DNA of 64,000 nucleotides, taken from positions 1 to 64,000 of the forward strand of contig JAGCDO010000056.1 in the NCBI GenBank assembly GCA_017651265.1. Reading direction: 5' to 3'. A model generated the notes under the pieces. That model searched no databases. It saw nothing but the letters and a program-made list of their open reading frames with translations, and was not told the DNA's origin. Source of the stretch: Prevotella sp. (GTDB taxonomy: Bacteria; Bacteroidota; Bacteroidia; Bacteroidales; Bacteroidaceae). Below, one piece after another: positions 1-64,000 of this stretch (positions are counted from its first letter, which is position 1; every line of letters begins with the position of its first letter). Both the position numbers and the translations under genes were made by a program.

Positions 1-85
1 CCGCACTTCAAAAACACCTTAATGTAAGAAAGTTGGAATGTAAGAATGTAAGAAAATGCCCAAACGCTCATTTTTTCAGATACCT

Positions 86-117
86 TTTGGCAGTTTCAGT
101 ATTTTGTTGTAACTTTG
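86..117 (+). promoter_or_regulatory. Promoter of the Xer recombinase gene
   Basis: TTTG at 86-89 and TAACTTTG at 110-117, separated by 20 nt, match the Bacteroidetes housekeeping promoter consensus. The start codon lies about 28 nt after the -7 box. The 1-85 stretch upstream shows no gene. Confidence 0.75.
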
Positions 118-145
118 TGTCACAAAACAAGAATCAGTGAACAGA

Positions 146-1048
146 ATGAAGCAGAGCGGGCGCAATGTGGCAAAAGCCTACCAGCGGTATTTGAAGCTGG
201 AGAGGAACTTCACGGCAAATACCGTGGATGCATACATGCGTGACCTGCAGAAACTGGTGGATTACCTGCGCACTGAGGGTCTTGACCCAGTGGAGGTGAA
301 GTTGGAGGACTTGCAACACTTTGCGGCCTCGCTGCACGATATTGGTATTTCACCGCGCTCCCAATGCCGCATACTCAGCGGTGTGCGGGCGTTCTATCGT
401 TTCCTGTTCGTTGACGGATGGGTAGATAGTGATCCGTCAGAGCTGTTGGAATCGCCACAGATAGGCGAACACCTGCCCGAAGTGCTCTCTACCGAGGAGG
501 TGGACATGCTGGAAAAGGCCATCGACCTGTCGAAATGGGAGGGTCATCGTAACAAAGCCATAATCGAAGTACTATTTTCCTGCGGACTGCGTGTGAGTGA
601 ACTGGTGAACCTGAAATTGTCGAACCTCTATCTCGACGAGGAGTTCCTGCGGGTAGAAGGGAAGGGAAGGAAAGAGCGGTTGGTACCTATTTCTCCACGA
701 GCCATCAAGGAACTGGGCTTTTGGTTTGACGACCGCTGCAGGATGGACATCAAACCCGGTGAGGAGGATTATGTGTTCCTGAACCGAAGGGGAGCCCATC
801 TCACACGCACCATGATCCTGATCATGATTAAACGACTGGCTGAGGAGGCGGGAATACACAAAACCATCTCTCCACATACCCTCCGACATTCTTTTGCCAC
901 AGCACTCTTAGAGGGCGGAGCCGACTTGCGTGCTATCCAGGCCATGCTCGGTCATGAATCCATTGGAACCACCGAGATCTATACACATATTGATACACAC
1001 ACGTTGCGCGAGGAAATACTGAATCACCATCCAAGGAATATGCGGTGA
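146..1048 (+). CDS. xerD: Site-specific tyrosine recombinase, XerC/XerD type
   Basis: Tyrosine recombinase that, in this family, resolves chromosome dimers at dif with a partner Xer protein in the cytoplasm. Seen: an N-terminal SAM-like core-binding domain (about residues 10-95) and a C-terminal catalytic domain with the complete set R149 (in CGLRVSEL), K173 (GKGRK), H244 and R247 (HTLRH), H270 (LGH) and nucleophile Y279. Length of 300 aa is normal for XerC/D. I use the ATG at 146; a GTG at 137 in frame would add three residues. The gene stands alone behind its own promoter with no integron or phage genes beside it, so a housekeeping role is more likely than a mobile-element integrase. XerC versus XerD cannot be settled from the sequence alone. 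Confidence 0.88.
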   Translation: MKQSGRNVAKAYQRYLKLERNFTANTVDAYMRDLQKLVDYLRTEGLDPVEVKLEDLQHFAASLHDIGISPRSQCRILSGVRAFYRFLFVDGWVDSDPSELLESPQIGEHLPEVLSTEEVDMLEKAIDLSKWEGHRNKAIIEVLFSCGLRVSELVNLKLSNLYLDEEFLRVEGKGRKERLVPISPRAIKELGFWFDDRCRMDIKPGEEDYVFLNRRGAHLTRTMILIMIKRLAEEAGIHKTISPHTLRHSFATALLEGGADLRAIQAMLGHESIGTTEIYTHIDTHTLREEILNHHPRNMR

Positions 1049-1103
1049 TTTATTGTTTTATAATGTTAAATTATCGTTTTTCGATAAATTTTTATTGAAT
1101 TTG

Positions 1104-1135
1104 TTTGGTCGTTTCCTTTCTTTGCATTACCTTTG
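1104..1135 (+). promoter_or_regulatory. Promoter of the DUF2975/XRE pair
   Basis: TTTG at 1104-1107 and TACCTTTG at 1128-1135 with a 20-nt spacer, 28 nt before the ATG at 1164. Confidence 0.75.
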
Positions 1136-1163
1136 CACTCGAATTACCAATCATTGTTAGGAA

Positions 1164-1814
1164 ATGAAGACAAAACTGAATATCATTTGCGGACTCATCT
1201 TTGTGGTGATTATAGCAAGCTGTATGGGTGCGGTGTTCGACTTCAACATCGGAAGGAACGAGGCAAACCATGATATGGGTGTACAGGTTGACAATCCTGA
1301 ACAACAGGTGCTTGATGCTGATTTGGTGGAGCTGATTCCACTTGGCGACAAGCGTACAGCCGTTAAGGTGAAGAATGCCACCACGGGTAAGGAAATCAAT
1401 GCCTGGCCGACAAAGATGTATGTAGAGACAGATTCGTACGAACCCAAGAGCACGGGAATCTATCTGCTGGAGACATTCGCTTCCATTATCGGCTTGATCG
1501 GCTTCGTGGGCGGTATGTTCACATTCATCTGGTTTATCATCAGGGTAAACGGCAGTCATATATTCGACAGGAAGAACATCGTCCTGCTTCGGATTACAGG
1601 TACAGGATTGCTTGTCTATGGTGTTATATCGATGGTGTGGAGCATACTGACACGCATCCATACCGTGGCGTCTTTCTCGCTCGACGGCTATGCAAACAAC
1701 TGGCTGGGAGGAATTGAATACGCCCCGATTCTCTTAGGACTCATCGCTTTCGTGGCAGCACAGGTGTTTGCCATGGCTCATCAAATGAAAGAAGACCAGG
1801 AATTAACGATTTAA
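1164..1814 (+). CDS. DUF2975-family integral membrane protein
   Basis: A 216-aa membrane protein of unknown biochemical function. Hydrophobic segments lie at about residues 5-25, 100-128, 143-165 and 183-205, with an extracytoplasmic loop of about 70 residues after the first. The arrangement (long first loop, three clustered helices, short charged tail) fits DUF2975. The stop codon is 4 nt before a small XRE-type regulator, and this two-gene pairing is the standard context of DUF2975 proteins. By family knowledge the pair is probably a membrane protein with its own regulator; what it senses or transports is not visible. Confidence 0.7.
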   Translation: MKTKLNIICGLIFVVIIASCMGAVFDFNIGRNEANHDMGVQVDNPEQQVLDADLVELIPLGDKRTAVKVKNATTGKEINAWPTKMYVETDSYEPKSTGIYLLETFASIIGLIGFVGGMFTFIWFIIRVNGSHIFDRKNIVLLRITGTGLLVYGVISMVWSILTRIHTVASFSLDGYANNWLGGIEYAPILLGLIAFVAAQVFAMAHQMKEDQELTI

Positions 1815-1818
1815 GGCT

Positions 1819-2043
1819 ATGGGTAGGATTATAGTAAACTTGGACGTGGAGATGGCAAAGCGGAAGATCGCACTGGGCGAACTGGCCGAGAAAGTGGGGT
1901 TGACGCCTGCGAACCTCTCGATCCTGAAAACAGGGAAGGCCCGGGCCATCCGCTTCTCTACCCTCGAGACGATTTGTCGTGAACTGGGCTGTCAGCCGGG
2001 GGACATCCTGGAGTACAGGGAAGAAAATGATGAGGATGTGTAG
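1819..2043 (+). CDS. Small XRE/Cro-type helix-turn-helix regulator
   Basis: A 74-aa protein that is almost only a Cro/C1-type HTH: helices are seen through MAKRKIALGELAEKVGLTPA and NLSILKTGKARAIRF, then LETICRELGCQPGDILEY, the usual ending of the YozG-like family. It starts 4 nt after the DUF2975 gene and is surely co-transcribed with it. Probable role: DNA-binding autoregulator of the pair. There is no effector domain. Confidence 0.82.
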   Translation: MGRIIVNLDVEMAKRKIALGELAEKVGLTPANLSILKTGKARAIRFSTLETICRELGCQPGDILEYREENDEDV

Positions 2044-2121
2044 TTTTTCCTTATCATGGATAGTCTAACGAGTAAAGAGAGTTCATTTTTCGGATATTAA
2101 TCATTTATTAAATATAGTATT

Positions 2122-4932
2122 ATGCGTTTAAGAAAACTTTTCATGATGGCATTTCTCTTCATCGCCGTATGTGCTACGGCGCAGCAAATGCCACAACTTC
2201 CAGTTGACAAAGACGTGAGGATTGGTAAACTGGACAACGGACTGACTTATTACATCCGTTACAACAACTGGCCGGAAAACCGGGCTGAGTTCTACATCGC
2301 ACAGAAAGTGGGATCTATCCAGGAGAATGAAGACCAGCGCGGACTGGCACACTTCCTGGAGCACATGTGCTTCAACGGTACGCAGAATTTCCCTGGTAAC
2401 GAGGTGATGCGCTACTGTGAGAGCATTGGTGTGCAGTTTGGTGTTGACCTGAATGCCTACACCAGCTACGACCGTACCGTGTACAATATCTCGAATGTGC
2501 CTACGGCCAGAATAGGTGCTCAGGACAGCTGTCTGCTGATCTTGCACGACTGGGCTGACGGTCTGCTTCTCGATCCCGAGGAGATTGACAAGGAGCGTGG
2601 AGTGATCCATGAGGAATGGCGCCTGAGTAGCACCGCAGAGGGGCGTATGATCGAACGCAGTCTGCCCAAGCTCTATCCGGGCAGTAAGTACGGACAGCGC
2701 TTTCCTATCGGTCTGATGGAGGTGGTTGACAACTTCAAGCCACAGACCTTGCGCGACTACTACGAGAAATGGTACCACCCAGGTAACCAGGCTATCATCG
2801 TGGTGGGTGATGTGGATGTTGACCGCATCGAAGGTAAGATCAAGGAACTGTTCGGTGGTATCAAGACACCTGAGAATCCCGCACCCGTGTTGGATGAGCA
2901 GGTTCCTGACAACGATACACCTATTTATATTGTTGAGAAGGACAAGGAGCAGAAGACCAATGGCGTGGAAATGATGATCAAGCACGATGCCTTCCCCGAC
3001 TCTTTGAAGAACACCGTGGCTTATGTCTTGAACAACTACATCAGAGGGCGCGCTATTGGTATGCTCAATGGTCGTCTGCAAGAGCTTGCTCAACAACCCG
3101 ACTGCCCCTTTGTGGGTGCTGGGGTAAATGACGGCAGATATGTCTACTCAAAGACGAAGGAGGCACTCGATATCGATGTGTCACCGAAGGATGGGAAACT
3201 GGAGGCTGCATTGGCAGCAGCATTCAAAGAGGCTCGTCGTGCCGCTGAGTTCGGCTTCACAGCTACTGAGTTCCAGCGCTCGAAGTCTGACTACGAGAGC
3301 TATCTTGAGAAGTCGTACAGCAACAAGGACAAGCGTACCAATGCGCAGTTCGTGAACGAGTACGTGGAGAACTTCTTGGAAAACGACCCGATTGTTTCAA
3401 TTGATGATTACTATACCCTGATGAAGCAGATCATGCCCGCTATTCCGCTGGAGGTGGTCAACGAGTACATGAAGGAGCTTGTTCCCGCATCGGATACAAA
3501 CATGGTGGTGATTACCATGCTCAGCGAGAAGGAAGGGAACGTGTATCCCACAGAGGCTTCACTGAAGAAGGCTGTTGATGAGGCGCGTGCTGAAAAGCTT
3601 ACCGCCTATGTGGATAATGTGAAGGATGAGCCGCTGATGACAACGCTGCCTAAACATGGTGCTATCCTGGAGACTAAGAAGAGTGATAAGTTCGACTATC
3701 AGACACTGCTTCTCTCAAATGGTGTGAAGGTAGTGCTGAAGAAGACCGACTACAAGAAGGACCAGGTGCTCCTGAGTGGTTCATCAGAAGGTGGCTCCTC
3801 ACTCTATACGGAAAAGGATATTCCTAACCTGAGTATGTTCAACCAGGTTATCAACGCCAGCGGACTGGGTAGCTTTTCTTCTACTGAACTGAGAAAGGCC
3901 TTGGCTGGAAAGATTGCCAGTGCCAGCATCAGTCTGGGAGAGCGCAAGCAATTGGTTAACGGTAGCTCTACACCTACGGATATGGAGACCATGTTCCAGC
4001 TGATCTACCTGTACTTCACCAAGATACAGAAAGACCAGAAGTCGTTCGACAACTTGATGAATACCATGGAACTGCAGCTGAAGAACAAAGCCAGCGATCC
4101 GATGCAGGTGTTCCAGGATTCTGTTATAGCCACGGTGCAAAATCATAACAAATGGGCTACACCGATTGATCTGAAGGGCTTGAAGAAGGTGAACTATGAC
4201 CGTATTCTGCAGATCGCCAAGGAGCGTTTCAGCTATGCCGACGGCTATACCTTTACCATCATCGGTAACTTCGAGGAGGATTCTATCCGTCCGCTCATTG
4301 AAACCTACCTCGCATCACTGCCCGTAAACGGTAATGTGAAGAAGAGCCATAAGGTGGTTGACGTTGCGAAAGGTAACATCAAAAACAGCTTCAAACGGAA
4401 GATGGAAACGCCGCAGGCTATTTCTGCGATGATCTGGACCAACGAGGATATGGAGTATAACCTGGAGAATGTGGTTAAAGCCGACATGGCAGGACAGCTG
4501 CTCATGATGATCTACCTGAAGAAGATCCGCGAGGAAGCCAGTGCAGCATATACATGTAGCGCACAGGGTCAGTTCCAGCGTGACGAGTTTGATAAGATGG
4601 CCTTGATTCAGGTGGTTTGCCCGATGAAACCGGAGAAATCTGACGAGGCCCTGAAGATCATGAGCGAGGAGGTTCCCGCCCTGGCAAAGAGCTGTGATGC
4701 TGACATGCTCACCAAGGTGAAGGAGTATATGCTGAAGAGCTTCGATGATGCTACCCAGACCAATAACTATTGGAAGAGCATTGTGGATAACAACCGCATG
4801 TTCGGTCTTGACTTCCATACCAACTTCAAGAAAGTGGTGGAGGCTCAGACTCCCGAGAGTATCTGCAAGTTCATGCAGGAGTTCCTGAAGCCGGGTAACA
4901 AGATAGAAGTTACCATTATGCCGCAGGAATAG
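2122..4932 (+). CDS. M16 (insulinase/pitrilysin) family zinc peptidase, exported
   Basis: A 936-aa metallopeptidase. A signal peptide ends near residue 20 (CATAQ). The inverted zinc motif HFLEH is at residues 77-81, with the third zinc ligand expected in HEEWR near 164-165. The protein has the M16 layout of an active N-terminal half (about 30-450) and a second M16 half (about 525-930) that lacks the zinc motif, joined in one chain. Export and family suggest periplasmic degradation of peptides. It stands alone: 78 nt after the XRE gene and 189 nt before metK. No clear -33/-7 pair is visible directly upstream. Confidence 0.9.
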   Translation: MRLRKLFMMAFLFIAVCATAQQMPQLPVDKDVRIGKLDNGLTYYIRYNNWPENRAEFYIAQKVGSIQENEDQRGLAHFLEHMCFNGTQNFPGNEVMRYCESIGVQFGVDLNAYTSYDRTVYNISNVPTARIGAQDSCLLILHDWADGLLLDPEEIDKERGVIHEEWRLSSTAEGRMIERSLPKLYPGSKYGQRFPIGLMEVVDNFKPQTLRDYYEKWYHPGNQAIIVVGDVDVDRIEGKIKELFGGIKTPENPAPVLDEQVPDNDTPIYIVEKDKEQKTNGVEMMIKHDAFPDSLKNTVAYVLNNYIRGRAIGMLNGRLQELAQQPDCPFVGAGVNDGRYVYSKTKEALDIDVSPKDGKLEAALAAAFKEARRAAEFGFTATEFQRSKSDYESYLEKSYSNKDKRTNAQFVNEYVENFLENDPIVSIDDYYTLMKQIMPAIPLEVVNEYMKELVPASDTNMVVITMLSEKEGNVYPTEASLKKAVDEARAEKLTAYVDNVKDEPLMTTLPKHGAILETKKSDKFDYQTLLLSNGVKVVLKKTDYKKDQVLLSGSSEGGSSLYTEKDIPNLSMFNQVINASGLGSFSSTELRKALAGKIASASISLGERKQLVNGSSTPTDMETMFQLIYLYFTKIQKDQKSFDNLMNTMELQLKNKASDPMQVFQDSVIATVQNHNKWATPIDLKGLKKVNYDRILQIAKERFSYADGYTFTIIGNFEEDSIRPLIETYLASLPVNGNVKKSHKVVDVAKGNIKNSFKRKMETPQAISAMIWTNEDMEYNLENVVKADMAGQLLMMIYLKKIREEASAAYTCSAQGQFQRDEFDKMALIQVVCPMKPEKSDEALKIMSEEVPALAKSCDADMLTKVKEYMLKSFDDATQTNNYWKSIVDNNRMFGLDFHTNFKKVVEAQTPESICKFMQEFLKPGNKIEVTIMPQE

Positions 4933-4998
4933 TATACCTAGAGATAGTGAGAATCCATAAATAATTCTGATTTTCTTTTGAGAATCCCCAAAATTGCC

Positions 4999-5069
4999 GT
5001 ACCTTTGGTTAACACCGAAGGTACTTCCGCTCGAGAAATCCAAAGAAAAAGCCATTTTTCTTTGGATTT
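4999..5069 (+). repeat. Two hairpins of the promoter-associated repeat family, metK copy
   Basis: First hairpin: GTACCTTTGG (4999-5008) against CCGAAGGTAC (5015-5024), one mismatch, followed by TTCCGCTCG. Second hairpin: a perfect 15-bp stem at 5036-5050 and 5055-5069 with loop GCCA. The second stem overlaps the -33 element of the metK promoter. The same layout recurs elsewhere in the window. Confidence 0.8.
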
Positions 5070-5092
5070 CTGCTCACTTAGTCGTACCTTTG
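5061..5092 (+). promoter_or_regulatory. metK promoter
   Basis: TTTG at 5061-5064, TACCTTTG at 5085-5092, 20-nt spacer containing GCTCACTTAGTCG. The ATG at 5122 is 29 nt downstream of the -7 box. No SAM riboswitch was recognised in the short leader. Confidence 0.85.
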
Positions 5093-5121
5093 CACCCTAA
5101 TATTTATTAAGGTGTAAAGGT

Positions 5122-6378
5122 ATGGCTTATTTATTTACTTCAGAATCCGTTTCAGAGGGACATCCCGACAAGGTGTCCGACCAGATTTCCGATGCATTGC
5201 TCGATCAGTTCCTGGCATACGACGATAAGGCACGTTGTGCCATCGAGACGTTTGTGACCACCGGACAGGTAGTTATCATGGGTGAGGTGCACTCTGATGC
5301 CTATATCGACCTGCAGACGATTGCCCGTAAGACGATCAAGAAGATCGGATACACGAAGAGTGAATACCAGTTTGATGGTGATTCCTGCGGTATCCTTTCC
5401 AGTATTCACGAGCAAAGCGTGGATATCAACAGGGGTGTTGACAAGGCGGATGCTGATGATCAGGGCGCTGGCGACCAGGGCATGATGTTCGGCTACGCCG
5501 TGAATGAAACGGAGAACTATATGCCTGTAAGTCTTGACCTTGCACACCTGATTATGCGAACCTTGGCTGATATCCGCAAGGAAGGGAAGGTGATGACTTA
5601 CCTCCGTCCGGATGCAAAGAGTCAGGTAACGGTGGAATACTCTGACGAGGGTGTTCCCCAGCGCATCGACACCATCGTCGTCTCTACACAGCATGACGAG
5701 TTCGACGAGGATGAGGCCATGCTCAACCGTATCAAGGATGATGTCATCAACATTCTGATTCCGCGGGTAAAGCAGCAGATTCACTCTCAGAAGGTGCTCG
5801 ACCTCTTCGGATTCGACATCAACTACCTGGTGAACCCCACAGGAAAATTCGTTATCGGCGGTCCTCATGGGGATACGGGTCTTACAGGACGTAAGATCAT
5901 TGTTGATACCTATGGCGGTAAAGGCGCTCATGGTGGAGGCGCTTTCTCAGGTAAGGACTCATCAAAGGTGGATCGCTCGGCTGCCTATGCCGCCCGTTAC
6001 ATCGCCAAGAACATGGTGGCTGCCGGTGTGGCTGATGAGATGCTGGTGCAGTTGAGCTACGCTATCGGTGTGGCTAAGCCCGTAAGCATCTATGTGAACA
6101 CCTATGGGAAGAGTCATGTAAACATGCCCGACAGTGAGATAGCCAACCAAATAGGAAAGATATTCGACCTGCGTCCGAAAGCCATCGAGCGTATGCTGAA
6201 ACTCCGTCAGCCGATGTATCTGGAGACAGCAGCATATGGACATATGGGAAGAAAGAACGAGGTGGTAAAGAAAACATTCACCAGTTTCTACCACGAAACC
6301 AAGACCATCGATGTGGAGCTCTTCACTTGGGAGAAGCTCGACCGGGTGGATGAGATCCGCAAGGCATTCTTCGGCTGA
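5122..6378 (+). CDS. metK: S-adenosylmethionine synthetase
   Basis: Makes S-adenosylmethionine from methionine and ATP in the cytoplasm. Seen: the N-terminal [19 protein letters not shown] signature, the [12 protein letters not shown] hexapeptide-type ATP-binding region near residue 115, and [19 protein letters not shown] of the C-terminal domain. Length 418 aa is slightly longer than the E. coli enzyme but usual for Bacteroidetes. It is monocistronic or read on into the DUF4271 gene, which begins 34 nt downstream. Its promoter belongs to the dispersed promoter-hairpin repeat family. Confidence 0.98.
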
Positions 6379-6412
6379 TTGATTTTCCGTTTTACCATCC
6401 GTAGGCAGAGGC

Positions 6413-7510
6413 ATGCACACAGATTGGTTCCAGCAGCAGGATACGTTGCAGCAAGTACGCCCGTCGGCTCAACCTGTTACAGAGCCGGTGGAAGGAACAA
6501 CCTCAGAGGCTTCTCTTGAGGAAGAGACTACTGTAGCCGTTCCGCAGGAAAAGCCAGAGCGTACAAGACATACCTATCAGGAACTGCAGCAGCTGCCGCC
6601 AGATGCTACACCTGCCCAGCTCGACTCTGCCATCCAGTCGGTATTCCGCCCCGAGGTGAAGTCGTTGGCCACACCTCAGGATACCTTGCTCCTTTCCACT
6701 AAGGATAGTGTACAGGAAGCTACCGACATCAACTTTTCCAAGTACTACAAGGAGGGTTTCTTCACCAATAATGCCTTGTTGCACCCGGAGCTGAATGTGG
6801 AACGCTATGGCGTGGCTGGCGACCCGGTTCCTTACTCCATTCAGAACGATGATGTCATCACGGGTCTGCTATTAGGATGCTTCCTGCTGATGGTGTTCTC
6901 TTTCTCCCGTCTTCATCATTTCATCCTGCAACAAGCCAAGAGCTTCTTCCATATTCAGCGCAGTGAGAATGTGACGGTTTCTACAGAGACGTCCGATGAG
7001 TTCCGCTTCCAGTTCTTCATGGTGGCACTCACCTGTCTGCTCTGGGCGCTTCTGGCCTTTTTCTACACCCAGGCCAATGTGGCAGATACGTTCATCTTGC
7101 AATCGCAGTATCAGCTCATCGCCATTTTCTTTGGTTGCTTCTCGGTCTATTTCTTGTTGAAAGGAATCCTTTATCCCGTACTGAATTCCCTCTTCTTCAA
7201 CAGGAAAAAAAATGAACAATGGATGAAGTCCATGCTCTACCTTTCTGCCATGGAAGGGGTGGTGCTGTTTCCTATCGTTATGTTACAGAGCTATTTCGGA
7301 ATTTCTGTGCAAAGTGCCATCATTTATGCGGCTGTAGTTTTAATTTTAGTGAAATTATTAACGATTTACAAGTGCTTTGTAATCTTTTTCAGACAAAATG
7401 GGGCCATTCTGCAAATAATTTTGTACTTTTGTGCGCTCGAAATAGTTCCCATGCTCGCTTTAGCGGGTTTTCTAGTGATGATAGTTGATTATTTGAAAAT
7501 AAATTTTTAG
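6413..7510 (+). CDS. DUF4271 membrane protein
   Basis: A 365-aa protein: a soluble, acidic and Pro/Gln-rich N-terminal half (residues 1-145) and a C-terminal half with about six hydrophobic segments (from about residue 147 to the end). The C-terminal half and the position immediately before hemD fit the Bacteroidetes-specific DUF4271 family, whose function is unknown. The gap to hemD is only 7 nt, so the two are one transcript. ATG at 6413 is the only reasonable start. Confidence 0.78.
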   Translation: MHTDWFQQQDTLQQVRPSAQPVTEPVEGTTSEASLEEETTVAVPQEKPERTRHTYQELQQLPPDATPAQLDSAIQSVFRPEVKSLATPQDTLLLSTKDSVQEATDINFSKYYKEGFFTNNALLHPELNVERYGVAGDPVPYSIQNDDVITGLLLGCFLLMVFSFSRLHHFILQQAKSFFHIQRSENVTVSTETSDEFRFQFFMVALTCLLWALLAFFYTQANVADTFILQSQYQLIAIFFGCFSVYFLLKGILYPVLNSLFFNRKKNEQWMKSMLYLSAMEGVVLFPIVMLQSYFGISVQSAIIYAAVVLILVKLLTIYKCFVIFFRQNGAILQIILYFCALEIVPMLALAGFLVMIVDYLKINF

Positions 7511-7517
7511 GACATTA

Positions 7518-8267
7518 ATGATAAAGAAAATTCTCATTTCACAACCGCAGCCGACAAGTGATAAATCTCCATACTTCGATATTGCAAAGGACTACGATGT
7601 GGACCTTGTTTTCCGGCCGTTCATTAAAGTGGAAGGACTGACATCCAAGGAATTCCGTCAGCAGAAAGTGAGCATCACGGGCCATACCGCTATTGTGTTT
7701 ACATCTCGCCATGCTATAGACAATTTCTTCAAGCTGGCCAAGGAGATGCGATTGGAGATTCCTGAGGACATGAAATATTTCTGTGTAACGGAGCAGATTG
7801 CTTTCTATATCCAGAAGTATGTGCAGTATCGCAAAAGGAAGGTGTTCTTCGGTCAGACAGGAAAGATCACGGATCTGGTTCCTTCAATGGTTAAGCATAA
7901 GACTGAGAAGTTCTTGATTCCCATGAGCGATGTGCATGATAACACAGTGAAGGAGTTGCTCGATTCGAAGAAACTGCAGCACACTGAGTGTATCATGTAT
8001 CGCACGGTGAGCAATGACTTTACCGAGGAAGAGGTGAAAGCCTTCGATTACGACATGTGCGTCTTCTTCAGTCCTGCTGGCATCAGTGCCTTTACCAAGA
8101 CTTTCGGTTCCACAAAGAACGATATCGCTGTGGCAACCTTCGGACCCTCTACTTCCAAGTCTGCCCACGAGGCTGGCCTGAATGTGGTTATAGAGGCACC
8201 TTCTGAGAAGTTCCCTTCGATGACCGGTGCATTGAAATCCTATCTGGCACGTCAGGACGAAGACTAA
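7518..8267 (+). CDS. hemD: Uroporphyrinogen-III synthase
   Basis: Cyclises hydroxymethylbilane to uroporphyrinogen III in haem and corrinoid biosynthesis. The 249-aa protein shows the loosely conserved HemD pattern: ILISQPQP at the start, AIVFTSRHAIDNFF near residue 60, MCVFFSPAGISAF near 180 and VATFGPSTSKSAHEAGL near 205. Sequence conservation in this family is low, but the SPAGI and GPSTS motifs and the DUF4271 neighbour support the call. It is followed after 2 nt by rnpA. Confidence 0.85.
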   Translation: MIKKILISQPQPTSDKSPYFDIAKDYDVDLVFRPFIKVEGLTSKEFRQQKVSITGHTAIVFTSRHAIDNFFKLAKEMRLEIPEDMKYFCVTEQIAFYIQKYVQYRKRKVFFGQTGKITDLVPSMVKHKTEKFLIPMSDVHDNTVKELLDSKKLQHTECIMYRTVSNDFTEEEVKAFDYDMCVFFSPAGISAFTKTFGSTKNDIAVATFGPSTSKSAHEAGLNVVIEAPSEKFPSMTGALKSYLARQDED

Positions 8268-8269
8268 TC

Positions 8270-8650
8270 ATGCTTGATACCGCAGCTTTCACTTTAGCCA
8301 AGGAAGAGCGCGTTTCAAGCAAGCGACTGATTGACGAGCTCTTTACGGGAAGCAACAGTCGTTCCATGGTGGCCTTTCCCATCCGACTTGTCTATATGCA
8401 AGTAGAGAACGACCATCCTCAGGCACAGATCCTGGTGAGTGTATCCAAGCGGTATTTCAAGAAAGCGGTGAAACGCAACAGGGTGAAGCGACAGATCCGC
8501 GAGGCTTATCGGAAGAACAAGCATCTTCTGCCAAAGCAAGAAGGAAAAGGTGTCGTACTGGCCTTTATCTGGCTCGACGAGCATCTGCGAAGCAGTGAAG
8601 TGGTGGAACGTAAGGTGGTAAAACTCCTGCATGGACTATCTGAACGATGA
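8270..8650 (+). CDS. rnpA: Ribonuclease P protein component
   Basis: Protein subunit that binds the RNase P RNA for tRNA 5' maturation. The 126-aa basic protein has the RnpA signature [20 protein letters not shown] near residues 59-78. It starts 2 nt after hemD and overlaps yidD by 4 nt (ATGA type), so hemD-rnpA-yidD are translationally linked. rpmH is not adjacent here. Confidence 0.93.
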
Positions 8651-8901
8651 TGAAAGTACTGAAAGCCATCATACATGGAGTGTCATGGGTGCTGGTGTCA
8701 TTACTGCTCCTTCCCATCTGGTTTTATCAGAAGGCCATCTCGCCTTACACACCGCCTTCGTGCAGGTTCACACCAACCTGTTCGGAATATGCCCGACAGG
8801 CTTTGCTGAAACACGGACCCATCAAAGGGTTGTGGCTGGCCATCAAGAGAATCGCGCGCTGCCACCCCTGGGGAGGCTCCGGTTACGATCCGGTTCCCTA
8901 A
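8647..8901 (+). CDS. yidD: Membrane protein insertion efficiency factor
   Basis: An 84-aa protein with an N-terminal amphipathic/hydrophobic helix and the family core [21 protein letters not shown] followed by [17 protein letters not shown]. YidD assists YidC-dependent membrane insertion and usually lies beside rnpA, as here. Confidence 0.95.
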
Positions 8902-8908
8902 CCCACAA

Positions 8909-8946
8909 CACCCATTAACCCCATTAAGCCCATCAACCCCATTAAA
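8909..8946 (+). repeat. Short tandem repeat in the tyrS leader
   Basis: Three to four degenerate copies of CCCCATTAA with short spacers occupy the gap between yidD and tyrS. They resemble other short simple repeats placed directly after stop codons in this window. Confidence 0.6.
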
Positions 8947-8956
8947 ATAAAACAAA

Positions 8957-10252
8957 ATGAAAAATTTCGTAGAAGAACTTCGCTGGCGTGGAATGCTGGC
9001 ACAGATTATGCCAGGAACAGAAGAACTGCTCCAGAAAGAAATGGTAACAGCCTATTTAGGAACAGATCCCACAGCCGATTCATTACATATTGGTCATCTC
9101 TGCGGCATCATGATGTTGCGTCATCTGCAGCGCTGTGGCCACAGACCCATCATCCTTGTAGGTGGAGCCACAGGTATGATTGGCGACCCTTCAGGAAAAT
9201 CACAGGAGCGAAACCTGCTCAACGATGAAACCTTGCGTCATAACCAGGAGTGCATCAAACAGCAAGTGGCTAAGTTCCTTGATTTTGAGTCGAAGGAACC
9301 GAATGCCGCCATCATGGTGAACAACTACGACTGGATGAAAAATTTTACCTTCCTCGACTTTGCTCGTGAGGTGGGTAAGCACATCACTGTCAATTATATG
9401 ATGGCTAAGGAATCGGTGCAGCAGCGTCTGAATGGTACGGCTCGTGACGGTCTTTCATTCACGGAGTTCACCTATCAGCTCCTGCAGGGATACGATTTCC
9501 TTTATCTCTACCAGCACTATGGGGTGAAGCTGCAGTTAGGTGGTAATGATCAATGGGGTAATATGACCACCGGTACTGAGCTTATCCGTCGTACGTTAGG
9601 TAACGAGGTAGAGACTTTCGCGCTCACCTGTCCGTTGATTACCAAGAGCGACGGTAAGAAGTTCGGTAAGACCGAGAGTGGAAATATCTGGCTCGATCCG
9701 AAGCGTACCACACCGTATAAGTTCTATCAGTTCTGGCTGAATGTAAGTGATGATGATGCTGAACGTTACATCAAGATCTTCACTTCTTTGGAGAAGGATG
9801 TGATTGACGCTTTGGTGGAGGAACACAAGCAGGATCCGGGTCGTAGAATCCTTCAGCGTCGTTTGGCAGAAGAGGTAACCGTAATGGTTCACTCTCGCGA
9901 AGCGCTTGATACGGCTATTGAGGCAAGTAACATCCTCTTCGGCAAGAGTACGAAGGAGAGTCTTCAGAAACTCGATGAGCAGACCTTCCTCGACGTGTTC
10001 GATGGCGTTCCACAGTATGAGATCAGTAAAGAGCAGCTCGGACAGGCTGCCATTGAATTGCTCACAGCCTCTGCTCCTGTCTTCCCCTCAAAGGGTGAGA
10101 TGCGAAAGATGGTGCAAGGTGGTGGCGTGAGTCTGAACAAGGAGAAGCTGACCGATCAGAACAGAATCATCACCACTGATGACCTCATCGATGGTAAATA
10201 TCTGCTGGCTCAGAAAGGAAAGAAGAACTATTTCCTCTTGACAGTGAAGTAA
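8957..10252 (+). CDS. tyrS: Tyrosyl-tRNA synthetase
   Basis: Charges tRNA-Tyr. The 431-aa class I synthetase shows the HIGH box as HIGHLCG near residue 42, the tyrosine/tRNA recognition region [12 protein letters not shown] near 195, the KMSKS-equivalent KFGKTESG near 235 and a C-terminal S4-like RNA-binding segment (about 365-430, [10 protein letters not shown]). It is the last gene of the hemD-rnpA-yidD-tyrS run. Confidence 0.97.
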
Positions 10253-10315
10253 GAATCTTTGTGGAGTGAGGAATGTGGAGTGAGGAGTGAGAATACAAAA
10301 AAATTATATTTTTGT

Positions 10316-10346
10316 TTTGTATTTCGCTCACTTATTCGTACCTTTG
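10316..10346 (+). promoter_or_regulatory. tRNA-Gln promoter
   Basis: TTTG at 10316-10319, TACCTTTG at 10339-10346, 19-nt spacer containing GCTCACTTATTCG. The tRNA 5' end is 15 nt downstream. The region just upstream (from 10291) forms an imperfect AT-rich stem, as in other members of the repeat family. Confidence 0.85.
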
Positions 10347-10360
10347 CAGCCGAATTTGAT

Positions 10361-10431
10361 TGGGTGATGGTGTAATGGTAACACTACAGGTTTTGGTTCT
10401 GTCATTCCCGGTTCGAATCCGAGTCACCCAA
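10361..10431 (+). tRNA. tRNA-Gln (anticodon TTG)
   Basis: 71-nt cloverleaf: acceptor TGGGTGA (10361-10367) pairs with TCACCCA (10424-10430), discriminator A at 10431. D arm GTGT/ACAC. The anticodon stem starts ACAGG (10386) and the loop TTTTGGT places TTG at 34-36. T arm with GGTTCGAATCC. CCA is not encoded. Confidence 0.95.
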
Positions 10432-10452
10432 CTCCAGGAAGCTGGATAAAAA

Positions 10453-10480
10453 ATAGAGAGATACTGCGGTATCTCTCTAT
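10453..10480 (+). terminator. Terminator after tRNA-Gln
   Basis: 12-bp perfect stem ATAGAGAGATAC (10453-10464) and its complement (10469-10480), loop TGCG, followed by TGTGTTTTTG. It lies between the tRNA and the convergent HU gene and may serve both. Confidence 0.8.
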
Positions 10481-10509
10481 TGTGTTTTTGTAAAATCTTT
10501 ACAAAATGA

Positions 10510-10782
10510 TTACTTGATAGCATCTGCTAACTCAGCACCAGCCTTGAATTTAGCCACCTTCTTAGCAGCAATCTTAATCTTCTGCTTTGTAGCGGGGTTG
10601 ATACCCTCACGAGCAGGACGCTTGTTTACACTGAATGTACCAAAACCTACAAGAGCAACCTTGTCACCTGCTACGAGCGCACCCTTGATAGCTGCAATAG
10701 TAGCGTCGAGAGCCTTCTTTGAATCAGCCTTTGTCAGACCAGCACCAGCTGCAATCTTCTCAATTAATTCTGTCTTGTTCAT
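10510..10782 (-). CDS. hup: HU family DNA-binding protein
   Basis: A 90-aa histone-like protein that bends DNA non-specifically. It begins [20 protein letters not shown], has [19 protein letters not shown] before the DNA-binding arm, and ends with [13 protein letters not shown], all diagnostic of HU. The frame is open further upstream, but the ATG at 10782 matches the family start and lies downstream of a good promoter. Distinct from the longer HU-like protein at 24.7 kb. Confidence 0.96.
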
Positions 10783-10834
10783 AATTTTACCTATTAAATG
10801 ATTAAAAATTAATACGTTATTCAAAATTCTTTCG

Positions 10835-10865
10835 CAAATATAAGCGAAACAATTCATAAAACAAA
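10835..10865 (-). promoter_or_regulatory. Promoter of the HU gene
   Basis: On the minus strand TATATTTG (10842-10835) and TTTG (10865-10862) are 19 nt apart. The leader to the ATG at 10782 is about 50 nt. Confidence 0.7.
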
Positions 10866-10947
10866 CAAAAAAGTGAAAAAAGTGAAGAATTTCATGAAAA
10901 AAAGTGCTATTAGCCCCATTTTTCTGCCTAATAACAGATATTTTTCG

Positions 10948-10955
10948 TATTTTTG
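10948..10955 (+). promoter_or_regulatory. -7 box of the rhomboid gene
   Basis: TATTTTTG matches TAnnTTTG. It overlaps an in-frame TTG at 10953, which therefore cannot be the start; the ATG at 10989 is 33 nt downstream. The -33 element is weak. Confidence 0.55.
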
Positions 10956-10988
10956 TCGCATCATTTAAGGTTTAGAACAAAAAAGGCT

Positions 10989-11915
10989 ATGCGACGTATT
11001 CCTACTATTACAAAAAACCTACTGATTATAAATGCGTTGATGTTCCTGGCACTTTTGGTGTTCCAGATGAAGGGCATTAACCTGAACGACGTGCTGGGAC
11101 TCCATTTCTTTATGGCGTCTGACTTCCATCTCTACCAGCTCGTGACATACATGTTCATGCATGCGAACTTTGAGCATATCTTCTTCAATATGTTCGCCTT
11201 ATGGATGTTCGGCTGTGTGGTAGAAAGTGTATGGGGACCGAAGAAATTCCTTTTTTATTACATTTCTTGCGGAATCGGTGCTGGTATCATTCAAGAAATC
11301 GTACAATTTGTGTCGTTCTACTTCATGGCGACGTCGCAGATTCCAGGGGCTGGATTTGGTGACTTGTGGCAGATTGCGCAGAATTCTTCTGCTGTACTGA
11401 ACGCATGGACCACAGTGGGTGCTTCAGGTGCCATCTATGCCATCCTGCTTGCCTTCGGCATGATCTTCCCCGAGGAACGCATCTTCATCTTCCCGCTGCC
11501 TATTCCCATCAAGGCGAAATGGTTCGTGGGCATATATGCAGCCATCGAACTGTTCTCGGCGCTGGCTACTCCTGGTGACAGCGTGGCTCACTTTGCCCAT
11601 CTTGGCGGTATGCTCTTCGGCTTCCTGATGATACGCTATTGGCGCAAGCATCCCGAGAGCGACAGATATGGAAGAAGCAACGGTCAGCAGTTCTTCGACA
11701 AACTGCGTACCAATTGGGAGAACCGCAGTCATAGGAATGCGGACGCACCACGAAACAATCGTCAGGACGACCGTACCAACCGTCATACAGAGGACTCATC
11801 TACAGAGAAAACCAACCAACAAGAGATAGACCGTATCCTCGATAAGATACGCCGTAGCGGCTATGATAGTCTGACGGAAGAGGAGAAGCGTAAACTCTTC
11901 GAGAGTGGGAACTGA
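10989..11915 (+). CDS. Rhomboid-family intramembrane serine protease
   Basis: A 308-aa polytopic membrane protease. Seen: six or more hydrophobic segments between residues about 10 and 215, the catalytic serine motif GASGAIYAIL near residue 140 and the catalytic histidine in HFAHLGGMLFG near 200. The tail (about 225-308) is hydrophilic, Arg/Asn/Asp-rich, ending in LTEEEKRKLFESG. HANFEHIFFNM matches the conserved L1/helix-2 region. Start chosen at 10989 because the -7 box overlaps the longer frame. The downstream gene begins 9 nt later. Substrate unknown. Confidence 0.92.
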   Translation: MRRIPTITKNLLIINALMFLALLVFQMKGINLNDVLGLHFFMASDFHLYQLVTYMFMHANFEHIFFNMFALWMFGCVVESVWGPKKFLFYYISCGIGAGIIQEIVQFVSFYFMATSQIPGAGFGDLWQIAQNSSAVLNAWTTVGASGAIYAILLAFGMIFPEERIFIFPLPIPIKAKWFVGIYAAIELFSALATPGDSVAHFAHLGGMLFGFLMIRYWRKHPESDRYGRSNGQQFFDKLRTNWENRSHRNADAPRNNRQDDRTNRHTEDSSTEKTNQQEIDRILDKIRRSGYDSLTEEEKRKLFESGN

Positions 11916-11924
11916 TAATATTGC

Positions 11925-13025
11925 ATGCTCAAGACAATCAAGACATTCACGAGAAACTTGATCATCGGGGCTAATGTGGCCACGGTGATCATGATGTTAT
12001 TGGTGGGCTATTCCGGAAGACTCAATCCTGAATCGTTCCCCATCCTGTCGAATGCCTGTCTGACTTTCCCTATATTCCTCGTCATCAATATCTTTTTCCT
12101 TTTCTTTTGGCTGCTCTTCTATCCCAAAGGAGCCCTTGTCTCCCTTCTTGGTATTATTATAAGTTATGTACCCGTGCGAACATACTGTCCGCTGAACCTG
12201 AAGAGTGAGAAACCTGTGGGTTGCATCAAGGTGATGACCTACAACGTGGATGGTTCCATGAAGAAGGAAACTGATGCACAGGGAAGAGTTATTTATCCTG
12301 CCCTGGAGTATATAGGTGCCAGCGGAGCCGATGTGGTATGTGTGCAGGAAGCTTATATGACCAGAGAGAAGGCGGCCAGTCTGCGACACATCTACCAGTA
12401 TGCTGATACGGCCAGAAACGAACATGGCGGTTCATGTCTTACCCTGTTCAGTAAGTTCCCCATCATCAACAAGGAGCATATTCGTTTGGGCAACAGTCTG
12501 AACACCAGTGCGGCCTTCTATCTGAAAATCAAGAAAGATACGGTCATTGTGATAAACAACCATCTGGAATCAAATAACCTGTCGTTACAAGACCGTGAGA
12601 ACTTTGAGAAAATGGCCGAGGGCTCGCAAAACCGTGAGCTGGCAGGCAAGGAGTCGAAACTGTTGATGGAGAAACTCGCCGAGGCCTCCAAGATCAGAGC
12701 ACCGCAGGCCAGGAAGGTGGCAACGTATATACGTCATCATTCACATTATCCCATCATTGTTTGCGGTGATTTCAACGACAACCCGCTGTCGTATGTCCAC
12801 CATACGATTACCGAAGGACTGACCGACTGCTTTGTAGCTACAGGTAACTGGCCCGGATGGACATTCAACCACAACCGCATCCGTGTGCGTATCGACCATA
12901 TCTTATGCTCGAAAGATATTGTTCCATATCAGTGCCGTGTGGACAGTAAAATCAACGTTAGCGACCATCATCCGGTGAGTTGTTGGCTAAAAATTGGGCT
13001 TAAATCACAAAAAATCAATAATTAA
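11925..13025 (+). CDS. Endonuclease/exonuclease/phosphatase-fold protein with membrane anchor
   Basis: 366 aa. Three hydrophobic segments in residues 1-85 are followed by a metal-dependent EEP domain (about 100-360). The fold's markers are VMTYNVDG near 104, VCVQEA near 139, NNHLES near 210, GDFNDNP near 281 and the terminal SDHHPVS near 346. Family members are nucleases, phosphodiesterases or lipid phosphatases; membrane anchoring suggests action at the outer face of the inner membrane. It follows the rhomboid gene by 9 nt, a pairing common in Bacteroidetes. Substrate not deducible. Confidence 0.85.
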   Translation: MLKTIKTFTRNLIIGANVATVIMMLLVGYSGRLNPESFPILSNACLTFPIFLVINIFFLFFWLLFYPKGALVSLLGIIISYVPVRTYCPLNLKSEKPVGCIKVMTYNVDGSMKKETDAQGRVIYPALEYIGASGADVVCVQEAYMTREKAASLRHIYQYADTARNEHGGSCLTLFSKFPIINKEHIRLGNSLNTSAAFYLKIKKDTVIVINNHLESNNLSLQDRENFEKMAEGSQNRELAGKESKLLMEKLAEASKIRAPQARKVATYIRHHSHYPIIVCGDFNDNPLSYVHHTITEGLTDCFVATGNWPGWTFNHNRIRVRIDHILCSKDIVPYQCRVDSKINVSDHHPVSCWLKIGLKSQKINN

Positions 13026-13060
13026 CGGCCCGAAATTTTTCGAGAATGTGAAAAATTATG

Positions 13061-13068
13061 TATCTTTG
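13061..13068 (+). promoter_or_regulatory. -7 box of secDF
   Basis: TATCTTTG about 90 nt before the secDF ATG. The region 20 nt upstream is TTTTTCG rather than a clean TTTG. Confidence 0.55.
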
Positions 13069-13157
13069 CACGCTCATAATGCCGTTCGTTGAAAAATGAA
13101 TGGCAAAATTGTGTTGATAAACAGTGAAATAATAATTAAAAACAATTCATCAATAAA

Positions 13158-16127
13158 ATGCAAAACAAAGGTATCGTTATTTGTACAGCCGTCTTACTGA
13201 CACTGGCAAGTATCTTCTACCTGTCGTTCTCAGCAGCTACACGCTACTTTGACAGTCAGGCAGCAAAGATCCAGGACCCGATTGCACAGCAGGACTACAA
13301 GGACTCTGTGAAGTATCTGGGCGTCTATTCTTATCAGAAGTGCTTGGAGACTCAGATTGGTCTGGGTCTTGACCTGAAAGGCGGTATGAACGTCATCCTC
13401 GAAATCAGTGTTCCTGATGTAGTAGAGGTACTGGCAGACCACAAAACTGACCAGGCTTTCGTAAAGTCCATGCAGGAAGCTAAGAAAGAAGAGGAGACAA
13501 GTCAGAGTGATTTCATCTCGTTGTTTATCGACGCTTATCACAGAAATGCACCGGGTCATCGCCTGGCAGAGATCTTCGCTACTCAGCAGCTGAAGGGCAA
13601 GGTTTCTACTCAGAGCACTGACAAAGAGGTGGAGAAGGCTCTGCGCGATGAGGTGCAGACCGCCATCGACAACTCCTTCAACGTGGTGCGTAACCGTATC
13701 GATAAGTTCGGTGTGGTACAGCCCAACATCCAGAAACTGGAAGGTCAGCAGGGTCGTATCATGGTGGAAATGCCTGGTATCCGTGAGCCGGAGCGTATCC
13801 GTAAGTTGCTCCAGGGTAGTGCCAACCTCGAGTTCTGGGAGACTTATAACAGTCAGGAGATTACTTCTTACTTCTCTCAGCTAGACCAGCGTCTGCTTGC
13901 TAATGGTGCTGAGACAGCAGCTGATTCTGCTACAGTGGCTAAGGAGGATACGGTAAAGGCTGATGCTCCCAAACTGGACATCAAGGCTAACAAGACTGCC
14001 GATGCTGCAACTGACGAGGCAAAGATCGCTGAACTGAAGAAGCAGCACCCGCTGCTCGCCATGATGTCGCTGGCTCCCCAGGGTAGTCTGAGCGTTGTGG
14101 CTTATGCCAATGTTCGTGATACTGCCGAGATTAACAAGTATATCTACAGTGAGCTTGCACAGCAGATCTTCCCGTCAGACCTGAAACTCTGCTGGGGTGC
14201 TACTCCTTCAGATATGGTGAACAGCAAGAACGTATATGAGCTGTATGCTTTGAAGAAGACTGGTACCAACGGTCGTGCTCCGTTAGAGGGTGACGTAATC
14301 GTGGATGCCAAGGATGAGTTCGATCATGTAACAGGTCGTCCCTGTGTAAGCATGTCAATGAATAGCGATGGTGCTCGTCGTTGGGCAACACTTACCAAGG
14401 CTAACGTAGGTAAGGCTATTGCTATCGTTCTTGACGATGCTGTATATTCAGCTCCTCGTGTAAATGGTGAGATCTCTGGTGGTAACTCACAGATCACTGG
14501 TAACTTCACCGTTGAGACCACTAAGGACTTGGCCAACACGCTGAAGTCTGGTCGTATGCCTGCTCCTGCACGTATCGTACAGGAAGAGGTGGTTGGTCCT
14601 ACCCTCGGTGCTCAGTCTATCAAGCAGGGTATCATGTCATTCATCGTTGCCTTCATCCTGTTGATGATCTACATGGTGATGATGTACGGCTTCATCCCTG
14701 GTATGATGGCTAACTTCGCCCTGATTGTGAACCTGTTCTTCACCTTGGGTATTCTAACGTCGTTCCAGGCGGCATTGACCATGTCGGGTTTGGCCGGTAT
14801 CGTATTGACGTTGGGTACTGCGGTTGACGCGAACGTGCTGATCTATGAACGTATCAAGGAAGAGATGCGAAACGGCAAGGGAATCAAGGAAGCACTGAAG
14901 GCTGGTTACAGCAATGCCTTCTCGGCTATCTTCGACTCAAACCTTACCTCTTTGATCACAGGTATCATCCTGCTCTACTTCGGTACAGGTCCTGTTAAGG
15001 GCTTCGCTACTACTTGGATCATTGGTATTGCCTGCTCATTCTTCACCGCTGTGTTCCTCACACGTCTGATTTACGAGAACCGTCTGAACAAGGACAAGTG
15101 GCTGAACCTGAAGTTCTACACCAGCATCTCCAAGAATATGCTGCAGAACCTCCACATCCCGTTCATGAGCTTCTACAAGAAGACCTTCGTACTGGTGGCT
15201 GCTGCTGTGGTGGTGTTCCTCATCAGCTTCTTCGTTCGCGGCTTGAGCAAGAGTATCGACTTCACCGGTGGTCGTAACTATGTGGTTACCTTCGAGAAGT
15301 CTGTTCAGCCGGAGGAGATTCGTGGTCTGCTCGTTCAGGCCTTCCCGGGCTGTAACACAGGTGCTATCTCTATCGGTACCGACAACAAGACCATCCGTAT
15401 CTCTACCAACTATAAGATTGAGAGCAACAGTCCTACAGCCGACGATGAGGCTGAGACCATCCTTTATACCGCTTTGAAGAAAGCCGGTCTGGTATCTCAG
15501 GCTGACGTGGAGTCGTTCAAGAACCCCGATGTTCGTGAAGGTGGCTCTATCATCAGTTCAACGAAGGTAGGTCCGTCAGTGGCTAAGGACATCACCTACG
15601 GCGCTATCATCAGTGTGCTGATTGCCTTGGTGGCTATCTTCCTCTATATCCTGTTCCGCTTCCGCAACGTGGCCTTCTCTGTAGGTTCTATCGTTGCTCT
15701 GGCTGTGGATACATTGGTAGTGCTCGGTCTGTACTCACTGCTCTGGGGTATCGTGCCCTGGTCGTTGGAGATTGACCAGACCTTCATCGGTGCTATTCTG
15801 ACGGTGATTGGTTACTCCATCAACGATAAGGTGGTGGTATTCGACCGTATCCGTGAGAACCTCGGTCTGCATCCCAAGCAGGACAAGCAAAGTCTGTTCA
15901 ATGAGAGTATCAACCAGACACTGGCTCGTACCGTCAACACCTCTATCTCTACGTTGCTCGTGTTGCTGTGTATCTTCATCCTTGGTGGTGCAAGCATCCG
16001 CAGCTTCGCCTTCGCCATGATCCTCGGTGTGATCTTCGGTACCCTCTCTTCTATCTTCATTGCTTCTCCCGTTGCTTACCTGGTGATGGGTCGTAAGATC
16101 AAGGAAGATGATGTAGTAAAGGCTTGA
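13158..16127 (+). CDS. secDF: Fused protein translocase subunit SecD-SecF
   Basis: A 989-aa RND-type membrane protein that uses the proton motive force to drive late steps of Sec export. The SecD half has one N-terminal helix, a large periplasmic domain (about 40-480) with DLKGGMNVILEI near 72, and the six-helix core with LGTAVDANVLIYERIKEE near 555. The SecF half starts near residue 660, with SIDFTGGRNY near 700 and VIGYSINDKVVVFDRIRENL near 885. The fusion is the normal state in Bacteroidetes. A Lys/Ala/Asp-rich stretch at about 250-290 is a lineage-specific loop. It is monocistronic, closed by a strong terminator. Confidence 0.97.
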   Translation: MQNKGIVICTAVLLTLASIFYLSFSAATRYFDSQAAKIQDPIAQQDYKDSVKYLGVYSYQKCLETQIGLGLDLKGGMNVILEISVPDVVEVLADHKTDQAFVKSMQEAKKEEETSQSDFISLFIDAYHRNAPGHRLAEIFATQQLKGKVSTQSTDKEVEKALRDEVQTAIDNSFNVVRNRIDKFGVVQPNIQKLEGQQGRIMVEMPGIREPERIRKLLQGSANLEFWETYNSQEITSYFSQLDQRLLANGAETAADSATVAKEDTVKADAPKLDIKANKTADAATDEAKIAELKKQHPLLAMMSLAPQGSLSVVAYANVRDTAEINKYIYSELAQQIFPSDLKLCWGATPSDMVNSKNVYELYALKKTGTNGRAPLEGDVIVDAKDEFDHVTGRPCVSMSMNSDGARRWATLTKANVGKAIAIVLDDAVYSAPRVNGEISGGNSQITGNFTVETTKDLANTLKSGRMPAPARIVQEEVVGPTLGAQSIKQGIMSFIVAFILLMIYMVMMYGFIPGMMANFALIVNLFFTLGILTSFQAALTMSGLAGIVLTLGTAVDANVLIYERIKEEMRNGKGIKEALKAGYSNAFSAIFDSNLTSLITGIILLYFGTGPVKGFATTWIIGIACSFFTAVFLTRLIYENRLNKDKWLNLKFYTSISKNMLQNLHIPFMSFYKKTFVLVAAAVVVFLISFFVRGLSKSIDFTGGRNYVVTFEKSVQPEEIRGLLVQAFPGCNTGAISIGTDNKTIRISTNYKIESNSPTADDEAETILYTALKKAGLVSQADVESFKNPDVREGGSIISSTKVGPSVAKDITYGAIISVLIALVAIFLYILFRFRNVAFSVGSIVALAVDTLVVLGLYSLLWGIVPWSLEIDQTFIGAILTVIGYSINDKVVVFDRIRENLGLHPKQDKQSLFNESINQTLARTVNTSISTLLVLLCIFILGGASIRSFAFAMILGVIFGTLSSIFIASPVAYLVMGRKIKEDDVVKA

Positions 16128-16168
16128 TGTAAGTTGAAACTTGAGTGAATTCACCTTATATTATATAT

Positions 16169-16203
16169 AAAGAATCCGCATGGTAACGCCATGCGGATTC
16201 TTT
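16169..16203 (+). terminator. Terminator of secDF
   Basis: Perfect 15-bp stem (16169-16183 with 16189-16203), loop TAACG, A-rich on the left and T-rich on the right, so it could act in both directions. Confidence 0.9.
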
Positions 16204-16226
16204 CTTAACCGACTTGTTTCTGAGTT

Positions 16227-17174
16227 ATGTTTCGGAGAATTCTATATGCGGCAGCACTGATGCTTCTCATCGTTAGCTGTACCCATCATGAGATACCACA
16301 AGGTTCCATTCCCCTAGCCAGCAGTCATTATGGTAGGGCGATGCAACTCTGTGAGGGGAACCACTATGCCGAGGCAGAACTCATTCTGAAGGAAGGAGAA
16401 CTGGTTGCTGAGGCCAGCGATAATATTCTCGAACTACAGAAATGTCAGGATACGCGTTTTCTGGTGGCTCAAATTCTAAGTGCTACCACCCAGAAACGAA
16501 ACTACGAACTGATTCATGACCATGAGAAGGCCACAAATATGGCACAGTTCGTCACATTAGCAAAAGAACTGCTCCACCATACTTATGAACAGGAGAAGAT
16601 TACCGAATTGCAGCATCAATACGAAAAGCAGGCCAAAGACCGCCGCCATTACCAAATACTTGCATATCTCTTCGGACTCCTCTTTCTGGCAATCCTCATG
16701 GTGCTCGCCATCCTCTATTTCAACAGGCGACGCATTGAACAATACAATAGCATTCTCGACCTCAATGCCCAAACCATCGAACGGGCACAGCGGCGTATTG
16801 AAGTATTGTCACAGGAAAGCGAAGCCCACGATAAGGAAATCAACCGCCTAAACGAAAAAATCACTTCCGCACGCCGTTCCATCAACGAGCGCTTAGGTCG
16901 TGGCAAGGAAGTTTTTGACCATATTGTCGCAGGTGGAAAACTGCCCCCGTCGGCAGATGATGAGAACAGTCTCATCGATTATTATTCTGTAAGTCACTAT
17001 GCCACCTTCCACGAATGGACTACAGGCTATGATCATCTCACCGCTCGCCTCTACACCTATTTAATCTTACAGGACATGGGTAAACAAGATGATGACATCG
17101 CTCAAATTCTTTGCATCAGTCCCTCTGCCGTGCGCTCCATCAAATCAAGAGTAAAAGCAAGAAAGAAGCCTTAA
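16227..17174 (+). CDS. Membrane-anchored coiled-coil protein with C-terminal LuxR-like HTH
   Basis: 315 aa. Residues 1-18 look like a lipoprotein signal (LMLLIVSC). The segment 20-135 is helical and TPR-like, with a hydrophobic helix at about 140-162 followed by basic NRRR. Residues 165-225 are a heptad-rich coiled coil. The C-terminal segment (about 270-310, DIAQILCISPSAVRSIKSRV) resembles a LuxR/sigma-type HTH. The layout matches the truncated TPR-TM-HTH signalling proteins frequent in Prevotella and Bacteroides. Inferred role: transmembrane one-component regulator. Target unknown; the next gene is the TonB transducer on the same strand but with its own promoter. Confidence 0.6.
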   Translation: MFRRILYAAALMLLIVSCTHHEIPQGSIPLASSHYGRAMQLCEGNHYAEAELILKEGELVAEASDNILELQKCQDTRFLVAQILSATTQKRNYELIHDHEKATNMAQFVTLAKELLHHTYEQEKITELQHQYEKQAKDRRHYQILAYLFGLLFLAILMVLAILYFNRRRIEQYNSILDLNAQTIERAQRRIEVLSQESEAHDKEINRLNEKITSARRSINERLGRGKEVFDHIVAGGKLPPSADDENSLIDYYSVSHYATFHEWTTGYDHLTARLYTYLILQDMGKQDDDIAQILCISPSAVRSIKSRVKARKKP

Positions 17175-17309
17175 AAGATAGGAAAACAACCAAATCCTGT
17201 TGCAATTATATACTCAGAATGAGCCTAAATAAATAATTAAATCTCTGGTTTTCAATTGTTTGTAAGAAAATCGTCTTTGCAACACACGCTGAAAATAAAC
17301 CCTCGAAAA

Positions 17310-17341
17310 TTTGCAACCTTACTGATTGGATCCTAATTTTG
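17310..17341 (+). promoter_or_regulatory. Promoter of the TonB-like transducer
   Basis: TTTG at 17310-17313 and TAATTTTG at 17334-17341, 20-nt spacer. It decides the start: the open frame from 17339 overlaps the -7 box, so the ATG at 17390 is used. Confidence 0.75.
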
Positions 17342-17389
17342 CCAGTGAGAAGTTCACTTTATTACGAATCATTTAAAACGATAACAACT

Positions 17390-18217
17390 ATGGCAAAGTT
17401 AGATTTAGTATCACTGGAATGGACCGACCTCGTGTTCGAAGGGCGCAACCAGAATTACGGGGCCTACCAGCTTCGCACAGAAACTTCCAAGCGAAACCTT
17501 TGGTCCATCATCTTTGTAGTCCTTTTGGCAATACTCCTCTATCTTGGTCTTACCTTAGAGAACATGGTAGAGGCGCACCGCACTGTTGAAAATACCCAGA
17601 TCGTGGAGGTTACTAGCCTTCGTGACAAGAAAGATGTAAAGGTTGAGCGGAAAGAGGAGATCAAGATAGAACCTGAGCGCATCGTTGAGAAGGTGAAGTC
17701 ATCCATCAAATTCACCGCCCCAGTCATCAAGGAAGACGATCTGGTGAATGAAGAGGAAGAAATTAAACTCGATGAAATCGAGAACAGTAACAAGGCCATT
17801 GGTGCTTTGAACGTTGAAGGCACTGATGAGGTGGGCAGCGAAGTGCTCAAGATCAAGGATGAGATTGCACAACCCGAGCCTCCGAAGAATACGGAAGAAA
17901 ACACGATCTTCGAGGTGGTGGAACAGCAGCCTTCGTTCCCAGGTGGTGATGCAGCCTTGATGTCATGGCTCAAACAGAACCTCAAATATCCATTAATGGC
18001 TGCAGAGATGTCCATTCAGGGTCGTGTAATCGCACAGTTCGTGGTTGAGAAGGACGGTTCCATCACCGACGTAAAAGTTGCCAAGAGTGTGGATCCCTCC
18101 CTCGATAAGGAGGCTGTCCGCGTCATCAAGAGCATGCCCCATTGGATTGCAGGTCGCCAGAATGGTTCACCTGTTCGTGTTAGGTACACTCTTCCTGTCA
18201 CTTTCAAACTGCAGTAA
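17390..18217 (+). CDS. TonB-family energy transducer
   Basis: 275 aa. A short cytoplasmic N-terminus begins MAKLDLVSLEWTDLVFEGRN and is followed by KNYGAYQLR-like sequence (NQNYGAYQLR) typical of Bacteroidetes TonB proteins. There is one membrane helix (about residues 40-62), a Lys/Glu/Val-rich periplasmic linker, and a C-terminal TonB fold from about 185 (FPGGDAALMSWL, then YPLMAAEMSIQGRVIAQFVV). It couples the proton motive force, through ExbB/ExbD, to outer-membrane receptors such as SusC. ExbB/D are not adjacent here. Confidence 0.9.
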   Translation: MAKLDLVSLEWTDLVFEGRNQNYGAYQLRTETSKRNLWSIIFVVLLAILLYLGLTLENMVEAHRTVENTQIVEVTSLRDKKDVKVERKEEIKIEPERIVEKVKSSIKFTAPVIKEDDLVNEEEEIKLDEIENSNKAIGALNVEGTDEVGSEVLKIKDEIAQPEPPKNTEENTIFEVVEQQPSFPGGDAALMSWLKQNLKYPLMAAEMSIQGRVIAQFVVEKDGSITDVKVAKSVDPSLDKEAVRVIKSMPHWIAGRQNGSPVRVRYTLPVTFKLQ

Positions 18218-18261
18218 ACAGCGGAAATGAAATGGGCTGAATAGGCAGTGGAGAGGCACAA

Positions 18262-18296
18262 AAAAACTCCTGAGACTTTCGATCTCAGGAGTTTTT
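18262..18296. terminator. Bidirectional terminator between the TonB gene and eno
   Basis: Perfect 14-bp stem (18262-18275 with 18283-18296), A-tract before and T-tract after, between two convergent genes. Confidence 0.88.
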
Positions 18297-18318
18297 GTTT
18301 GTTCGTTTGTCAGTCTGA

Positions 18319-19638
<1,320 letters not shown>

Positions 19639-19706
19639 TTAAATAAAGATAAATTCGTCCGTGTAAGAATAAGGTTTTACACCTTATTATATATATAATG
19701 CGGATG

Positions 19707-19714
19707 CAAAGATA
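19707..19714 (-). promoter_or_regulatory. -7 box of eno
   Basis: TATCTTTG on the minus strand, about 80 nt before the ATG; the expected -33 position reads TTTC. Confidence 0.6.
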
Positions 19715-19843
19715 CAGCGATTTTGGCTATATCGGAAAAATCGACTTTTGAATTACTATCGATTTAATGATTTTTAATACACAAACCGTCAGATTGCACG
19801 CACTCCTTTTCCGAATGCTCAATGTAGTTGACAAAATCGGGTA

Positions 19844-20983
19844 TCAGAATGGGGCGAAGGTATCATCCTGAATGTTCTTGATGGCCATGCACTCCATTTC
19901 CACGAGCCAGCCTGGGCGACAAACAGGTCCGTTCACGAACACCTTCGGTTTATCAGGGAACCGTTCATCATAGAGTGCCTTCACAGTATGGTAGTCGGCT
20001 ATATCGCGCAGATAGACAATCATCTGCATCACCTCATCATAGGATGAACCTGCTTCCTTCAGCAAAGCTTCCACGTTACCCCACATGTGTAGTGTCTGGG
20101 CTGCTACATCACCCTTGTGCACGATCTCACCTTTGTTGTTGATACTGGCCGTTCCCGAGATGAACACATGGCGGCGGTCGCCGTAGTTGATATAGGTGCC
20201 GCGCTCGAAACTCACGCCATAGTCGCTGGTGCGGTTCAGATGATCGGCAGCATAGAGGTAGTGTACCTGCTCCTTGCAGATGCCGTCAACCGCATAGTTA
20301 TCCATCTGCGAGAGCACGTGTGCATCAGCCTGTCGGCCACCGATACCTGTACTGGCAATGAAATGTGTCTCGTCGGTAAGGTTTTGTGTGAAGAACACCG
20401 TATTGCGAGCCTTCACCACTCCTGGGTAGTTGTTATCTACATCGTTCACGAAGAACCATGTGCGGATACAGTTGTCGGCCAAACTGCATCCCTCTTGCAT
20501 CAGCTGCATGATGTATTCGTTGAGTAGTAGACGAGTCTGGTATTCTGAGTTCTTGGCCAGGTTATGCGCACTGGCATTCCACAGATGACGGTAGTTGCCA
20601 TGAGTCACCTCATGCAGTCCGCAGTGCAGGGCACGAGTCTCCACATGGGTCTGTAGATAAGCCCATACTGCAATCTTCGTTCCGTCGAGCGGAGCTTGCT
20701 CGATGATCGACAAGGCATAGTCGGCATAGTCGCACTCCATGGCGAGAATGGCGTCAGCCTGGTTGTATGCATCACTCAGGAAATAGCGTTTGAAAACGGT
20801 CTTGGCCCCAGGAAGATCCTCACGCAACAGCTTGGTATAAGCTTGGTCGATGGCTGCCAGTTGTTCGCGATAGGTCAATGTCCCATCGCTCACATGGAGC
20901 ATCACGTGGTATTCCGTCACCTCCGTTCCGTTGTCGAAACAGCTGATTTCAGCATACACCTGATCAAAGATTTTCTTATTCAT
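19844..20983 (-). CDS. Double RidA/YjgF-like (chorismatase-fold-like) protein
   Basis: 379 aa. The C-terminal part (about 255-379: HVFISGTASINNKGEIVHKGDV, VEALLKEAGSSYDEVMQMIVYLRD, RPGWLVEMECMAI) is a clear RidA/YjgF domain. The preceding 250 residues look like a diverged second copy of the fold with FFVNDVDNNYPGVVKARN. This two-domain layout is known from YjgF/chorismatase-type proteins. RidA proteins hydrolyse reactive imines; the exact reaction here is unknown. The start at 20983 follows the -7 box by only 5 nt, so the mRNA is probably nearly leaderless. Monocistronic. Confidence 0.72.
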   Translation of the reverse strand: MNKKIFDQVYAEISCFDNGTEVTEYHVMLHVSDGTLTYREQLAAIDQAYTKLLREDLPGAKTVFKRYFLSDAYNQADAILAMECDYADYALSIIEQAPLDGTKIAVWAYLQTHVETRALHCGLHEVTHGNYRHLWNASAHNLAKNSEYQTRLLLNEYIMQLMQEGCSLADNCIRTWFFVNDVDNNYPGVVKARNTVFFTQNLTDETHFIASTGIGGRQADAHVLSQMDNYAVDGICKEQVHYLYAADHLNRTSDYGVSFERGTYINYGDRRHVFISGTASINNKGEIVHKGDVAAQTLHMWGNVEALLKEAGSSYDEVMQMIVYLRDIADYHTVKALYDERFPDKPKVFVNGPVCRPGWLVEMECMAIKNIQDDTFAPF

Positions 20984-20988
20984 GGGTG

Positions 20989-21020
20989 CAAAGGTACGAT
21001 TAAGTGAGCGAAAAACCAAA
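20989..21020 (-). promoter_or_regulatory. Promoter of the RidA-like gene (repeat-family type)
   Basis: Minus strand: TTTG (21020-21017), 20-nt spacer with GCTCACTTAATCG, TACCTTTG (20996-20989). The upstream sequence 21008-21036 forms a stem of the GAAAAAC/GTTTTTC type that contains the -33 element. Confidence 0.85.
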
Positions 21021-21044
21021 TTTATTTGAGTTTTTCCGAACCGA

Positions 21045-21090
21045 TGGAGCAGCGAGAGCCATCATGCTTGCATGTTTGGCCGAGTCGTAA
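21045..21090. ncRNA. Candidate structured element, copy 1
   Basis: Starts TGGAGCAGCGAGAGCCAT and contains the nested hairpin CATGC-TT-GCATG inside GCCA/TGGC. About 80% identical to 24447-24492, with all differences being transitions and three of them compensatory in the inner stem. No protein is encoded. Strand unknown; the second copy lies in the leader of the minus-strand smalltalk gene. Confidence 0.5.
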
Positions 21091-21106
21091 CAGAGGAAAA
21101 CAAAGT

Positions 21107-21308
21107 TAACGTGAGTACCTTCGGCGTAGCCAAAGTACGAATAAACGAGCAAAAGGAAAGTTTACTTTTCTTTTCATTTTCCAGTGAAAGTACCTTCGGC
21201 GAAGCCAAAGGTACGAATAAGTTGAGCTCAGCCAAAGTTACGAATAAGCAACCAAAAAGCGCAAAGGTACGAATAAGTGAGAACAACCAAAGGTACGAAT
21301 AACCGAGC
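21107..21308 (-). repeat. Array of promoter-hairpin repeat units, minus orientation
   Basis: Five to six full or partial units read toward the RidA-like gene. Full hairpin units AGTACCTTCGGC...GCCAAAG(G)TAC lie at about 21114-21138 and 21189-21213. Half units of the form CAAAG(G)TACGAATAAG lie at about 21232, 21261 and 21288. Each half carries TACCTTTG or TAACTTTG on the minus strand. This 540-nt intergenic stretch (21020-21558) has no gene. Confidence 0.75.
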
Positions 21309-21317
21309 GCAAACCCA

Positions 21318-21432
21318 AAAGAGGATGGACTCATCCTCTTTGTGTCCCCCTCCTTTTGGGAGGGGCTAGGGATAGGCTCCTCCTTCATTCCCCTCCCATC
21401 GTAGGGGAGGGGTCCCTGGCAAGGGGGGTGGG
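21318..21432. repeat. Hairpin plus REP-like GC hairpins
   Basis: AAAGAGGATG/CATCCTCTTT stem (21318-21341), then CCCCTCC/GGAGGGG hairpin (21347-21365) with tail CTAGGGATAGGCTCC, and a second CCCCTCCC/GGGAGGGG hairpin (21390-21412) with a GGGGGGTGGGG tail. The first two elements recur in the same order at 24246-24313, on the far side of the BspA-like gene. Confidence 0.75.
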
Positions 21433-21500
21433 GTCAGCAATCCTTGCTCATAAATACAACATTTTCAGCACTTTTATAACATAGTGTGAAAAATAATTCG

Positions 21501-21508
21501 TATCTTTG
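21501..21508 (+). promoter_or_regulatory. -7 box of the BspA-like gene
   Basis: TATCTTTG, 50 nt before the ATG at 21559; no clean -33 TTTG. Confidence 0.55.
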
Positions 21509-21558
21509 CCCCCAAAAGGAATTATCTGCAAAGTACAACTACTAAACCCGATACGCTT

Positions 21559-24174
21559 ATGAATCCGAAAACTATCCTCCTTAGAATGGTTGTTCTGATC
21601 GCAACCATGATGAGCGCCCTTGGCGTTCATGCTGCCGAGGCCTATGCCTGCTACTCGGCATACAACTCGACACTGACGTTCTACTATGACAACCTGCGCA
21701 GTACCCGCACACAAACGACCTACGACCTGAACACGGGCGATAATAGTCCGAGTTGGCGTAGTGACGATACCTACGCCCGTGTGTACGATGTAGTTTTTGA
21801 TTCCTCGTTCGCTGGTGCTCGCCCTACAACCACTTGCAGTTGGTTCAGTGATATGAAGAATTTGCATTCCATTACAGGTATGAGATACCTGAACACCAGC
21901 GAGGTGACTAATATGAAAGCTATGTTCAAAGAGTGCGTACTCTTGACAAATATCTACATGGGCAGCTTCAATACGTCCAAGGTGACCAATATGAACGCCA
22001 TGTTCTATAATTGCAGCAATCTGCGAACTATCTATGTGGGCAATGGCTGGAGCACAGCAGCTGTGACGTATTCTTCCTTGATGTTCACAAACTGCACCAG
22101 TCTGGTAGGCGGCAAGGGCACGACATGGAGTTCATCTAATCCGACGGACAAGACCTATGCCCGCATCGACGGCGGTACGAGCAATCCAGGCTACCTCACA
22201 AATAATAATAATGTTGATGCCTATGCCTGTTACACCCCAGAGAACACAACACTGACGTTCTATTACGATATCCAGCGAGGTTTACACGAAGACCAAGGAA
22301 ACAACACCTACGACCTGAATACGGGTAAAAATAGACCAGGTTGGCAAATCAGCGCTATCTTTAACTATGTGACAAAGGTGGTGTTTAACCCCTCGTTCGC
22401 TAATGCCCGCCCCACGTCCACCTACGAATGGTTTAGGAGTATGCATAAACTACAATCCATCATAGACCTCAGCAACCTAAACACCAGCGAGGTGACCAAT
22501 ATGAATTATATGTTCTATAAGTGTGAGAATTTAAAGAGCCTTGACCTTAGCCACTTCAATACGTCTATGGTGACTGAAATGTACGGAATGTTCAGTGAAT
22601 GTAGTAGTCTGACGATTCTTGACTTAAGTGGTTTCAATACAGCAAAGGTGACAAATATGAATCAGATGTTCTTTTACTGCACCAACCTGCAAACCATCTA
22701 TGTGACTAGAGGCTGGAGCACGGCAGCTGTGCAAGAAAGTTATTATTTCTCAGGTATGTTCACGTGCTGCACCAGCCTTGTGGGCGGCAAGGGCACAACC
22801 TATAATGAAAACTATGATGATGGCAACTTTGCGCATATTGACGGTGATGGAGGCCCTGGCTACTTCACAGAGAAACCGAAAGAGGCCTATGCCTGTTATA
22901 CCTCGACGAATAAAACACTAACGTTCTACTACGATAACTTACGCAATACCCGCGAGGGCAAAACCTACAATCTAAACAGAGTCGGAGATCTTGCTTCTTG
23001 GATAAATGACGGAAATAATGCTTATGTGACCAAGGTGGTATTTGACCCCTTGTTCGCTGATGCTCGGCCTACGTCCACTTATGGTTGGTTCTATCAAATG
23101 GAGAACCTTCAAACTATCGAAGGTCTGAGTTACTTAAACACCAGCGAGGTAACAGATATGACATATATGTTCGGTTACTGTAAGAATTTGACGAGCCTTG
23201 ACTTAAGTAACTTCAATACGTCCAAGGTGACAGATATGAAAAACATGTTCTATAGCTGCTTAAAGCTGCAAACCATCTATGTGGGTAAAGGTTGGAGCAC
23301 TGCAGCCGTGACAAGTTCTTCAAATATGTTTATGGGGTGCCGTGTTCTCGTGGGTGGCCAGGGCACAGCCTATGATGTCAACCATGTGAACAAGACCTAT
23401 GCCCGTATTGACGGCGAATCCAGCAATCCTGGATACTTCACCGCCGCAAACGAAGCCTATGCATGCTATACAGAGTCGAATGCAACATTGACATTCTATT
23501 ACGACAACCAGCGCAATTCCCGCGAGGGCACGACCTACGACCTTAACACGGGCTCCACCGATACCGAATGGGATACTGACGGCACCAGATCCATAGTTAC
23601 CAAGGTGAAATTTGACCCCTCGTTTGCTGTTGTCAGTCCAACGACCACAAGCGATTGGTTTTTTGGAATGGGGAAACTCAAAACCATTGAGGGTCTGAGC
23701 TACCTGAACACCAGTGAGGTGACCCATATGGGTTGGATGTTCTCTGGCTGCGAGAGTCTGACGAGCATTGATCTGAGCAGTTTCAATACGTCCAATGTGA
23801 CCGTTATGACTACTATGTTCTTTGACTGCGGTGAGCTGAAAACCATCTTTGTGGGCGATGGCTGGAGCACTGCAGCCGTGACGGAGTCCGACTTTATGTT
23901 CGATGGCTGCACCAAACTTGTGGGCGGCCAGGGCACTACGTATAATGCCAACCATGTGGACAAGACCTACGCCCACATCGACGGTGGTACGAGCAATCCG
24001 GGCTACTTCACTTATAAGAAACCCTCAGGCATCGCCACCGACCTTCATCAAGTGACAAGTGATAAGTCAAAAGTACAAAGCAATGAGTGGTACACGATTG
24101 ATGGTAGGAAGTTGAATGGAATGCCAGCGAAGAAGGGAGTGTATATCCATAATGGCAGGGCCGTGGTGCTTTAA
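21559..24174 (+). CDS. BspA-family (DUF285) leucine-rich repeat surface protein
   Basis: 871 aa with a signal peptide (to about residue 25, GVHA). Four modules start near residues 27, 220, 442 and 632, each opening with AYACYT..N.TLTFYYD and then repeats of the form LNTSEVTNM..MF..C..L..LDLS.FNTS, the BspA/DUF285 pattern. The C-terminal 35 residues (EWYTIDGRKLNGMPAKKGVY) resemble the Bacteroidetes type IX-like C-terminal sorting domain. BspA proteins are surface adhesins that bind host proteins. The linker before the C-terminal domain (about 830-842) is encoded by a simple AAGTGACAAGTGATAAG repeat. Confidence 0.85.
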   Translation: MNPKTILLRMVVLIATMMSALGVHAAEAYACYSAYNSTLTFYYDNLRSTRTQTTYDLNTGDNSPSWRSDDTYARVYDVVFDSSFAGARPTTTCSWFSDMKNLHSITGMRYLNTSEVTNMKAMFKECVLLTNIYMGSFNTSKVTNMNAMFYNCSNLRTIYVGNGWSTAAVTYSSLMFTNCTSLVGGKGTTWSSSNPTDKTYARIDGGTSNPGYLTNNNNVDAYACYTPENTTLTFYYDIQRGLHEDQGNNTYDLNTGKNRPGWQISAIFNYVTKVVFNPSFANARPTSTYEWFRSMHKLQSIIDLSNLNTSEVTNMNYMFYKCENLKSLDLSHFNTSMVTEMYGMFSECSSLTILDLSGFNTAKVTNMNQMFFYCTNLQTIYVTRGWSTAAVQESYYFSGMFTCCTSLVGGKGTTYNENYDDGNFAHIDGDGGPGYFTEKPKEAYACYTSTNKTLTFYYDNLRNTREGKTYNLNRVGDLASWINDGNNAYVTKVVFDPLFADARPTSTYGWFYQMENLQTIEGLSYLNTSEVTDMTYMFGYCKNLTSLDLSNFNTSKVTDMKNMFYSCLKLQTIYVGKGWSTAAVTSSSNMFMGCRVLVGGQGTAYDVNHVNKTYARIDGESSNPGYFTAANEAYACYTESNATLTFYYDNQRNSREGTTYDLNTGSTDTEWDTDGTRSIVTKVKFDPSFAVVSPTTTSDWFFGMGKLKTIEGLSYLNTSEVTHMGWMFSGCESLTSIDLSSFNTSNVTVMTTMFFDCGELKTIFVGDGWSTAAVTESDFMFDGCTKLVGGQGTTYNANHVDKTYAHIDGGTSNPGYFTYKKPSGIATDLHQVTSDKSKVQSNEWYTIDGRKLNGMPAKKGVYIHNGRAVVL

Positions 24175-24245
24175 GACATAAGAACAGATTTAGACATAAT
24201 AACATAAGAACATACGTCTTTCACGCGCTAGTAGTAACAAAGAAA

Positions 24246-24273
24246 GAGGATGAGCAGTTGCTCATCCTCTTCT
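24246..24273 (+). terminator. Terminator-like hairpin after the BspA-like gene
   Basis: 12-bp perfect stem AAGAGGATGAGC with loop AGTT, followed by CTCTTGTT. The same hairpin type occurs at 21318 upstream of the gene. Confidence 0.7.
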
Positions 24274-24281
24274 CTTGTTCC

Positions 24282-24313
24282 CCTCCTCTTGGGAGGGGTT
24301 AGGGGTGGGCTCC
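24282..24313. repeat. REP-like GC hairpin
   Basis: CCCCTCC/GGAGGGG with loop TCTTG and tail TTAGGGGTGGGCTCC; same family as 21347, 42789, 47187 and 47296. Confidence 0.75.
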
Positions 24314-24316
24314 CTT

Positions 24317-24412
24317 TTAGCAAATACAGCTGGTGACACCCAGGCTGGTGGCGATGGCGGTCAAGATGGCCGCTACTGTCTGAATGATGAATTTCCAAGT
24401 TTCCTTCTTCAT
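24317..24412 (-). CDS. Smalltalk-family tiny membrane/lipoprotein-like protein
   Basis: 31 aa: begins MKKETWKFIIQTVAAILTAI and ends TSLGVTSCIC. One hydrophobic helix with a C-terminal Cys, the exact pattern of the Bacteroidales 'smalltalk' family, typically found beside an HU-like protein and a cell-wall amidase. The frame is open 30 codons further upstream, but the family start is the ATG at 24412 and the extra sequence overlaps a conserved hairpin element. Function unknown; TSC at the end resembles a lipobox at the end of a signal peptide. The amidase normally seen next to it is absent; a DUF5675 protein lies at the other end of the island. Confidence 0.85.
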   Translation of the reverse strand: MKKETWKFIIQTVAAILTAIATSLGVTSCIC

Positions 24413-24446
24413 AAATTTGAAGTTTTTACTTTTAACTTTGAACTTT

Positions 24447-24492
24447 TGGAGCAGCGAGGGCCATTGTACTTGTACATTTGGCTGAGTCGTGA
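24447..24492. ncRNA. Candidate structured element, copy 2 (smalltalk leader)
   Basis: Starts TGGAGCAGCGAGGGCCAT and has the nested hairpin TGTAC-TT-GTACA inside GCCA/TGGC. Compared with 21045-21090, three base pairs of the inner stem changed on both sides. It lies between the HU-like gene and smalltalk, so on the minus strand it would be a leader or intercistronic RNA. Confidence 0.55.
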
Positions 24493-24556
24493 CAAAAGTC
24501 ATAGAACGAAGTGATATAACTTTATGATTACCTTTGTTTTTATGGAGTGCCCTGTC

Positions 24557-24658
24557 GGGCAGAAATTTTTCAAAATCTAATTCAAAATCTTACAAAATCC
24601 CTTTTTATATTGTTCAATTTTGTTTCAAATTCTGTAGGATTTCTGCCCGCTTGCGGGC
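24557..24658. repeat. Long-range inverted repeat and GC hairpin downstream of the HU-like gene
   Basis: GGGCAGAAAT (24557-24566) pairs with ATTTCTGCCC (24639-24648), enclosing AT-rich sequence. GCCCGC-TT-GCGGGC (24645-24658) forms a compact hairpin just after the HU-like stop codon, probably its terminator on the minus strand. Confidence 0.6.
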
Positions 24659-24678
24659 ATCCCCGGGCGGCGAGCGGC

Positions 24679-25128
24679 TTATTCGCCGCTGCCTTCGCCT
24701 TCGCCCGCCTCGGGCATTTCCTCCCCGTTCACCGAGCGGAAACGGGCCTTCTTGGTGAGCATCTTAGCGGTGTACTCGCTCTCCTTGCTCTGGTCGGGCA
24801 GGAATCGTACGTGGATGGCCTTCACGTTGTTTGCTGAGAACTTGCTTTCGTCGGCCACACCCTCGGTGCTTGCGCTCAGGTAGAACGTGCCCAGTCCGTC
24901 GAGCTTGATCTTGTTGCCCTCCAGGAGCAGTTCCTCGAAACACATAATGAATCGTTCCACGACACCCTTCACCACGTCCGAAGTAAAGATCGTACCATGC
25001 TTCATCATGTGTCGGCAGAGGTCACTGGTGTTCATCGTGTCCTGATGCACCAGGCGGCCGTAGGTCTTGCCGTAGGCGGTACTCTTGTCGTTGTTGTTCT
25101 TGTACTTTGCAATAAGTAGTCTTGCCAT
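24679..25128 (-). CDS. HU-like DNA-binding protein (HU-related, longer form)
   Basis: 149 aa. The body MARLLIAKYKNNNDKSTAYGKTYGRLVHQD followed by LCRHMMKHGTIFTSDVVKGVVERF and LLLEGNKIKLDGLGTFYLSA is the Bacteroidales HU-related family with an N-terminal extension; the tail (about 130-149) is acidic Glu/Gly-rich. In this lineage such proteins travel with smalltalk, an amidase and a VirE-N/DUF3987 protein, as partly seen here. Likely a nucleoid- or element-specific DNA binder. It has its own promoter about 120 nt upstream. Confidence 0.85.
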   Translation of the reverse strand: MARLLIAKYKNNNDKSTAYGKTYGRLVHQDTMNTSDLCRHMMKHGTIFTSDVVKGVVERFIMCFEELLLEGNKIKLDGLGTFYLSASTEGVADESKFSANNVKAIHVRFLPDQSKESEYTAKMLTKKARFRSVNGEEMPEAGEGEGSGE

Positions 25129-25251
25129 AATAATTAGATTTAATGTTAATAAATAGGGTTAACGATTTGTGAGATGGTCTCCGATACTCCAAGTCTGCGC
25201 ACTACCTGTTGTCTCGTTGACTTCACTCGCACTGCATCTTCAAATGCACTG

Positions 25252-25283
25252 CAAAGTTACTACAAAAACCACCCGTTTCCAAA
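25252..25283 (-). promoter_or_regulatory. Promoter of the HU-like gene
   Basis: Minus strand: TTTG (25283-25280), 20-nt spacer, TAACTTTG (25259-25252). The leader of about 120 nt has several short potential stems (for example GCAT-TTGAAG-ATGC) and might be regulatory. Confidence 0.75.
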
Positions 25284-25352
25284 TTTCGACCCCCGTAGCG
25301 TGCAAATTTCTGTTAAGAAACCGTAGGAACACTGTTAAAAAATATTGAACGC

Positions 25353-25418
25353 GGCAAACGCTGTGAGTGATCAAGGCAAACGCTGTGAGTGATCAAGGCA
25401 AACACTGGCAGCGAGCAA
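25353..25418. repeat. 22-bp tandem repeats (iteron-like)
   Basis: Two identical 22-bp copies beginning GGCAAACGCTGTGAG (25353-25374, 25375-25396) and a third degenerate copy (25397-25418). They lie in the 616-nt gene-free stretch 25129-25744 between divergent genes. Confidence 0.85.
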
Positions 25419-25430
25419 CCCTAAATTTGT

Positions 25431-25596
25431 GCCTTTGTGACATGTGATTTTGTGACAATAAGTACCTTGGGAAAGTGCAGAAGACTATTATTATGAGTTA
25501 TTATTATATAATTATATAATAATAAAATTCTACTCCGACTATTTCCGCACCTAATGAACCTCCTTAATGTCACAAAGTCAAAAGTCACAAAGTACA
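25431..25596. repeat. Inverted repeat arms around a 28-bp AT-only palindrome
   Basis: Arm A (25431-25462, contains TTTGTGAC and TTTTGTGACAATAAG) and arm B (25562-25596, the same motif reversed) enclose 25498-25525, a perfect 28-bp palindrome made only of A and T. A third copy of the arm lies at 31704-31738. Confidence 0.85.
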
Positions 25597-25679
25597 ATTT
25601 GTGTAATTGCTTGTTTGTAATCTCATGCAAGATTGATGGATTGTAAGATTGTAAGTTTTTGCAAATAACAGCAGAATAA

Positions 25680-25711
25680 TTTGGTTGTTCGTACTAAAAA
25701 TAGTACCTTTG
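25680..25711 (+). promoter_or_regulatory. Promoter of the DUF1016 gene
   Basis: TTTG at 25680-25683 and TACCTTTG at 25704-25711, 20-nt spacer, 34 nt before the ATG at 25745. Confidence 0.8.
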
Positions 25712-25744
25712 CAAATCATTGAAAAACAACAAATACTATAAAAG

Positions 25745-26962
25745 ATGACACAAGAAGAATCATTCAATCAAGGCTCGATGGTGAAACCGAGCGATGAAAT
25801 CAGAAGTGCAGTGCGACTGATCAAGGACGCCATTCTGCAAAGTCAGGCTCGCGCCGTACAAATGATAAACCAGGAGCAACTATCGTTGTATTATGGAATC
25901 GGACGCTACGTGTCGGAACATTCGCGCAAAAGTTACTGGGGTACAGGTGCCATAGGAACTATCAGTAAGCAGCTGAAATCCGAGCTTCCGGGCTTAAAGG
26001 GCTTCTCAGAAGAGAATATCAAACTGATGCGCCGTTTTTATGAGACATGGAAAGACATCGAAGCTAATTCGGTAGTCGGAACTACCGAAATTACAGATTT
26101 TAACAAATCAGGTATTTCTGGTAATTCGGTAGTCGAAACTACCGAATTGGAAATAGCCGATAATGAGGCAGAATCTATCCGACAATTGCAATTTACCAGA
26201 GATGACAATTTTCCCATTACGGCATTCCTAAATATCTCGTTTACACACCATGTCGCCATCTTCCGCTATGCAAAAGAGTATGACGAGCGGAAATACTATA
26301 TCCAGATGGCCTATCAGAATCGTATGAAGGCAGATGATTTGGAACAGGCAATCAAGAATCGTGTGTATGACCATCGTGACAAACTACCCAACAACTTCCT
26401 TAGAACTATTCCTGATAAGAAACTGGCTCTAAGTACCATTCAGATGTTTAAGGACTCCTATTTGTTGGACTATATTAACGTGGAGGACATAGACGAGTCA
26501 GATCCCATAAACGTGGACGAGAGGGTGATAGAAAGCAAGATTGTCATGAATATCAAGAACTTTATCATGACCTTTGGTAAGTCATTTACTTACAAAGGAC
26601 ATCAGGTTCACTACGACAAACTTGGTCATGACCATTGGATTGACTTGCTTTTCTTTAATCGTGAGTTGCAGGCTCTTGTGGTAGTGGAGTTGAAAAAAGG
26701 GCAGTTCAAACCTTCGTATTTGGGACAACTTGCTGCATACCTTCGTATTCTTGACGATGACGAGAAACTGCCAGGTGAGAACCCATCTGTGGGAATCATC
26801 CTCTGCAAAAAGGCTGACAAGGCTTACGTGGAGTATGTATTACAAGATTATGTGAAACCTATGGGCGTGGCAACATACAAACACATGCAAGAACGGCTAC
26901 GTGAACTGTTGCCACCTGAGGAAGAAATAAAACGATTGATGTCAAAGGAAGAACATAGATAG
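25745..26962 (+). CDS. DUF1016/YhcG-family PD-(D/E)XK nuclease-like protein
   Basis: 405 aa. The N-terminal DUF1016 domain (about 12-125: LIKDAILQSQARAVQMINQE, LSLYYGIGRYVSEHS) is winged-helix-like. The C-terminal half (about 160-395) carries the nuclease core with DLLFFNRELQALVVVELKKG (D..ExK type) near 300. The family is frequent in mobile and defence-associated regions of Bacteroidetes. Odd: residues about 108-135 are encoded by two in-frame palindromic repeats (NSVVGTTEI and NSVVETTEL). The next gene starts 1 nt after the stop. Confidence 0.82.
   Translation: MTQEESFNQGSMVKPSDEIRSAVRLIKDAILQSQARAVQMINQEQLSLYYGIGRYVSEHSRKSYWGTGAIGTISKQLKSELPGLKGFSEENIKLMRRFYETWKDIEANSVVGTTEITDFNKSGISGNSVVETTELEIADNEAESIRQLQFTRDDNFPITAFLNISFTHHVAIFRYAKEYDERKYYIQMAYQNRMKADDLEQAIKNRVYDHRDKLPNNFLRTIPDKKLALSTIQMFKDSYLLDYINVEDIDESDPINVDERVIESKIVMNIKNFIMTFGKSFTYKGHQVHYDKLGHDHWIDLLFFNRELQALVVVELKKGQFKPSYLGQLAAYLRILDDDEKLPGENPSVGIILCKKADKAYVEYVLQDYVKPMGVATYKHMQERLRELLPPEEEIKRLMSKEEHR
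26068..26148 (+). repeat. Two in-frame palindromes inside the DUF1016 gene
   Basis: TTCGGTAGT-CGGA-ACTACCGAA (26068-26089) and AATTCGGTAGT-CGAA with its 11-nt complement (26123-26148). Spacing is 57 nt, exactly 19 codons, so both are read in the same frame. Confidence 0.85.
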
Positions 26963-26963
26963 T

Positions 26964-27995
26964 ATGACAAAAGAAAAGATAAGAACGGCCAGTGAAATGC
27001 TGGCACAGATTGAGAACGATTTTTTCAGGAAAACAAATCTCGCAGAGGCTAGTCGGCTGGCTGGTGATGAGCGCAGGACTTTCGTGCTCGCGCAGGTGGA
27101 GCGGTTGTTGACAGAAAAGAATGGTTCATTACCGTTGGCCATGTTTCTATCGGACATGTTCTGGACGGCTGACGATGGCAGGGAGCCGATAGATGAGTCA
27201 AATCCGCTATTATCGCTACCGCAGCAGCAGACGCTGACGGATGAAGAAGTGAGCCGCCTGCGGCTGATACTGGATGTGGCCGGGCTTTGCCACGACCTGA
27301 GTCTGCACTTCTTGTTCGACCTGAAGGAGGCCTTCGGCATGAAGAATGACTTCTGGGTATCGAACAAGCAACTGGTGGAATGGCTCACTACTACGCCGTA
27401 TGAACGGATAGCGATGCACACGGCTTACATCTTGAAGAAACATGCCATCGGCGTGTATGGAGGTCTCCATTATCAGCCTGCACAAGACGAGTTAGCCGAG
27501 CTTTACTCGATGGAGTATCATGAACTTGTACGCGATCCGGAGAGGACGAATATACCTCCTCGCAGCTATGTAAAGACCATCATCGACGCTCTCCAGCAGA
27601 TAGAGCGGCATTGGCAGCGTGGGTACAGGTTGAAACTGAGGCCCGATTTGGTGATGCTGCACGATGAGATCTATGGAGTGGTTCCCCGTCAGTTTGACAA
27701 GGGGGTGCTGGCGGCTGCTCAGGCTCTCTACGACTACATGGATAAGGAACTCTACGGGCGGCTGGTGCTGAAGGAGTATAATTATAATGCTACATCGTGG
27801 AACGACCAGCCCGAGTCTGTAAGACGCACTTGGGCTGAGGTTATGAGTCGGTTTGCCGATAAAGTCCGTGAGATTCGTGCTGAGTATCTTGCCGAAGGCT
27901 GGGTGACTGACGATTCGTTGGCTTTCAGTTATCTGATGGCTCATGCTCAAATGTGCGGTCATGGTTGGTGGCGCGAGGAGGACGATGCCCTATGA
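26964..27995 (+). CDS. Protein of unknown function (343 aa)
   Basis: I do not recognise this family with certainty. No signal peptide or membrane helix. It is predicted mostly helical and charged, with a Trp/His-rich C-terminus (HAQMCGHGWWREEDDAL). It starts 1 nt after the DUF1016 stop and overlaps the next gene by 4 nt (ATGA), so the three form one translational unit. Codon use looks like the neighbours. Restriction to this island suggests a role tied to the DUF1016 nuclease or the element. Confidence 0.75.
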   Translation: MTKEKIRTASEMLAQIENDFFRKTNLAEASRLAGDERRTFVLAQVERLLTEKNGSLPLAMFLSDMFWTADDGREPIDESNPLLSLPQQQTLTDEEVSRLRLILDVAGLCHDLSLHFLFDLKEAFGMKNDFWVSNKQLVEWLTTTPYERIAMHTAYILKKHAIGVYGGLHYQPAQDELAELYSMEYHELVRDPERTNIPPRSYVKTIIDALQQIERHWQRGYRLKLRPDLVMLHDEIYGVVPRQFDKGVLAAAQALYDYMDKELYGRLVLKEYNYNATSWNDQPESVRRTWAEVMSRFADKVREIRAEYLAEGWVTDDSLAFSYLMAHAQMCGHGWWREEDDAL

Positions 27996-28555
27996 TGAGT
28001 AGTAATCGCGGGGACTATGCCTCGGCCTCGGAGTGGATATCTGCTCTCAGGCAGGATGAAGCCTGGCTGAGTCAGCAACAACGTCTTCAAGCCTCTGCAC
28101 CAGATGATGCCGACATTCATAAGGAGGATGCTCTTAGGAGAATCGGCAAAGGCGAGACCTTTGAGTTCTGGGAGATCTACCGTCATCAGGTGGAGCCTGT
28201 GATATGTGAGGTTTGGGACATAGCCGAGTTGTCGCTGCCCAAACTGAAGATTCAGGCCATTGGAATGCTTTCGATGGAGTGGATTGAGCAGCATACACCA
28301 ATGGGATTATGTGACCAGCAACAAGGCGTGGTAGAGAGATTGAAACCGATATTCTATGGTTCTGAAGAGGAAGCAAAGGCTTTTCTTGAGAGCATTCATG
28401 GAATGAAAGCCACTCAGATCATAGCAAAGGTGAATCAGCTTGTAGCCGATAAGAAAATCTCAGATTTGTCAAAACATCGAGATCTTTGGTCGGTACTTAA
28501 CGAGAGTAAAATCTATAAAAGGACAGAATCAAACTGGAACCAGCAGGTGAAATAA
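27992..28555 (+). CDS. Protein of unknown function (187 aa)
   Basis: Soluble, acidic and helical, beginning MMSSNRGDYASASEWISALR; no recognised motif. The ATG at 27992 overlaps the stop of the preceding gene (ATGATG), indicating coupling; the frame is open 13 codons further upstream but that would overlap far into the other gene. The region KATQIIAKVNQLVADKKIS near the end looks like a helical DNA- or protein-binding segment, but this is only an impression. Followed by a terminator. Confidence 0.7.
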   Translation: MMSSNRGDYASASEWISALRQDEAWLSQQQRLQASAPDDADIHKEDALRRIGKGETFEFWEIYRHQVEPVICEVWDIAELSLPKLKIQAIGMLSMEWIEQHTPMGLCDQQQGVVERLKPIFYGSEEEAKAFLESIHGMKATQIIAKVNQLVADKKISDLSKHRDLWSVLNESKIYKRTESNWNQQVK

Positions 28556-28579
28556 TCACCGTCAAAACATTCAAACATA

Positions 28580-28609
28580 GGGAATCGGCAATTGTCGGTT
28601 CCCTTTTTT
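28580..28609 (+). terminator. Terminator of the DUF1016 operon
   Basis: 10-bp stem (two G-T pairs) from GGGAATCGGC (28580-28589) to GTCGGTTCCC (28594-28603), loop AATT, followed by six T. Confidence 0.8.
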
Positions 28610-28615
28610 ATGCCC

Positions 28616-28686
28616 TTACTTGTACAAAAACTTGTACAAAAACTTGTGTAGCATTTGTATTTACTTGTATTTACTTGTATATCAAT
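28616..28686. repeat. Short iteron-like repeats
   Basis: Two and a half copies of CTTGTACAAAAA followed by two to three copies of TTTACTTGTAT, in the 515-nt gap 28556-29070. The rest of the gap holds a -7 box (TACCTTTG at 28729-28736), a possible small ORF, and near 28990-29040 the palindromes TCTCGCGAGA and AAGGTGGCCACCCTT. Confidence 0.75.
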
Positions 28687-28807
28687 CACTTATAGACAGT
28701 TTTTCTTTTTATTCCCTCAAAAACGGCATACCTTTGCACCGTCTTCCGAGATATGCAGCCGATAAGTGAGCGGGCTATCCTTAGAAAAGCGGGAGCAGAT
28801 TACAATT

Positions 28808-28951
28808 ATGTCACGTACCCGTAACACTATCATCATGGCAAGAGGCACCCTCGCAGAGAATGCACGTCGTCAAATGTCGCTGATGAATCGATGCCAAATG
28901 CCGAGAACCATGAGGAATAATGACTGGAGCCTCATGTGTCACAGAATCTAA
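28808..28951 (+). CDS. Possible small basic protein (47 aa)
   Basis: An open frame beginning MSRTRNTIIMARGTLAENAR lies downstream of the -7 box at 28729 and in the direction of the following genes. It is Arg/Met/Asn-rich. I have no family match and no strong ribosome binding site, so this may equally be leader RNA. Confidence 0.25.
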   Translation: MSRTRNTIIMARGTLAENARRQMSLMNRCQMPRTMRNNDWSLMCHRI

Positions 28952-29070
28952 TAAAGACCGGTCAACACAAAGTTTCATTCTGAGTTGAGGTGAACGGAGT
29001 CTCGCGAGATTTCTCTTCACAGGAAAGGTGGCCACCCTTCTGACGCTTCGCTCTCCAAAAAACCAGAAAA

Positions 29071-29517
29071 ATGAGAAGAATTATCTTCAAGAATCAGATC
29101 TTACAACAGAACGTCCGGATGGACGGCAGTGTTAACTTCCAGACTAACGGCGACATCAACATCTATCCGTGTCCGTGGGAGGATGACAAGCAGGTTACTA
29201 ACGGTGAGCGCGTGCGCTACCGAGCTGGCATCGAGGTGGATGCCAACGGACGTACCCGAGTGAAACGCTACAACGAAGGCCTTCAAGGTCCTAAGCACGA
29301 TGTGCTCTTTAAGACTCCCCACGGAGCAGTGAAGATAACCCGTCCGCAGATTCGGCCCTACGATGGTCGCCGTCGCATGGATGAGGAGTTCGTCTATGTC
29401 ACGTTCAAGTTCCCGAAGAAGTACGGGGTAGCGCTTATACGCTCGCTCTATCGGGAGGAGGCCGATGAGATTATGTCTTACTTTAAAACAAGAAAGGAGG
29501 AAACGATATGGGAGTAA
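29071..29517 (+). CDS. Conserved-looking protein of unknown function (148 aa)
   Basis: Basic, no signal peptide. It begins MRRIIFKNQILQQNVRMDGS and contains DINIYPCPWEDDKQ and FVYVTFKFPKKYGV, looking like a beta-rich fold. Its end overlaps the VirE-N/DUF3987 gene by 10 nt, so the two are coupled and may form a complex on DNA. I do not recognise the family. Confidence 0.72.
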   Translation: MRRIIFKNQILQQNVRMDGSVNFQTNGDINIYPCPWEDDKQVTNGERVRYRAGIEVDANGRTRVKRYNEGLQGPKHDVLFKTPHGAVKITRPQIRPYDGRRRMDEEFVYVTFKFPKKYGVALIRSLYREEADEIMSYFKTRKEETIWE

Positions 29518-31712
29518 GGAGAGAGTGCTTTACGTGTATCGGCAGGGGAGTAACATCCCCTGCTGTTCCGGCCACACGACAGGAATGGGAACGCTTGCGC
29601 CTAACACCCTGGTTGAAAGAGATGTGCGACCGTATTGAAAAAGGTGAGGAGGAGTTAAAGAATCAACTTCCTGTGTGGACACCTCATTGCGCAGAGTTCA
29701 AGAACAACCACCGCGCGGTGGCAGATGCAGTGAAACCGTTGAAACGACTGATGTTCGACTTCGATGAGAAGGGACATACGGAAGAGATCAAGAATATCCT
29801 TTTGAAGAAATCTCCCTACACCGTGCTACTCATTGAGGAATCGGTTAGAAGAGGCACGCATGTGTTGGTGGAACTGCCTGATGACGTATCACCTGATGAG
29901 GCTCAGGATAAGATGAAAGAGGTTACGGGCTTTGAACCTGATAGAGCCGTGAAGGATATTGCAAGGTGCATCTATATGGTGCCCACTGGGCATACGCACT
30001 ATGTGCATGCAAGGCTCTTTGAGGTTTCTGAGGAAGACATTTCTAAGGAACCGAGGAATCAGGAAATAAATCCTATAATCCCAGATTCCTTTGACAGGAA
30101 AGAACGTAGCTTTCCCGACAGCTTCAAAGGGGTTCCTTATGCTTCCATTATCAGTGAATACTGGCGTCGCACGGGTGGTGAACCCAGCGAAGGTGAGCGC
30201 AACAGACGACTGCACCAGTTGGCGACAAACCTGCGTGCCGTCTGTGACAACTCTGAGGATTGGCTGTTAGAAATCATGCCAAGATATGGATTGGGTGCTC
30301 AGGAAATGCGTTCCATTGTTCACTCGGCTTGCAAGGAACCTACTAAGGGTTCAAGACTAATGGATCAGATAGTGGGTGCACTCGAAACGGGAATCTCGTC
30401 TGACGAGGTTGAGGATGCCGAGGTGGTAGCCGATGAGACAGGCGTGAAGGTGAATGTCAAAACGTTGCCCTTAGGCTTGAAAGAGAGTCTGGCAGGTGTG
30501 CCGGTGACGATGTACATGCCCGTGCTCTGCTCGGTGCTGCCCATTGCGGCGGCTTACGCCGATCAGGTGGAGGTGGAGTATTGCGACGGCATGCACCAAC
30601 GACTTGGACTGATGTCGATTATCCGTGGTGAGCAGGCTTCGGGCAAGAGTGTCTGTAAAAATGCCATCGATGTATGGAAGCGGCAGTTTGAAGAGGAGGA
30701 TGCCTTGGCCCGCAAGCGTGAAGATGAATGGAAGGAGCGTAAGAAGAGTCGCAAGGCGAACGAGAAGGCTCCCGACGACCCGAAGGTGCTCATCCGTATG
30801 GTGCCGGTCACGGTGTCGTGCTCCACGCTGTTGAAACGATTCAAGAATTCCAACGGGCATACGCTCTATTCTTTTGGTGAGGAACTTGATACTTTGAGGA
30901 AAACCAACGGTGCAGGTTCGTGGTCATCGAAATATGATATCTATCGCCTCTCGTTCGATCGAGGTGAATGGGGACAGGACTACAACTCCGACCAAGCAGA
31001 GTCGGGTGTGGTGAAGGTGGCATACAACTGGACGATGCTGGGCACCGACGGAGCCATGCACAAATGCTTCAAGGCCGACAATATCGAGAATGGACTGTCG
31101 AGTCGTATCATGGTGGCCGAAATGCCCGACTCGTCGTTCGCGAAGATGCCTAAGTTCGGGCGTCGTTCGGCAGAAGATGAAGCAAGGATTCAAGAGGCGG
31201 TTACTCGTCTTCGCTCGTATAGCGGATTCGTTGACACGCCCCGTCTTTGCAAGGCCATAGAGACATGGGTAGAACAGAAACGTGTGGAGGCTGCAAAGGA
31301 CATCGATCGTGTAAAGGACATCTACCGCAAGCGTGCAGCGGTTATCGGATTCCGTTGTGGGGTGGTGTTCCATCTGCTAAGCGGTGGCAACCGAGAGTCG
31401 AAGGCTTGTCTGGACTTTGCCCTGATGATGGCCGACTATACGCTCCAGCAACAGATAGCCGTCTTCGGCGAGACGCTGGAAAGCCAGTTCATCGATGCAC
31501 GCACCGAGTGTCAGCGTTACGGGTCGAACCACTCCGTCTATGACCAGTTACCGCCTTCTTTCACCATGGGCGACCTTCGGTCTTTGAAGCGTGGCTTCTG
31601 TGGCGAGTCGGCTCTCAGGAAAATCATCTCACGCTGGTATCGCGACAAATGGATTGAGAAGACCGACAAGGCGCATTGGAAGAAGCTCAGCGCAGATAAT
31701 GATACTATGTGA
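29508..31712 (+). CDS. VirE-N (BT4734-like) plus DUF3987 primase/helicase-like protein
   Basis: 734 aa. Residues about 1-130 (CHIGRG-like start CIGRGVTSP, then RLMFDFDEKGHTEEIKNILL) match the BT4734/VirE N-terminal domain, distantly related to primase-polymerases. Residues about 130-285 contain the middle helical domain. The DUF3987 part (about 320-730) carries a Walker A motif GEQASGKSVCKNA near 380 and ends in a winged-helix-like segment. Such proteins are common in Bacteroidales together with an HU-like protein and smalltalk, and resemble replication proteins of integrated elements. DNA replication or priming of a mobile element is inferred, not shown. The stop codon lies in repeat copy C. 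Confidence 0.82.
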   Translation: MGVRRECFTCIGRGVTSPAVPATRQEWERLRLTPWLKEMCDRIEKGEEELKNQLPVWTPHCAEFKNNHRAVADAVKPLKRLMFDFDEKGHTEEIKNILLKKSPYTVLLIEESVRRGTHVLVELPDDVSPDEAQDKMKEVTGFEPDRAVKDIARCIYMVPTGHTHYVHARLFEVSEEDISKEPRNQEINPIIPDSFDRKERSFPDSFKGVPYASIISEYWRRTGGEPSEGERNRRLHQLATNLRAVCDNSEDWLLEIMPRYGLGAQEMRSIVHSACKEPTKGSRLMDQIVGALETGISSDEVEDAEVVADETGVKVNVKTLPLGLKESLAGVPVTMYMPVLCSVLPIAAAYADQVEVEYCDGMHQRLGLMSIIRGEQASGKSVCKNAIDVWKRQFEEEDALARKREDEWKERKKSRKANEKAPDDPKVLIRMVPVTVSCSTLLKRFKNSNGHTLYSFGEELDTLRKTNGAGSWSSKYDIYRLSFDRGEWGQDYNSDQAESGVVKVAYNWTMLGTDGAMHKCFKADNIENGLSSRIMVAEMPDSSFAKMPKFGRRSAEDEARIQEAVTRLRSYSGFVDTPRLCKAIETWVEQKRVEAAKDIDRVKDIYRKRAAVIGFRCGVVFHLLSGGNRESKACLDFALMMADYTLQQQIAVFGETLESQFIDARTECQRYGSNHSVYDQLPPSFTMGDLRSLKRGFCGESALRKIISRWYRDKWIEKTDKAHWKKLSADNDTM

Positions 31713-31738
31713 CTTTTGACTTTGTGACAATAAGGAGG
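31704..31738 (+). repeat. Copy C of the long dispersed repeat
   Basis: TACTATGTGACTTTTGACTT and the following CTTTGTGACAATAAGGA match the reverse complement of 25562-25596 with 2 differences in 34 nt. It spans the DUF3987 stop codon and contains the GGAGGT ribosome binding site region of the next gene. Confidence 0.85.
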
Positions 31739-31748
31739 TAAACATAAT

Positions 31749-32228
31749 ATGGAATTGATATTGACAAGAATAGCAAAGAGGCCTAGTTATACCATTGGCA
31801 AACTCTCCATCAAGGAGAAAGTAGATGACGAGTATTTAGCAGGTGAGAGCACGGTGTATTTCTGCGACACGCTGGAACCGCCTGCATTGGAGAAGAAGAC
31901 TTCGTTAAGCAAAGAGGTCGTTCTCCGCTCGAAGAAGAAGGCACAGACGTTAAAACCCTTTGCCATCCCCGAAGGGCGCTACGCCGTAGTGATTACTTTC
32001 TCGCCCCAAAAGAAGAAATGGCTACCCCTTTTGTTGGGTGTGCCGATGTTTGAAGGAATACGCATACATGCTGGCAATACCGCCAAAGATACCTTAGGCT
32101 GCATCCTTGTGGGTGAGAACCTGAAGGAGGGCATGGTACTGAACTCCAACACTTGGCTGGAACGGTTGAAAAAGAAGATCGTGGAAGCCAAAGATAGGGG
32201 TGAAGGGGTGTGGATTACTATCAAGTAA
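31749..32228 (+). CDS. DUF5675-family protein
   Basis: 159 aa, no signal peptide. The conserved block [16 protein letters not shown], then [19 protein letters not shown] and [10 protein letters not shown] fits DUF5675. The spaced His (IRIHAGN) and Cys (GCILVG) recall L,D-transpeptidase-like active sites, but this is an inference. In related clusters a cell-wall amidase occupies the equivalent place, so a peptidoglycan- or lysis-related role is plausible. GGAGGT lies about 15 nt upstream of the start. Confidence 0.75.
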
Positions 32229-32293
32229 TTGAAAAATGAGAATTGAAAATTGAAAATTAAAGGGGCTGGCACTTGTTGTCGGCTCTCTTTGTT

Positions 32294-34463
<2,170 letters not shown>

Positions 34464-34542
34464 TATAATATGGTGGTACGGGGGAGAAGCGCCTCCGTAC
34501 CCCTTACCTTCGCACCTACTTACCTTCAATAAACACTAATCT

Positions 34543-36078
34543 ATGACAAAGTTTTACTGGTTCGTTGCTTTATTGATGATAACCCTGTCGTCGTGCTCTC
34601 AAAACAAGAAACAATATACGATAGGGGTGTCGCAATGCTCTGAGGATATCTGGCGTGAGAAACAGAACGCAGAGCTGCGGATGGGGGCTTATTTCCACGA
34701 CAATGTGGAACTGAAGTTCGCCGCAGCCTATGATAGTGATGAGCGACAGGTGCAACAGATCGATAGTCTGATGGACGAGGGTATCGATCTGCTGATTGTG
34801 GCTCCTAACCAAGTGAACACCATCTCTCCTGCCATCGACAGGGCTTACGACAAGGGTATTCCCGTGATTGTGTTCGAGCGCAAGACAGGTTCGCAGAAAT
34901 ATACCGCCTTTATCAGTGCCGACAACTACGAGATGGGGCATGTGATGGGCGAGTATATTGTTTCGCGTCTTCACGGCAAGGGAAATGTCCTCGAGATCAA
35001 AGGTCTTGCGGGCTCTTCACCTGCCATAGAGCGCCACAACGGTTTCATGGACGCCATCAAGGACGAGCCCGGCATCAAGGTGGTGGGTTCGTTGCAAGGT
35101 GACTGGACCGAGGAAACGGCTTGCCAGATTTCCAAACAGTGGCTGGCAGCCAATGAGGGAGTGCCTGTCGACTTGGTGTTCGGCGCTAACGACCGCACGG
35201 CCATGGGTGCCCGTGAGGCATTAGGGAAGAAGCCCCTCTACTGCGGAATCGACGGTCTGCCGGGCAAGGACGGAGGTATCCAGCTGGTACGCGACTCACT
35301 GCTTGACGCTTCGTTTATCTACCCCACCCATGGCGACCAGCTCATGGATTTGGCCATACGTATTCTGGAAGGACAGCCCTATGAGAAAGAGACCATGCTG
35401 ATGTCGGCTCTTGTGACGCACGACAATGCCAAGGTCTTGCTCATGCAGAGTGAGGAGATGATGCAACAGGCGAGTCAGCTGGACCAGTTGCACGAAATGG
35501 CCGATGGCTATCTGGAAGAGCTTGGAGCACAGCGTTTGGTAAACTGGCTGGCCTTGGGTTTCATCTTCCTCCTCGTAGGACTGTTCGTACTCTTCTACCT
35601 CTATCATCTCCGTAAGATTGCTCTGCAGAGAGAGCGTGTGATGCATACGTTGTGGAACATGCAACCAGACAGCATTTCCGTTGGTCATGAACAGAACGAG
35701 GAGTCAGCAGCCGATTCCTTGCCTACAGATACGGAGGAGCAGGAAGAAGATGAGCCTACCAATGTCTCTCTCTTCATCACCCGGTTCAAGGAAGTGGTGG
35801 AAGCACGCTTGGAGGACAGTGATGTAGGTGTGGAGGAGCTGGCAGCCGACATGAGTCTTAGTCGGGTACAGCTTTACCGCAAGGTGAAGGCAGTAACAGG
35901 TTCTTCGCCTGTTGAACTGTTGCGTACCGCCCGATTGAACCGTGCTTACCAGCTGCTGCTTACCTCCGATATGAGCGTCAGCGAGGTGGCCTATGCTGTA
36001 GGCTTCACCGCCCCCAGCTACTTTACCAAATGTTTCAAGGAAGAATACGGTATGGTGCCGGGAGATATTAGGAAGTGA
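34543..36078 (+). CDS. Membrane one-component regulator: periplasmic sugar-binding domain fused to AraC HTH
   Basis: 511 aa. Lipobox-like signal LSSC (Cys18); type I periplasmic binding protein domain (about 25-305; starts YTIGVSQCSEDIWR, with VVGSLQGDWTEE and VFGANDRTAMGA); one membrane helix (333-357); an acidic cytoplasmic linker (358-407); AraC-type DNA-binding domain (408-511, LAADMSLSRVQLYRKVKAVT and VAYAVGFTAPSYFTKCFKEE). No histidine kinase, phosphoacceptor or receiver region is present. By position it should control the fructan locus that follows. The sensor of the B. thetaiotaomicron fructan hybrid two-component system is also of the periplasmic-binding type and binds fructose, which supports fructose as ligand here. 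Confidence 0.88.
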   Translation: MTKFYWFVALLMITLSSCSQNKKQYTIGVSQCSEDIWREKQNAELRMGAYFHDNVELKFAAAYDSDERQVQQIDSLMDEGIDLLIVAPNQVNTISPAIDRAYDKGIPVIVFERKTGSQKYTAFISADNYEMGHVMGEYIVSRLHGKGNVLEIKGLAGSSPAIERHNGFMDAIKDEPGIKVVGSLQGDWTEETACQISKQWLAANEGVPVDLVFGANDRTAMGAREALGKKPLYCGIDGLPGKDGGIQLVRDSLLDASFIYPTHGDQLMDLAIRILEGQPYEKETMLMSALVTHDNAKVLLMQSEEMMQQASQLDQLHEMADGYLEELGAQRLVNWLALGFIFLLVGLFVLFYLYHLRKIALQRERVMHTLWNMQPDSISVGHEQNEESAADSLPTDTEEQEEDEPTNVSLFITRFKEVVEARLEDSDVGVEELAADMSLSRVQLYRKVKAVTGSSPVELLRTARLNRAYQLLLTSDMSVSEVAYAVGFTAPSYFTKCFKEEYGMVPGDIRK

Positions 36079-36128
36079 TAAGTTACAAGTTCCAAGTGAC
36101 AAGTAATAAGTGACAAGTTACAAATAGT

Positions 36129-36194
36129 AAATATCGTTCATTCTATGGCAAAAATGTTACATGCAACATAATTTGCACGGGATGAACGATATTT
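36129..36194. promoter_or_regulatory. Probable operator dyad upstream of susC
   Basis: Inverted repeat AAATATCGTTCATTC (36129-36143) and GGATGAACGATATTT (36180-36194), 14 of 15 bases complementary, centres 51 nt apart (about five helical turns). It lies 26 nt upstream of the -7 box TACTTTTG (36220-36227), where a -33 TTTG is missing, as expected of an activator-dependent promoter. Confidence 0.65.
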
Positions 36195-36219
36195 TTATGC
36201 CCTCACACGTGTTAGTTGA

Positions 36220-36227
36220 TACTTTTG
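36220..36227 (+). promoter_or_regulatory. -7 box of susC
   Basis: TACTTTTG, 49 nt before the ATG at 36277; no TTTG at the -33 position. Confidence 0.6.
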
Positions 36228-36276
36228 CAACATATTTCAACAATTAGCAAAGTATTAACTAAAAACGTAAAAGCAA

Positions 36277-39200
36277 ATGGAAAGACTAAAGAGATTCCTC
36301 ATGAGCATGACGCTCATCTTTGCGAGTACTATAATGTACGCGCAAGAGATTACGGGAACGGTGGTCGATGCAACTGGTGAGGCTGTGATCGGCGCCACAG
36401 TGATGGAGAAGGGAACCTCGAACGGTACGATTACCGATTTTGACGGAAACTTCAAATTGAAGGTGAGCGAGGGTGCAACACTTGTATTCTCCTACATTGG
36501 ATTCAGAACAGAGGAGTTACCAGCACAGCAGGGCATGAATGTAACGATGCAAGACAATGCAAAGGAACTGGCCGAGGTGGTGGTGGTAGGTTACCAGACC
36601 CAGCGTAAGGCCGACTTGACAGGTTCTGTATCGGTAGTGGAGACAAAAGACCTGAAGAGCTCATCCGACACCGACCCGATGCGAGCCTTACAAGGTAAGG
36701 TTCCGGGCATGACCATTACGAGCAATGGTTCACCAGTAGGCGCCGGTACGGTACGCATTCGTGGTATCGGTTCATTCAACTCTTCGCAGGATCCTCTCTT
36801 CGTGATCGACGGAGTGCCCACAACAACCAACCTGAACACCCTCAACATGAACGATATTGAGTCTATGCAGGTGTTGAAGGATGCTGCTTCAGCTTCTATC
36901 TACGGTAGCCGCGCTGCCAACGGTGTGATCATTATCACCACCCGTAGCGGAAAGAAGGGCGACAAGGTGAAGGTTGACTTCTCTGCCAGTCTGACTGCCC
37001 AGTTCTACAACTCTCAATCCATGATGAAACTGGCCAACACAAAGGAATATGCCACCTCAATGGCTCAAGCAGCCATGAACGACGGACTGGATCCTGAGCT
37101 GTATGCCAACAACTACGGTCTTACCCTGAATGCAGCTGCAGGTACTCCTATCAGTGCTTATGATCCCGCTTCAGGACAGATGCGCCAGTTCACCGTGAAC
37201 GGTCTTTACGACGGTTTCATCAATGCCAAGCGCACCATGCGTTTCAGCGATACCGACTGGCTGGAGCAGATCTCTCGCACAGGTTTCGCACAGCACTACG
37301 ACGTATCTATCTCTAATGCTACGGAAAAATCATCAGCTCTCTTCTCTTTCGGATACAAGAAGAACAATGGTATCCTGAAATACACCGACTTTGAGAGCTT
37401 CTCCGGTCGTATCAATACCAGCTACAAGGTGAACAAGATGATCACCATTGGCGAGAATGCTACGATTACTTATTCTAACCAGGTTGACTGTCAGCCATTG
37501 GAGAACGCACTGAAGATGTCGCCCACGGTTCCTGTCTATGAAGAGGACGGCGTTACCTTCTCGGGTCCCGTAGGTGGTATGAGTGACCGTCAGAACCCAC
37601 TTCGCGAGCTTTACCACAACCGCGACAACCGTTTGAAGATGTGGCGTATCTTTGGTAATGGCTACATCAATATTCAGCCTATCAAGGGTCTGACACTACG
37701 TTCAAACTTCGGTCTTGACTATTGGTCGGAGTATATTCACAGCGTGACCTACACATGGCATTCCGACGTGGTGAACAACTCAACACCATCGGCTAACCTC
37801 GGTGCCAAGAACTCAGTGAAGTGGACCTGGTCTAACACAGCTAACTATAATTTCGTACTTGGCGTGGATCATTCATTCATCCTGCTGGGTGGTATGGAAC
37901 TCCACAGAGACATTGAGGACAGGGCAAATGCTTACGCACAGATGTTCGCCCTTGAGAACTATGACTATATGTATCCCGATGCTGCCACAGGTACACAGCG
38001 TGCAGGCGGTATCCAGGAGGGCTACAATCTCGTTTCTTTCTTCGGAAAGGTTGACTATAACTGGAAGGATTTGCTGCTGGCTTCATTCACTATCCGTCAT
38101 GACGGATCAAGTAGGTTCGGTGCCAACAACCGCTATGGTACCTTCCCCGCAGCAACATTAGGTTACCGTATCTCACAGCACCTCGGACAAGACTGGATTG
38201 ATGATATCAAGGTACGTGCCTCTTGGGGACAGACTGGTAACCAGGCTATTTCCAACTATGCTCGCTACGGACTCTATGCTGCTACCTATGGTGGTGGACG
38301 TAATGAGTCAACAGCCTACGACCTCGCACTGGCTGGCAGTGGTATCTTCCCCTCTGGTTTCCGTGCTACACAGGCTCAGAACAACGATCTGAAATGGGAG
38401 ACCACCGAGCAGTGGAATGCAGGTCTTGACTTCACCCTTTTCAACAGCTCCGTCTATGGTACGTTCGATACATATATTAAAAAGGTAAAGGACATGCTCA
38501 TCAATCCTGCCTATCTGGGTTCGATGGGTGAAGGTGGTGCCAGCTGGCTCAACGGTCCTTCACTCCAGAACTGGGGTATGGAGCTCGCCCTTGGCTATCG
38601 TCACACCACAGCCTACGGTCTGAAGTACAACATCAACGGAAACCTCGACTTCTACCGCTCTAAGGTTACCTACCTGCCCGAGACAACAACCGGTTCGTAT
38701 GTACATACCGCCAAGGAGAACCTCGTAGAGTCTGGACATCCTTACGGCTCTATCGTAGGCTACGTGGTTGACGGTCTTTTCCAGAACCGTGAAGAAGTGC
38801 TGGCAAGCGGTCAGGAGAATGCCCGCGTGGGCGGTCTGAAGTATGCCGACCTCGATGGTAATGGTATCATCAACGAACAGGATCAGACTTGGATCTTCAA
38901 CCCGGTGCCCAACTTCTCTTGGGGTTTGAACGTGGAACTGAGCTACAAGAACTTCGACTTCAATATGTTCTGGCAGGGTGTTGCCGGTCAGGATGTGTAC
39001 AACGATCAGAAGTTCCAGACCGACTTCTACAGCATTACCGATGCAGGATCCAACAAGGGTAACCGTATGCTGGGAGCATGGACAACAGCCAATACCAGCA
39101 GTAGCATCCCAGCTCTGACAACCAACAATACAGGAAACGAAAACCGTGCTTCTACCTACTTCGTGGAGAACGGTTCCTATGCCAAGCTCCGTCAGGTGCA

Positions 39201-39387
39201 GATCGGCTATAACCTGTCGAACAGCCTTATCGAGAAGCTGAAGATGACAAGTGCACGCATCTATCTCTCTGGTCATAACCTGCTCACCCTGAAGAGTAGC
39301 AGTCTGACCTGCTCTGATCCTGAGAATCCTCGCTGGATGTATCCTAACAGCACCAGCATCACCTTCGGAATCCAGGCAAGCTTCTAA
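36277..39387 (+). CDS. SusC/RagA-type TonB-dependent receptor (fructan importer)
   Basis: 1036 aa outer-membrane beta-barrel. Signal peptide to about 22 (MYAQ), carboxypeptidase-like regulatory domain (about 23-100, ITGTVVDATGEAVIGATVME), TonB box/plug (KELAEVVVVGYQTQRKADLTGSV, then GTVRIRGIGS and PLFVIDGVP near 185), then the barrel. The C-terminus ends in the typical aromatic residue (QASF). It imports oligosaccharides with the adjacent SusD protein. Position and gene order equal the fructan locus of B. thetaiotaomicron. Confidence 0.95.
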   Translation: MERLKRFLMSMTLIFASTIMYAQEITGTVVDATGEAVIGATVMEKGTSNGTITDFDGNFKLKVSEGATLVFSYIGFRTEELPAQQGMNVTMQDNAKELAEVVVVGYQTQRKADLTGSVSVVETKDLKSSSDTDPMRALQGKVPGMTITSNGSPVGAGTVRIRGIGSFNSSQDPLFVIDGVPTTTNLNTLNMNDIESMQVLKDAASASIYGSRAANGVIIITTRSGKKGDKVKVDFSASLTAQFYNSQSMMKLANTKEYATSMAQAAMNDGLDPELYANNYGLTLNAAAGTPISAYDPASGQMRQFTVNGLYDGFINAKRTMRFSDTDWLEQISRTGFAQHYDVSISNATEKSSALFSFGYKKNNGILKYTDFESFSGRINTSYKVNKMITIGENATITYSNQVDCQPLENALKMSPTVPVYEEDGVTFSGPVGGMSDRQNPLRELYHNRDNRLKMWRIFGNGYINIQPIKGLTLRSNFGLDYWSEYIHSVTYTWHSDVVNNSTPSANLGAKNSVKWTWSNTANYNFVLGVDHSFILLGGMELHRDIEDRANAYAQMFALENYDYMYPDAATGTQRAGGIQEGYNLVSFFGKVDYNWKDLLLASFTIRHDGSSRFGANNRYGTFPAATLGYRISQHLGQDWIDDIKVRASWGQTGNQAISNYARYGLYAATYGGGRNESTAYDLALAGSGIFPSGFRATQAQNNDLKWETTEQWNAGLDFTLFNSSVYGTFDTYIKKVKDMLINPAYLGSMGEGGASWLNGPSLQNWGMELALGYRHTTAYGLKYNINGNLDFYRSKVTYLPETTTGSYVHTAKENLVESGHPYGSIVGYVVDGLFQNREEVLASGQENARVGGLKYADLDGNGIINEQDQTWIFNPVPNFSWGLNVELSYKNFDFNMFWQGVAGQDVYNDQKFQTDFYSITDAGSNKGNRMLGAWTTANTSSSIPALTTNNTGNENRASTYFVENGSYAKLRQVQIGYNLSNSLIEKLKMTSARIYLSGHNLLTLKSSSLTCSDPENPRWMYPNSTSITFGIQASF

Positions 39388-39455
39388 GAATTGAAGAATT
39401 AAAGGATTGAAGGATTAAAGAAGTTAAGAATAAAAGTTTTAATAGCAATATCATT

Positions 39456-41192
39456 ATGAAAACAATATATAAAGCAATATGTGCAGGTCTGATCGTTTGC
39501 GGAACGCTGACTTCTTGCAACGATTTCATCGATGTTGAGCCTAAGGGTGTCATCAGTGAGGATCTGGCTATGAGTCAGCCTGAAGAGATGGTAACGGCTG
39601 CCTATGCCAAGCTTGGCGACGACTGGTACACTTATCCGTTTAACCTCTGGCCTTATGCCGATGTTTCTTCCGACGATGCCATGAAGGGCGGCTCAGGAAC
39701 AACCGATACGAACTATCACTCTGTTGAGGTGTGGTCAACACTGACAGCATCTACCCCCGACCACATGGACGAGCTGTGGTATCACCTTTATTGCTCAGTG
39801 AGCCGTTGCAACCGTGCCTTGGTTTCTCTGGAGAACAACGAGACCATGGACGCAAAGACAAAGGCTATCCGCGAGGGTGAGGTTCGCTTCCTCCGTGCCC
39901 ATTTCTACTTCAAACTCGTCCAGCTCTGGAACCAGGTGCCTTGGATCGACGAGGAAGTATATAAGGTGCACTCTGAGGAGCAGACTCGTAACGACGAGTT
40001 CTCTCACGACGAGCTGATGCAGAAGATCGTGGCCGACTTTAAGGCCGCCTACGATGTGCTCCCTGTTTCACAGGCTGAAGGCGGTCGTGCCAATAAGATT
40101 GCTGCTGCAGCTTATCTGGCTAAGTGCTACCTGACCATGGCTTGGGGCGATGGCTATGAGGCCAACACAGGTGTGAGTCACATCAACAACCAGTATATGC
40201 AGGAAGTGCTGAAATATACCCAGGAGGTGAAGAACTCCCAGTATGGCTACCTCGAGGACTACGGTGATATCTTCCTTCCTGAGTACAAGAACTCCAAGGA
40301 GAGCGTGTTTGCCGTACAGCACTCCGACTATCAGGATGATAATACACTTTACGGACGAGGCAACTGGAGTAATATGCTGAATGGCTGCTGGGGAATGTGG
40401 TCGTGTGGATGGGACTTCCATAAGCCTACCCAGAATCTGGTGAACGCCTTCAAGACCAAAGACGGTCTGCCTATGTTCGACGACTATAACAAGGAGACGG
40501 CTTATCCTACCAATGGTGTGCCTAACGCACAGAAGTGGGATCCGCGCCTTTTCCATACAGTGGGTATTCCTACCTTCCCCTACAAATACGAGGTGGAATA
40601 TACCATGACCAAGGACAACTCGCGTAATCCTAACACCTATGGCTACTATGCTTCGCTGAAGGAGGTGCCGCAGCGCTCAAAGGGTGAGACCTTCGACAAC
40701 CCCTGGCAGGCTTTCGCCATGAACGACTACGTGTTCCGCTACACCGACGTGATGCTGATGCGTGCTGAGGCCCTCATCGAGACAGGTGCCTTGGAAGAGG
40801 CCCGCACCATTATCAACGATATCCGCAACCGTGCGAAGAACTCAGTAGCTAAGCACATCGCTTATGCAGCCGACCAGTGCGAGATTGCCCTTTATCCTAC
40901 CAGCTACTTCCAGGATAAGGAAACAGCCCGCAAGTGTCTGCAGTGGGAGCGCCGTCTGGAGCTCGCCATGGAGAGCAGTCGTTACTTTGACCTGCGCCGC
41001 TGGGGTATTGCCTCACAGACGCTGAACAATTTCTTCGAGAAAGAGAAAGACGTGTCTTACGACGGTCAGACTTATGCTCAGTACTACAAGGATGCCCACT
41101 TCACACCGGGCAAGAACGAGTACTTCCCGCTGCCTTACATCCAGCTCTACTATGTGCCTGGTCTCTACACCCAGAATAAGGGATACAATTAA
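39456..41192 (+). CDS. SusD/RagB-type glycan-binding lipoprotein
   Basis: 578 aa. Lipobox TLTSC (Cys near 24), N-terminal TPR-containing SusD half, and the C-terminal RagB segment with FRYTDVMLMRAEALIETG near 430 and KNEYFPLPYIQLYYVPGLYTQN-like ending. It forms the lid of the SusC transporter at the cell surface. It is 68 nt after susC, with a simple repeat (AATTGAAGAATTAAAGGATT type) in the gap. Confidence 0.95.
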   Translation: MKTIYKAICAGLIVCGTLTSCNDFIDVEPKGVISEDLAMSQPEEMVTAAYAKLGDDWYTYPFNLWPYADVSSDDAMKGGSGTTDTNYHSVEVWSTLTASTPDHMDELWYHLYCSVSRCNRALVSLENNETMDAKTKAIREGEVRFLRAHFYFKLVQLWNQVPWIDEEVYKVHSEEQTRNDEFSHDELMQKIVADFKAAYDVLPVSQAEGGRANKIAAAAYLAKCYLTMAWGDGYEANTGVSHINNQYMQEVLKYTQEVKNSQYGYLEDYGDIFLPEYKNSKESVFAVQHSDYQDDNTLYGRGNWSNMLNGCWGMWSCGWDFHKPTQNLVNAFKTKDGLPMFDDYNKETAYPTNGVPNAQKWDPRLFHTVGIPTFPYKYEVEYTMTKDNSRNPNTYGYYASLKEVPQRSKGETFDNPWQAFAMNDYVFRYTDVMLMRAEALIETGALEEARTIINDIRNRAKNSVAKHIAYAADQCEIALYPTSYFQDKETARKCLQWERRLELAMESSRYFDLRRWGIASQTLNNFFEKEKDVSYDGQTYAQYYKDAHFTPGKNEYFPLPYIQLYYVPGLYTQNKGYN

Positions 41193-41225
41193 ATTGAAAA
41201 TTGATAATTGAAAATTGATAATTGA

Positions 41226-42740
41226 TTGAAAATTGTAAGCGATATGAAAAAGTTATCATTCATTATATTAGCGATGTTCGCTCTTGTCCTGACCGCTTGT
41301 CAGGACAAGGACATCGACCGCGAGGATATGAAGCTTGCTGCCCCTGATGCAGCACAGATTACCGGTCAGCTCACTGGCGATGACTACACTTGGACATGGC
41401 CGTCTCAGAACAGCAGTATGCAGGTGGCTACTTACCGCAACGGAACACTCTCGTCGATCGAGACCGTCAGTGGCAACAGCTATATCCATAAGAACGTGCC
41501 CACAAATGTACCGTTTGAGTATGTATTCAAACTGACCGATGGCAGTAACTTCTCCACCGGTGTCATCAAGAACTATCTGCGCGAAGGTGCTACCAGCATC
41601 AGCGGCGTACAGATGAGTCAGGTTGACAAGGCTGGTGGCTATGATGCCTTGGTAGTATGGGACAAGGCTCCCGATGCTTCTTCCATCCAGTTCACCGCCA
41701 CCAATGGCAAGCGCACCATCAACGAGACACTCTCCGGTTCTACCACACAGTATGTCATCAACGACGTGGAGACAGGCGACACCTGGGAAGTGGCTTTGGT
41801 GGCCAAGAACGACAAGGGTACATCACTCTCTACAAAATCGTCACTCCGTATCGGTAAGACCGCTATCGGCTTCCTGAGCATCTATGCTACTCCCGAAGAG
41901 CTGGTTGAGCAGGGTGATGATGATGAGGCTTCAGCTTGGCTGTGGCTACACGAGACCTATCCTACTGCGCAGTTCGTGCCGTTTAGCAGCATTACCTCTG
42001 CCGACGCCGTTGAGCCGTACCGTGTGCTCTTCTGGCTGCGCGATCTGGAAGACGTGAACGAAAGCGACGTATGGAATATCCCGGCCGACGTAGAGGCTGC
42101 CACACCTATCATCAGGGAATGGTACAAGGAGGGCGGTTCACTGTTGCTCTGGAGTCATGCCACCGTATATGCCGGTCATCTGGGACGTATCAACCTCGAC
42201 GACATGAAGGGCAACGACCATGCCTTCGGCTTTGGTAGGGGCGGCATCAACAACGATGTATGGAAGATGGCTGTAGAGCTCAATCCCGACCATAAGTTCA
42301 AGAAGGACCACTCTTCGCATCCTATCTATAAAGGACTGGAAGTGGAGACCACTCCCGACACGAAGCTCATCGCCTTCAAGGGTCCGGGTTGGACAGAAGA
42401 CCACAACTGTCTGTACTTCAACCTGCCGAGTCTGTGGACCGGTATCGGTAATACCGATGAGGCTTGCTACACACAGTGTACCCAGACCTACGGCATCTAT
42501 CCGCTCGGCACTTGGGACAGTCAGATCTGGTGGGTTAGTCAGATGAATGTCTGGGAAGCTCAGCAGGGTAACACCGAGTTCAAGGGCACGCTCCTCTGTA
42601 TCGGTAACGGCGGCTGCGAGTTCTCTATGAAGAACGCCGATGGTACGCCCGACAAGAGTGCACACCCGAAGAACAATATCTATCAGGACAATGTGCTCAC
42701 ATTGGCTAAGAACAGTTTAGAGTATCTGAAGACAAGATAA
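41226..42740 (+). CDS. DUF4960 surface lipoprotein, SusE/F-position glycan-binding protein
   Basis: 504 aa. Lipobox LVLTAC (Cys near 18 counted from MKKLSF). Two fibronectin-like segments (about 40-210) and a C-terminal DUF4960 domain (about 215-504, containing SLLLWSHATVYAGHLGRINL). The equivalent gene of the B. thetaiotaomicron fructan locus has the same domain and binds fructan at the surface. The frame starts MKIVSDMKKLSF; the second Met (7th codon, 41244) is the likelier start of the signal peptide. A simple AATTGAAAATTGATAATTG repeat precedes it. Confidence 0.85.
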   Translation: MKIVSDMKKLSFIILAMFALVLTACQDKDIDREDMKLAAPDAAQITGQLTGDDYTWTWPSQNSSMQVATYRNGTLSSIETVSGNSYIHKNVPTNVPFEYVFKLTDGSNFSTGVIKNYLREGATSISGVQMSQVDKAGGYDALVVWDKAPDASSIQFTATNGKRTINETLSGSTTQYVINDVETGDTWEVALVAKNDKGTSLSTKSSLRIGKTAIGFLSIYATPEELVEQGDDDEASAWLWLHETYPTAQFVPFSSITSADAVEPYRVLFWLRDLEDVNESDVWNIPADVEAATPIIREWYKEGGSLLLWSHATVYAGHLGRINLDDMKGNDHAFGFGRGGINNDVWKMAVELNPDHKFKKDHSSHPIYKGLEVETTPDTKLIAFKGPGWTEDHNCLYFNLPSLWTGIGNTDEACYTQCTQTYGIYPLGTWDSQIWWVSQMNVWEAQQGNTEFKGTLLCIGNGGCEFSMKNADGTPDKSAHPKNNIYQDNVLTLAKNSLEYLKTR

Positions 42741-42750
42741 ACGAATCACA

Positions 42751-44310
42751 ATGAAAACAGACTTAAGAAAAGTACAGCACTGCCTCCTCACCCCTCTGAT
42801 GAGGGGAATGGGGGTGGCCCTGTTGCTCCTTTTCCTTGCCTGTTCGAAGGATGATCCGAAGCAGGACTATAACCCGCTGATTGATGATCCGAAGCCTGAA
42901 CAGCCGGCAACGCCCACTGAACAGCCTTCCCAGACCAGCTACAGCGAGCCATACCGTCCGCAGATTCACTTCACTCCTTCCAAGAACTGGATGAACGATC
43001 CCAACGGTATGGTATATGTGGATGGGACGTATCACCTGTTCTACCAGTATAATCCGCAGGGAAACGACTGGGGAAACATGTCGTGGGGTCACGCAACGTC
43101 AACCGATCTGATTCATTGGAAGGAGCAGGCTGTTGCCCTTACCCGCGATGAGTTAGGTGATGTGTTCTCGGGTTCTGCCGTTATCGACAAGAACAATACC
43201 GCTGGCTTTGGCGCAGGAGCGATGGTAGCTCTCTACACATCGGCTTCCGGCGCCCAGCAGCAGAGCATTGCCTATTCAACCGACGGCGGTAAGTCGTTTA
43301 CCCGCTACAGCGGTAATCCCGTCATCAGGAACAACGACGATAACCTGCGCGACCCGAAGGTGTTCTGGCATGCCGACTCCAAGCAATGGGTAATGGCGCT
43401 GGCCAAGGGCTGGATGAGAGGTGTAGCGTTCTATGGTTCCACCGACCTGAAGAGCTGGACGCATCTGAGTACCTTCGTGGTTGACCTCCCCGGACGACCC
43501 AGTCTGCAGTGGGAGTGTCCCGACCTCATCCAGTTCGGCAACAAGTGGGTGCTGCTGGTAAGCGTCAACCCTGGCGGTCCGATACTCGGCTCAGGCACCA
43601 TGTATTTCGTGGGTAGCTTCGACGGTAAGGAGTTCAAGGCCGATGCCCTCGACTATCCCCTCTGGCTCGACTACGGTATGGACAACTACGCAGGTGTTAC
43701 ATGGAGCAATACCGACAACCGTAAGATCATGATTGGTTGGATGAACAACTGGAACTATGCAGGAAATGTGCCCTGCTCACCTTGGCGGTCGGCTATGACC
43801 TTGCCTCGCGAGCTGAAGCTCACCGAGCTGAACGGCAAGCCCCTGCTCTGCTGTCCAGTGGTGAATGAAATCGACAAGATTGCCGGTCAGTGGCAGACTG
43901 TCAGCACCGATGCCTTACCACTCGATGCGAAGAAGTCGGCCTACCAGCTGCGCATTACTGTCAACATGGATCAGAACACCACCGTAACCCTCAGCAACGT
44001 TAACGACGAGAAGTTCGTGTTCGATGTCAATGCCTCTGATCGTTCCTTAACGGTACATCGCACCGCAGCGACAGGTAAGACCGATTTCAACGGCAGCTTC
44101 TCCATCCCATCGATGAAGGCTCCGCTGAATGTGGAAGGAAGCAGCGTGGTGATCGATCTGTTTGTCGACCAGTCGTCTGTGGAGCTCCTCACACAGGATG
44201 GAGCCATGTCGATGACGAATCTCGTCTTCCCGCAGTCCATCTACGATCACCTCTCGTTCTCCAACTCAAAGGGTAGTGCCCAGGTACGACCGCTGAGCAG
44301 GATATGGTAA
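42751..44310 (+). CDS. GH32 fructan hydrolase, surface lipoprotein
   Basis: 519 aa. Catalytic markers: nucleophile D83 in NWMNDPNGM, the RDP motif in LRDPKVFWH near 200 and the acid/base in QWECPDL near 255; C-terminal beta-sandwich from about 385. Lipobox LFLAC (Cys31) followed by SKDDPKQD suggests export to the cell surface, as for the endo-levanase at the same position in B. thetaiotaomicron. Odd: codons 11-24 of the signal peptide are encoded by a REP-like hairpin (42789-42820). Confidence 0.92.
   Translation: MKTDLRKVQHCLLTPLMRGMGVALLLLFLACSKDDPKQDYNPLIDDPKPEQPATPTEQPSQTSYSEPYRPQIHFTPSKNWMNDPNGMVYVDGTYHLFYQYNPQGNDWGNMSWGHATSTDLIHWKEQAVALTRDELGDVFSGSAVIDKNNTAGFGAGAMVALYTSASGAQQQSIAYSTDGGKSFTRYSGNPVIRNNDDNLRDPKVFWHADSKQWVMALAKGWMRGVAFYGSTDLKSWTHLSTFVVDLPGRPSLQWECPDLIQFGNKWVLLVSVNPGGPILGSGTMYFVGSFDGKEFKADALDYPLWLDYGMDNYAGVTWSNTDNRKIMIGWMNNWNYAGNVPCSPWRSAMTLPRELKLTELNGKPLLCCPVVNEIDKIAGQWQTVSTDALPLDAKKSAYQLRITVNMDQNTTVTLSNVNDEKFVFDVNASDRSLTVHRTAATGKTDFNGSFSIPSMKAPLNVEGSSVVIDLFVDQSSVELLTQDGAMSMTNLVFPQSIYDHLSFSNSKGSAQVRPLSRIW
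42789..42820 (+). repeat. REP-like hairpin inside the GH32 signal-peptide codons
   Basis: CCCCTC-TGAT-GAGGGG (42791-42806) with tail AATGGGGGTGGCCC, the same family as the intergenic elements at 21347 and 24282. Confidence 0.8.
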
Positions 44311-44340
44311 TATACACCGTAATCTATTAAAACGAACAAT

Positions 44341-46002
44341 ATGAAAAAATTGCTGATGATCTTAACCGTCATGCTGATGACGGTTACCGTGAAAGCCCAG
44401 GAAGTGCTCATTCTTGGCGACAATCACGCTATGCTGAAACTTGACCAGGGTAGGAAATACCTATTGCTACCCGTTCAGGAGAAGGAAGAAAACGCGGCTA
44501 TTGCCGTGATGGACGGAAGAAATGAAATGGTAAAAAGATTGAATGTTCGGCTCGCTGTGGACAAGGTGGACTACTTTGTCCCAGTGGAGCTGAAGGATGC
44601 CAAGCTGTTCGAAATCACCTTCCATGGCGACCGTCGTACGAAGGGTGCCATCAAGGATTTTGCCTGTTGGAAGGAGATGAAATACAGCGACTCCTTTGAC
44701 ACTACCAACCGCGAGCCCTTCCGTCCTCTTTACCACCACACACCCGTTTATGGCTGGATGAATGATCCGAATGGTATGTTCTATAAGGATGGCACCTGGC
44801 ATCTATACTACCAGTGGAACCCTTATGGCTCCATGTGGGAGAACATGACTTGGGGCCATTCCACCAGTCGTGACCTGATACATTGGGAGAGTCAGCCAAC
44901 AGCCATCGAAGCCGACTGGCTGGGTGCTATCTTCTCAGGCTCGTGTGTGACCAACGGAAACGATGTGGTGGCCTTCTATACCTCTGCCGGACAGAGTCAG
45001 GTGCAGTCGATGGCTGTATCGAAAGACAATGGACGGACATTCAAGAAGTACGAGGGGAACCCCGTCATCATCTCCGACAAACCCGACTTCCGCGACCCGA
45101 ACGTGTTCTGGTATGCCTCCACCAAGCGCTGGATCATGATTCTGGCTGTGGGACAGGAGATGCAGATCTATTCGTCGGCCGACCTCAAAGCATGGCAGTA
45201 CGAATCGTCATTCGGTCAGGAGTACGGCTGTCATGGTGGCGTGTGGGAATGTCCCGACCTGTTCCCTTTAAAACTGCAGAATTCCGAAAAGTGGGTGCTC
45301 ATCTGCAACATCAACCCCGGCGGACCGTTTGGGGGTAGTGCCACGCAGTATTTTGTAGGGAAGTTCGATGGTCATAAGTTCACCTGTGAGTCGATGCCGA
45401 AGGTAACGAAATGGCTCGACTATGGTAAGGACCACTATGCTACGGTGTCGTTCTATAACGCACCCGAAAACCGTCGTGTGGTACTGGCATGGATGTCTAA
45501 CTGGCAGTATGCCAACCAGGTACCCACCTTGCAGTTCCGCTCAGCCAACAGCATCCCCCGCGACCTCAGTCTGTTCCATTATGGTGAAGAGACTTATCTA
45601 AGTGCGGTGCCTTCCAAGGAGATGCTGGCTGCCCGTGGTGCCAAACTCAAGAAACCTGCCGAGGCTTGCGAGATTGTGGTCGATGTGAAAGGCTCTGCCG
45701 ATATTACCCTGTCGAACGCCAAGGGCGAGAAGGTGGTGATGAGCTACGATGCCCATCAGCAAACCTTCACCATGGACCGCACCAAGAGTGGCGATGTGTC
45801 GTTCAGCGAGCACTTCGCTTGCACCACCGAGGCGCCCACCTATGGCATCATCAAGCAATTGCGCCTCTTCATCGACCGCTGCAGCATCGAGGCTTTCGAT
45901 GCCGAAGGTAAGATGGTTATGACCAACCTCGTATTCCCCTCGGAACCTTATAATATAATAAAGGTGAAGGGCGGTAAGGCCACCATCTATGAGATTCAAT
46001 AA
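44341..46002 (+). CDS. GH32 fructan hydrolase, periplasmic, with N-terminal DUF4980
   Basis: 553 aa. Signal peptide to about residue 20 (TVKAQ, no lipobox), N-terminal beta-sandwich of DUF4980 type (20-115), then GH32: D142 in GWMNDPNGM, FRDPNVFWY near 258, VWECPDLF near 303; C-terminal sandwich from about 430. Predicted exo-acting fructosidase in the periplasm releasing fructose for the transporter and kinase encoded next. Confidence 0.93.
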   Translation: MKKLLMILTVMLMTVTVKAQEVLILGDNHAMLKLDQGRKYLLLPVQEKEENAAIAVMDGRNEMVKRLNVRLAVDKVDYFVPVELKDAKLFEITFHGDRRTKGAIKDFACWKEMKYSDSFDTTNREPFRPLYHHTPVYGWMNDPNGMFYKDGTWHLYYQWNPYGSMWENMTWGHSTSRDLIHWESQPTAIEADWLGAIFSGSCVTNGNDVVAFYTSAGQSQVQSMAVSKDNGRTFKKYEGNPVIISDKPDFRDPNVFWYASTKRWIMILAVGQEMQIYSSADLKAWQYESSFGQEYGCHGGVWECPDLFPLKLQNSEKWVLICNINPGGPFGGSATQYFVGKFDGHKFTCESMPKVTKWLDYGKDHYATVSFYNAPENRRVVLAWMSNWQYANQVPTLQFRSANSIPRDLSLFHYGEETYLSAVPSKEMLAARGAKLKKPAEACEIVVDVKGSADITLSNAKGEKVVMSYDAHQQTFTMDRTKSGDVSFSEHFACTTEAPTYGIIKQLRLFIDRCSIEAFDAEGKMVMTNLVFPSEPYNIIKVKGGKATIYEIQ

Positions 46003-46029
46003 ACGTCGAAATAACGAACAATCAAAATC

Positions 46030-47199
46030 ATGAAACAGAATAAATCTATTTACCTTATCCCAGTGATGCTATGCTTCTTCTGCATGGGCTTCGTGGATCT
46101 GGTGGGCATAGCCTCCAACTATGTGAAGGAAGACCTCGGATTGTCGAACTCTATGGCCAATGTGTTCCCCTCACTGGTGTTCTTCTGGTTCCTCATCTTC
46201 AGCGTTCCCACGGGTATGTTGATGAACAAGATAGGACGAAAGAAAACGGTCTTGCTGTCGCTGGTGGTTACTGTGATATCACTGCTGCTGCCACTCTTCG
46301 GCGAGAGCTTCAGTATCATGCTCGTGGCCTTCTCGTTGTTAGGTATCGGTAATGCGCTGATGCAGACTTCCCTGAACCCGCTGGTATCAACAGTCATGGG
46401 TGGCGGTAATCTCGCTTCAACCCTCACCTTCGGACAGTTCGTCAAGGCCATCGCCTCATTCTCGGCTCCTTATCTGGCCATGTGGGGTGCTACGAAACTT
46501 ATTCCTGAGTTCGGACTCGACTGGCGTGTGCTGTTCGGCATCTTCCTCGTGGTGGGTGTGCTCTCAGCCTTACTGCTCTTCGTCACCCCTATCGAGGAGC
46601 CGCCTATCGAGGGTAAGCCTTCCACCTTCGTGGAGTGTTTCAAGCTCCTGGGAACACCCATCGTATTACTGTCGTTCCTGGGTATTATGTGCCATGTGGG
46701 AATCGATGTGGGTACCAATACAACCGCTCCAAAGATCCTAATGGAACGACTGGGCATGTCGCTCAACGATGCGGCCTTTGCCACCTCGCTCTACTTTATC
46801 TTCCGTACCATCGGTTGCCTCACCGGCTCGTTCTTCCTCCGTGTACTGAAGATGCGCACCTTCTTCATCATCAGCGTCATCATGATGGCTTTGTCTATGT
46901 GCGGTTTGTTCTTCGGCACGGAGAAATGGTTGCTCTATACCGCTATCGCCCTTGTAGGCTATGGTAACTCGAACGTCTTCTCCATGTGCTTCGCCACCGC
47001 TCTTGAGTCCATGCCCGAGAAGCAGAACGAGGTGTCTGGTCTGATGATCATGGGTCTCTTCGGCGGAACCATCTTCCCGCTCATCATGGGTTTCATGAGC
47101 GATGCTATGGGACAGGCTGGTGCCGTACTGGTCATGGCGGTAGGCGTCGTTTATCTGTTCACCTATATAAGAAGACTCTCCCCCAACCCCTCCCTCTAG
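46030..47199 (+). CDS. Major facilitator sugar (fructose) transporter, FucP/GluP-like
   Basis: 389 aa, about 12 membrane helices. MGFVDLVGIASNYVKEDLGLS at the start and FGHS-type features (LNPLVSTVMGGGNLASTLTFGQFVKAIASF) place it in the fucose/glucose:H+ symporter group. It should carry fructose across the inner membrane. The final codons and the TAG stop (47197-47199) lie inside a REP-like hairpin, giving the C-terminus RRLSPNPSL; the natural end may have been longer. Confidence 0.88.
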   Translation: MKQNKSIYLIPVMLCFFCMGFVDLVGIASNYVKEDLGLSNSMANVFPSLVFFWFLIFSVPTGMLMNKIGRKKTVLLSLVVTVISLLLPLFGESFSIMLVAFSLLGIGNALMQTSLNPLVSTVMGGGNLASTLTFGQFVKAIASFSAPYLAMWGATKLIPEFGLDWRVLFGIFLVVGVLSALLLFVTPIEEPPIEGKPSTFVECFKLLGTPIVLLSFLGIMCHVGIDVGTNTTAPKILMERLGMSLNDAAFATSLYFIFRTIGCLTGSFFLRVLKMRTFFIISVIMMALSMCGLFFGTEKWLLYTAIALVGYGNSNVFSMCFATALESMPEKQNEVSGLMIMGLFGGTIFPLIMGFMSDAMGQAGAVLVMAVGVVYLFTYIRRLSPNPSL

Positions 47200-47206
47200 G
47201 GAGGGG
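47187..47206 (+). repeat. REP-like hairpin containing the transporter stop codon
   Basis: CCCCTCCC (47187-47194), loop TCTA, GGGAGGGG (47199-47206). Opposite orientation to the copies at 24282 and 47296. Confidence 0.8.
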
Positions 47207-47265
47207 AGTAGATAGACTCTTCCAACAATAATCAACAAGAATTCAATATAAACAATATAACAACA

Positions 47266-48204
47266 ATGAATATGGAAAAGCAAAATGTAACTTCACCCCT
47301 CCATCACAGGGAGGGGCAAGGGGAGGGTCTCCGGTATATAGTAGGACTCGGAGAAGTCCTCTGGGATGTACTTCCCGAAGGTAAGAAACTGGGTGGAGCT
47401 CCTGCCAATTTTGCCTATCATGCAGGTCAGTTCTTAGGTAGCGACAACACCATTGCCATTAGTGCGTTAGGCGAGGATAAGCTGGCCGATGAGACCATCG
47501 AGGCGTTGAAAGAGCACGACTTGAACTGTCTGCTGCCTCGGGTGCCGTACCCCACGGGAACGGTGCAGGTGCAGCTGGACGAGCAGGGCATTCCTACCTA
47601 CGATATCAAGGAGAACGTGGCATGGGACAATATCCCCTTCAACGAAGATATCCAGAACATCGCCCGTAACTGTCGTGCCGTTTGCTTCGGTTCATTGGCG
47701 CAGCGCAACGTGGTAAGTAGGGAAACCATCCATCAGTTCCTCGATGCTACACCAGCCGACTGTATGAAGATCTTCGACATCAACCTGCGTCAGCAGTTCT
47801 ACACCAAAGAGGTGATACGTGAGTCGCTGCAGCGTTGCAATGTCTTGAAGATTAACGACGAGGAACTGGTCATCATCGGACGTATGTTCGGCTATCCCGG
47901 TTTGGACATGGAGAATAAGTGTTGGCTCATCCTGGGTAAGTACAATCTCGATATGCTGGTGCTCACTTGTGGTACCAACGGCTCCTACGTCTTCACGCCT
48001 GGTGTGATGTCTTTCCAGCAAACACCCAAGGTGCAGGTGGCCGATACGGTTGGTGCAGGCGATTCCTTCACCGGTTCCTTCTGCGCCTCTATCCTGAACG
48101 GCAAGTCGGTTCCCGAGGCCCACATGAAGGCCGTTGAGGTCTCCGCCTTCGTCTGCACCCAAAACGGTGCTATGCCCACGCTCCCTTCCTCACTCCTTGA
48201 ATGA
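47266..48204 (+). CDS. Fructokinase (PfkB/ribokinase family)
   Basis: 312 aa. GEVLWDVLPEGKKLGGAPANFAYH near residue 28 and the C-terminal signature TVGAGDSFTGSF near 262 define PfkB kinases; position equals the fructokinase of the B. thetaiotaomicron fructan locus. It phosphorylates imported fructose. Odd: residues 8-22 (SPLHHREGQGEG) are encoded by a REP-like hairpin, and both ends of the gene run into hairpin repeats. The kinase fold proper begins at about RYIVGLGEVLW, so this N-terminal tail is extra. Confidence 0.93.
   Translation: MNMEKQNVTSPLHHREGQGEGLRYIVGLGEVLWDVLPEGKKLGGAPANFAYHAGQFLGSDNTIAISALGEDKLADETIEALKEHDLNCLLPRVPYPTGTVQVQLDEQGIPTYDIKENVAWDNIPFNEDIQNIARNCRAVCFGSLAQRNVVSRETIHQFLDATPADCMKIFDINLRQQFYTKEVIRESLQRCNVLKINDEELVIIGRMFGYPGLDMENKCWLILGKYNLDMLVLTCGTNGSYVFTPGVMSFQQTPKVQVADTVGAGDSFTGSFCASILNGKSVPEAHMKAVEVSAFVCTQNGAMPTLPSSLLE
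47294..47331 (+). repeat. REP-like hairpin inside the fructokinase N-terminal codons
   Basis: CCCCTCC (47296-47302), loop ATCACAG, GGAGGGG (47310-47316), tail CAAGGGGAGGGTCTCC. Confidence 0.8.
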
Positions 48205-48217
48205 GGAGTGCGGAAGG
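48184..48217 (+). terminator. Hairpin across the fructokinase stop codon
   Basis: CCTTCCTCACTCCT (48184-48197) and AGGAGTGCGGAAGG (48204-48217), 13 of 14 paired, loop contains the TGA. No T-tract follows, so termination is uncertain. Confidence 0.5.
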
Positions 48218-48224
48218 AGGTTTT

Positions 48225-48375
48225 CGAGGAAGGAGGAAGGACGAAGGAGGAAGGAGAAAACTACGGAGATACAGGCATTATATACAGGATAAAACCACTG
48301 GCGCATAGTACTAATCTCCTTCCTCCCTCCTCCTTCCTCCTTCCTCGGGAATCCTTTCTCCTTCCTCCTTCCTCG
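48225..48375. repeat. Purine/pyrimidine long inverted repeat
   Basis: Purine arms at 48225-48259 (GGAAGGAGGAAGGA type) face pyrimidine arms at 48315-48375. CGAGGAAGGAGGAAGG (48225-48240) is perfectly complementary to 48332-48347, and 48242-48259 nearly so to 48355-48375. No gene in 48205-48463. Confidence 0.8.
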
Positions 48376-48463
48376 TTTGATTTAACAAACCTTAACTCTC
48401 CCCCAAGCAAGATTTTTCCTTTTTCGTATTTATAAGGCAGATGAACCTATAAAATTATCGAAT

Positions 48464-49789
48464 ATGAAAAAGGAATTGTTTTACGGAATAACCATGATGG
48501 CAATGAGCAGTTTGTTGCTGTCGTGTTCCTCTTCTGAGGAAGTGTTGGATCTTGGTACGACCAAGAAAATGGTGAACATGGTGGCAGACCCCAAGCCGGT
48601 GCAGCTGACACAGGCACAAAGGGTGTTCGCCAACGACAATAACCAGTTTACACTGAACTTCCTGAAGACGGTGAACGAAACGGATAAAAGCGGTAAGAGC
48701 TTTATCTATTCACCGCTCAGCATCACCTATGTGTTAGGCATGGTGAACGATGCGGCAGAGGGGCAGACCGAACAGGAGCTGGAACAGGTGCTTGGCTTCC
48801 ACAGAGGAGGCATCCAGGCCGTGAACGACTACTGCAAGAACCTCATCGACAACCTGCCGCAGGTGGACAATAAGGTAACGCTGGACATTGCCAACGCCAT
48901 CTTCCTGAACAAGAGATACACCTTGAAGCAGCAGTTCGAGAAGGATATGACGACCTACTACGATGCGAAGGCCGAGGCGCTCGACTTCTCTTCACCGAGT
49001 ACATTGGGTCGTATCAATGGCTGGTGTAAAGAAAAGACGAAGGGTATGATTCCCACCATTTTGGATGCAGTAAACCCCGATATGATGTCTTACTTGCTCA
49101 ATGCCATCTATTTCAAGGCCAATTGGGCTTCGGAGTTCGACCCGAAGGACACCAAGGAAGAGCAGTTCCAGATGGAGAAGGGTTCCACCACGCTGCCCAT
49201 GATGCACCAGAACGTGCTGATCAGATACATGGAGAACGACATCTATTCAGCCGTTGAGATTCCTTATGGTAATGGCATGTGGAGCATGTGCGTCATGCTA
49301 CCTGAAGAGGGTAAGACCACCAACGACGTTATCGACTATCTTGCTCCAACAGGGAGGGACAAGGATGAAACGGTAGTCAATATGCAGTACGATGTCTTTA
49401 CACCTCTTTATAGTTCCAGACCTTATGAAGTGGATTTGAAACTACCCCGCTTCGAGACCTCCTCCGATACGGATGACGTTCAAGACAACTTGATAGGACT
49501 CCTGAATAAGATGGGCATTCGCTTAGCTTTTAACCCACAACAGGCAGAGATTCCCAACATGTGCGAACAACCCGTCTATATCAACATGATGCGGCAGAAG
49601 GCAAAGATCAAGGTGAACGAGGAAGGCTCAGAGGCAGCCGCAGTAACGATAGCAGGAGTGTTAACTACTTCTGCCCTCCAAGAACCCCGCAAGGCCGTCT
49701 TCCACGCCAACCGTCCCTTCGTCTATGTCATCCGCGAATCCTCCTCCGGTGTCATCCTTTTCGTTGGGAAGTTTACAGGGGAAGTTTAG
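48464..49789 (+). CDS. Serpin, exported lipoprotein
   Basis: 441 aa serine protease inhibitor. Lipobox LLLSC (Cys near 21) after a signal peptide, so probably anchored to the outer membrane. Serpin landmarks: FIYSPLSITYVLGMVNDAA near 72, NAIYFKANW near 212, the hinge NEEGSEAAAVT near 385 and RPFVYVIRESSSGVILFVGKF at the end. Small residues at P14-P9 indicate an inhibitory serpin. Counting from the hinge, the scissile bond falls at about Thr-Ser (GVLTT/S), predicting elastase-like targets. Related Bacteroidales serpins exist (for example miropin of Tannerella). Confidence 0.93.
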   Translation: MKKELFYGITMMAMSSLLLSCSSSEEVLDLGTTKKMVNMVADPKPVQLTQAQRVFANDNNQFTLNFLKTVNETDKSGKSFIYSPLSITYVLGMVNDAAEGQTEQELEQVLGFHRGGIQAVNDYCKNLIDNLPQVDNKVTLDIANAIFLNKRYTLKQQFEKDMTTYYDAKAEALDFSSPSTLGRINGWCKEKTKGMIPTILDAVNPDMMSYLLNAIYFKANWASEFDPKDTKEEQFQMEKGSTTLPMMHQNVLIRYMENDIYSAVEIPYGNGMWSMCVMLPEEGKTTNDVIDYLAPTGRDKDETVVNMQYDVFTPLYSSRPYEVDLKLPRFETSSDTDDVQDNLIGLLNKMGIRLAFNPQQAEIPNMCEQPVYINMMRQKAKIKVNEEGSEAAAVTIAGVLTTSALQEPRKAVFHANRPFVYVIRESSSGVILFVGKFTGEV

Positions 49790-49799
49790 AACTGAGTTG

Positions 49800-50340
49800 G
49801 GGGTGAATTCCAACCAGCCTACTTTCACCCACTTATCAGGCTGATAACACCCACTTATCAGCCTTCTAACCCATCGTAACTAGGCTTATAACTTTGTGAC
49901 CCGTTGTAGAAGAAAAGATATTCCTCCGCCATATTAGTGTAATCACATGATTACCAGAAGAATAAGGGCGGAGGAATTTAATGTGGTTATGAGTGGAGCC
50001 GAGATTATACGTGAATTGAGTAAGTATTCAAAGAAGACGATGAACGATGTAAGTTGCTCCGCCAACAACCTGTTGATCATAAGACAATTAGGCGTATTAG
50101 CGGAGCATTCGTTTATTCACATCCTTCACACCTTTACGACGTTAGTTTACTTTTGAATTCCTATAAGCCTTATAATACCCTTCAACTAGGCTTATAACTA
50201 TACCTAATCAGCCTTATAACTATGCCTAACCAGCCTTGTTGCGTGACAGGTGTTCTTTAGCACCACTTTAAAAGCTACCGAAAGGTGGGAGACTGTTAAA
50301 AATGTGGAATTAAGATGGTTTTAGAGCAAGAGAACGGGAA
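49800..50340. repeat. Gene-free stretch with degenerate GGCTTATAAC repeats
   Basis: About eight degenerate copies of CAGCCTTATAACTATGCCTAA-like sequence (either strand) cluster at 49810-49900 and 50160-50235. Between them are two inverted repeats, ATTCCTCCGCC/GGCGGAGGAAT (about 49922-49977) and GCTCCGCC/AGCGGAGC (about 50056-50107). A 69-codon frame at 49947 shows no protein-like features. A promoter for the next gene starts after 50350. Confidence 0.6.
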
Positions 50341-50358
50341 TATGTGATGTTTTTATCG

Positions 50359-50366
50359 TATCTTTG
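50359..50366 (+). promoter_or_regulatory. -7 box of the Cys-motif protein gene
   Basis: TATCTTTG, 20 nt before the ATG at 50387. Confidence 0.6.
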
Positions 50367-50386
50367 TCATGTAATAATGTACTTGT

Positions 50387-51010
50387 ATGAAAGGAAAAGA
50401 GACCTGCAGGACGCTGAAGAATGTACGCTTGGCCATTGCTCAGGCCAACGGCATCAGCTATGAACCCACGGAATGTACTCACAAAGGGCCATGTGCTGGC
50501 ACCTGTCCGCGATGTGAGCAGGAAATGCGTTATCTTGAGCAACAGCTCTCGCTACGCAAACGCTTGGGCAAAGCCGTTGCCGTGGTGGGGGTCGCCTTGT
50601 CGGCACTACATCCCATGCAAGCACAGGGACAAACGCCTGCCCATAAGGCCAAAATATTAGCAGACTCAGTACAACTGGACACTATAACCGTCACTTCGAT
50701 GCTACGTGAAGGTGAGCAAGGAGTGGTATGGCGCGGCCAGGTACTTGACGAGGACAGCCTCCCCATGATAGGAGTCACCATCACAAGAGAAGGACAGCCA
50801 CTATACTCGGTAACAAACATCAACGGTTGTTTTGCCATCGAGGCCCCCATTGGGAGCAAGATTATGTTTTCCTATGTAGGGTACGAGAGTAAGGAGATTA
50901 TCATGAAAAGCCAGAACCCCAATCGTGTAATCTTTGACGAAGTCAGCGATAACCTCATGGGGGAGGTCATTGTTGTACGCACCGATGACGTTTACTACCA
51001 CAGCAGATAA
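50387..51010 (+). CDS. Cys-motif protein with internal membrane helix and carboxypeptidase-like regulatory domain
   Basis: 207 aa. Residues 1-58 form a helical, probably cytoplasmic segment with four cysteines, C30-x5-C36-x3-C40-x2-C43 (CTHKGPCAGTCPRCE). A hydrophobic stretch at 59-80 ends in MQAQG, like a signal peptide placed after an N-terminal extension. Residues 110-190 are a carboxypeptidase-like regulatory beta-sandwich (GQVLDEDSLPMIGVTI, FSYVGYES) as found at the start of SusC proteins. The last 26 nt overlap the radical SAM gene. The Cys motif could bind Zn or Fe-S, or be the substrate of that enzyme. Function not established. Confidence 0.72.
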   Translation: MKGKETCRTLKNVRLAIAQANGISYEPTECTHKGPCAGTCPRCEQEMRYLEQQLSLRKRLGKAVAVVGVALSALHPMQAQGQTPAHKAKILADSVQLDTITVTSMLREGEQGVVWRGQVLDEDSLPMIGVTITREGQPLYSVTNINGCFAIEAPIGSKIMFSYVGYESKEIIMKSQNPNRVIFDEVSDNLMGEVIVVRTDDVYYHSR

Positions 51011-51635
51011 CACAAGCCCATCAGGCGTAGCGCCACTCATCGGACTGAACAGGCATCGGCTGGCCACCGACGGGAAAGGAGTTACCACATTGGTGGCCTT
51101 TCACGGTTGCCCACTGCGGTGTGCCTATTGCCTGAACAGGCGCTGCCAGGAATCCAATGGTGTGTGGCGCGAGCTGACAACAGACGAGTTGCTTAGCGAG
51201 GTCATGGTTGACCATCTTTACTTTCTGGCAACGGGTGGCGGCATATGCTTCGGCGGCGGTGAGCCCTGCCTGCGCTCTAACTTTATCTGCGAGTTCGCCG
51301 ACAAGATGCCGTCAGAGTGGAGAATAACAATAGAAACGAGTCTTAACGTGGACAATAAACTGGTGGAACAGCTGTTTCCGAAGGTCAGCCAGTGGGTAGT
51401 GGACGTGAAAGACATGAACCCCGAGATCTATTGTAAATATACAGGAAGCGACAACCACCTCGTTGCGGAGAACCTTGAATGGCTCAAAAGACAGCATTCA
51501 GATAAAGGAAATATTATGCTGCGCCTGCCGCATATCCCCGGCTACAACACAGCGGAAGACATCGAAAAGAGCCGCCAAAGCCTGCTACAGATGGGCTTCA
51601 CCGTGTTCGACGACTTTGAATACACTATCTTCTAA
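50985..51635 (+). CDS. Small radical SAM enzyme (activase-like)
   Basis: 216 aa. FHGCPLRCAYC gives C42-x3-C46-x2-C49 for the 4Fe-4S cluster; GGGICFGGGEPCL near 85 is the SAM-binding GGE-type motif; RLPHIPGYNTAEDIEKS near 180 resembles pyruvate formate-lyase activases. No SPASM or other extra cluster domain. The ATG at 50985 gives a 26-nt overlap with the Cys-motif gene, implying coupled translation and shared function; a longer start at 50934 is possible. No glycyl radical enzyme gene is nearby, so the partner protein is the best candidate substrate. Confidence 0.85.
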   Translation: MTFTTTADNTSPSGVAPLIGLNRHRLATDGKGVTTLVAFHGCPLRCAYCLNRRCQESNGVWRELTTDELLSEVMVDHLYFLATGGGICFGGGEPCLRSNFICEFADKMPSEWRITIETSLNVDNKLVEQLFPKVSQWVVDVKDMNPEIYCKYTGSDNHLVAENLEWLKRQHSDKGNIMLRLPHIPGYNTAEDIEKSRQSLLQMGFTVFDDFEYTIF

Positions 51636-52536
51636 TAGTGAACCCCACTTTTTGTATACCGCGCTTATACACATTGGCGAGGATGAGGTAGTAGTGCAGC
51701 GTTTCGCCCTGTTTCATCGATTGTTTGATGTATGCCATCTCGCTCTCGGTAAGTATGTTCTTGAAGAGGAAGCCGGAATGAGAGCTGGGCACAAGGCGTA
51801 TCTCATCGGTAATGGGTGAAAGAATGTAAGCGTATGTTGCCATATAACGGGCACCTGCCTGCCATAGTGGATGGCTCTTGTCGAGAATGTTCTCTAAGTA
51901 GATTTGTGCATGCTTGTCAAATTCGGGTGTCGGCGTGCCATCAGCGTATGTCATCTTACCATCGGCATCCACTATATATTCACCTCCTTTGGCTATGGCA
52001 TACTTTTCTACCGGGCACTGCTGCTCATATGTTATGTCGGCTTCGCTATTTACTACTTTCTCTGCTGGCTCTCCCACTTCTTCCACTTTCTTGTCGGTGA
52101 GGATGTGTACCAGTTCGTAGGTGCGGTTACTGGTATCCTGCGGTGGATTGGCCAAAATAGTTCGCTTTACGCGCAGCTCGTATTCATGCCCTCTTTCGTA
52201 GGTAAAACCCTTGATGCCGCTGATGGGCAGGTTCTGCCATTGTCCCGGCTCGTCCTCTGTCATCACTCGCATGCACTCGATGGGATGTTCCCCCATGCTG
52301 TCGAAGAGATCGTACATAACACCCGGTTCTGCGGAAACACTCATGGCAATCACCTTGGTAATGTCCTTGTCGTTGTCATCGTCGTCGCTGCAAGAGCCGA
52401 GGGGGAAAGTAGCAAGCAGCATCAAAGTCCCGATTAAGCAAGAGGAAAGTGATGCTTGAATAGCTTTCCTGAGCATGAGATGTTTCGGCCAAAGGCCATA
52501 GGCGATGGCGCAAATCCTGATTTTCATTGTTTTCAT
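51625..52536 (-). CDS. DUF4377-containing lipoprotein
   Basis: 303 aa. Lipobox FPLGSC followed by DDDDNDKD. The segment about 80-150 (ECMRVMTEDEPGQWQNLPISGIKGFTYERGHEYELRVKR) has the DUF4377 pattern, and the remaining 150 residues are without a recognised domain. The ATG at 52476 (MLRKAIQ) would give a more normal 29-residue signal peptide than the one at 52536. Convergent with the radical SAM gene, overlapping its end by 11 nt. Function unknown. Confidence 0.75.
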   Translation of the reverse strand: MKTMKIRICAIAYGLWPKHLMLRKAIQASLSSCLIGTLMLLATFPLGSCSDDDDNDKDITKVIAMSVSAEPGVMYDLFDSMGEHPIECMRVMTEDEPGQWQNLPISGIKGFTYERGHEYELRVKRTILANPPQDTSNRTYELVHILTDKKVEEVGEPAEKVVNSEADITYEQQCPVEKYAIAKGGEYIVDADGKMTYADGTPTPEFDKHAQIYLENILDKSHPLWQAGARYMATYAYILSPITDEIRLVPSSHSGFLFKNILTESEMAYIKQSMKQGETLHYYLILANVYKRGIQKVGFTIRR

Positions 52537-52661
52537 CTGTGTTATATTTGTTGTAAATGTTTTCTTATAAACACCGAAAACAGGAAATACTGCACTGGTA
52601 AGGTGTTAAAATATCAAAACACAGATTTTTCGTTGCTCACAGAGACTATGATATAATAAAA

Positions 52662-52706
52662 GAAAGAAGTGTGTTGTAACTAACTAATAGTCAACACACT
52701 TCTTTC
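52662..52706 (-). terminator. Terminator of tRNA-Leu
   Basis: Perfect 15-bp stem (52662-52676 with 52692-52706), 15-nt loop, directly downstream of the minus-strand tRNA and followed by a T-rich run on that strand. Confidence 0.8.
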
Positions 52707-52714
52707 AAGCCTTG

Positions 52715-52796
52715 TACCCAGAGCCGGGGTCGAACCGGCACGGGTTGCCCCACTGGTGTTTGAGACCAGCGCGTCTACCGATTCCGCCATCTGGGC
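52715..52796 (-). tRNA. tRNA-Leu (anticodon CAA)
   Basis: 82-nt class II tRNA. Acceptor GCCCAGA with TCTGGGT (first pair G-T), discriminator A. Anticodon stem CTGGT/ACCAG with loop CTCAAAC, anticodon CAA; long variable arm TGGGGCAACCCGT; T loop GGTTCGACCC. CCA not encoded. Confidence 0.95.
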
Positions 52797-52809
52797 TTCA
52801 ATGCGGGTG

Positions 52810-52840
52810 CAAAGGTACGAATAAGTGAGCAAAGAACAAA
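52810..52840 (-). promoter_or_regulatory. tRNA-Leu promoter (repeat-family type)
   Basis: Minus strand: TTTG (52840-52837), 19-nt spacer with GCTCACTTATTCG, TACCTTTG (52817-52810), 13 nt before the tRNA 5' end. Confidence 0.85.
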
Positions 52841-53000
52841 ATAAAAATAAGAGTTTTTTATTTTTTCTTTCGAACGGGAGTACTTTCGGCGCAGCCAAAG
52901 TACGAAAAATCTGAGTAAGTGAGAAGAAAAAAAGTCATTTTTTTCTCGAACGTGAAGATTTTATTTAATAAGTGAGCAAAATCGAGCAAAATCGAGCAAA
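52841..53000 (-). repeat. Further promoter-hairpin repeat units upstream of tRNA-Leu
   Basis: On the minus strand: AT-rich stem, CCCGTTCG, hairpin GTACTTTGGC/GCCGAAAGTAC (about 52890-52914), CTCACTTACTCAG, a second A/T stem, CACGTTCG, CTCACTTATT and three TTTTGCTCGA copies. Together with manC spacing this fills the gene-free stretch 52800-53120. Confidence 0.75.
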
Positions 53001-53121
53001 AAACCGATACAAACAACCGCTATTTTGCCAAATTTTCTAAAAATCATACTTTTTATTTGCCTACTCCACAATAAATGTATATCTTAGTGCCGTTATATAC
53101 ATAGAGTAACCTATCATTATC

Positions 53122-54213
53122 ATGACAACATATAACAAGGACAATTACTGTGTGATTCTGGCCGGCGGTAAAGGTCGCCGATTGTGGCCCTGCAGTCGTT
53201 CGAAAAAACCAAAGCAGTTTGTTGATTTCTTTTCAACAGGTCAGACTTTATTACAAAGCACCTTCAGCAGGATTTCCAAGCTGATTTCCATAGATAACAT
53301 TTATGTAAGTACGAACCACGAATATGCACATTACGTGTTGGAGCAGCTGCCCGACCTTCCACCAGAGAATGTGTTGAGCGAACCGATTCACCGTAATACA
53401 GCACCCAGTGTGGCGTGGGCAACCTATCGCATCCGGCGAAGGAATAACAATGCCCGCATAACGATCGTTCCATCCGATCAGGCTGTGTTCAAGGAGGAGA
53501 TGTTCTTAGAGAATATCAGTGAAGGACTCGACCTGGTGGCCGCAAAGGATATTGTGCTGACGATGGGCGTGAAGCCCACCCGTCCCGAACCAGGCTACGG
53601 CTATATCCAGAAAGGAAACACAACGGACAATGAACAAGTGTTCGAGGTGAAGTCGGTTACAGAGAAACCCGACCGCCAGTTTGCGCAGATGTTCATGGAG
53701 AGCGGGGAGTTCCTATGGAATACAGGTATCTACCTGTCGAACGTGAAACACTTGCGTGATTGCCTTCACCATATCTTCCCCAAAGTACTACGGCAGATTG
53801 ACGAAGCCAAAGAGGTAACACTCGAAGAGGAACTGCTGTTCATCGAGGAGAAATTCCCGTCGTATCCCAATGTGTCTATCGACTCAGGATTGCTCGACGG
53901 CAATGATGAGGTGTATGTGATGAACTGCGACTTCGGCTGGGCCGACTTGGGTATGTGGCATTCCATCTACGAGAGCATGAAGAAGAGTGATGATGATAAT
54001 GTGGTGATCACCGATAGGATCATTATCGAGAACAGTCGTGACAATATCATCAAACTCCCCAAAGACCATTTGGGTATTATCCACGGTCTTGAGGGTTTCA
54101 TCGTGGCTGAACAAGATAATGTATTACTGATCTGCAAGAAGGAAGACTCATCTGCACTGGTGCGTAAATACATCAGTGAGGCGCAGATTAAATACGGTGA
54201 CGATTTTGTTTGA
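53122..54213 (+). CDS. manC: Mannose-1-phosphate guanylyltransferase
   Basis: 363 aa. Makes GDP-mannose from mannose-1-phosphate and GTP for surface glycans. Nucleotidyltransferase motif CVILAGGKGRRLWPCSRSKKPKQF near residue 10, FVEKPD-equivalent SVTEKPDRQFA near 180, FLWNTGIYL near 195, and NCDFGWADLGMW near 275. Lacks the C-terminal phosphomannose isomerase domain, so it is the short form. HIT gene follows after 14 nt. Confidence 0.93.
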   Translation: MTTYNKDNYCVILAGGKGRRLWPCSRSKKPKQFVDFFSTGQTLLQSTFSRISKLISIDNIYVSTNHEYAHYVLEQLPDLPPENVLSEPIHRNTAPSVAWATYRIRRRNNNARITIVPSDQAVFKEEMFLENISEGLDLVAAKDIVLTMGVKPTRPEPGYGYIQKGNTTDNEQVFEVKSVTEKPDRQFAQMFMESGEFLWNTGIYLSNVKHLRDCLHHIFPKVLRQIDEAKEVTLEEELLFIEEKFPSYPNVSIDSGLLDGNDEVYVMNCDFGWADLGMWHSIYESMKKSDDDNVVITDRIIIENSRDNIIKLPKDHLGIIHGLEGFIVAEQDNVLLICKKEDSSALVRKYISEAQIKYGDDFV

Positions 54214-54227
54214 TAAATTAAAAAAAT

Positions 54228-54617
54228 ATGGATATATTTAGTAAGATTGCTGCAGGTGAGATTCCCAGCTACAAATGTGCAGAGAACGAGGAGTTCTATG
54301 CTTTCCTTGATATCAATCCGTTGGTGAAGGGTCATACCCTTGTAATCCCTCGTAGGGAAGTAGATTACATCTTCGACATGGAAGATGATGAGATAGCCCG
54401 CTTCCAGGTATTTGCCAAGCAAGTGGCAAAGGCCATCAAGGCCGCCTTCCCTTGCAAGAAGGTAGCTCAGGTGGTATTAGGATTGGAAGTGCCTCATGCC
54501 CACATCCATCTAATTCCTATGCAATCAGAGAAAGATGTTGATTTCCGTCGTGAGAAACTTCAGCTCACGGAAGAGGAATTCAAGGAAATCGCAGGAAAAA
54601 TCTTGGAGAATTTCTAA
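54228..54617 (+). CDS. HIT-family nucleotide hydrolase/transferase
   Basis: 129 aa Hint-like protein with the histidine triad VPHAHIHLIPM near residue 90 and NPLVKGHTLVIPRREV near 30. Family members hydrolyse nucleoside phosphoramidates or dinucleotides. In Bacteroidetes this gene is often next to greA, here convergent. Confidence 0.93.
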   Translation: MDIFSKIAAGEIPSYKCAENEEFYAFLDINPLVKGHTLVIPRREVDYIFDMEDDEIARFQVFAKQVAKAIKAAFPCKKVAQVVLGLEVPHAHIHLIPMQSEKDVDFRREKLQLTEEEFKEIAGKILENF

Positions 54618-54621
54618 AGAA

Positions 54622-54649
54622 ATTACAGTAGGCCTTAGCCTACTGTAAT
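54622..54649. terminator. Bidirectional terminator between HIT gene and greA
   Basis: Perfect 12-bp stem (54622-54633 with 54638-54649), loop CTTA. It includes the greA stop codon. Confidence 0.8.
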
Positions 54650-55102
54650 CTTATCAATACGCAGCTTAATGGTGCCGCGGGGAATCTTGATTTCCACCTC
54701 GTCGCCCACCTTGTGGTTGAGCAGACCTTGAGCAATGGGGGTGGTAATGGAAATCTTTCCTTCGCGCAGGTTTGCTTCGCTCTCGCTCACGATGGTATAG
54801 ACCATCTTCGCCTTGTTGGCCAGATTGGTCATCTCCACCTTTGAGAGAATCTGAACAGCATCGGTACTCAAGCGCGACACATCCACCACCTTTGCCTCGG
54901 AGATCTGCACCTTCAGACGGTTGATCTTATCTTCGAGGTTTGCCTGTGCCTCCTTGGCAGCATCATACTCGCTATTCTCGCTCAAGTCGCCCTTGTCGCG
55001 GGCCTCGGCAATGGCTGCAGAAGCCTTCGGGCGCTCAATGCTCTCCAATCGTTTCAGTTCGGCTACCAGTTTGTCGTAGCCTTCTTGTGACATATAAGCC
55101 AT
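54635..55102 (-). CDS. greA: Transcription elongation factor GreA
   Basis: 155 aa. N-terminal coiled coil (about 5-75; SQEGYDKLVAELKRLESIER, GDLSENSEYDAAKEAQ) inserts into the RNA polymerase secondary channel; C-terminal FKBP-like domain (about 80-155; ISITTPIAQGLLNHKVGDEV). Rescues backtracked polymerase. The leader has a 9-bp hairpin at 55151-55179. Confidence 0.96.
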   Translation of the reverse strand: MAYMSQEGYDKLVAELKRLESIERPKASAAIAEARDKGDLSENSEYDAAKEAQANLEDKINRLKVQISEAKVVDVSRLSTDAVQILSKVEMTNLANKAKMVYTIVSESEANLREGKISITTPIAQGLLNHKVGDEVEIKIPRGTIKLRIDKITVG

Positions 55103-55212
55103 AATCTATTTATTTTTAGTTGTTTTCAAAAAGTAAGCAAAATAGAAAGAATTCCGACTTCCTTTGCCAGAGTCGGAATCCCTTACCTTGTCTAATCTTT
55201 AATTATCCGTGG

Positions 55213-55244
55213 CAAAGTTAGGGATTATTTTCGACACCAACAAA
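55213..55244 (-). promoter_or_regulatory. greA promoter
   Basis: Minus strand TTTG (55244-55241), 20-nt spacer, TAACTTTG (55220-55213); leader of about 110 nt. Confidence 0.75.
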
Positions 55245-55258
55245 TATTTTGGAGATAA

Positions 55259-55290
55259 TTTGCTTTTGTTCCCGCTTATTTGTACCTTTG
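55259..55290 (+). promoter_or_regulatory. Promoter of the HAD-GtrA operon
   Basis: TTTG at 55259-55262, 20-nt spacer with CCCGCTTATTTG, TACCTTTG at 55283-55290. The ATG at 55297 follows after 6 nt, so the transcript should be nearly leaderless. Confidence 0.8.
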
Positions 55291-55296
55291 TCCCCA

Positions 55297-55890
55297 ATGA
55301 AAGTGTATGCATTTGATTTCGACGGTACGCTGACACGACGCGACTCTTTCGTGGAGTTCATCCGTTTCGTCAAAGGCGATAAGGAATTCCTGAAGTGCTT
55401 CCTCCGCTATTCGCTCCAGCTGGTGGCGATGAAGTTAGGACTGTATCCTAACTGGAAGGTGAAACGACAGGTGTTCAGCTATTGCTTCGCCGGAATGACC
55501 GAGGCGGTGTTTGAAGCCTATTGCACCCAGTTTGCCCAATCGAAGGCGGCCATCATGCGTGCTGCAGGACTGGAGAAGATACGCACCTTACTGAAAGAGG
55601 CCGACACGGATGTGGTGGTGGTGAGCGCCAGCGTGGAAGACTGGGTGCGCCCGTTCTTTGGTGAGCTGGCTTCGTCGATGAAGTTCCTCTGCACTAAGGT
55701 GGAGGTGAAGGAAGGCCGGTTGACGGGGCGATTCCTTACCAAGAACTGCTTCGGGAAGCAGAAGGTAGTACGTCTGCAGGAGCTGTATCCTGATCGTAAG
55801 GAGATGGTGCTCACGGCCTATGGTGACAGTCGGGGTGACAAAGAGATGCTGGACTATGCAAATGAAGGGTATTATAAACCGTTTAGATAA
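55297..55890 (+). CDS. HAD-IB family phosphatase
   Basis: 197 aa. MKVYAFDFDGTLTRRDSF carries the DxDGT nucleophile motif (D7, D9); VVVSASVEDWV near 105 is motif II; KQKVVRLQ and YGDSRGDKEML near 175 are motifs III and IV. It resembles SerB-like/HAD-IB enzymes that act on small phosphates or lipid-linked phosphates. The last 29 nt overlap the GtrA gene, suggesting a shared role in surface glycan or lipid-carrier metabolism. Start at 55297 follows from the -7 box. Confidence 0.85.
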   Translation: MKVYAFDFDGTLTRRDSFVEFIRFVKGDKEFLKCFLRYSLQLVAMKLGLYPNWKVKRQVFSYCFAGMTEAVFEAYCTQFAQSKAAIMRAAGLEKIRTLLKEADTDVVVVSASVEDWVRPFFGELASSMKFLCTKVEVKEGRLTGRFLTKNCFGKQKVVRLQELYPDRKEMVLTAYGDSRGDKEMLDYANEGYYKPFR

Positions 55891-56251
55891 GGACCGACTG
55901 GGTGAGATCGTCCGATTCGGCGTGGTGGGCGTGCTTGCCACGTTTATCCAGTATGCTGTCTATTGGGTACTCATCCATTGGCTCAATCCCAGTGTGGCCA
56001 TGACCATAGGCTATCTGGTCAGTTTCGTGTTCAACTTCATTGCCTCTACCCATTACACCTTCCGTGTGAAGGCCAATGTGCGCCGCGGGGCAGGCTTCGC
56101 CTTGTCGCATGTGGTGAACTGGTTGCTGCAGATGATACTGCTGAACTTCTTCCTTTGGTTGGGCGTGAGCAAGCCGTGGGCTCCCATCCCGATGTTCTGT
56201 ATCTGCGTGCCCGTGAATTTCCTGTTGGTTAGATTCTTTTTGAAACGATGA
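55862..56251 (+). CDS. GtrA-family membrane protein
   Basis: 129 aa with four hydrophobic segments; VRFGVVGVLATFIQYAVYW near 15 and FNFIASTHYTFR near 60 are typical of GtrA, which is thought to flip undecaprenyl-phosphate-linked sugars. The ATG at 55862 overlaps the HAD gene; the end overlaps the next gene by 4 nt. Confidence 0.88.
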   Translation: MKGIINRLDKDRLGEIVRFGVVGVLATFIQYAVYWVLIHWLNPSVAMTIGYLVSFVFNFIASTHYTFRVKANVRRGAGFALSHVVNWLLQMILLNFFLWLGVSKPWAPIPMFCICVPVNFLLVRFFLKR

Positions 56252-57663
56252 GAGAGATATTGCGCATGTTCAAGATCCGTCGTGAGGAACGGTGGCTGGC
56301 ACTGGCAGTGGTGCTGGTGTTTGTCGTGCTGAATATGCTGACCATCTATAAGTATGGCGACCTGTTTATGCGTCCTGCTGATGACTACTGGAAGCTGTTC
56401 ATCGGGAGATTCCGTGTGTCGGGCTATGATCCCATCACCTATTATGTACTGTCCGACTGGGAGACACGCTATAATGTGTATCGCCATCCGCTGCTTGCCT
56501 TCTTCATGTACCTGCCTTACCTGCTGAACCAAGGGGTGATGGCGCTGACAGGACTGAACGGGGTACAGGTGGTGACAGCCCTGATTCTGGTAGCGGCCTC
56601 CTTGTATTCGTTCCTGTTCCTGCATCGCATCTTCCGTGAAATCATAGGACTGGCAAAGAGTGACGCTCTGCTTCTCTCCTCGCTGTATTTCTCGTTTGCC
56701 TATATCATGGTGGCTACGATGGTGCCCGATCATTTCATCCTCTCGATGATGATGCTCCTGCTGACTCTTCTTTTAGCAGGACGGCAGTTGAAGGAGGGAC
56801 GACAGATGAAGCGTTCACAAACCATCTGGCTCTTTATCTTCACCGCAGGCATCTCGCTGAACAACGGTATCAAGGTGTTCTTGGCTGACCTGTTCGTCAA
56901 CGGGAAGCGTTTCTTCCGTCCGCAGAACCTGATCCTGACCGTGGCAGTGCCTGCTGTGCTGATGTGGCTGTTCTGCCGGTGGGAGTACAAGACCTTTGTA
57001 GTGGAGAAGGAAAAGGCACGGCATGCGCAGAAGAAACAGGAGCGGGAAGAAAAGAAGGAAAAGGAGAGAGTGCTTCGGTTGGAGACTGCCCGAAAGGATT
57101 CCATCCGTAAGGCTCAAGGGGATACCATGGCGGCAGCTACTCCTGTGAAACCTGCTGTGAAGAAACGCGTTTATACCGGTAAGCCCATCGGCAAGGGAGA
57201 GTTTATGCGGTGGACGGATATTACCACCTCGCGTTGGGAGACCACGGTGGAGAACCTCTTCGGGGAGTCGTTGCAGCTGCACGAGCAGCATCTCTTGGGG
57301 GATGTGTTCCGCCGAAGACCCATCATCGTGAGGTATGACCATTGGTGGAACTATGGGGTTGAGGCTGTTGCCGTACTGCTGTTCCTGGTAGGTATCTGGT
57401 GCGGAAGACGTTCGAGGTTTCTTTGGCTCACTCTTTCGTTCATGGCCGTTGATATGGCCTTGCACATGGGACTGGGTTTCGGTATTAACGAGATCTATAT
57501 CATGTCGCCGCATTACCTGTATGCTATTCCCATTGCCATGGCTTATCTGCTGAAAGCAAAGACGAAGGTAATGAGATTGTCAGTGCGCACGCTCGTACTG
57601 CTACTAGCGGTGTATCTGTGGATTCATAACGGCTGGTTGCTGACTCAATATATGCTAACATGA
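56248..57663 (+). CDS. Multi-pass membrane protein, DUF6080-like (paralogue 1)
   Basis: 471 aa, about ten hydrophobic segments; I believe the family is DUF6080 but cannot verify. GYDPITYYVLSDW near 55, FLFLHRIFREIIG near 130, then after helix 7 a highly charged insertion (about 250-310, KEKARHAQKKQEREEKKEKE) absent from the paralogue, then VENLFGESLQLHEQHLLGD and RRPIIVRY near 345. Size and topology resemble GT-C type glycosyltransferases, but no catalytic motif is certain. ATGA overlaps at both ends with its neighbours. Confidence 0.65.
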   Translation: MREILRMFKIRREERWLALAVVLVFVVLNMLTIYKYGDLFMRPADDYWKLFIGRFRVSGYDPITYYVLSDWETRYNVYRHPLLAFFMYLPYLLNQGVMALTGLNGVQVVTALILVAASLYSFLFLHRIFREIIGLAKSDALLLSSLYFSFAYIMVATMVPDHFILSMMMLLLTLLLAGRQLKEGRQMKRSQTIWLFIFTAGISLNNGIKVFLADLFVNGKRFFRPQNLILTVAVPAVLMWLFCRWEYKTFVVEKEKARHAQKKQEREEKKEKERVLRLETARKDSIRKAQGDTMAAATPVKPAVKKRVYTGKPIGKGEFMRWTDITTSRWETTVENLFGESLQLHEQHLLGDVFRRRPIIVRYDHWWNYGVEAVAVLLFLVGIWCGRRSRFLWLTLSFMAVDMALHMGLGFGINEIYIMSPHYLYAIPIAMAYLLKAKTKVMRLSVRTLVLLLAVYLWIHNGWLLTQYMLT

Positions 57664-58916
57664 TGAAGGACTTGTGTGTTTCCAAGGAAGAGCGGTGGCC
57701 GGCGGTGTATGCGCTGGTGTTTATCCTGTCGTTTCAGTATCTGATGATCTCGAAGTTCTTTGGTTTGTTTGCCGACTACAGTGAACAAAACTGGAACACG
57801 TTCATGAGAAACTACCACATGTCGGGCTTCGATCCCATCAGCTATGCGGTGCTGTCGGAATGGCATCAGGGATATGATGTGGTGAGGCACCCTTTTCTGG
57901 CCTTTCTGATGTATCCTTTCTCCTTGCTCAACGGACTGCTGGAACAGCTCACTTCCGTGAACTGTGCACAGTTGGTAATGGGTGCCTTATTAGTGTTCTG
58001 CGCCTTTTATACCTTTCTGTTCATGCACAGGATTCTGCGTGAGGTGGTGGGGGTTGACCGTCTGGCAGCTTTCCTCCTTACCGCTTTCTTCTTCAGTTGC
58101 GCGTATATCTGGTTGACGGTTCTTGTGGCCGACCATTTCTGCCTGTCGTTATTCCTTATTATATATATACTGTACCGGTCGGGGGTGAAACTGCGGAAAG
58201 GGGAATGTTTCAGTATCTGGGAGACCATCTGCTCGTTTATTGTGGTGGCAGGTGTGACACTCAGCAATGGAGCCATTGTTTTCCTTTGTGTACTATTCGT
58301 CAACGGCCGTGGTTTTTTCCAGAAAGCGTTTTTCCAGAAAGCGGTAGTGATACCTTCTATTTGTATGTTGGCGTTTGCCTTCCTGCTGAACCTCACCACC
58401 GACAAGGTGCCGTCGGAGAAAGAAAACCCCATCGGGGAACAGATGGAATGGGTGGGTACGGATGTGTCGCGCCTGGATATCCTGGTGGAGAATGTGTTCG
58501 GTGAGTCTATTCAGCTGCACCGTGAGCATCTGTTAGGAGATATTTTGATGAAACGTCCTGTTATTGTTCGTTATACATGGCCTGTTCAATATGTTGTGGA
58601 GGCCGTCATCATCATCCTGTTCCTGTTGGGGACTTGGTGTGGACGTAACGAACGGTTCTTGTGGCTGCTGATGAGTGTGCTGGCTTTCAACCTCGTACTG
58701 CATGTACTTCTTGGCTTTGCCATTAACGAGGTGTATATCATGGCTGCCCATTGGCTCTTTGTGCTACCGCTTACCATAGCGTGGCTGTTGAAGGAGAATC
58801 ATCAGTGGGCGCGGCTGGTTGTGCTGATCCTGATAGCCATCATTACAGTCTATTTACTGCTCTATCATGGCTATTGGCTCCATCGTTATCTGACATGGCC
58901 TATTCTTGCCAAATAA
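57660..58916 (+). CDS. Multi-pass membrane protein, DUF6080-like (paralogue 2)
   Basis: 418 aa. Tandem paralogue of the preceding gene: GFDPISYAVLSEW, FLFMHRILREVVG, VENVFGESIQLHREHLLGD and KRPVIVRY occur in the same order. It lacks the charged insertion, which explains most of the length difference. Its stop codon directly abuts the stop of the convergent glycosyltransferase gene with no space. Function unknown; operon with HAD and GtrA suggests surface glycan assembly. Confidence 0.65.
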   Translation: MMKDLCVSKEERWPAVYALVFILSFQYLMISKFFGLFADYSEQNWNTFMRNYHMSGFDPISYAVLSEWHQGYDVVRHPFLAFLMYPFSLLNGLLEQLTSVNCAQLVMGALLVFCAFYTFLFMHRILREVVGVDRLAAFLLTAFFFSCAYIWLTVLVADHFCLSLFLIIYILYRSGVKLRKGECFSIWETICSFIVVAGVTLSNGAIVFLCVLFVNGRGFFQKAFFQKAVVIPSICMLAFAFLLNLTTDKVPSEKENPIGEQMEWVGTDVSRLDILVENVFGESIQLHREHLLGDILMKRPVIVRYTWPVQYVVEAVIIILFLLGTWCGRNERFLWLLMSVLAFNLVLHVLLGFAINEVYIMAAHWLFVLPLTIAWLLKENHQWARLVVLILIAIITVYLLLYHGYWLHRYLTWPILAK

Positions 58917-59936
58917 TCAGAAGTGTTTTTTCTTCTTTGTCCATTTACGGAAACGGTTGCTGATGGCCTGTCCGATTTGCTTGAAGTTACCATGACGGAG
59001 GTTCAGCCATAGTTCCTCAAGGGAACGACAGGTCTTCAACCAGGGATGTCCCCAGGCATTGATGCGGTAGAGACGGTCCTTGTAGCTGGTGTCTTCGATG
59101 ACGTATTGAGGATGACGGAGAGGGAACTGGAGCTCATGGCGTTTCATGGTGAAGATACGGCGGAAAGCCCGAGGGGTGGTGTAGATGCTTCCCGTGAAAT
59201 GGGTGCTGTCGGCGGTCAGTCCTCTGTTGTTGATCAGGTTGCGGGATGGCATGATGGCCATTGCATTATTCAGGATCATGCTCGACCAGAAGATGCTCTC
59301 GTAGAATTCCTTTCCTGCGGCACGGTGGTCATAACACATCTTGATGAACTCGTTCCTATATTTACGCGCATGAACCACACCACGAAGACGTTGCATGGCA
59401 TAATCATCGTCGAGGAACGAATACTTTCCGTCCCATTGGTCGATTACTCGCCGCCACGAAGCCCATCCCCAGATGCTGCATGTCTGCGTGAAGAAATAGT
59501 CGTAAGGGGTGTCTGGGGTTACCTCATCGATGTTGAATCCCGAGATCATCCAGATACGTTCATCATCTTCATAGCGGTCGAGCAGTTCCTTACAGAAGGG
59601 GAAGAACGACTGTGACGGCACATCGTCATCTTCTAAGACGATACATTTGTCAACAACAGAGAAAGCCCATTTCTGCGATAGGTATTCCGAAGGGTCGCAA
59701 CCATAGTTCTTTTCCTGGTACTTGCGGTGCACCTCACACTCCCAGTCGATGTCCTCCACCACTTTCCGACAGGCTTCAATACCTGCCATGTCACGCTCTC
59801 CACGCGGACCGTCCTGATAGAGGAACAACTTGGAAGGCCGCGCCTTTCTCACTTCATCGAACACTTCTTTGAGGTGGTCGGGACGGTTGAAGAACAGGAT
59901 CAATACAGCTACATCGATTTTAGCAGGGTGTTTCAT
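58917..59936 (-). CDS. Glycosyltransferase, GT-A fold
   Basis: 339 aa. AVLILFFNRPDHLKEVFDEV at the start and CIVLEDDDVPS near 108 (DxD metal site) identify a GT-A glycosyltransferase; WGWASWRRV near 168 is common in Bacteroidetes enzymes of this group. The C-terminal 100 residues are basic. Last gene of the minus-strand operon, overlapping the flippase gene by 4 nt. Sugar donor unknown. Confidence 0.85.
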   Translation of the reverse strand: MKHPAKIDVAVLILFFNRPDHLKEVFDEVRKARPSKLFLYQDGPRGERDMAGIEACRKVVEDIDWECEVHRKYQEKNYGCDPSEYLSQKWAFSVVDKCIVLEDDDVPSQSFFPFCKELLDRYEDDERIWMISGFNIDEVTPDTPYDYFFTQTCSIWGWASWRRVIDQWDGKYSFLDDDYAMQRLRGVVHARKYRNEFIKMCYDHRAAGKEFYESIFWSSMILNNAMAIMPSRNLINNRGLTADSTHFTGSIYTTPRAFRRIFTMKRHELQFPLRHPQYVIEDTSYKDRLYRINAWGHPWLKTCRSLEELWLNLRHGNFKQIGQAISNRFRKWTKKKKHF

Positions 59937-61393
59937 GGTGCTTGTTTTTTTGTTTTCGACAGGATGAACTGCATACAGTCTTTCAGGATCTGAGCTCCGG
60001 CAATCCTCATGATGAGGTAGTAGATGATGACAGCCAGGATAACCCTGACAATCAGCAGGAGGATAAGGTTATGTATTCCGCGGGTGATGAAGGCGGTTAG
60101 CAGCATGGTTCCCAAGGCGCATAGGGCAAAGGGAGCAATATCTTTGAGTAAGGAGAGCAGACGGTAGCCGGTGAGCTGTTGTACGAAGTGGTGCCATACA
60201 AACAGCCAGCAGGTATTCAGGATGACATACCCAATGACCATCGTGCGCACCCCATAGGGATAGAGCACGAGCATGAGGATGAGCTGACAGATTCCTAATG
60301 CCAGTGTGTTCCACATATAGGTATCCGACTTCCCCTTACTGATAATCATATTATATAATAAGGTGTTGATGGGCATGAAGGCACCGGCAATGCAAAGCAG
60401 TTGCAAGTAGGAGGCGCTGGTGCTCCATTTCTCGCCGATGGCGGTGACGATGAACTCGTGCGACACCATGCCAAAGCCAAACAGCAGGGGGAAGGAGAGG
60501 AAGGCGGTGAAACGGATGAGCTTGCGCATAGCCCTGAGTTGTCGTTCTCCATCGCTCTTCAAATCAATAAATACCGGTTGTGCCACAGTCTGCACCATAC
60601 CTTGCAAGAGGTTGAAGCACTTGTAGTCCCATTGGTAAGCCTGGTTGTAGTTTCCTGCATCTTTGGGAGTAAAGAACCGTCCGAGCAGGATATTGAGGAT
60701 TTGGTTGTTCACCTGTGTGAAGATGGCCGAGAACATGATCTTACAGCTGAAGGGGAACATACGCTTGATGGGCTCCGGATCAAAGTGCCATCTCGGTCGC
60801 CAGTCGGAATAATGCCAGTACATCAGGGTGCAGATGAGCACATAGACGATGCTCTGAGTGGCCAATGACCAATAAGAGAAACCTTTCCAGGCCATCACAG
60901 CACCGATGATGTTCGAAATGATGATAGCGATCATACCGCTCTTTGCCTGTTGTTTGGTGCGCAGGTTCTTAAAGAGGTAGGCCGACTGTGCCAATCCGAA
61001 GCTGGAGAACACAAAGCTCAGGAAGACATAACGGCAAAGCGGGGTGAGTTCCGGCTGGTCGTAGAAATGTGCGATGAGCGGGGCACAAAAGAATAGGATG
61101 ACATAGATGCAGAGGCTCACCACGATATTGAACCAGAATACCGAGTTATAGTCATTGTCGGTAGGATGCTCCATGTTGGCTAAGGCGACCTTGAAACCGC
61201 TGCTCTGCAGCTCGACAGCAATGACGGTAAAGATGGTGATCATGGCCATCATACCAAAATCATCAGCCGACAATAGACGTGCGAGAATAATGCCGAACAC
61301 CAGTCCGATGAGCTGTTGCACGCCATTGTTCATACCGCCCCAGAACAGTCCTTTGGCAGTTTTCTCTTTCAGTGATTCAGTATCGTTAGTCAT
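59933..61393 (-). CDS. Oligosaccharide flippase (Wzx/MATE-like)
   Basis: 486 aa with about 13-14 membrane helices. TAKGLFWGGMNNGVQQLIGLV at the N-terminus and FGIILARLLSADDFGMMAMI near 35 are the polysaccharide-export flippase pattern. It should move lipid-linked repeat units across the inner membrane. Overlaps both neighbours (4 nt with the glycosyltransferase gene, 8 nt with licD-like). Confidence 0.92.
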   Translation of the reverse strand: MTNDTESLKEKTAKGLFWGGMNNGVQQLIGLVFGIILARLLSADDFGMMAMITIFTVIAVELQSSGFKVALANMEHPTDNDYNSVFWFNIVVSLCIYVILFFCAPLIAHFYDQPELTPLCRYVFLSFVFSSFGLAQSAYLFKNLRTKQQAKSGMIAIIISNIIGAVMAWKGFSYWSLATQSIVYVLICTLMYWHYSDWRPRWHFDPEPIKRMFPFSCKIMFSAIFTQVNNQILNILLGRFFTPKDAGNYNQAYQWDYKCFNLLQGMVQTVAQPVFIDLKSDGERQLRAMRKLIRFTAFLSFPLLFGFGMVSHEFIVTAIGEKWSTSASYLQLLCIAGAFMPINTLLYNMIISKGKSDTYMWNTLALGICQLILMLVLYPYGVRTMVIGYVILNTCWLFVWHHFVQQLTGYRLLSLLKDIAPFALCALGTMLLTAFITRGIHNLILLLIVRVILAVIIYYLIMRIAGAQILKDCMQFILSKTKKQAP

Positions 61394-62198
61394 AGATCTC
61401 TATATGATTGACATGCGGATGGATCGAATCAAGATCAGGCAACTGCGTATAGTCGCCATAGATGCAGCGCAGATGGTGATCATAATCATGTGGCACAGGG
61501 AACTGATACCCTTCAAACACATGCTCGGCCAGCGGGAAGATGTCTTCGGCAAAGCGTGGATTGTGGTAAGGAATGCCCATGCCGCTTGTGAGGAGGGTGG
61601 AGGATGAAGTACGGAGGAACTTGCGAAGGAAGGGGAAGACATAGCGGTTGTTGAAGTTGAAGATGCGTCTTACCCGCTTGATGGCCTTAGCATCATCCTT
61701 ACTCTTTCGCCATACCTTGTACATGTGTCCAACAGAAAGCTCTGTGAATTTGTGCAGCCAGATGGGATGCTCTTCCATGGGGAAGATGTCGATGTATATA
61801 CCCTGCTCTTTCCACATCCGGTCGTAGTTGTTCCCCTCGTTCAGCAGCGAACGACGGTCGCGCACCTTGGCATAGAAGAAGAAATAGTTCGGATCTGTCT
61901 CGTCCGTCTGCAGGGCAAGCCAGTCGGGCAGTTCCTTAGTCAGCACCTCCAGTAACCGGAGGTAGTCGTTTCTCATCATCTCAATGTCGAGGTCATCATC
62001 CCAGGGAATGAAGCCGTTATGACGTACAGCCCCAATCAGCGTACCGCTGCTGAGCCAATAGGGTATCTGATGCTTTCGGCAGATCTTATCGATCACCACC
62101 AGAATCTCCAGCATGCGAAGCTGATGCTTCCGCAGCTGGGAACCGTCGGGGTTGAAGCGTTGGCGCAGTGCCTGATGGTCAATCGTTGTTGTCTGCAT
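61386..62198 (-). CDS. LicD-family phosphotransferase
   Basis: 270 aa. Core GTLIGAVRHNGFIPWDDDLD near residue 48 is the LicD nucleotidyltransferase-like motif; YIDIFPMEEHP near 130 is also typical. LicD proteins transfer phosphocholine or similar phospho-alcohol groups from CDP-activated donors to surface glycans. The neighbouring aminotransferase and dehydrogenase may make the group to be transferred. Confidence 0.92.
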   Translation of the reverse strand: MQTTTIDHQALRQRFNPDGSQLRKHQLRMLEILVVIDKICRKHQIPYWLSSGTLIGAVRHNGFIPWDDDLDIEMMRNDYLRLLEVLTKELPDWLALQTDETDPNYFFFYAKVRDRRSLLNEGNNYDRMWKEQGIYIDIFPMEEHPIWLHKFTELSVGHMYKVWRKSKDDAKAIKRVRRIFNFNNRYVFPFLRKFLRTSSSTLLTSGMGIPYHNPRFAEDIFPLAEHVFEGYQFPVPHDYDHHLRCIYGDYTQLPDLDSIHPHVNHIEIYD

Positions 62199-63207
62199 AT
62201 CGTATTATTTGTTGTCCCCACCGTTGCACCTCGTCCATGGTGGGGGTATTGACATTCTTTTCTTTAGCTAATTGCCGCAGGAGGTCAAGACCGTAGGGGA
62301 AGTCCTCTGTGAAATACCTGTTGCGGAGATCGGGAACGAAGCCCTCTGCAGTCTCCATCATCGGCGAAAGGATACCCTGGAACGCCTTGATCGACCGTAG
62401 CTTACGGGTAAGAGAGGGTGCATCATGACTCTCGTAGTAGTCGAGCACTGTAGGCAGACAGTCGGCTGATACCGGCAACTCCTTCAGTAGGTCGTGCAGT
62501 TCCTCGTCCATCTTGATATAGATAGCAGAGGCCTCATCGGTCCATTCCCCATAGAACGCACAGTTTCGCGGGTAGGTGATACCCGGCTGCCAGTCTTTCC
62601 ACATCGTATAGAGACGTGCCGGGTGCAAAATAGGATTGCTGTTACTGATGCTTGCCTCGTAGTAGCTGCCCAGCACCTCCACAGGAATGTGGAATAGCTC
62701 CTCCAGCTGCTCCTTCAGTCGTTCCCTATTCACAACCCGTTCCATCCCGATGCGCATCAGCGGTCGTCGTCCCAGCAAGTGCGCCGAGTGCCCGTATTCC
62801 TCCATTCGTGAGATGAAAGGAACGCGCTGGAAACCGAACAGGGGTGTTCCCTCGGGTAGGATGTGCAGGGCTTCCTCGAAGAACCCCGTGCTTGAAACGA
62901 TGCTACCCACAGTGGTCAGCGGTGAGAGAGCAGGGGCAATCCGACGGAGCATACTGGCAATGGAGAATCCCGGCAGACAGAGCAGTACGATGTCTACTCC
63001 CCTTACTACCTCGGCAGGTTCTGAAGAAACCGTTTGCAGTCGTCCTTTCAACACCTCCCCCTCGGGAGTTGTGATTTCCAGTTGTCTCTGCCAGCGTTCC
63101 GGTTGCCGTGTCAGCAGGTTCACCTCACAGTTATCCTGTGCTGCCAGGAATCCTGCCACCACATGTCCCAGGTTACCACCGCCGCAGATGCAAACCCTGT
63201 ATTTCAT
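62179..63207 (-). CDS. Octopine/nopaline (opine) dehydrogenase-family protein
   Basis: 342 aa. Rossmann NAD(P)-binding motif VCICGGGNLGHVVAGFLAAQ at residues 5-24 and the C-terminal opine dehydrogenase domain with SNSNPILHPARLY near 215 (catalytic His). Opine dehydrogenases reductively join an amino compound and a 2-oxo acid. Overlaps licD-like by 20 nt and the aminotransferase by 4 nt, so the three are tightly linked. Substrate unknown. Confidence 0.85.
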   Translation of the reverse strand: MKYRVCICGGGNLGHVVAGFLAAQDNCEVNLLTRQPERWQRQLEITTPEGEVLKGRLQTVSSEPAEVVRGVDIVLLCLPGFSIASMLRRIAPALSPLTTVGSIVSSTGFFEEALHILPEGTPLFGFQRVPFISRMEEYGHSAHLLGRRPLMRIGMERVVNRERLKEQLEELFHIPVEVLGSYYEASISNSNPILHPARLYTMWKDWQPGITYPRNCAFYGEWTDEASAIYIKMDEELHDLLKELPVSADCLPTVLDYYESHDAPSLTRKLRSIKAFQGILSPMMETAEGFVPDLRNRYFTEDFPYGLDLLRQLAKEKNVNTPTMDEVQRWGQQIIRYADNND

Positions 63208-64000
63208 CGGCTTGAGAATTGTAGAAGGGCATCTACCAGACGGGTATTGTCCTCATGGTTACGTACAGCAATACGCATATACTGTTTCTTCGGATCAAGA
63301 CCGGGCTTTCCGCTACAGTCGCGTGTCAGGATATTGTGTTGTCTCAGCATATAGATCACAATCTCCTTTGCCGTAAAGGGTGGCAGTATCTCGCACAGGA
63401 AATAGTTGGCCTGCGAGGGCATCACGCGGAAGAAAGGAACCGTTCGCAGTCGGCTTTCAAACTCATCCCGTTCCGCAACGAATTTTTCGCATGCTTTCAG
63501 GTAATCCTTCTCGTGCTTATTGTAAATCTGCATGAAGAACTCGGCGAACGAGTTGAGGTTCCATATCGACACCTCTTTTTTAATACGGGCAATGAGTTCT
63601 TTGTCGGCAGAGGCAAGAATACCTAAGCGCAGTCCGGGAACACCATAGCTCTTGGAGATACTCTTCATGACTGCCATGTGGGGATAGGTCTCAAGGATAG
63701 CATCACTGAGCAGGGAGTTGGTGGCGTAGTCCTTACTGAAATCCACAAAGCTCTCGTCAACCACCAGACGGATGTTTCGCTCCTCGCACCATGCCGCCAG
63801 TCTCAGCACATCCGTCTTGGGGATGAAGTTTCCTGTGGGGTTATCAGGATTGATGAGCATCAGTGTCTGTATATCCTTGTCGGCAAAGAACGTCATTAAG
63901 TCATCGGCCGTATAACGATAGTCCTCATTATCGGGCACGAAGGTAACCTGACTGTCTTTATCGTATCTATTGGGATACTCCTCGAACGTAGGACGAATGA
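63204..64000 (-). CDS. PLP-dependent aminotransferase class I/II, partial (5' end outside window)
   Basis: The C-terminal 264 residues or so are visible; the frame is open to the window edge. Seen: MLINPDNPTGNFIPKTDV (substrate/PLP binding), RLVVDESFVDF, the PLP lysine in SISKSYGVPGLRLG, and a C-terminal small domain ending LLQFSSR. Closest in style to HisC/CobD-type enzymes. A typical domain needs about 100 more residues, and an N-terminal fused domain is possible but out of sight. First visible gene of the operon with the opine-dehydrogenase-like, LicD, flippase and glycosyltransferase genes. Confidence 0.9.
   Translation of the reverse strand, partial: IRPTFEEYPNRYDKDSQVTFVPDNEDYRYTADDLMTFFADKDIQTLMLINPDNPTGNFIPKTDVLRLAAWCEERNIRLVVDESFVDFSKDYATNSLLSDAILETYPHMAVMKSISKSYGVPGLRLGILASADKELIARIKKEVSIWNLNSFAEFFMQIYNKHEKDYLKACEKFVAERDEFESRLRTVPFFRVMPSQANYFLCEILPPFTAKEIVIYMLRQHNILTRDCSGKPGLDPKKQYMRIAVRNHEDNTRLVDALLQFSSR

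Follow-up and report, generated by a model that had tools for sequence, protein, structure and literature searches.

A promoter-carrying palindromic repeat of rumen Prevotella suggests an element that would hop into promoter -7 boxes and remake the box on landing

The attC sites of integrons have paired outer arms, an unpaired internal loop and a variable stem, their structure is kept more than their sequence, and they occur in head-to-tail arrays. The dispersed repeat described here, which we term E1, may be likened to attC in its outer arms, internal loop, variable stem and head-to-tail arrays, and is unlike it in that no gene cassettes were seen, the box sequences are others, and every unit contains a promoter. 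Putative mobile promoters of prokaryotes have reportedly been recognised by the identity of sequences upstream of genes, with neither a structure nor a target site defined; E1 resembles them in the apparent spreading of a promoter as a short repeat and has both a defined structure and a presumed target site. REPIN/REP sequences, mobilised by RAYT, are characterised in excerpts of two studies (PMC8049555, PMC3733652) as short dispersed palindromes in the order of 100 copies per genome, with conserved ends and a variable centre, and E1 is like the REPINs of these excerpts in being a dispersed palindrome with a single-stranded DNA hairpin, a specific tetranucleotide beside the hairpin and a unit free of any enzyme. 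Unlike REPINs, E1 carries a full promoter, nearly always points to genes, apparently lands in -7 boxes and has a self-complementary variable centre, and, unlike the REPIN-RAYT pairing, it resides in a genome in which a Y1 transposase was not found. The BrickBuilt MITE of Porphyromonas gingivalis, according to its abstract, comprises a 23-nt minisatellite within a longer MITE and is present in 19 copies (PMC4596501); both it and E1 are intergenic dispersed repeats of Bacteroidetes with tandem units, promoter activity being reported for BrickBuilt and predicted from sequence for E1, and the BrickBuilt abstract does not mention insertion into a -7 box or a covarying stem, which are features of E1 (PMC4596501). 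No earlier description of the E1 repeat was found in searches of open-licence PubMed Central literature.

The window, that is, the whole stretch of 64,000 nucleotides analysed here, lies in contig C55 of a 3.16-Mb genome (69 contigs, 94% complete) of an uncultured rumen Prevotella, whose closest named relatives among the matches are likewise uncultured rumen Prevotella MAGs, including RUG047, Tb.RUG.501, RGIG7613 and RUG11392. From an alignment of 17 full E1 units of this genome, the order in the promoter direction was TTTG (the end of the upstream -7 box), GCTTCGCC, GAAGGTAC, TTTCGCTCG, a variable left arm, a loop, a right arm containing the -33 TTTG, a spacer such as GCTCGCTTATTCG, and TACCTTTG. 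Units were gathered by patterns that fix the conserved flanks, leaving free the variable dinucleotide and the stem only, and orthologous copies from three genomes were counted separately unless stated to be distinct. A dispersed unit measured 72-86 nt (median 83; 71 distinct units). The start after TTTG was GCTTCGCC in 22 of 46 distinct units and ACTTCGTC in 10; together with the last G of the upstream TTTG either one forms a short hairpin, and the difference between them is a compensatory change from G-C to A-T. Further in, the left outer arm GAAnnTAC pairs with the -7 box TAnnTTTG (as GTAnnTTTG), and TTTCGCTCG, the commonest left loop strand (23 of 71 distinct units), lies opposite CTCACTTATTC in a conserved internal loop, while the -33 TTTG sits within the right arm of the variable inner stem. 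Being small and dispersed, with inverted ends and no coding sequence, E1 has these properties in common with MITEs. The initial annotation had named a 13-nt spacer core by which to search for the family. Its exact spacer GCTCACTTATTCG does occur, as one form among many (2 of 71 distinct units, the commonest being GCTCGCTTATTCG with 11 of 71); the core CTTATTCGTANNTTTG greatly exceeds chance, being found 30 times in the 3.16-Mb genome and its reversed control 0 times, and the 13-mer alone, searched in the window with up to 3 mismatches, was mildly enriched (27 matches against 16.1 expected, a count of 27 being reached in 2 of 100 shuffles).

Before metK (identified by Pfam), an 85-bp E1 unit with a 17-bp inner and a 7-bp outer stem occupies positions 5008-5092 of the + strand. 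It directly follows the native, non-repeat metK promoter TTTTCTTTTG..GCCGTACCTTTG (4971-5007), the presumed landing site, which is present as the same sequence in two relatives (G376 and G094); the -7 box of this promoter, TACCTTTG, lies at 5000-5007, and a new TACCTTTG at 5085-5092 closes the unit. Two units precede the esterase gene on the + strand (32314-32395 and 32396-32470), the stem of the second differing from that of the first and its outer arm GAAATTAC pairing with the -7 box TAATTTTG, and one precedes tRNA-Leu on the - strand (52810-52895). The framework that had been proposed as common to six genes is present at metK, the RidA-like gene, the esterase and tRNA-Leu; the + strand promoter of tRNA-Gln (10292-10346) is palindromic, with spacer GCTCACTTATTCG and TACCTTTG, and lacks the CGCTCG left half, and the HAD gene promoter (55259-55290, + strand), which had been called a weaker copy, has a related spacer and no stem. 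Short repeats of the GTGGAGTGAGGAGTG and CTCCTCCTTCC types flank several promoters (window ~10250-10290; L007, L009 and L104).

The array before the RidA-like gene (PF01042) runs on the - strand from 21315 to 20989, with all boxes directed toward the gene, and its size agrees with the five or six full or partial units originally described: five TAnnTTTG boxes (first base at 21295, 21269, 21240, 21213 and 20996) and a degenerate TACTTTG at 21131-21137. In its compact part (21206-21315, - strand) four -7 boxes are 26-29 bp apart with little space for stems, and because the TTTG of one box lies 18-21 nt before the next, it could act as the -33 element of its neighbour. A 75-bp unit (21131-21205, - strand) absent from G376 follows, and the last unit, adjoining the gene (20989-21130, - strand), holds a nested foreign repeat in its left internal loop, a palindrome of ~69 nt and of the E3 type (21039-21107, - strand) that is also absent from G376. 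Within this array, 142 bp (21189-21330) are 100% identical in G376 (L032), whose RidA-like gene is 91% identical to that of the window, as if recently exchanged. In G094 (L033), the window's esterase gene and RidA-like gene are divergent neighbours with a common two-way palindromic promoter; in the window the same two genes are 11 kb apart, and 574 of the first 600 bases of the esterase gene are identical in G094. The same arrangement in G513 (L034) seemingly had units added outward on both sides.

That the stem varies between copies yet stays complementary, as had been noted from the window, was confirmed. In the 17 units of the window's own genome, pairing of the inner stem was 10.8 for a unit's own arms compared to 6.6 for mismatched arms (0 of 100,000 permutations as good), and in 69 distinct units of three genomes the values were 11.6 and 7.1 (0 of 20,000 permutations). 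In the outer stem, the dinucleotides of GAAnnTAC and TAnnTTTG were complementary in 60 of 78 units, against a mean of 31 and a maximum of 45 under permutation, and none of 20,000 shuffles reached 60 (two of 80 units with a box one base short are left out). Among 69 distinct units the figure was 52 (permutation mean 25.5, maximum 40). RNAalifold recovered the outer stem together with a portion of the inner one, and two-sided changes were kept in 10 of 19 pairs. A -7 dinucleotide unlike that of the upstream box was present in 12 of 46 distinct units, and in these the left arm fitted the unit's own box 11 times and the upstream box never; since the left arm follows the unit's own box, the right -7 box would travel with the unit and the upstream box would be the landing site. 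Folded as single-stranded DNA, the metK unit formed the 7-bp outer stem, internal loop and 17-bp inner stem with z = -5.46, and the values were -3.02 and -4.27 for the two esterase units, -2.84 for tRNA-Leu, -5.04 for tRNA-Gln and -0.09 for the HAD copy; elsewhere in the genome, L030 (-6.7) and L017 (-2.7) folded well, and L001 (-1.75) and the queC unit (-0.36) poorly. Accordingly, z was -2.67 or lower in 7 of 10 folded units or copies, two of the 10 were no better than shuffles, and L001 was no better than an ordinary promoter, the two ordinary promoters folded having z = -1.95 and -0.25. As the fold values are mixed and an ordinary promoter reaches -1.95, the argument for structure leans on covariation more than on fold energy. 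The repeat and its covariation are certain.

The units have the character of promoters. TTTG stands 19-20 nt before the -7 box in 70 of 71 distinct units, which fits the Bacteroidetes -33/-7 promoter. A same-strand ATG lay within 250 bp of the unit in 69 of 76 units (61 of them within 50 bp; four of 80 units, less than 500 bases from the end of a stretch, are not in this count), compared to 25 of 76 for an ATG in the reverse direction and 617 of 1500 for random positions, a lenient control since positions within genes were counted. The tRNA-Leu unit is one of the seven units without a nearby start codon. The genes behind the units, among them metK, tRNAs, the esterase gene, the QueC gene and the RidA-like gene, are unrelated, and the E1 promoters are presumably active.

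Outside the window, the exact core was detected in 71 of 120 genomes of the genus, including the window's own, at 1 to 64 copies, a genome without an exact-core hit possibly still holding variant units. Across the order it was present in 20 of 198 genomes, again including the window's own; apart from that genome, more than two copies were found only in G144 (15), G261 (6) and G232 (7), and single hits in the order are on a par with the reversed control. A covariance model placed E1 at 88-132 sites among the matches listed in each of seven Prevotella genomes (the window's own and six relatives) and at 13 in G144; because at most 150 candidates were scored and the matches may include both strands of one palindrome, ~100 per genome gives the order of magnitude only. 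In G144, a member of a different family within the order, there are tandem units that share this plan, their boxes being TATCTTTG and their outer arms TTAGATAC. Near-identical stems at unlinked loci (at most 2 differences in at least 34 bases) were found as 7 pairs over three genomes, not all of them independent. In G059, a lipoprotein-like gene (start MKRHIIYIYAL) is present three times (L086, L094 and L102), each time behind an E1 array; two of the copies stop after 35 and 51 residues and the third has 498.

Comparison of orthologous sites revealed occupied and empty promoters. At metK, G376 and G094 have a plain promoter and read ...AAAATTGCCGTACCTTTG|CACCCTAATA where the window has exactly 85 bp extra, with 98% identity upstream and 95 and 94% on the metK side; the two flank matches overlap by 10 bases, CGTACCTTTG. 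In other words, the promoter of both relatives is TTTTCTTTTGAGAATCCCCAAAATTGCCG-TACCTTTG-CACCC, and that of the window has 85 bp after TACCTTTG which again end in TACCTTTG. Among other relatives, G513 carries another unit immediately behind GCCGTACTTTG; units different again are present in G460 and G411. Before queC (L016, PF06508), the window's own genome has a unit behind a native TATCTTTG, and G376 and G094 have a homologous promoter with TACCTTTG and no unit, the empty site being less exact than at metK, with ~15-20 bases around the boundary differing. At a third locus, a promoter of the repeat type (L122 at 19620), an 82-bp unit that G376 and G513 share is missing from G094. The units at all three loci are bracketed by direct repeats of 8-10 bp. 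At metK and queC the more distant G513, G460 and G411 carry units with other stems, so that the empty sites of G376 and G094 may reflect exact loss, and the site at L122 position 19620 may likewise be empty in G094 through loss. A recent gain in the window's genome would agree with the perfect inner stem of the metK unit and with the survival of an intact native promoter next to it, though neither is proof.

Arrays differed by one unit at the RidA-like gene (75 bp), at L122 position 6371 (69 bp, E1-like), at L116 position 12241, between L120 and L137, and at L144 position 6708. Simple tandem duplication, which fits L002, L010 and L018, was rejected as the sole source of arrays, neighbouring stems being different in L014, L023, L029 and L030; because an added unit's stem can differ from its neighbour's, array growth is not always local duplication. 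At some orthologous promoters entire units, with both arms, were replaced in place: at L110 position 10060 one stem is common to the window's genome and G094 and another is present in G376, with flanks 94-98% identical, three species have three different stems at L114 position 17655, both arms differ between species at L144 position 6708 and at L127, and the stem of the RidA promoter differs among G094, G411 and the window's genome. Of 70 orthologous comparisons, which drew on 91 of 141 matches and count every pair once in each direction, 30 showed no difference in length. Because the loci for the exchange and array cases were selected, they give no rate of turnover.

We consider it probable that E1 is a non-autonomous mobile element which carries a promoter, lands 3' of the TTTG of a -7 box and rebuilds that box, exact loss being also allowed. 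One strand would fold into the outer stem, the internal loop (TTTCGCTCG opposite CTCACTTATTC) and the inner stem holding the -33 TTTG, and the unit would insert immediately 3' of TTTG in an existing -7 box, its own TAnnTTTG closing the unit. Because the unit ends in its own -7 box, the gene would keep a -33/-7 promoter at the same distance, the old promoter being displaced ~75-85 bp upstream, and with neither the -33/-7 spacing nor the distance to the gene altered, insertion into an essential promoter, that of metK for example, need not be harmful. Later units would insert after the new -7 box and so give rise to head-to-tail arrays. We infer that E1 is gained by transposition and that it moves as folded single-stranded DNA. 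Direct repeats with a palindrome between them are a classical substrate for precise excision by slippage, and the 8-10 bp TAnnTTTG repeats flanking the palindrome suit such excision, which would account for exact losses of units. With TAnnTTTG on both sides of the unit, a target-site duplication is hard to tell from the end that the unit would bring with it: the left arm tracks the unit's own -7 box (11 of 12), so the right TAnnTTTG need not be a duplication of the target. The initial annotation had offered a small palindromic mobile repeat that spreads promoters as one of two explanations, and this is partly supported by the exact occupied and empty sites, the near-identical unlinked units and the patchy copy number, transposition and its enzyme being putative.

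Several of these observations would also fit an account without a transposase, which we regard as unlikely. In this account, E1 units are old promoter palindromes that undergo slippage or precise excision between TAnnTTTG copies and are exchanged by ectopic gene conversion via flanks of ~20-33 bp. The conserved flanks on either side of a variable stem, at ~100 model matches per genome, the replacement of entire units at one and the same site, the 8-10 bp direct repeats that bracket units (palindrome-stimulated excision being textbook knowledge) and the units that more distant relatives carry at metK and queC are all consistent with it; gene conversion, however, cannot seed the first unit at the repeat-free metK promoter, if that unit is a gain. 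The second explanation of the initial annotation, a shared regulator or cruciform, which would make the palindrome a selected regulatory site for a regulon of promoters, appears quite improbable. Strong stem covariation, a conserved internal loop and spacer, a plan shared with G144, of another family, and a position nearly always before genes are what such a site would show, yet the genes are unrelated, nested insertions interrupt some copies, some orthologous promoters of close relatives have no palindrome, and tandem units exist, and a regulator or cruciform would explain the structure and not the exact insertion after a -7 box, the exchange of whole units or the differing stems of neighbours. 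Rfam reported only two tRNAs in the window at the gathering score and, in a permissive search of five loci, nine sub-gathering hits in two loci (eight to miRNA models and one to isrL), so that membership of an RNA family was rejected, none in these searches fitting E1. It is hardly credible that E1 acts as RNA, as a leader or terminator within transcripts that start upstream, for, despite hairpins with T-rich right arms and upstream array units that would transcribe downstream ones, the paired region takes in the -33 and -7 boxes, which are outside the unit's own transcript. At L074:1122-1252 of the window's genome (contig C19), ~130 nt are hit on both strands by unrelated sub-gathering miRNA models and probably form one long hairpin.

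For the mobile element that we favour, a mobilising enzyme was sought by profile search. The Y1 transposase (PF01797) had 0 matches in the window's own genome (94% complete) and in G376, G094, G460, G411 and G032. It was matched in 7 of 16 genomes searched, of which G513 (weakly), G059, G055, G081 and G144 carry the repeat and G004 and G016 are both without an exact-core hit. Membership of the REP/RAYT system was rejected for the window's genome, which, like five other repeat-rich genomes, yielded no Y1 transposase. The GTAG or CGTC tag of REP/REPIN was not found at the ends of E1, whose starts are mostly GCTTCGCC or ACTTCGTC. Nor was an autonomous long form with a gene between E1 ends found in 1.2 Mb of three genomes: of 91 left ends, all but 8 were matched to a right end within 130 nt, and none of the 8 encloses a gene, seven being units with a nested E2, E3 or E4 repeat and one an ordinary unit (L121 at 9988).

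The nested repeats are small palindromes in their own right. Over 1.2 Mb, E2 (~63 bp, TAAAATCTTCACGTTCG..CTCACTTANTCAGATTTT) occupies six places, inside E1-type spacers at CTTA^TTCG, and G376 lacks two of these copies; its presence shifts the -7 box away from its -33 box. One of the places is AAATAAAATCTTCACGTTCG..CTCACTTACTCAGATTTTT at 52905-52966 of the window (- strand), adjoining the tRNA-Leu unit, and the others are L122 (~5550 and ~6476), L121, L156 and L117. E3 and E4, with GACTC..GCTGCTCC around a palindrome, were found by a loose pattern in 14 places in 1.2 Mb, some within E1 and others outside it (window 21039-21107 and ~24440-24500; L104, L106, L121, L122, L131, L133, L139, L149, L155, L156 and L162). 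E3 occupies the left loop in two units, the last one of the RidA array and the one before queC in G513; E4 follows the -33 TTTG within units and ends in TTTG, and the loci compared included no site empty for E4 alone. A wider reading, which we put forward tentatively and consider rather doubtful, is that a class of structured mobile elements targets promoters, landing 3' of the -7 TTTG (E4 perhaps after the -33 TTTG) and restoring the split box and a working promoter with its own end, in the way that elements inserting into tRNA genes restore the tRNA; the left end, complementary to the element's own -7 box, would aid recognition of the site, E2 and E3 would land inside E1, and a putative single-strand recombinase would move them.

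If the favoured reading of E1 is true, a repeat would reach ~100 copies in a compact genome, and stand before essential genes, by rebuilding the promoter that it entered. Promoter turnover in a dominant rumen genus would then be directly measurable, and there would be an enzyme to seek. Comparisons of promoters between Prevotella species may, in that case, compare swapped units and not diverged ones.
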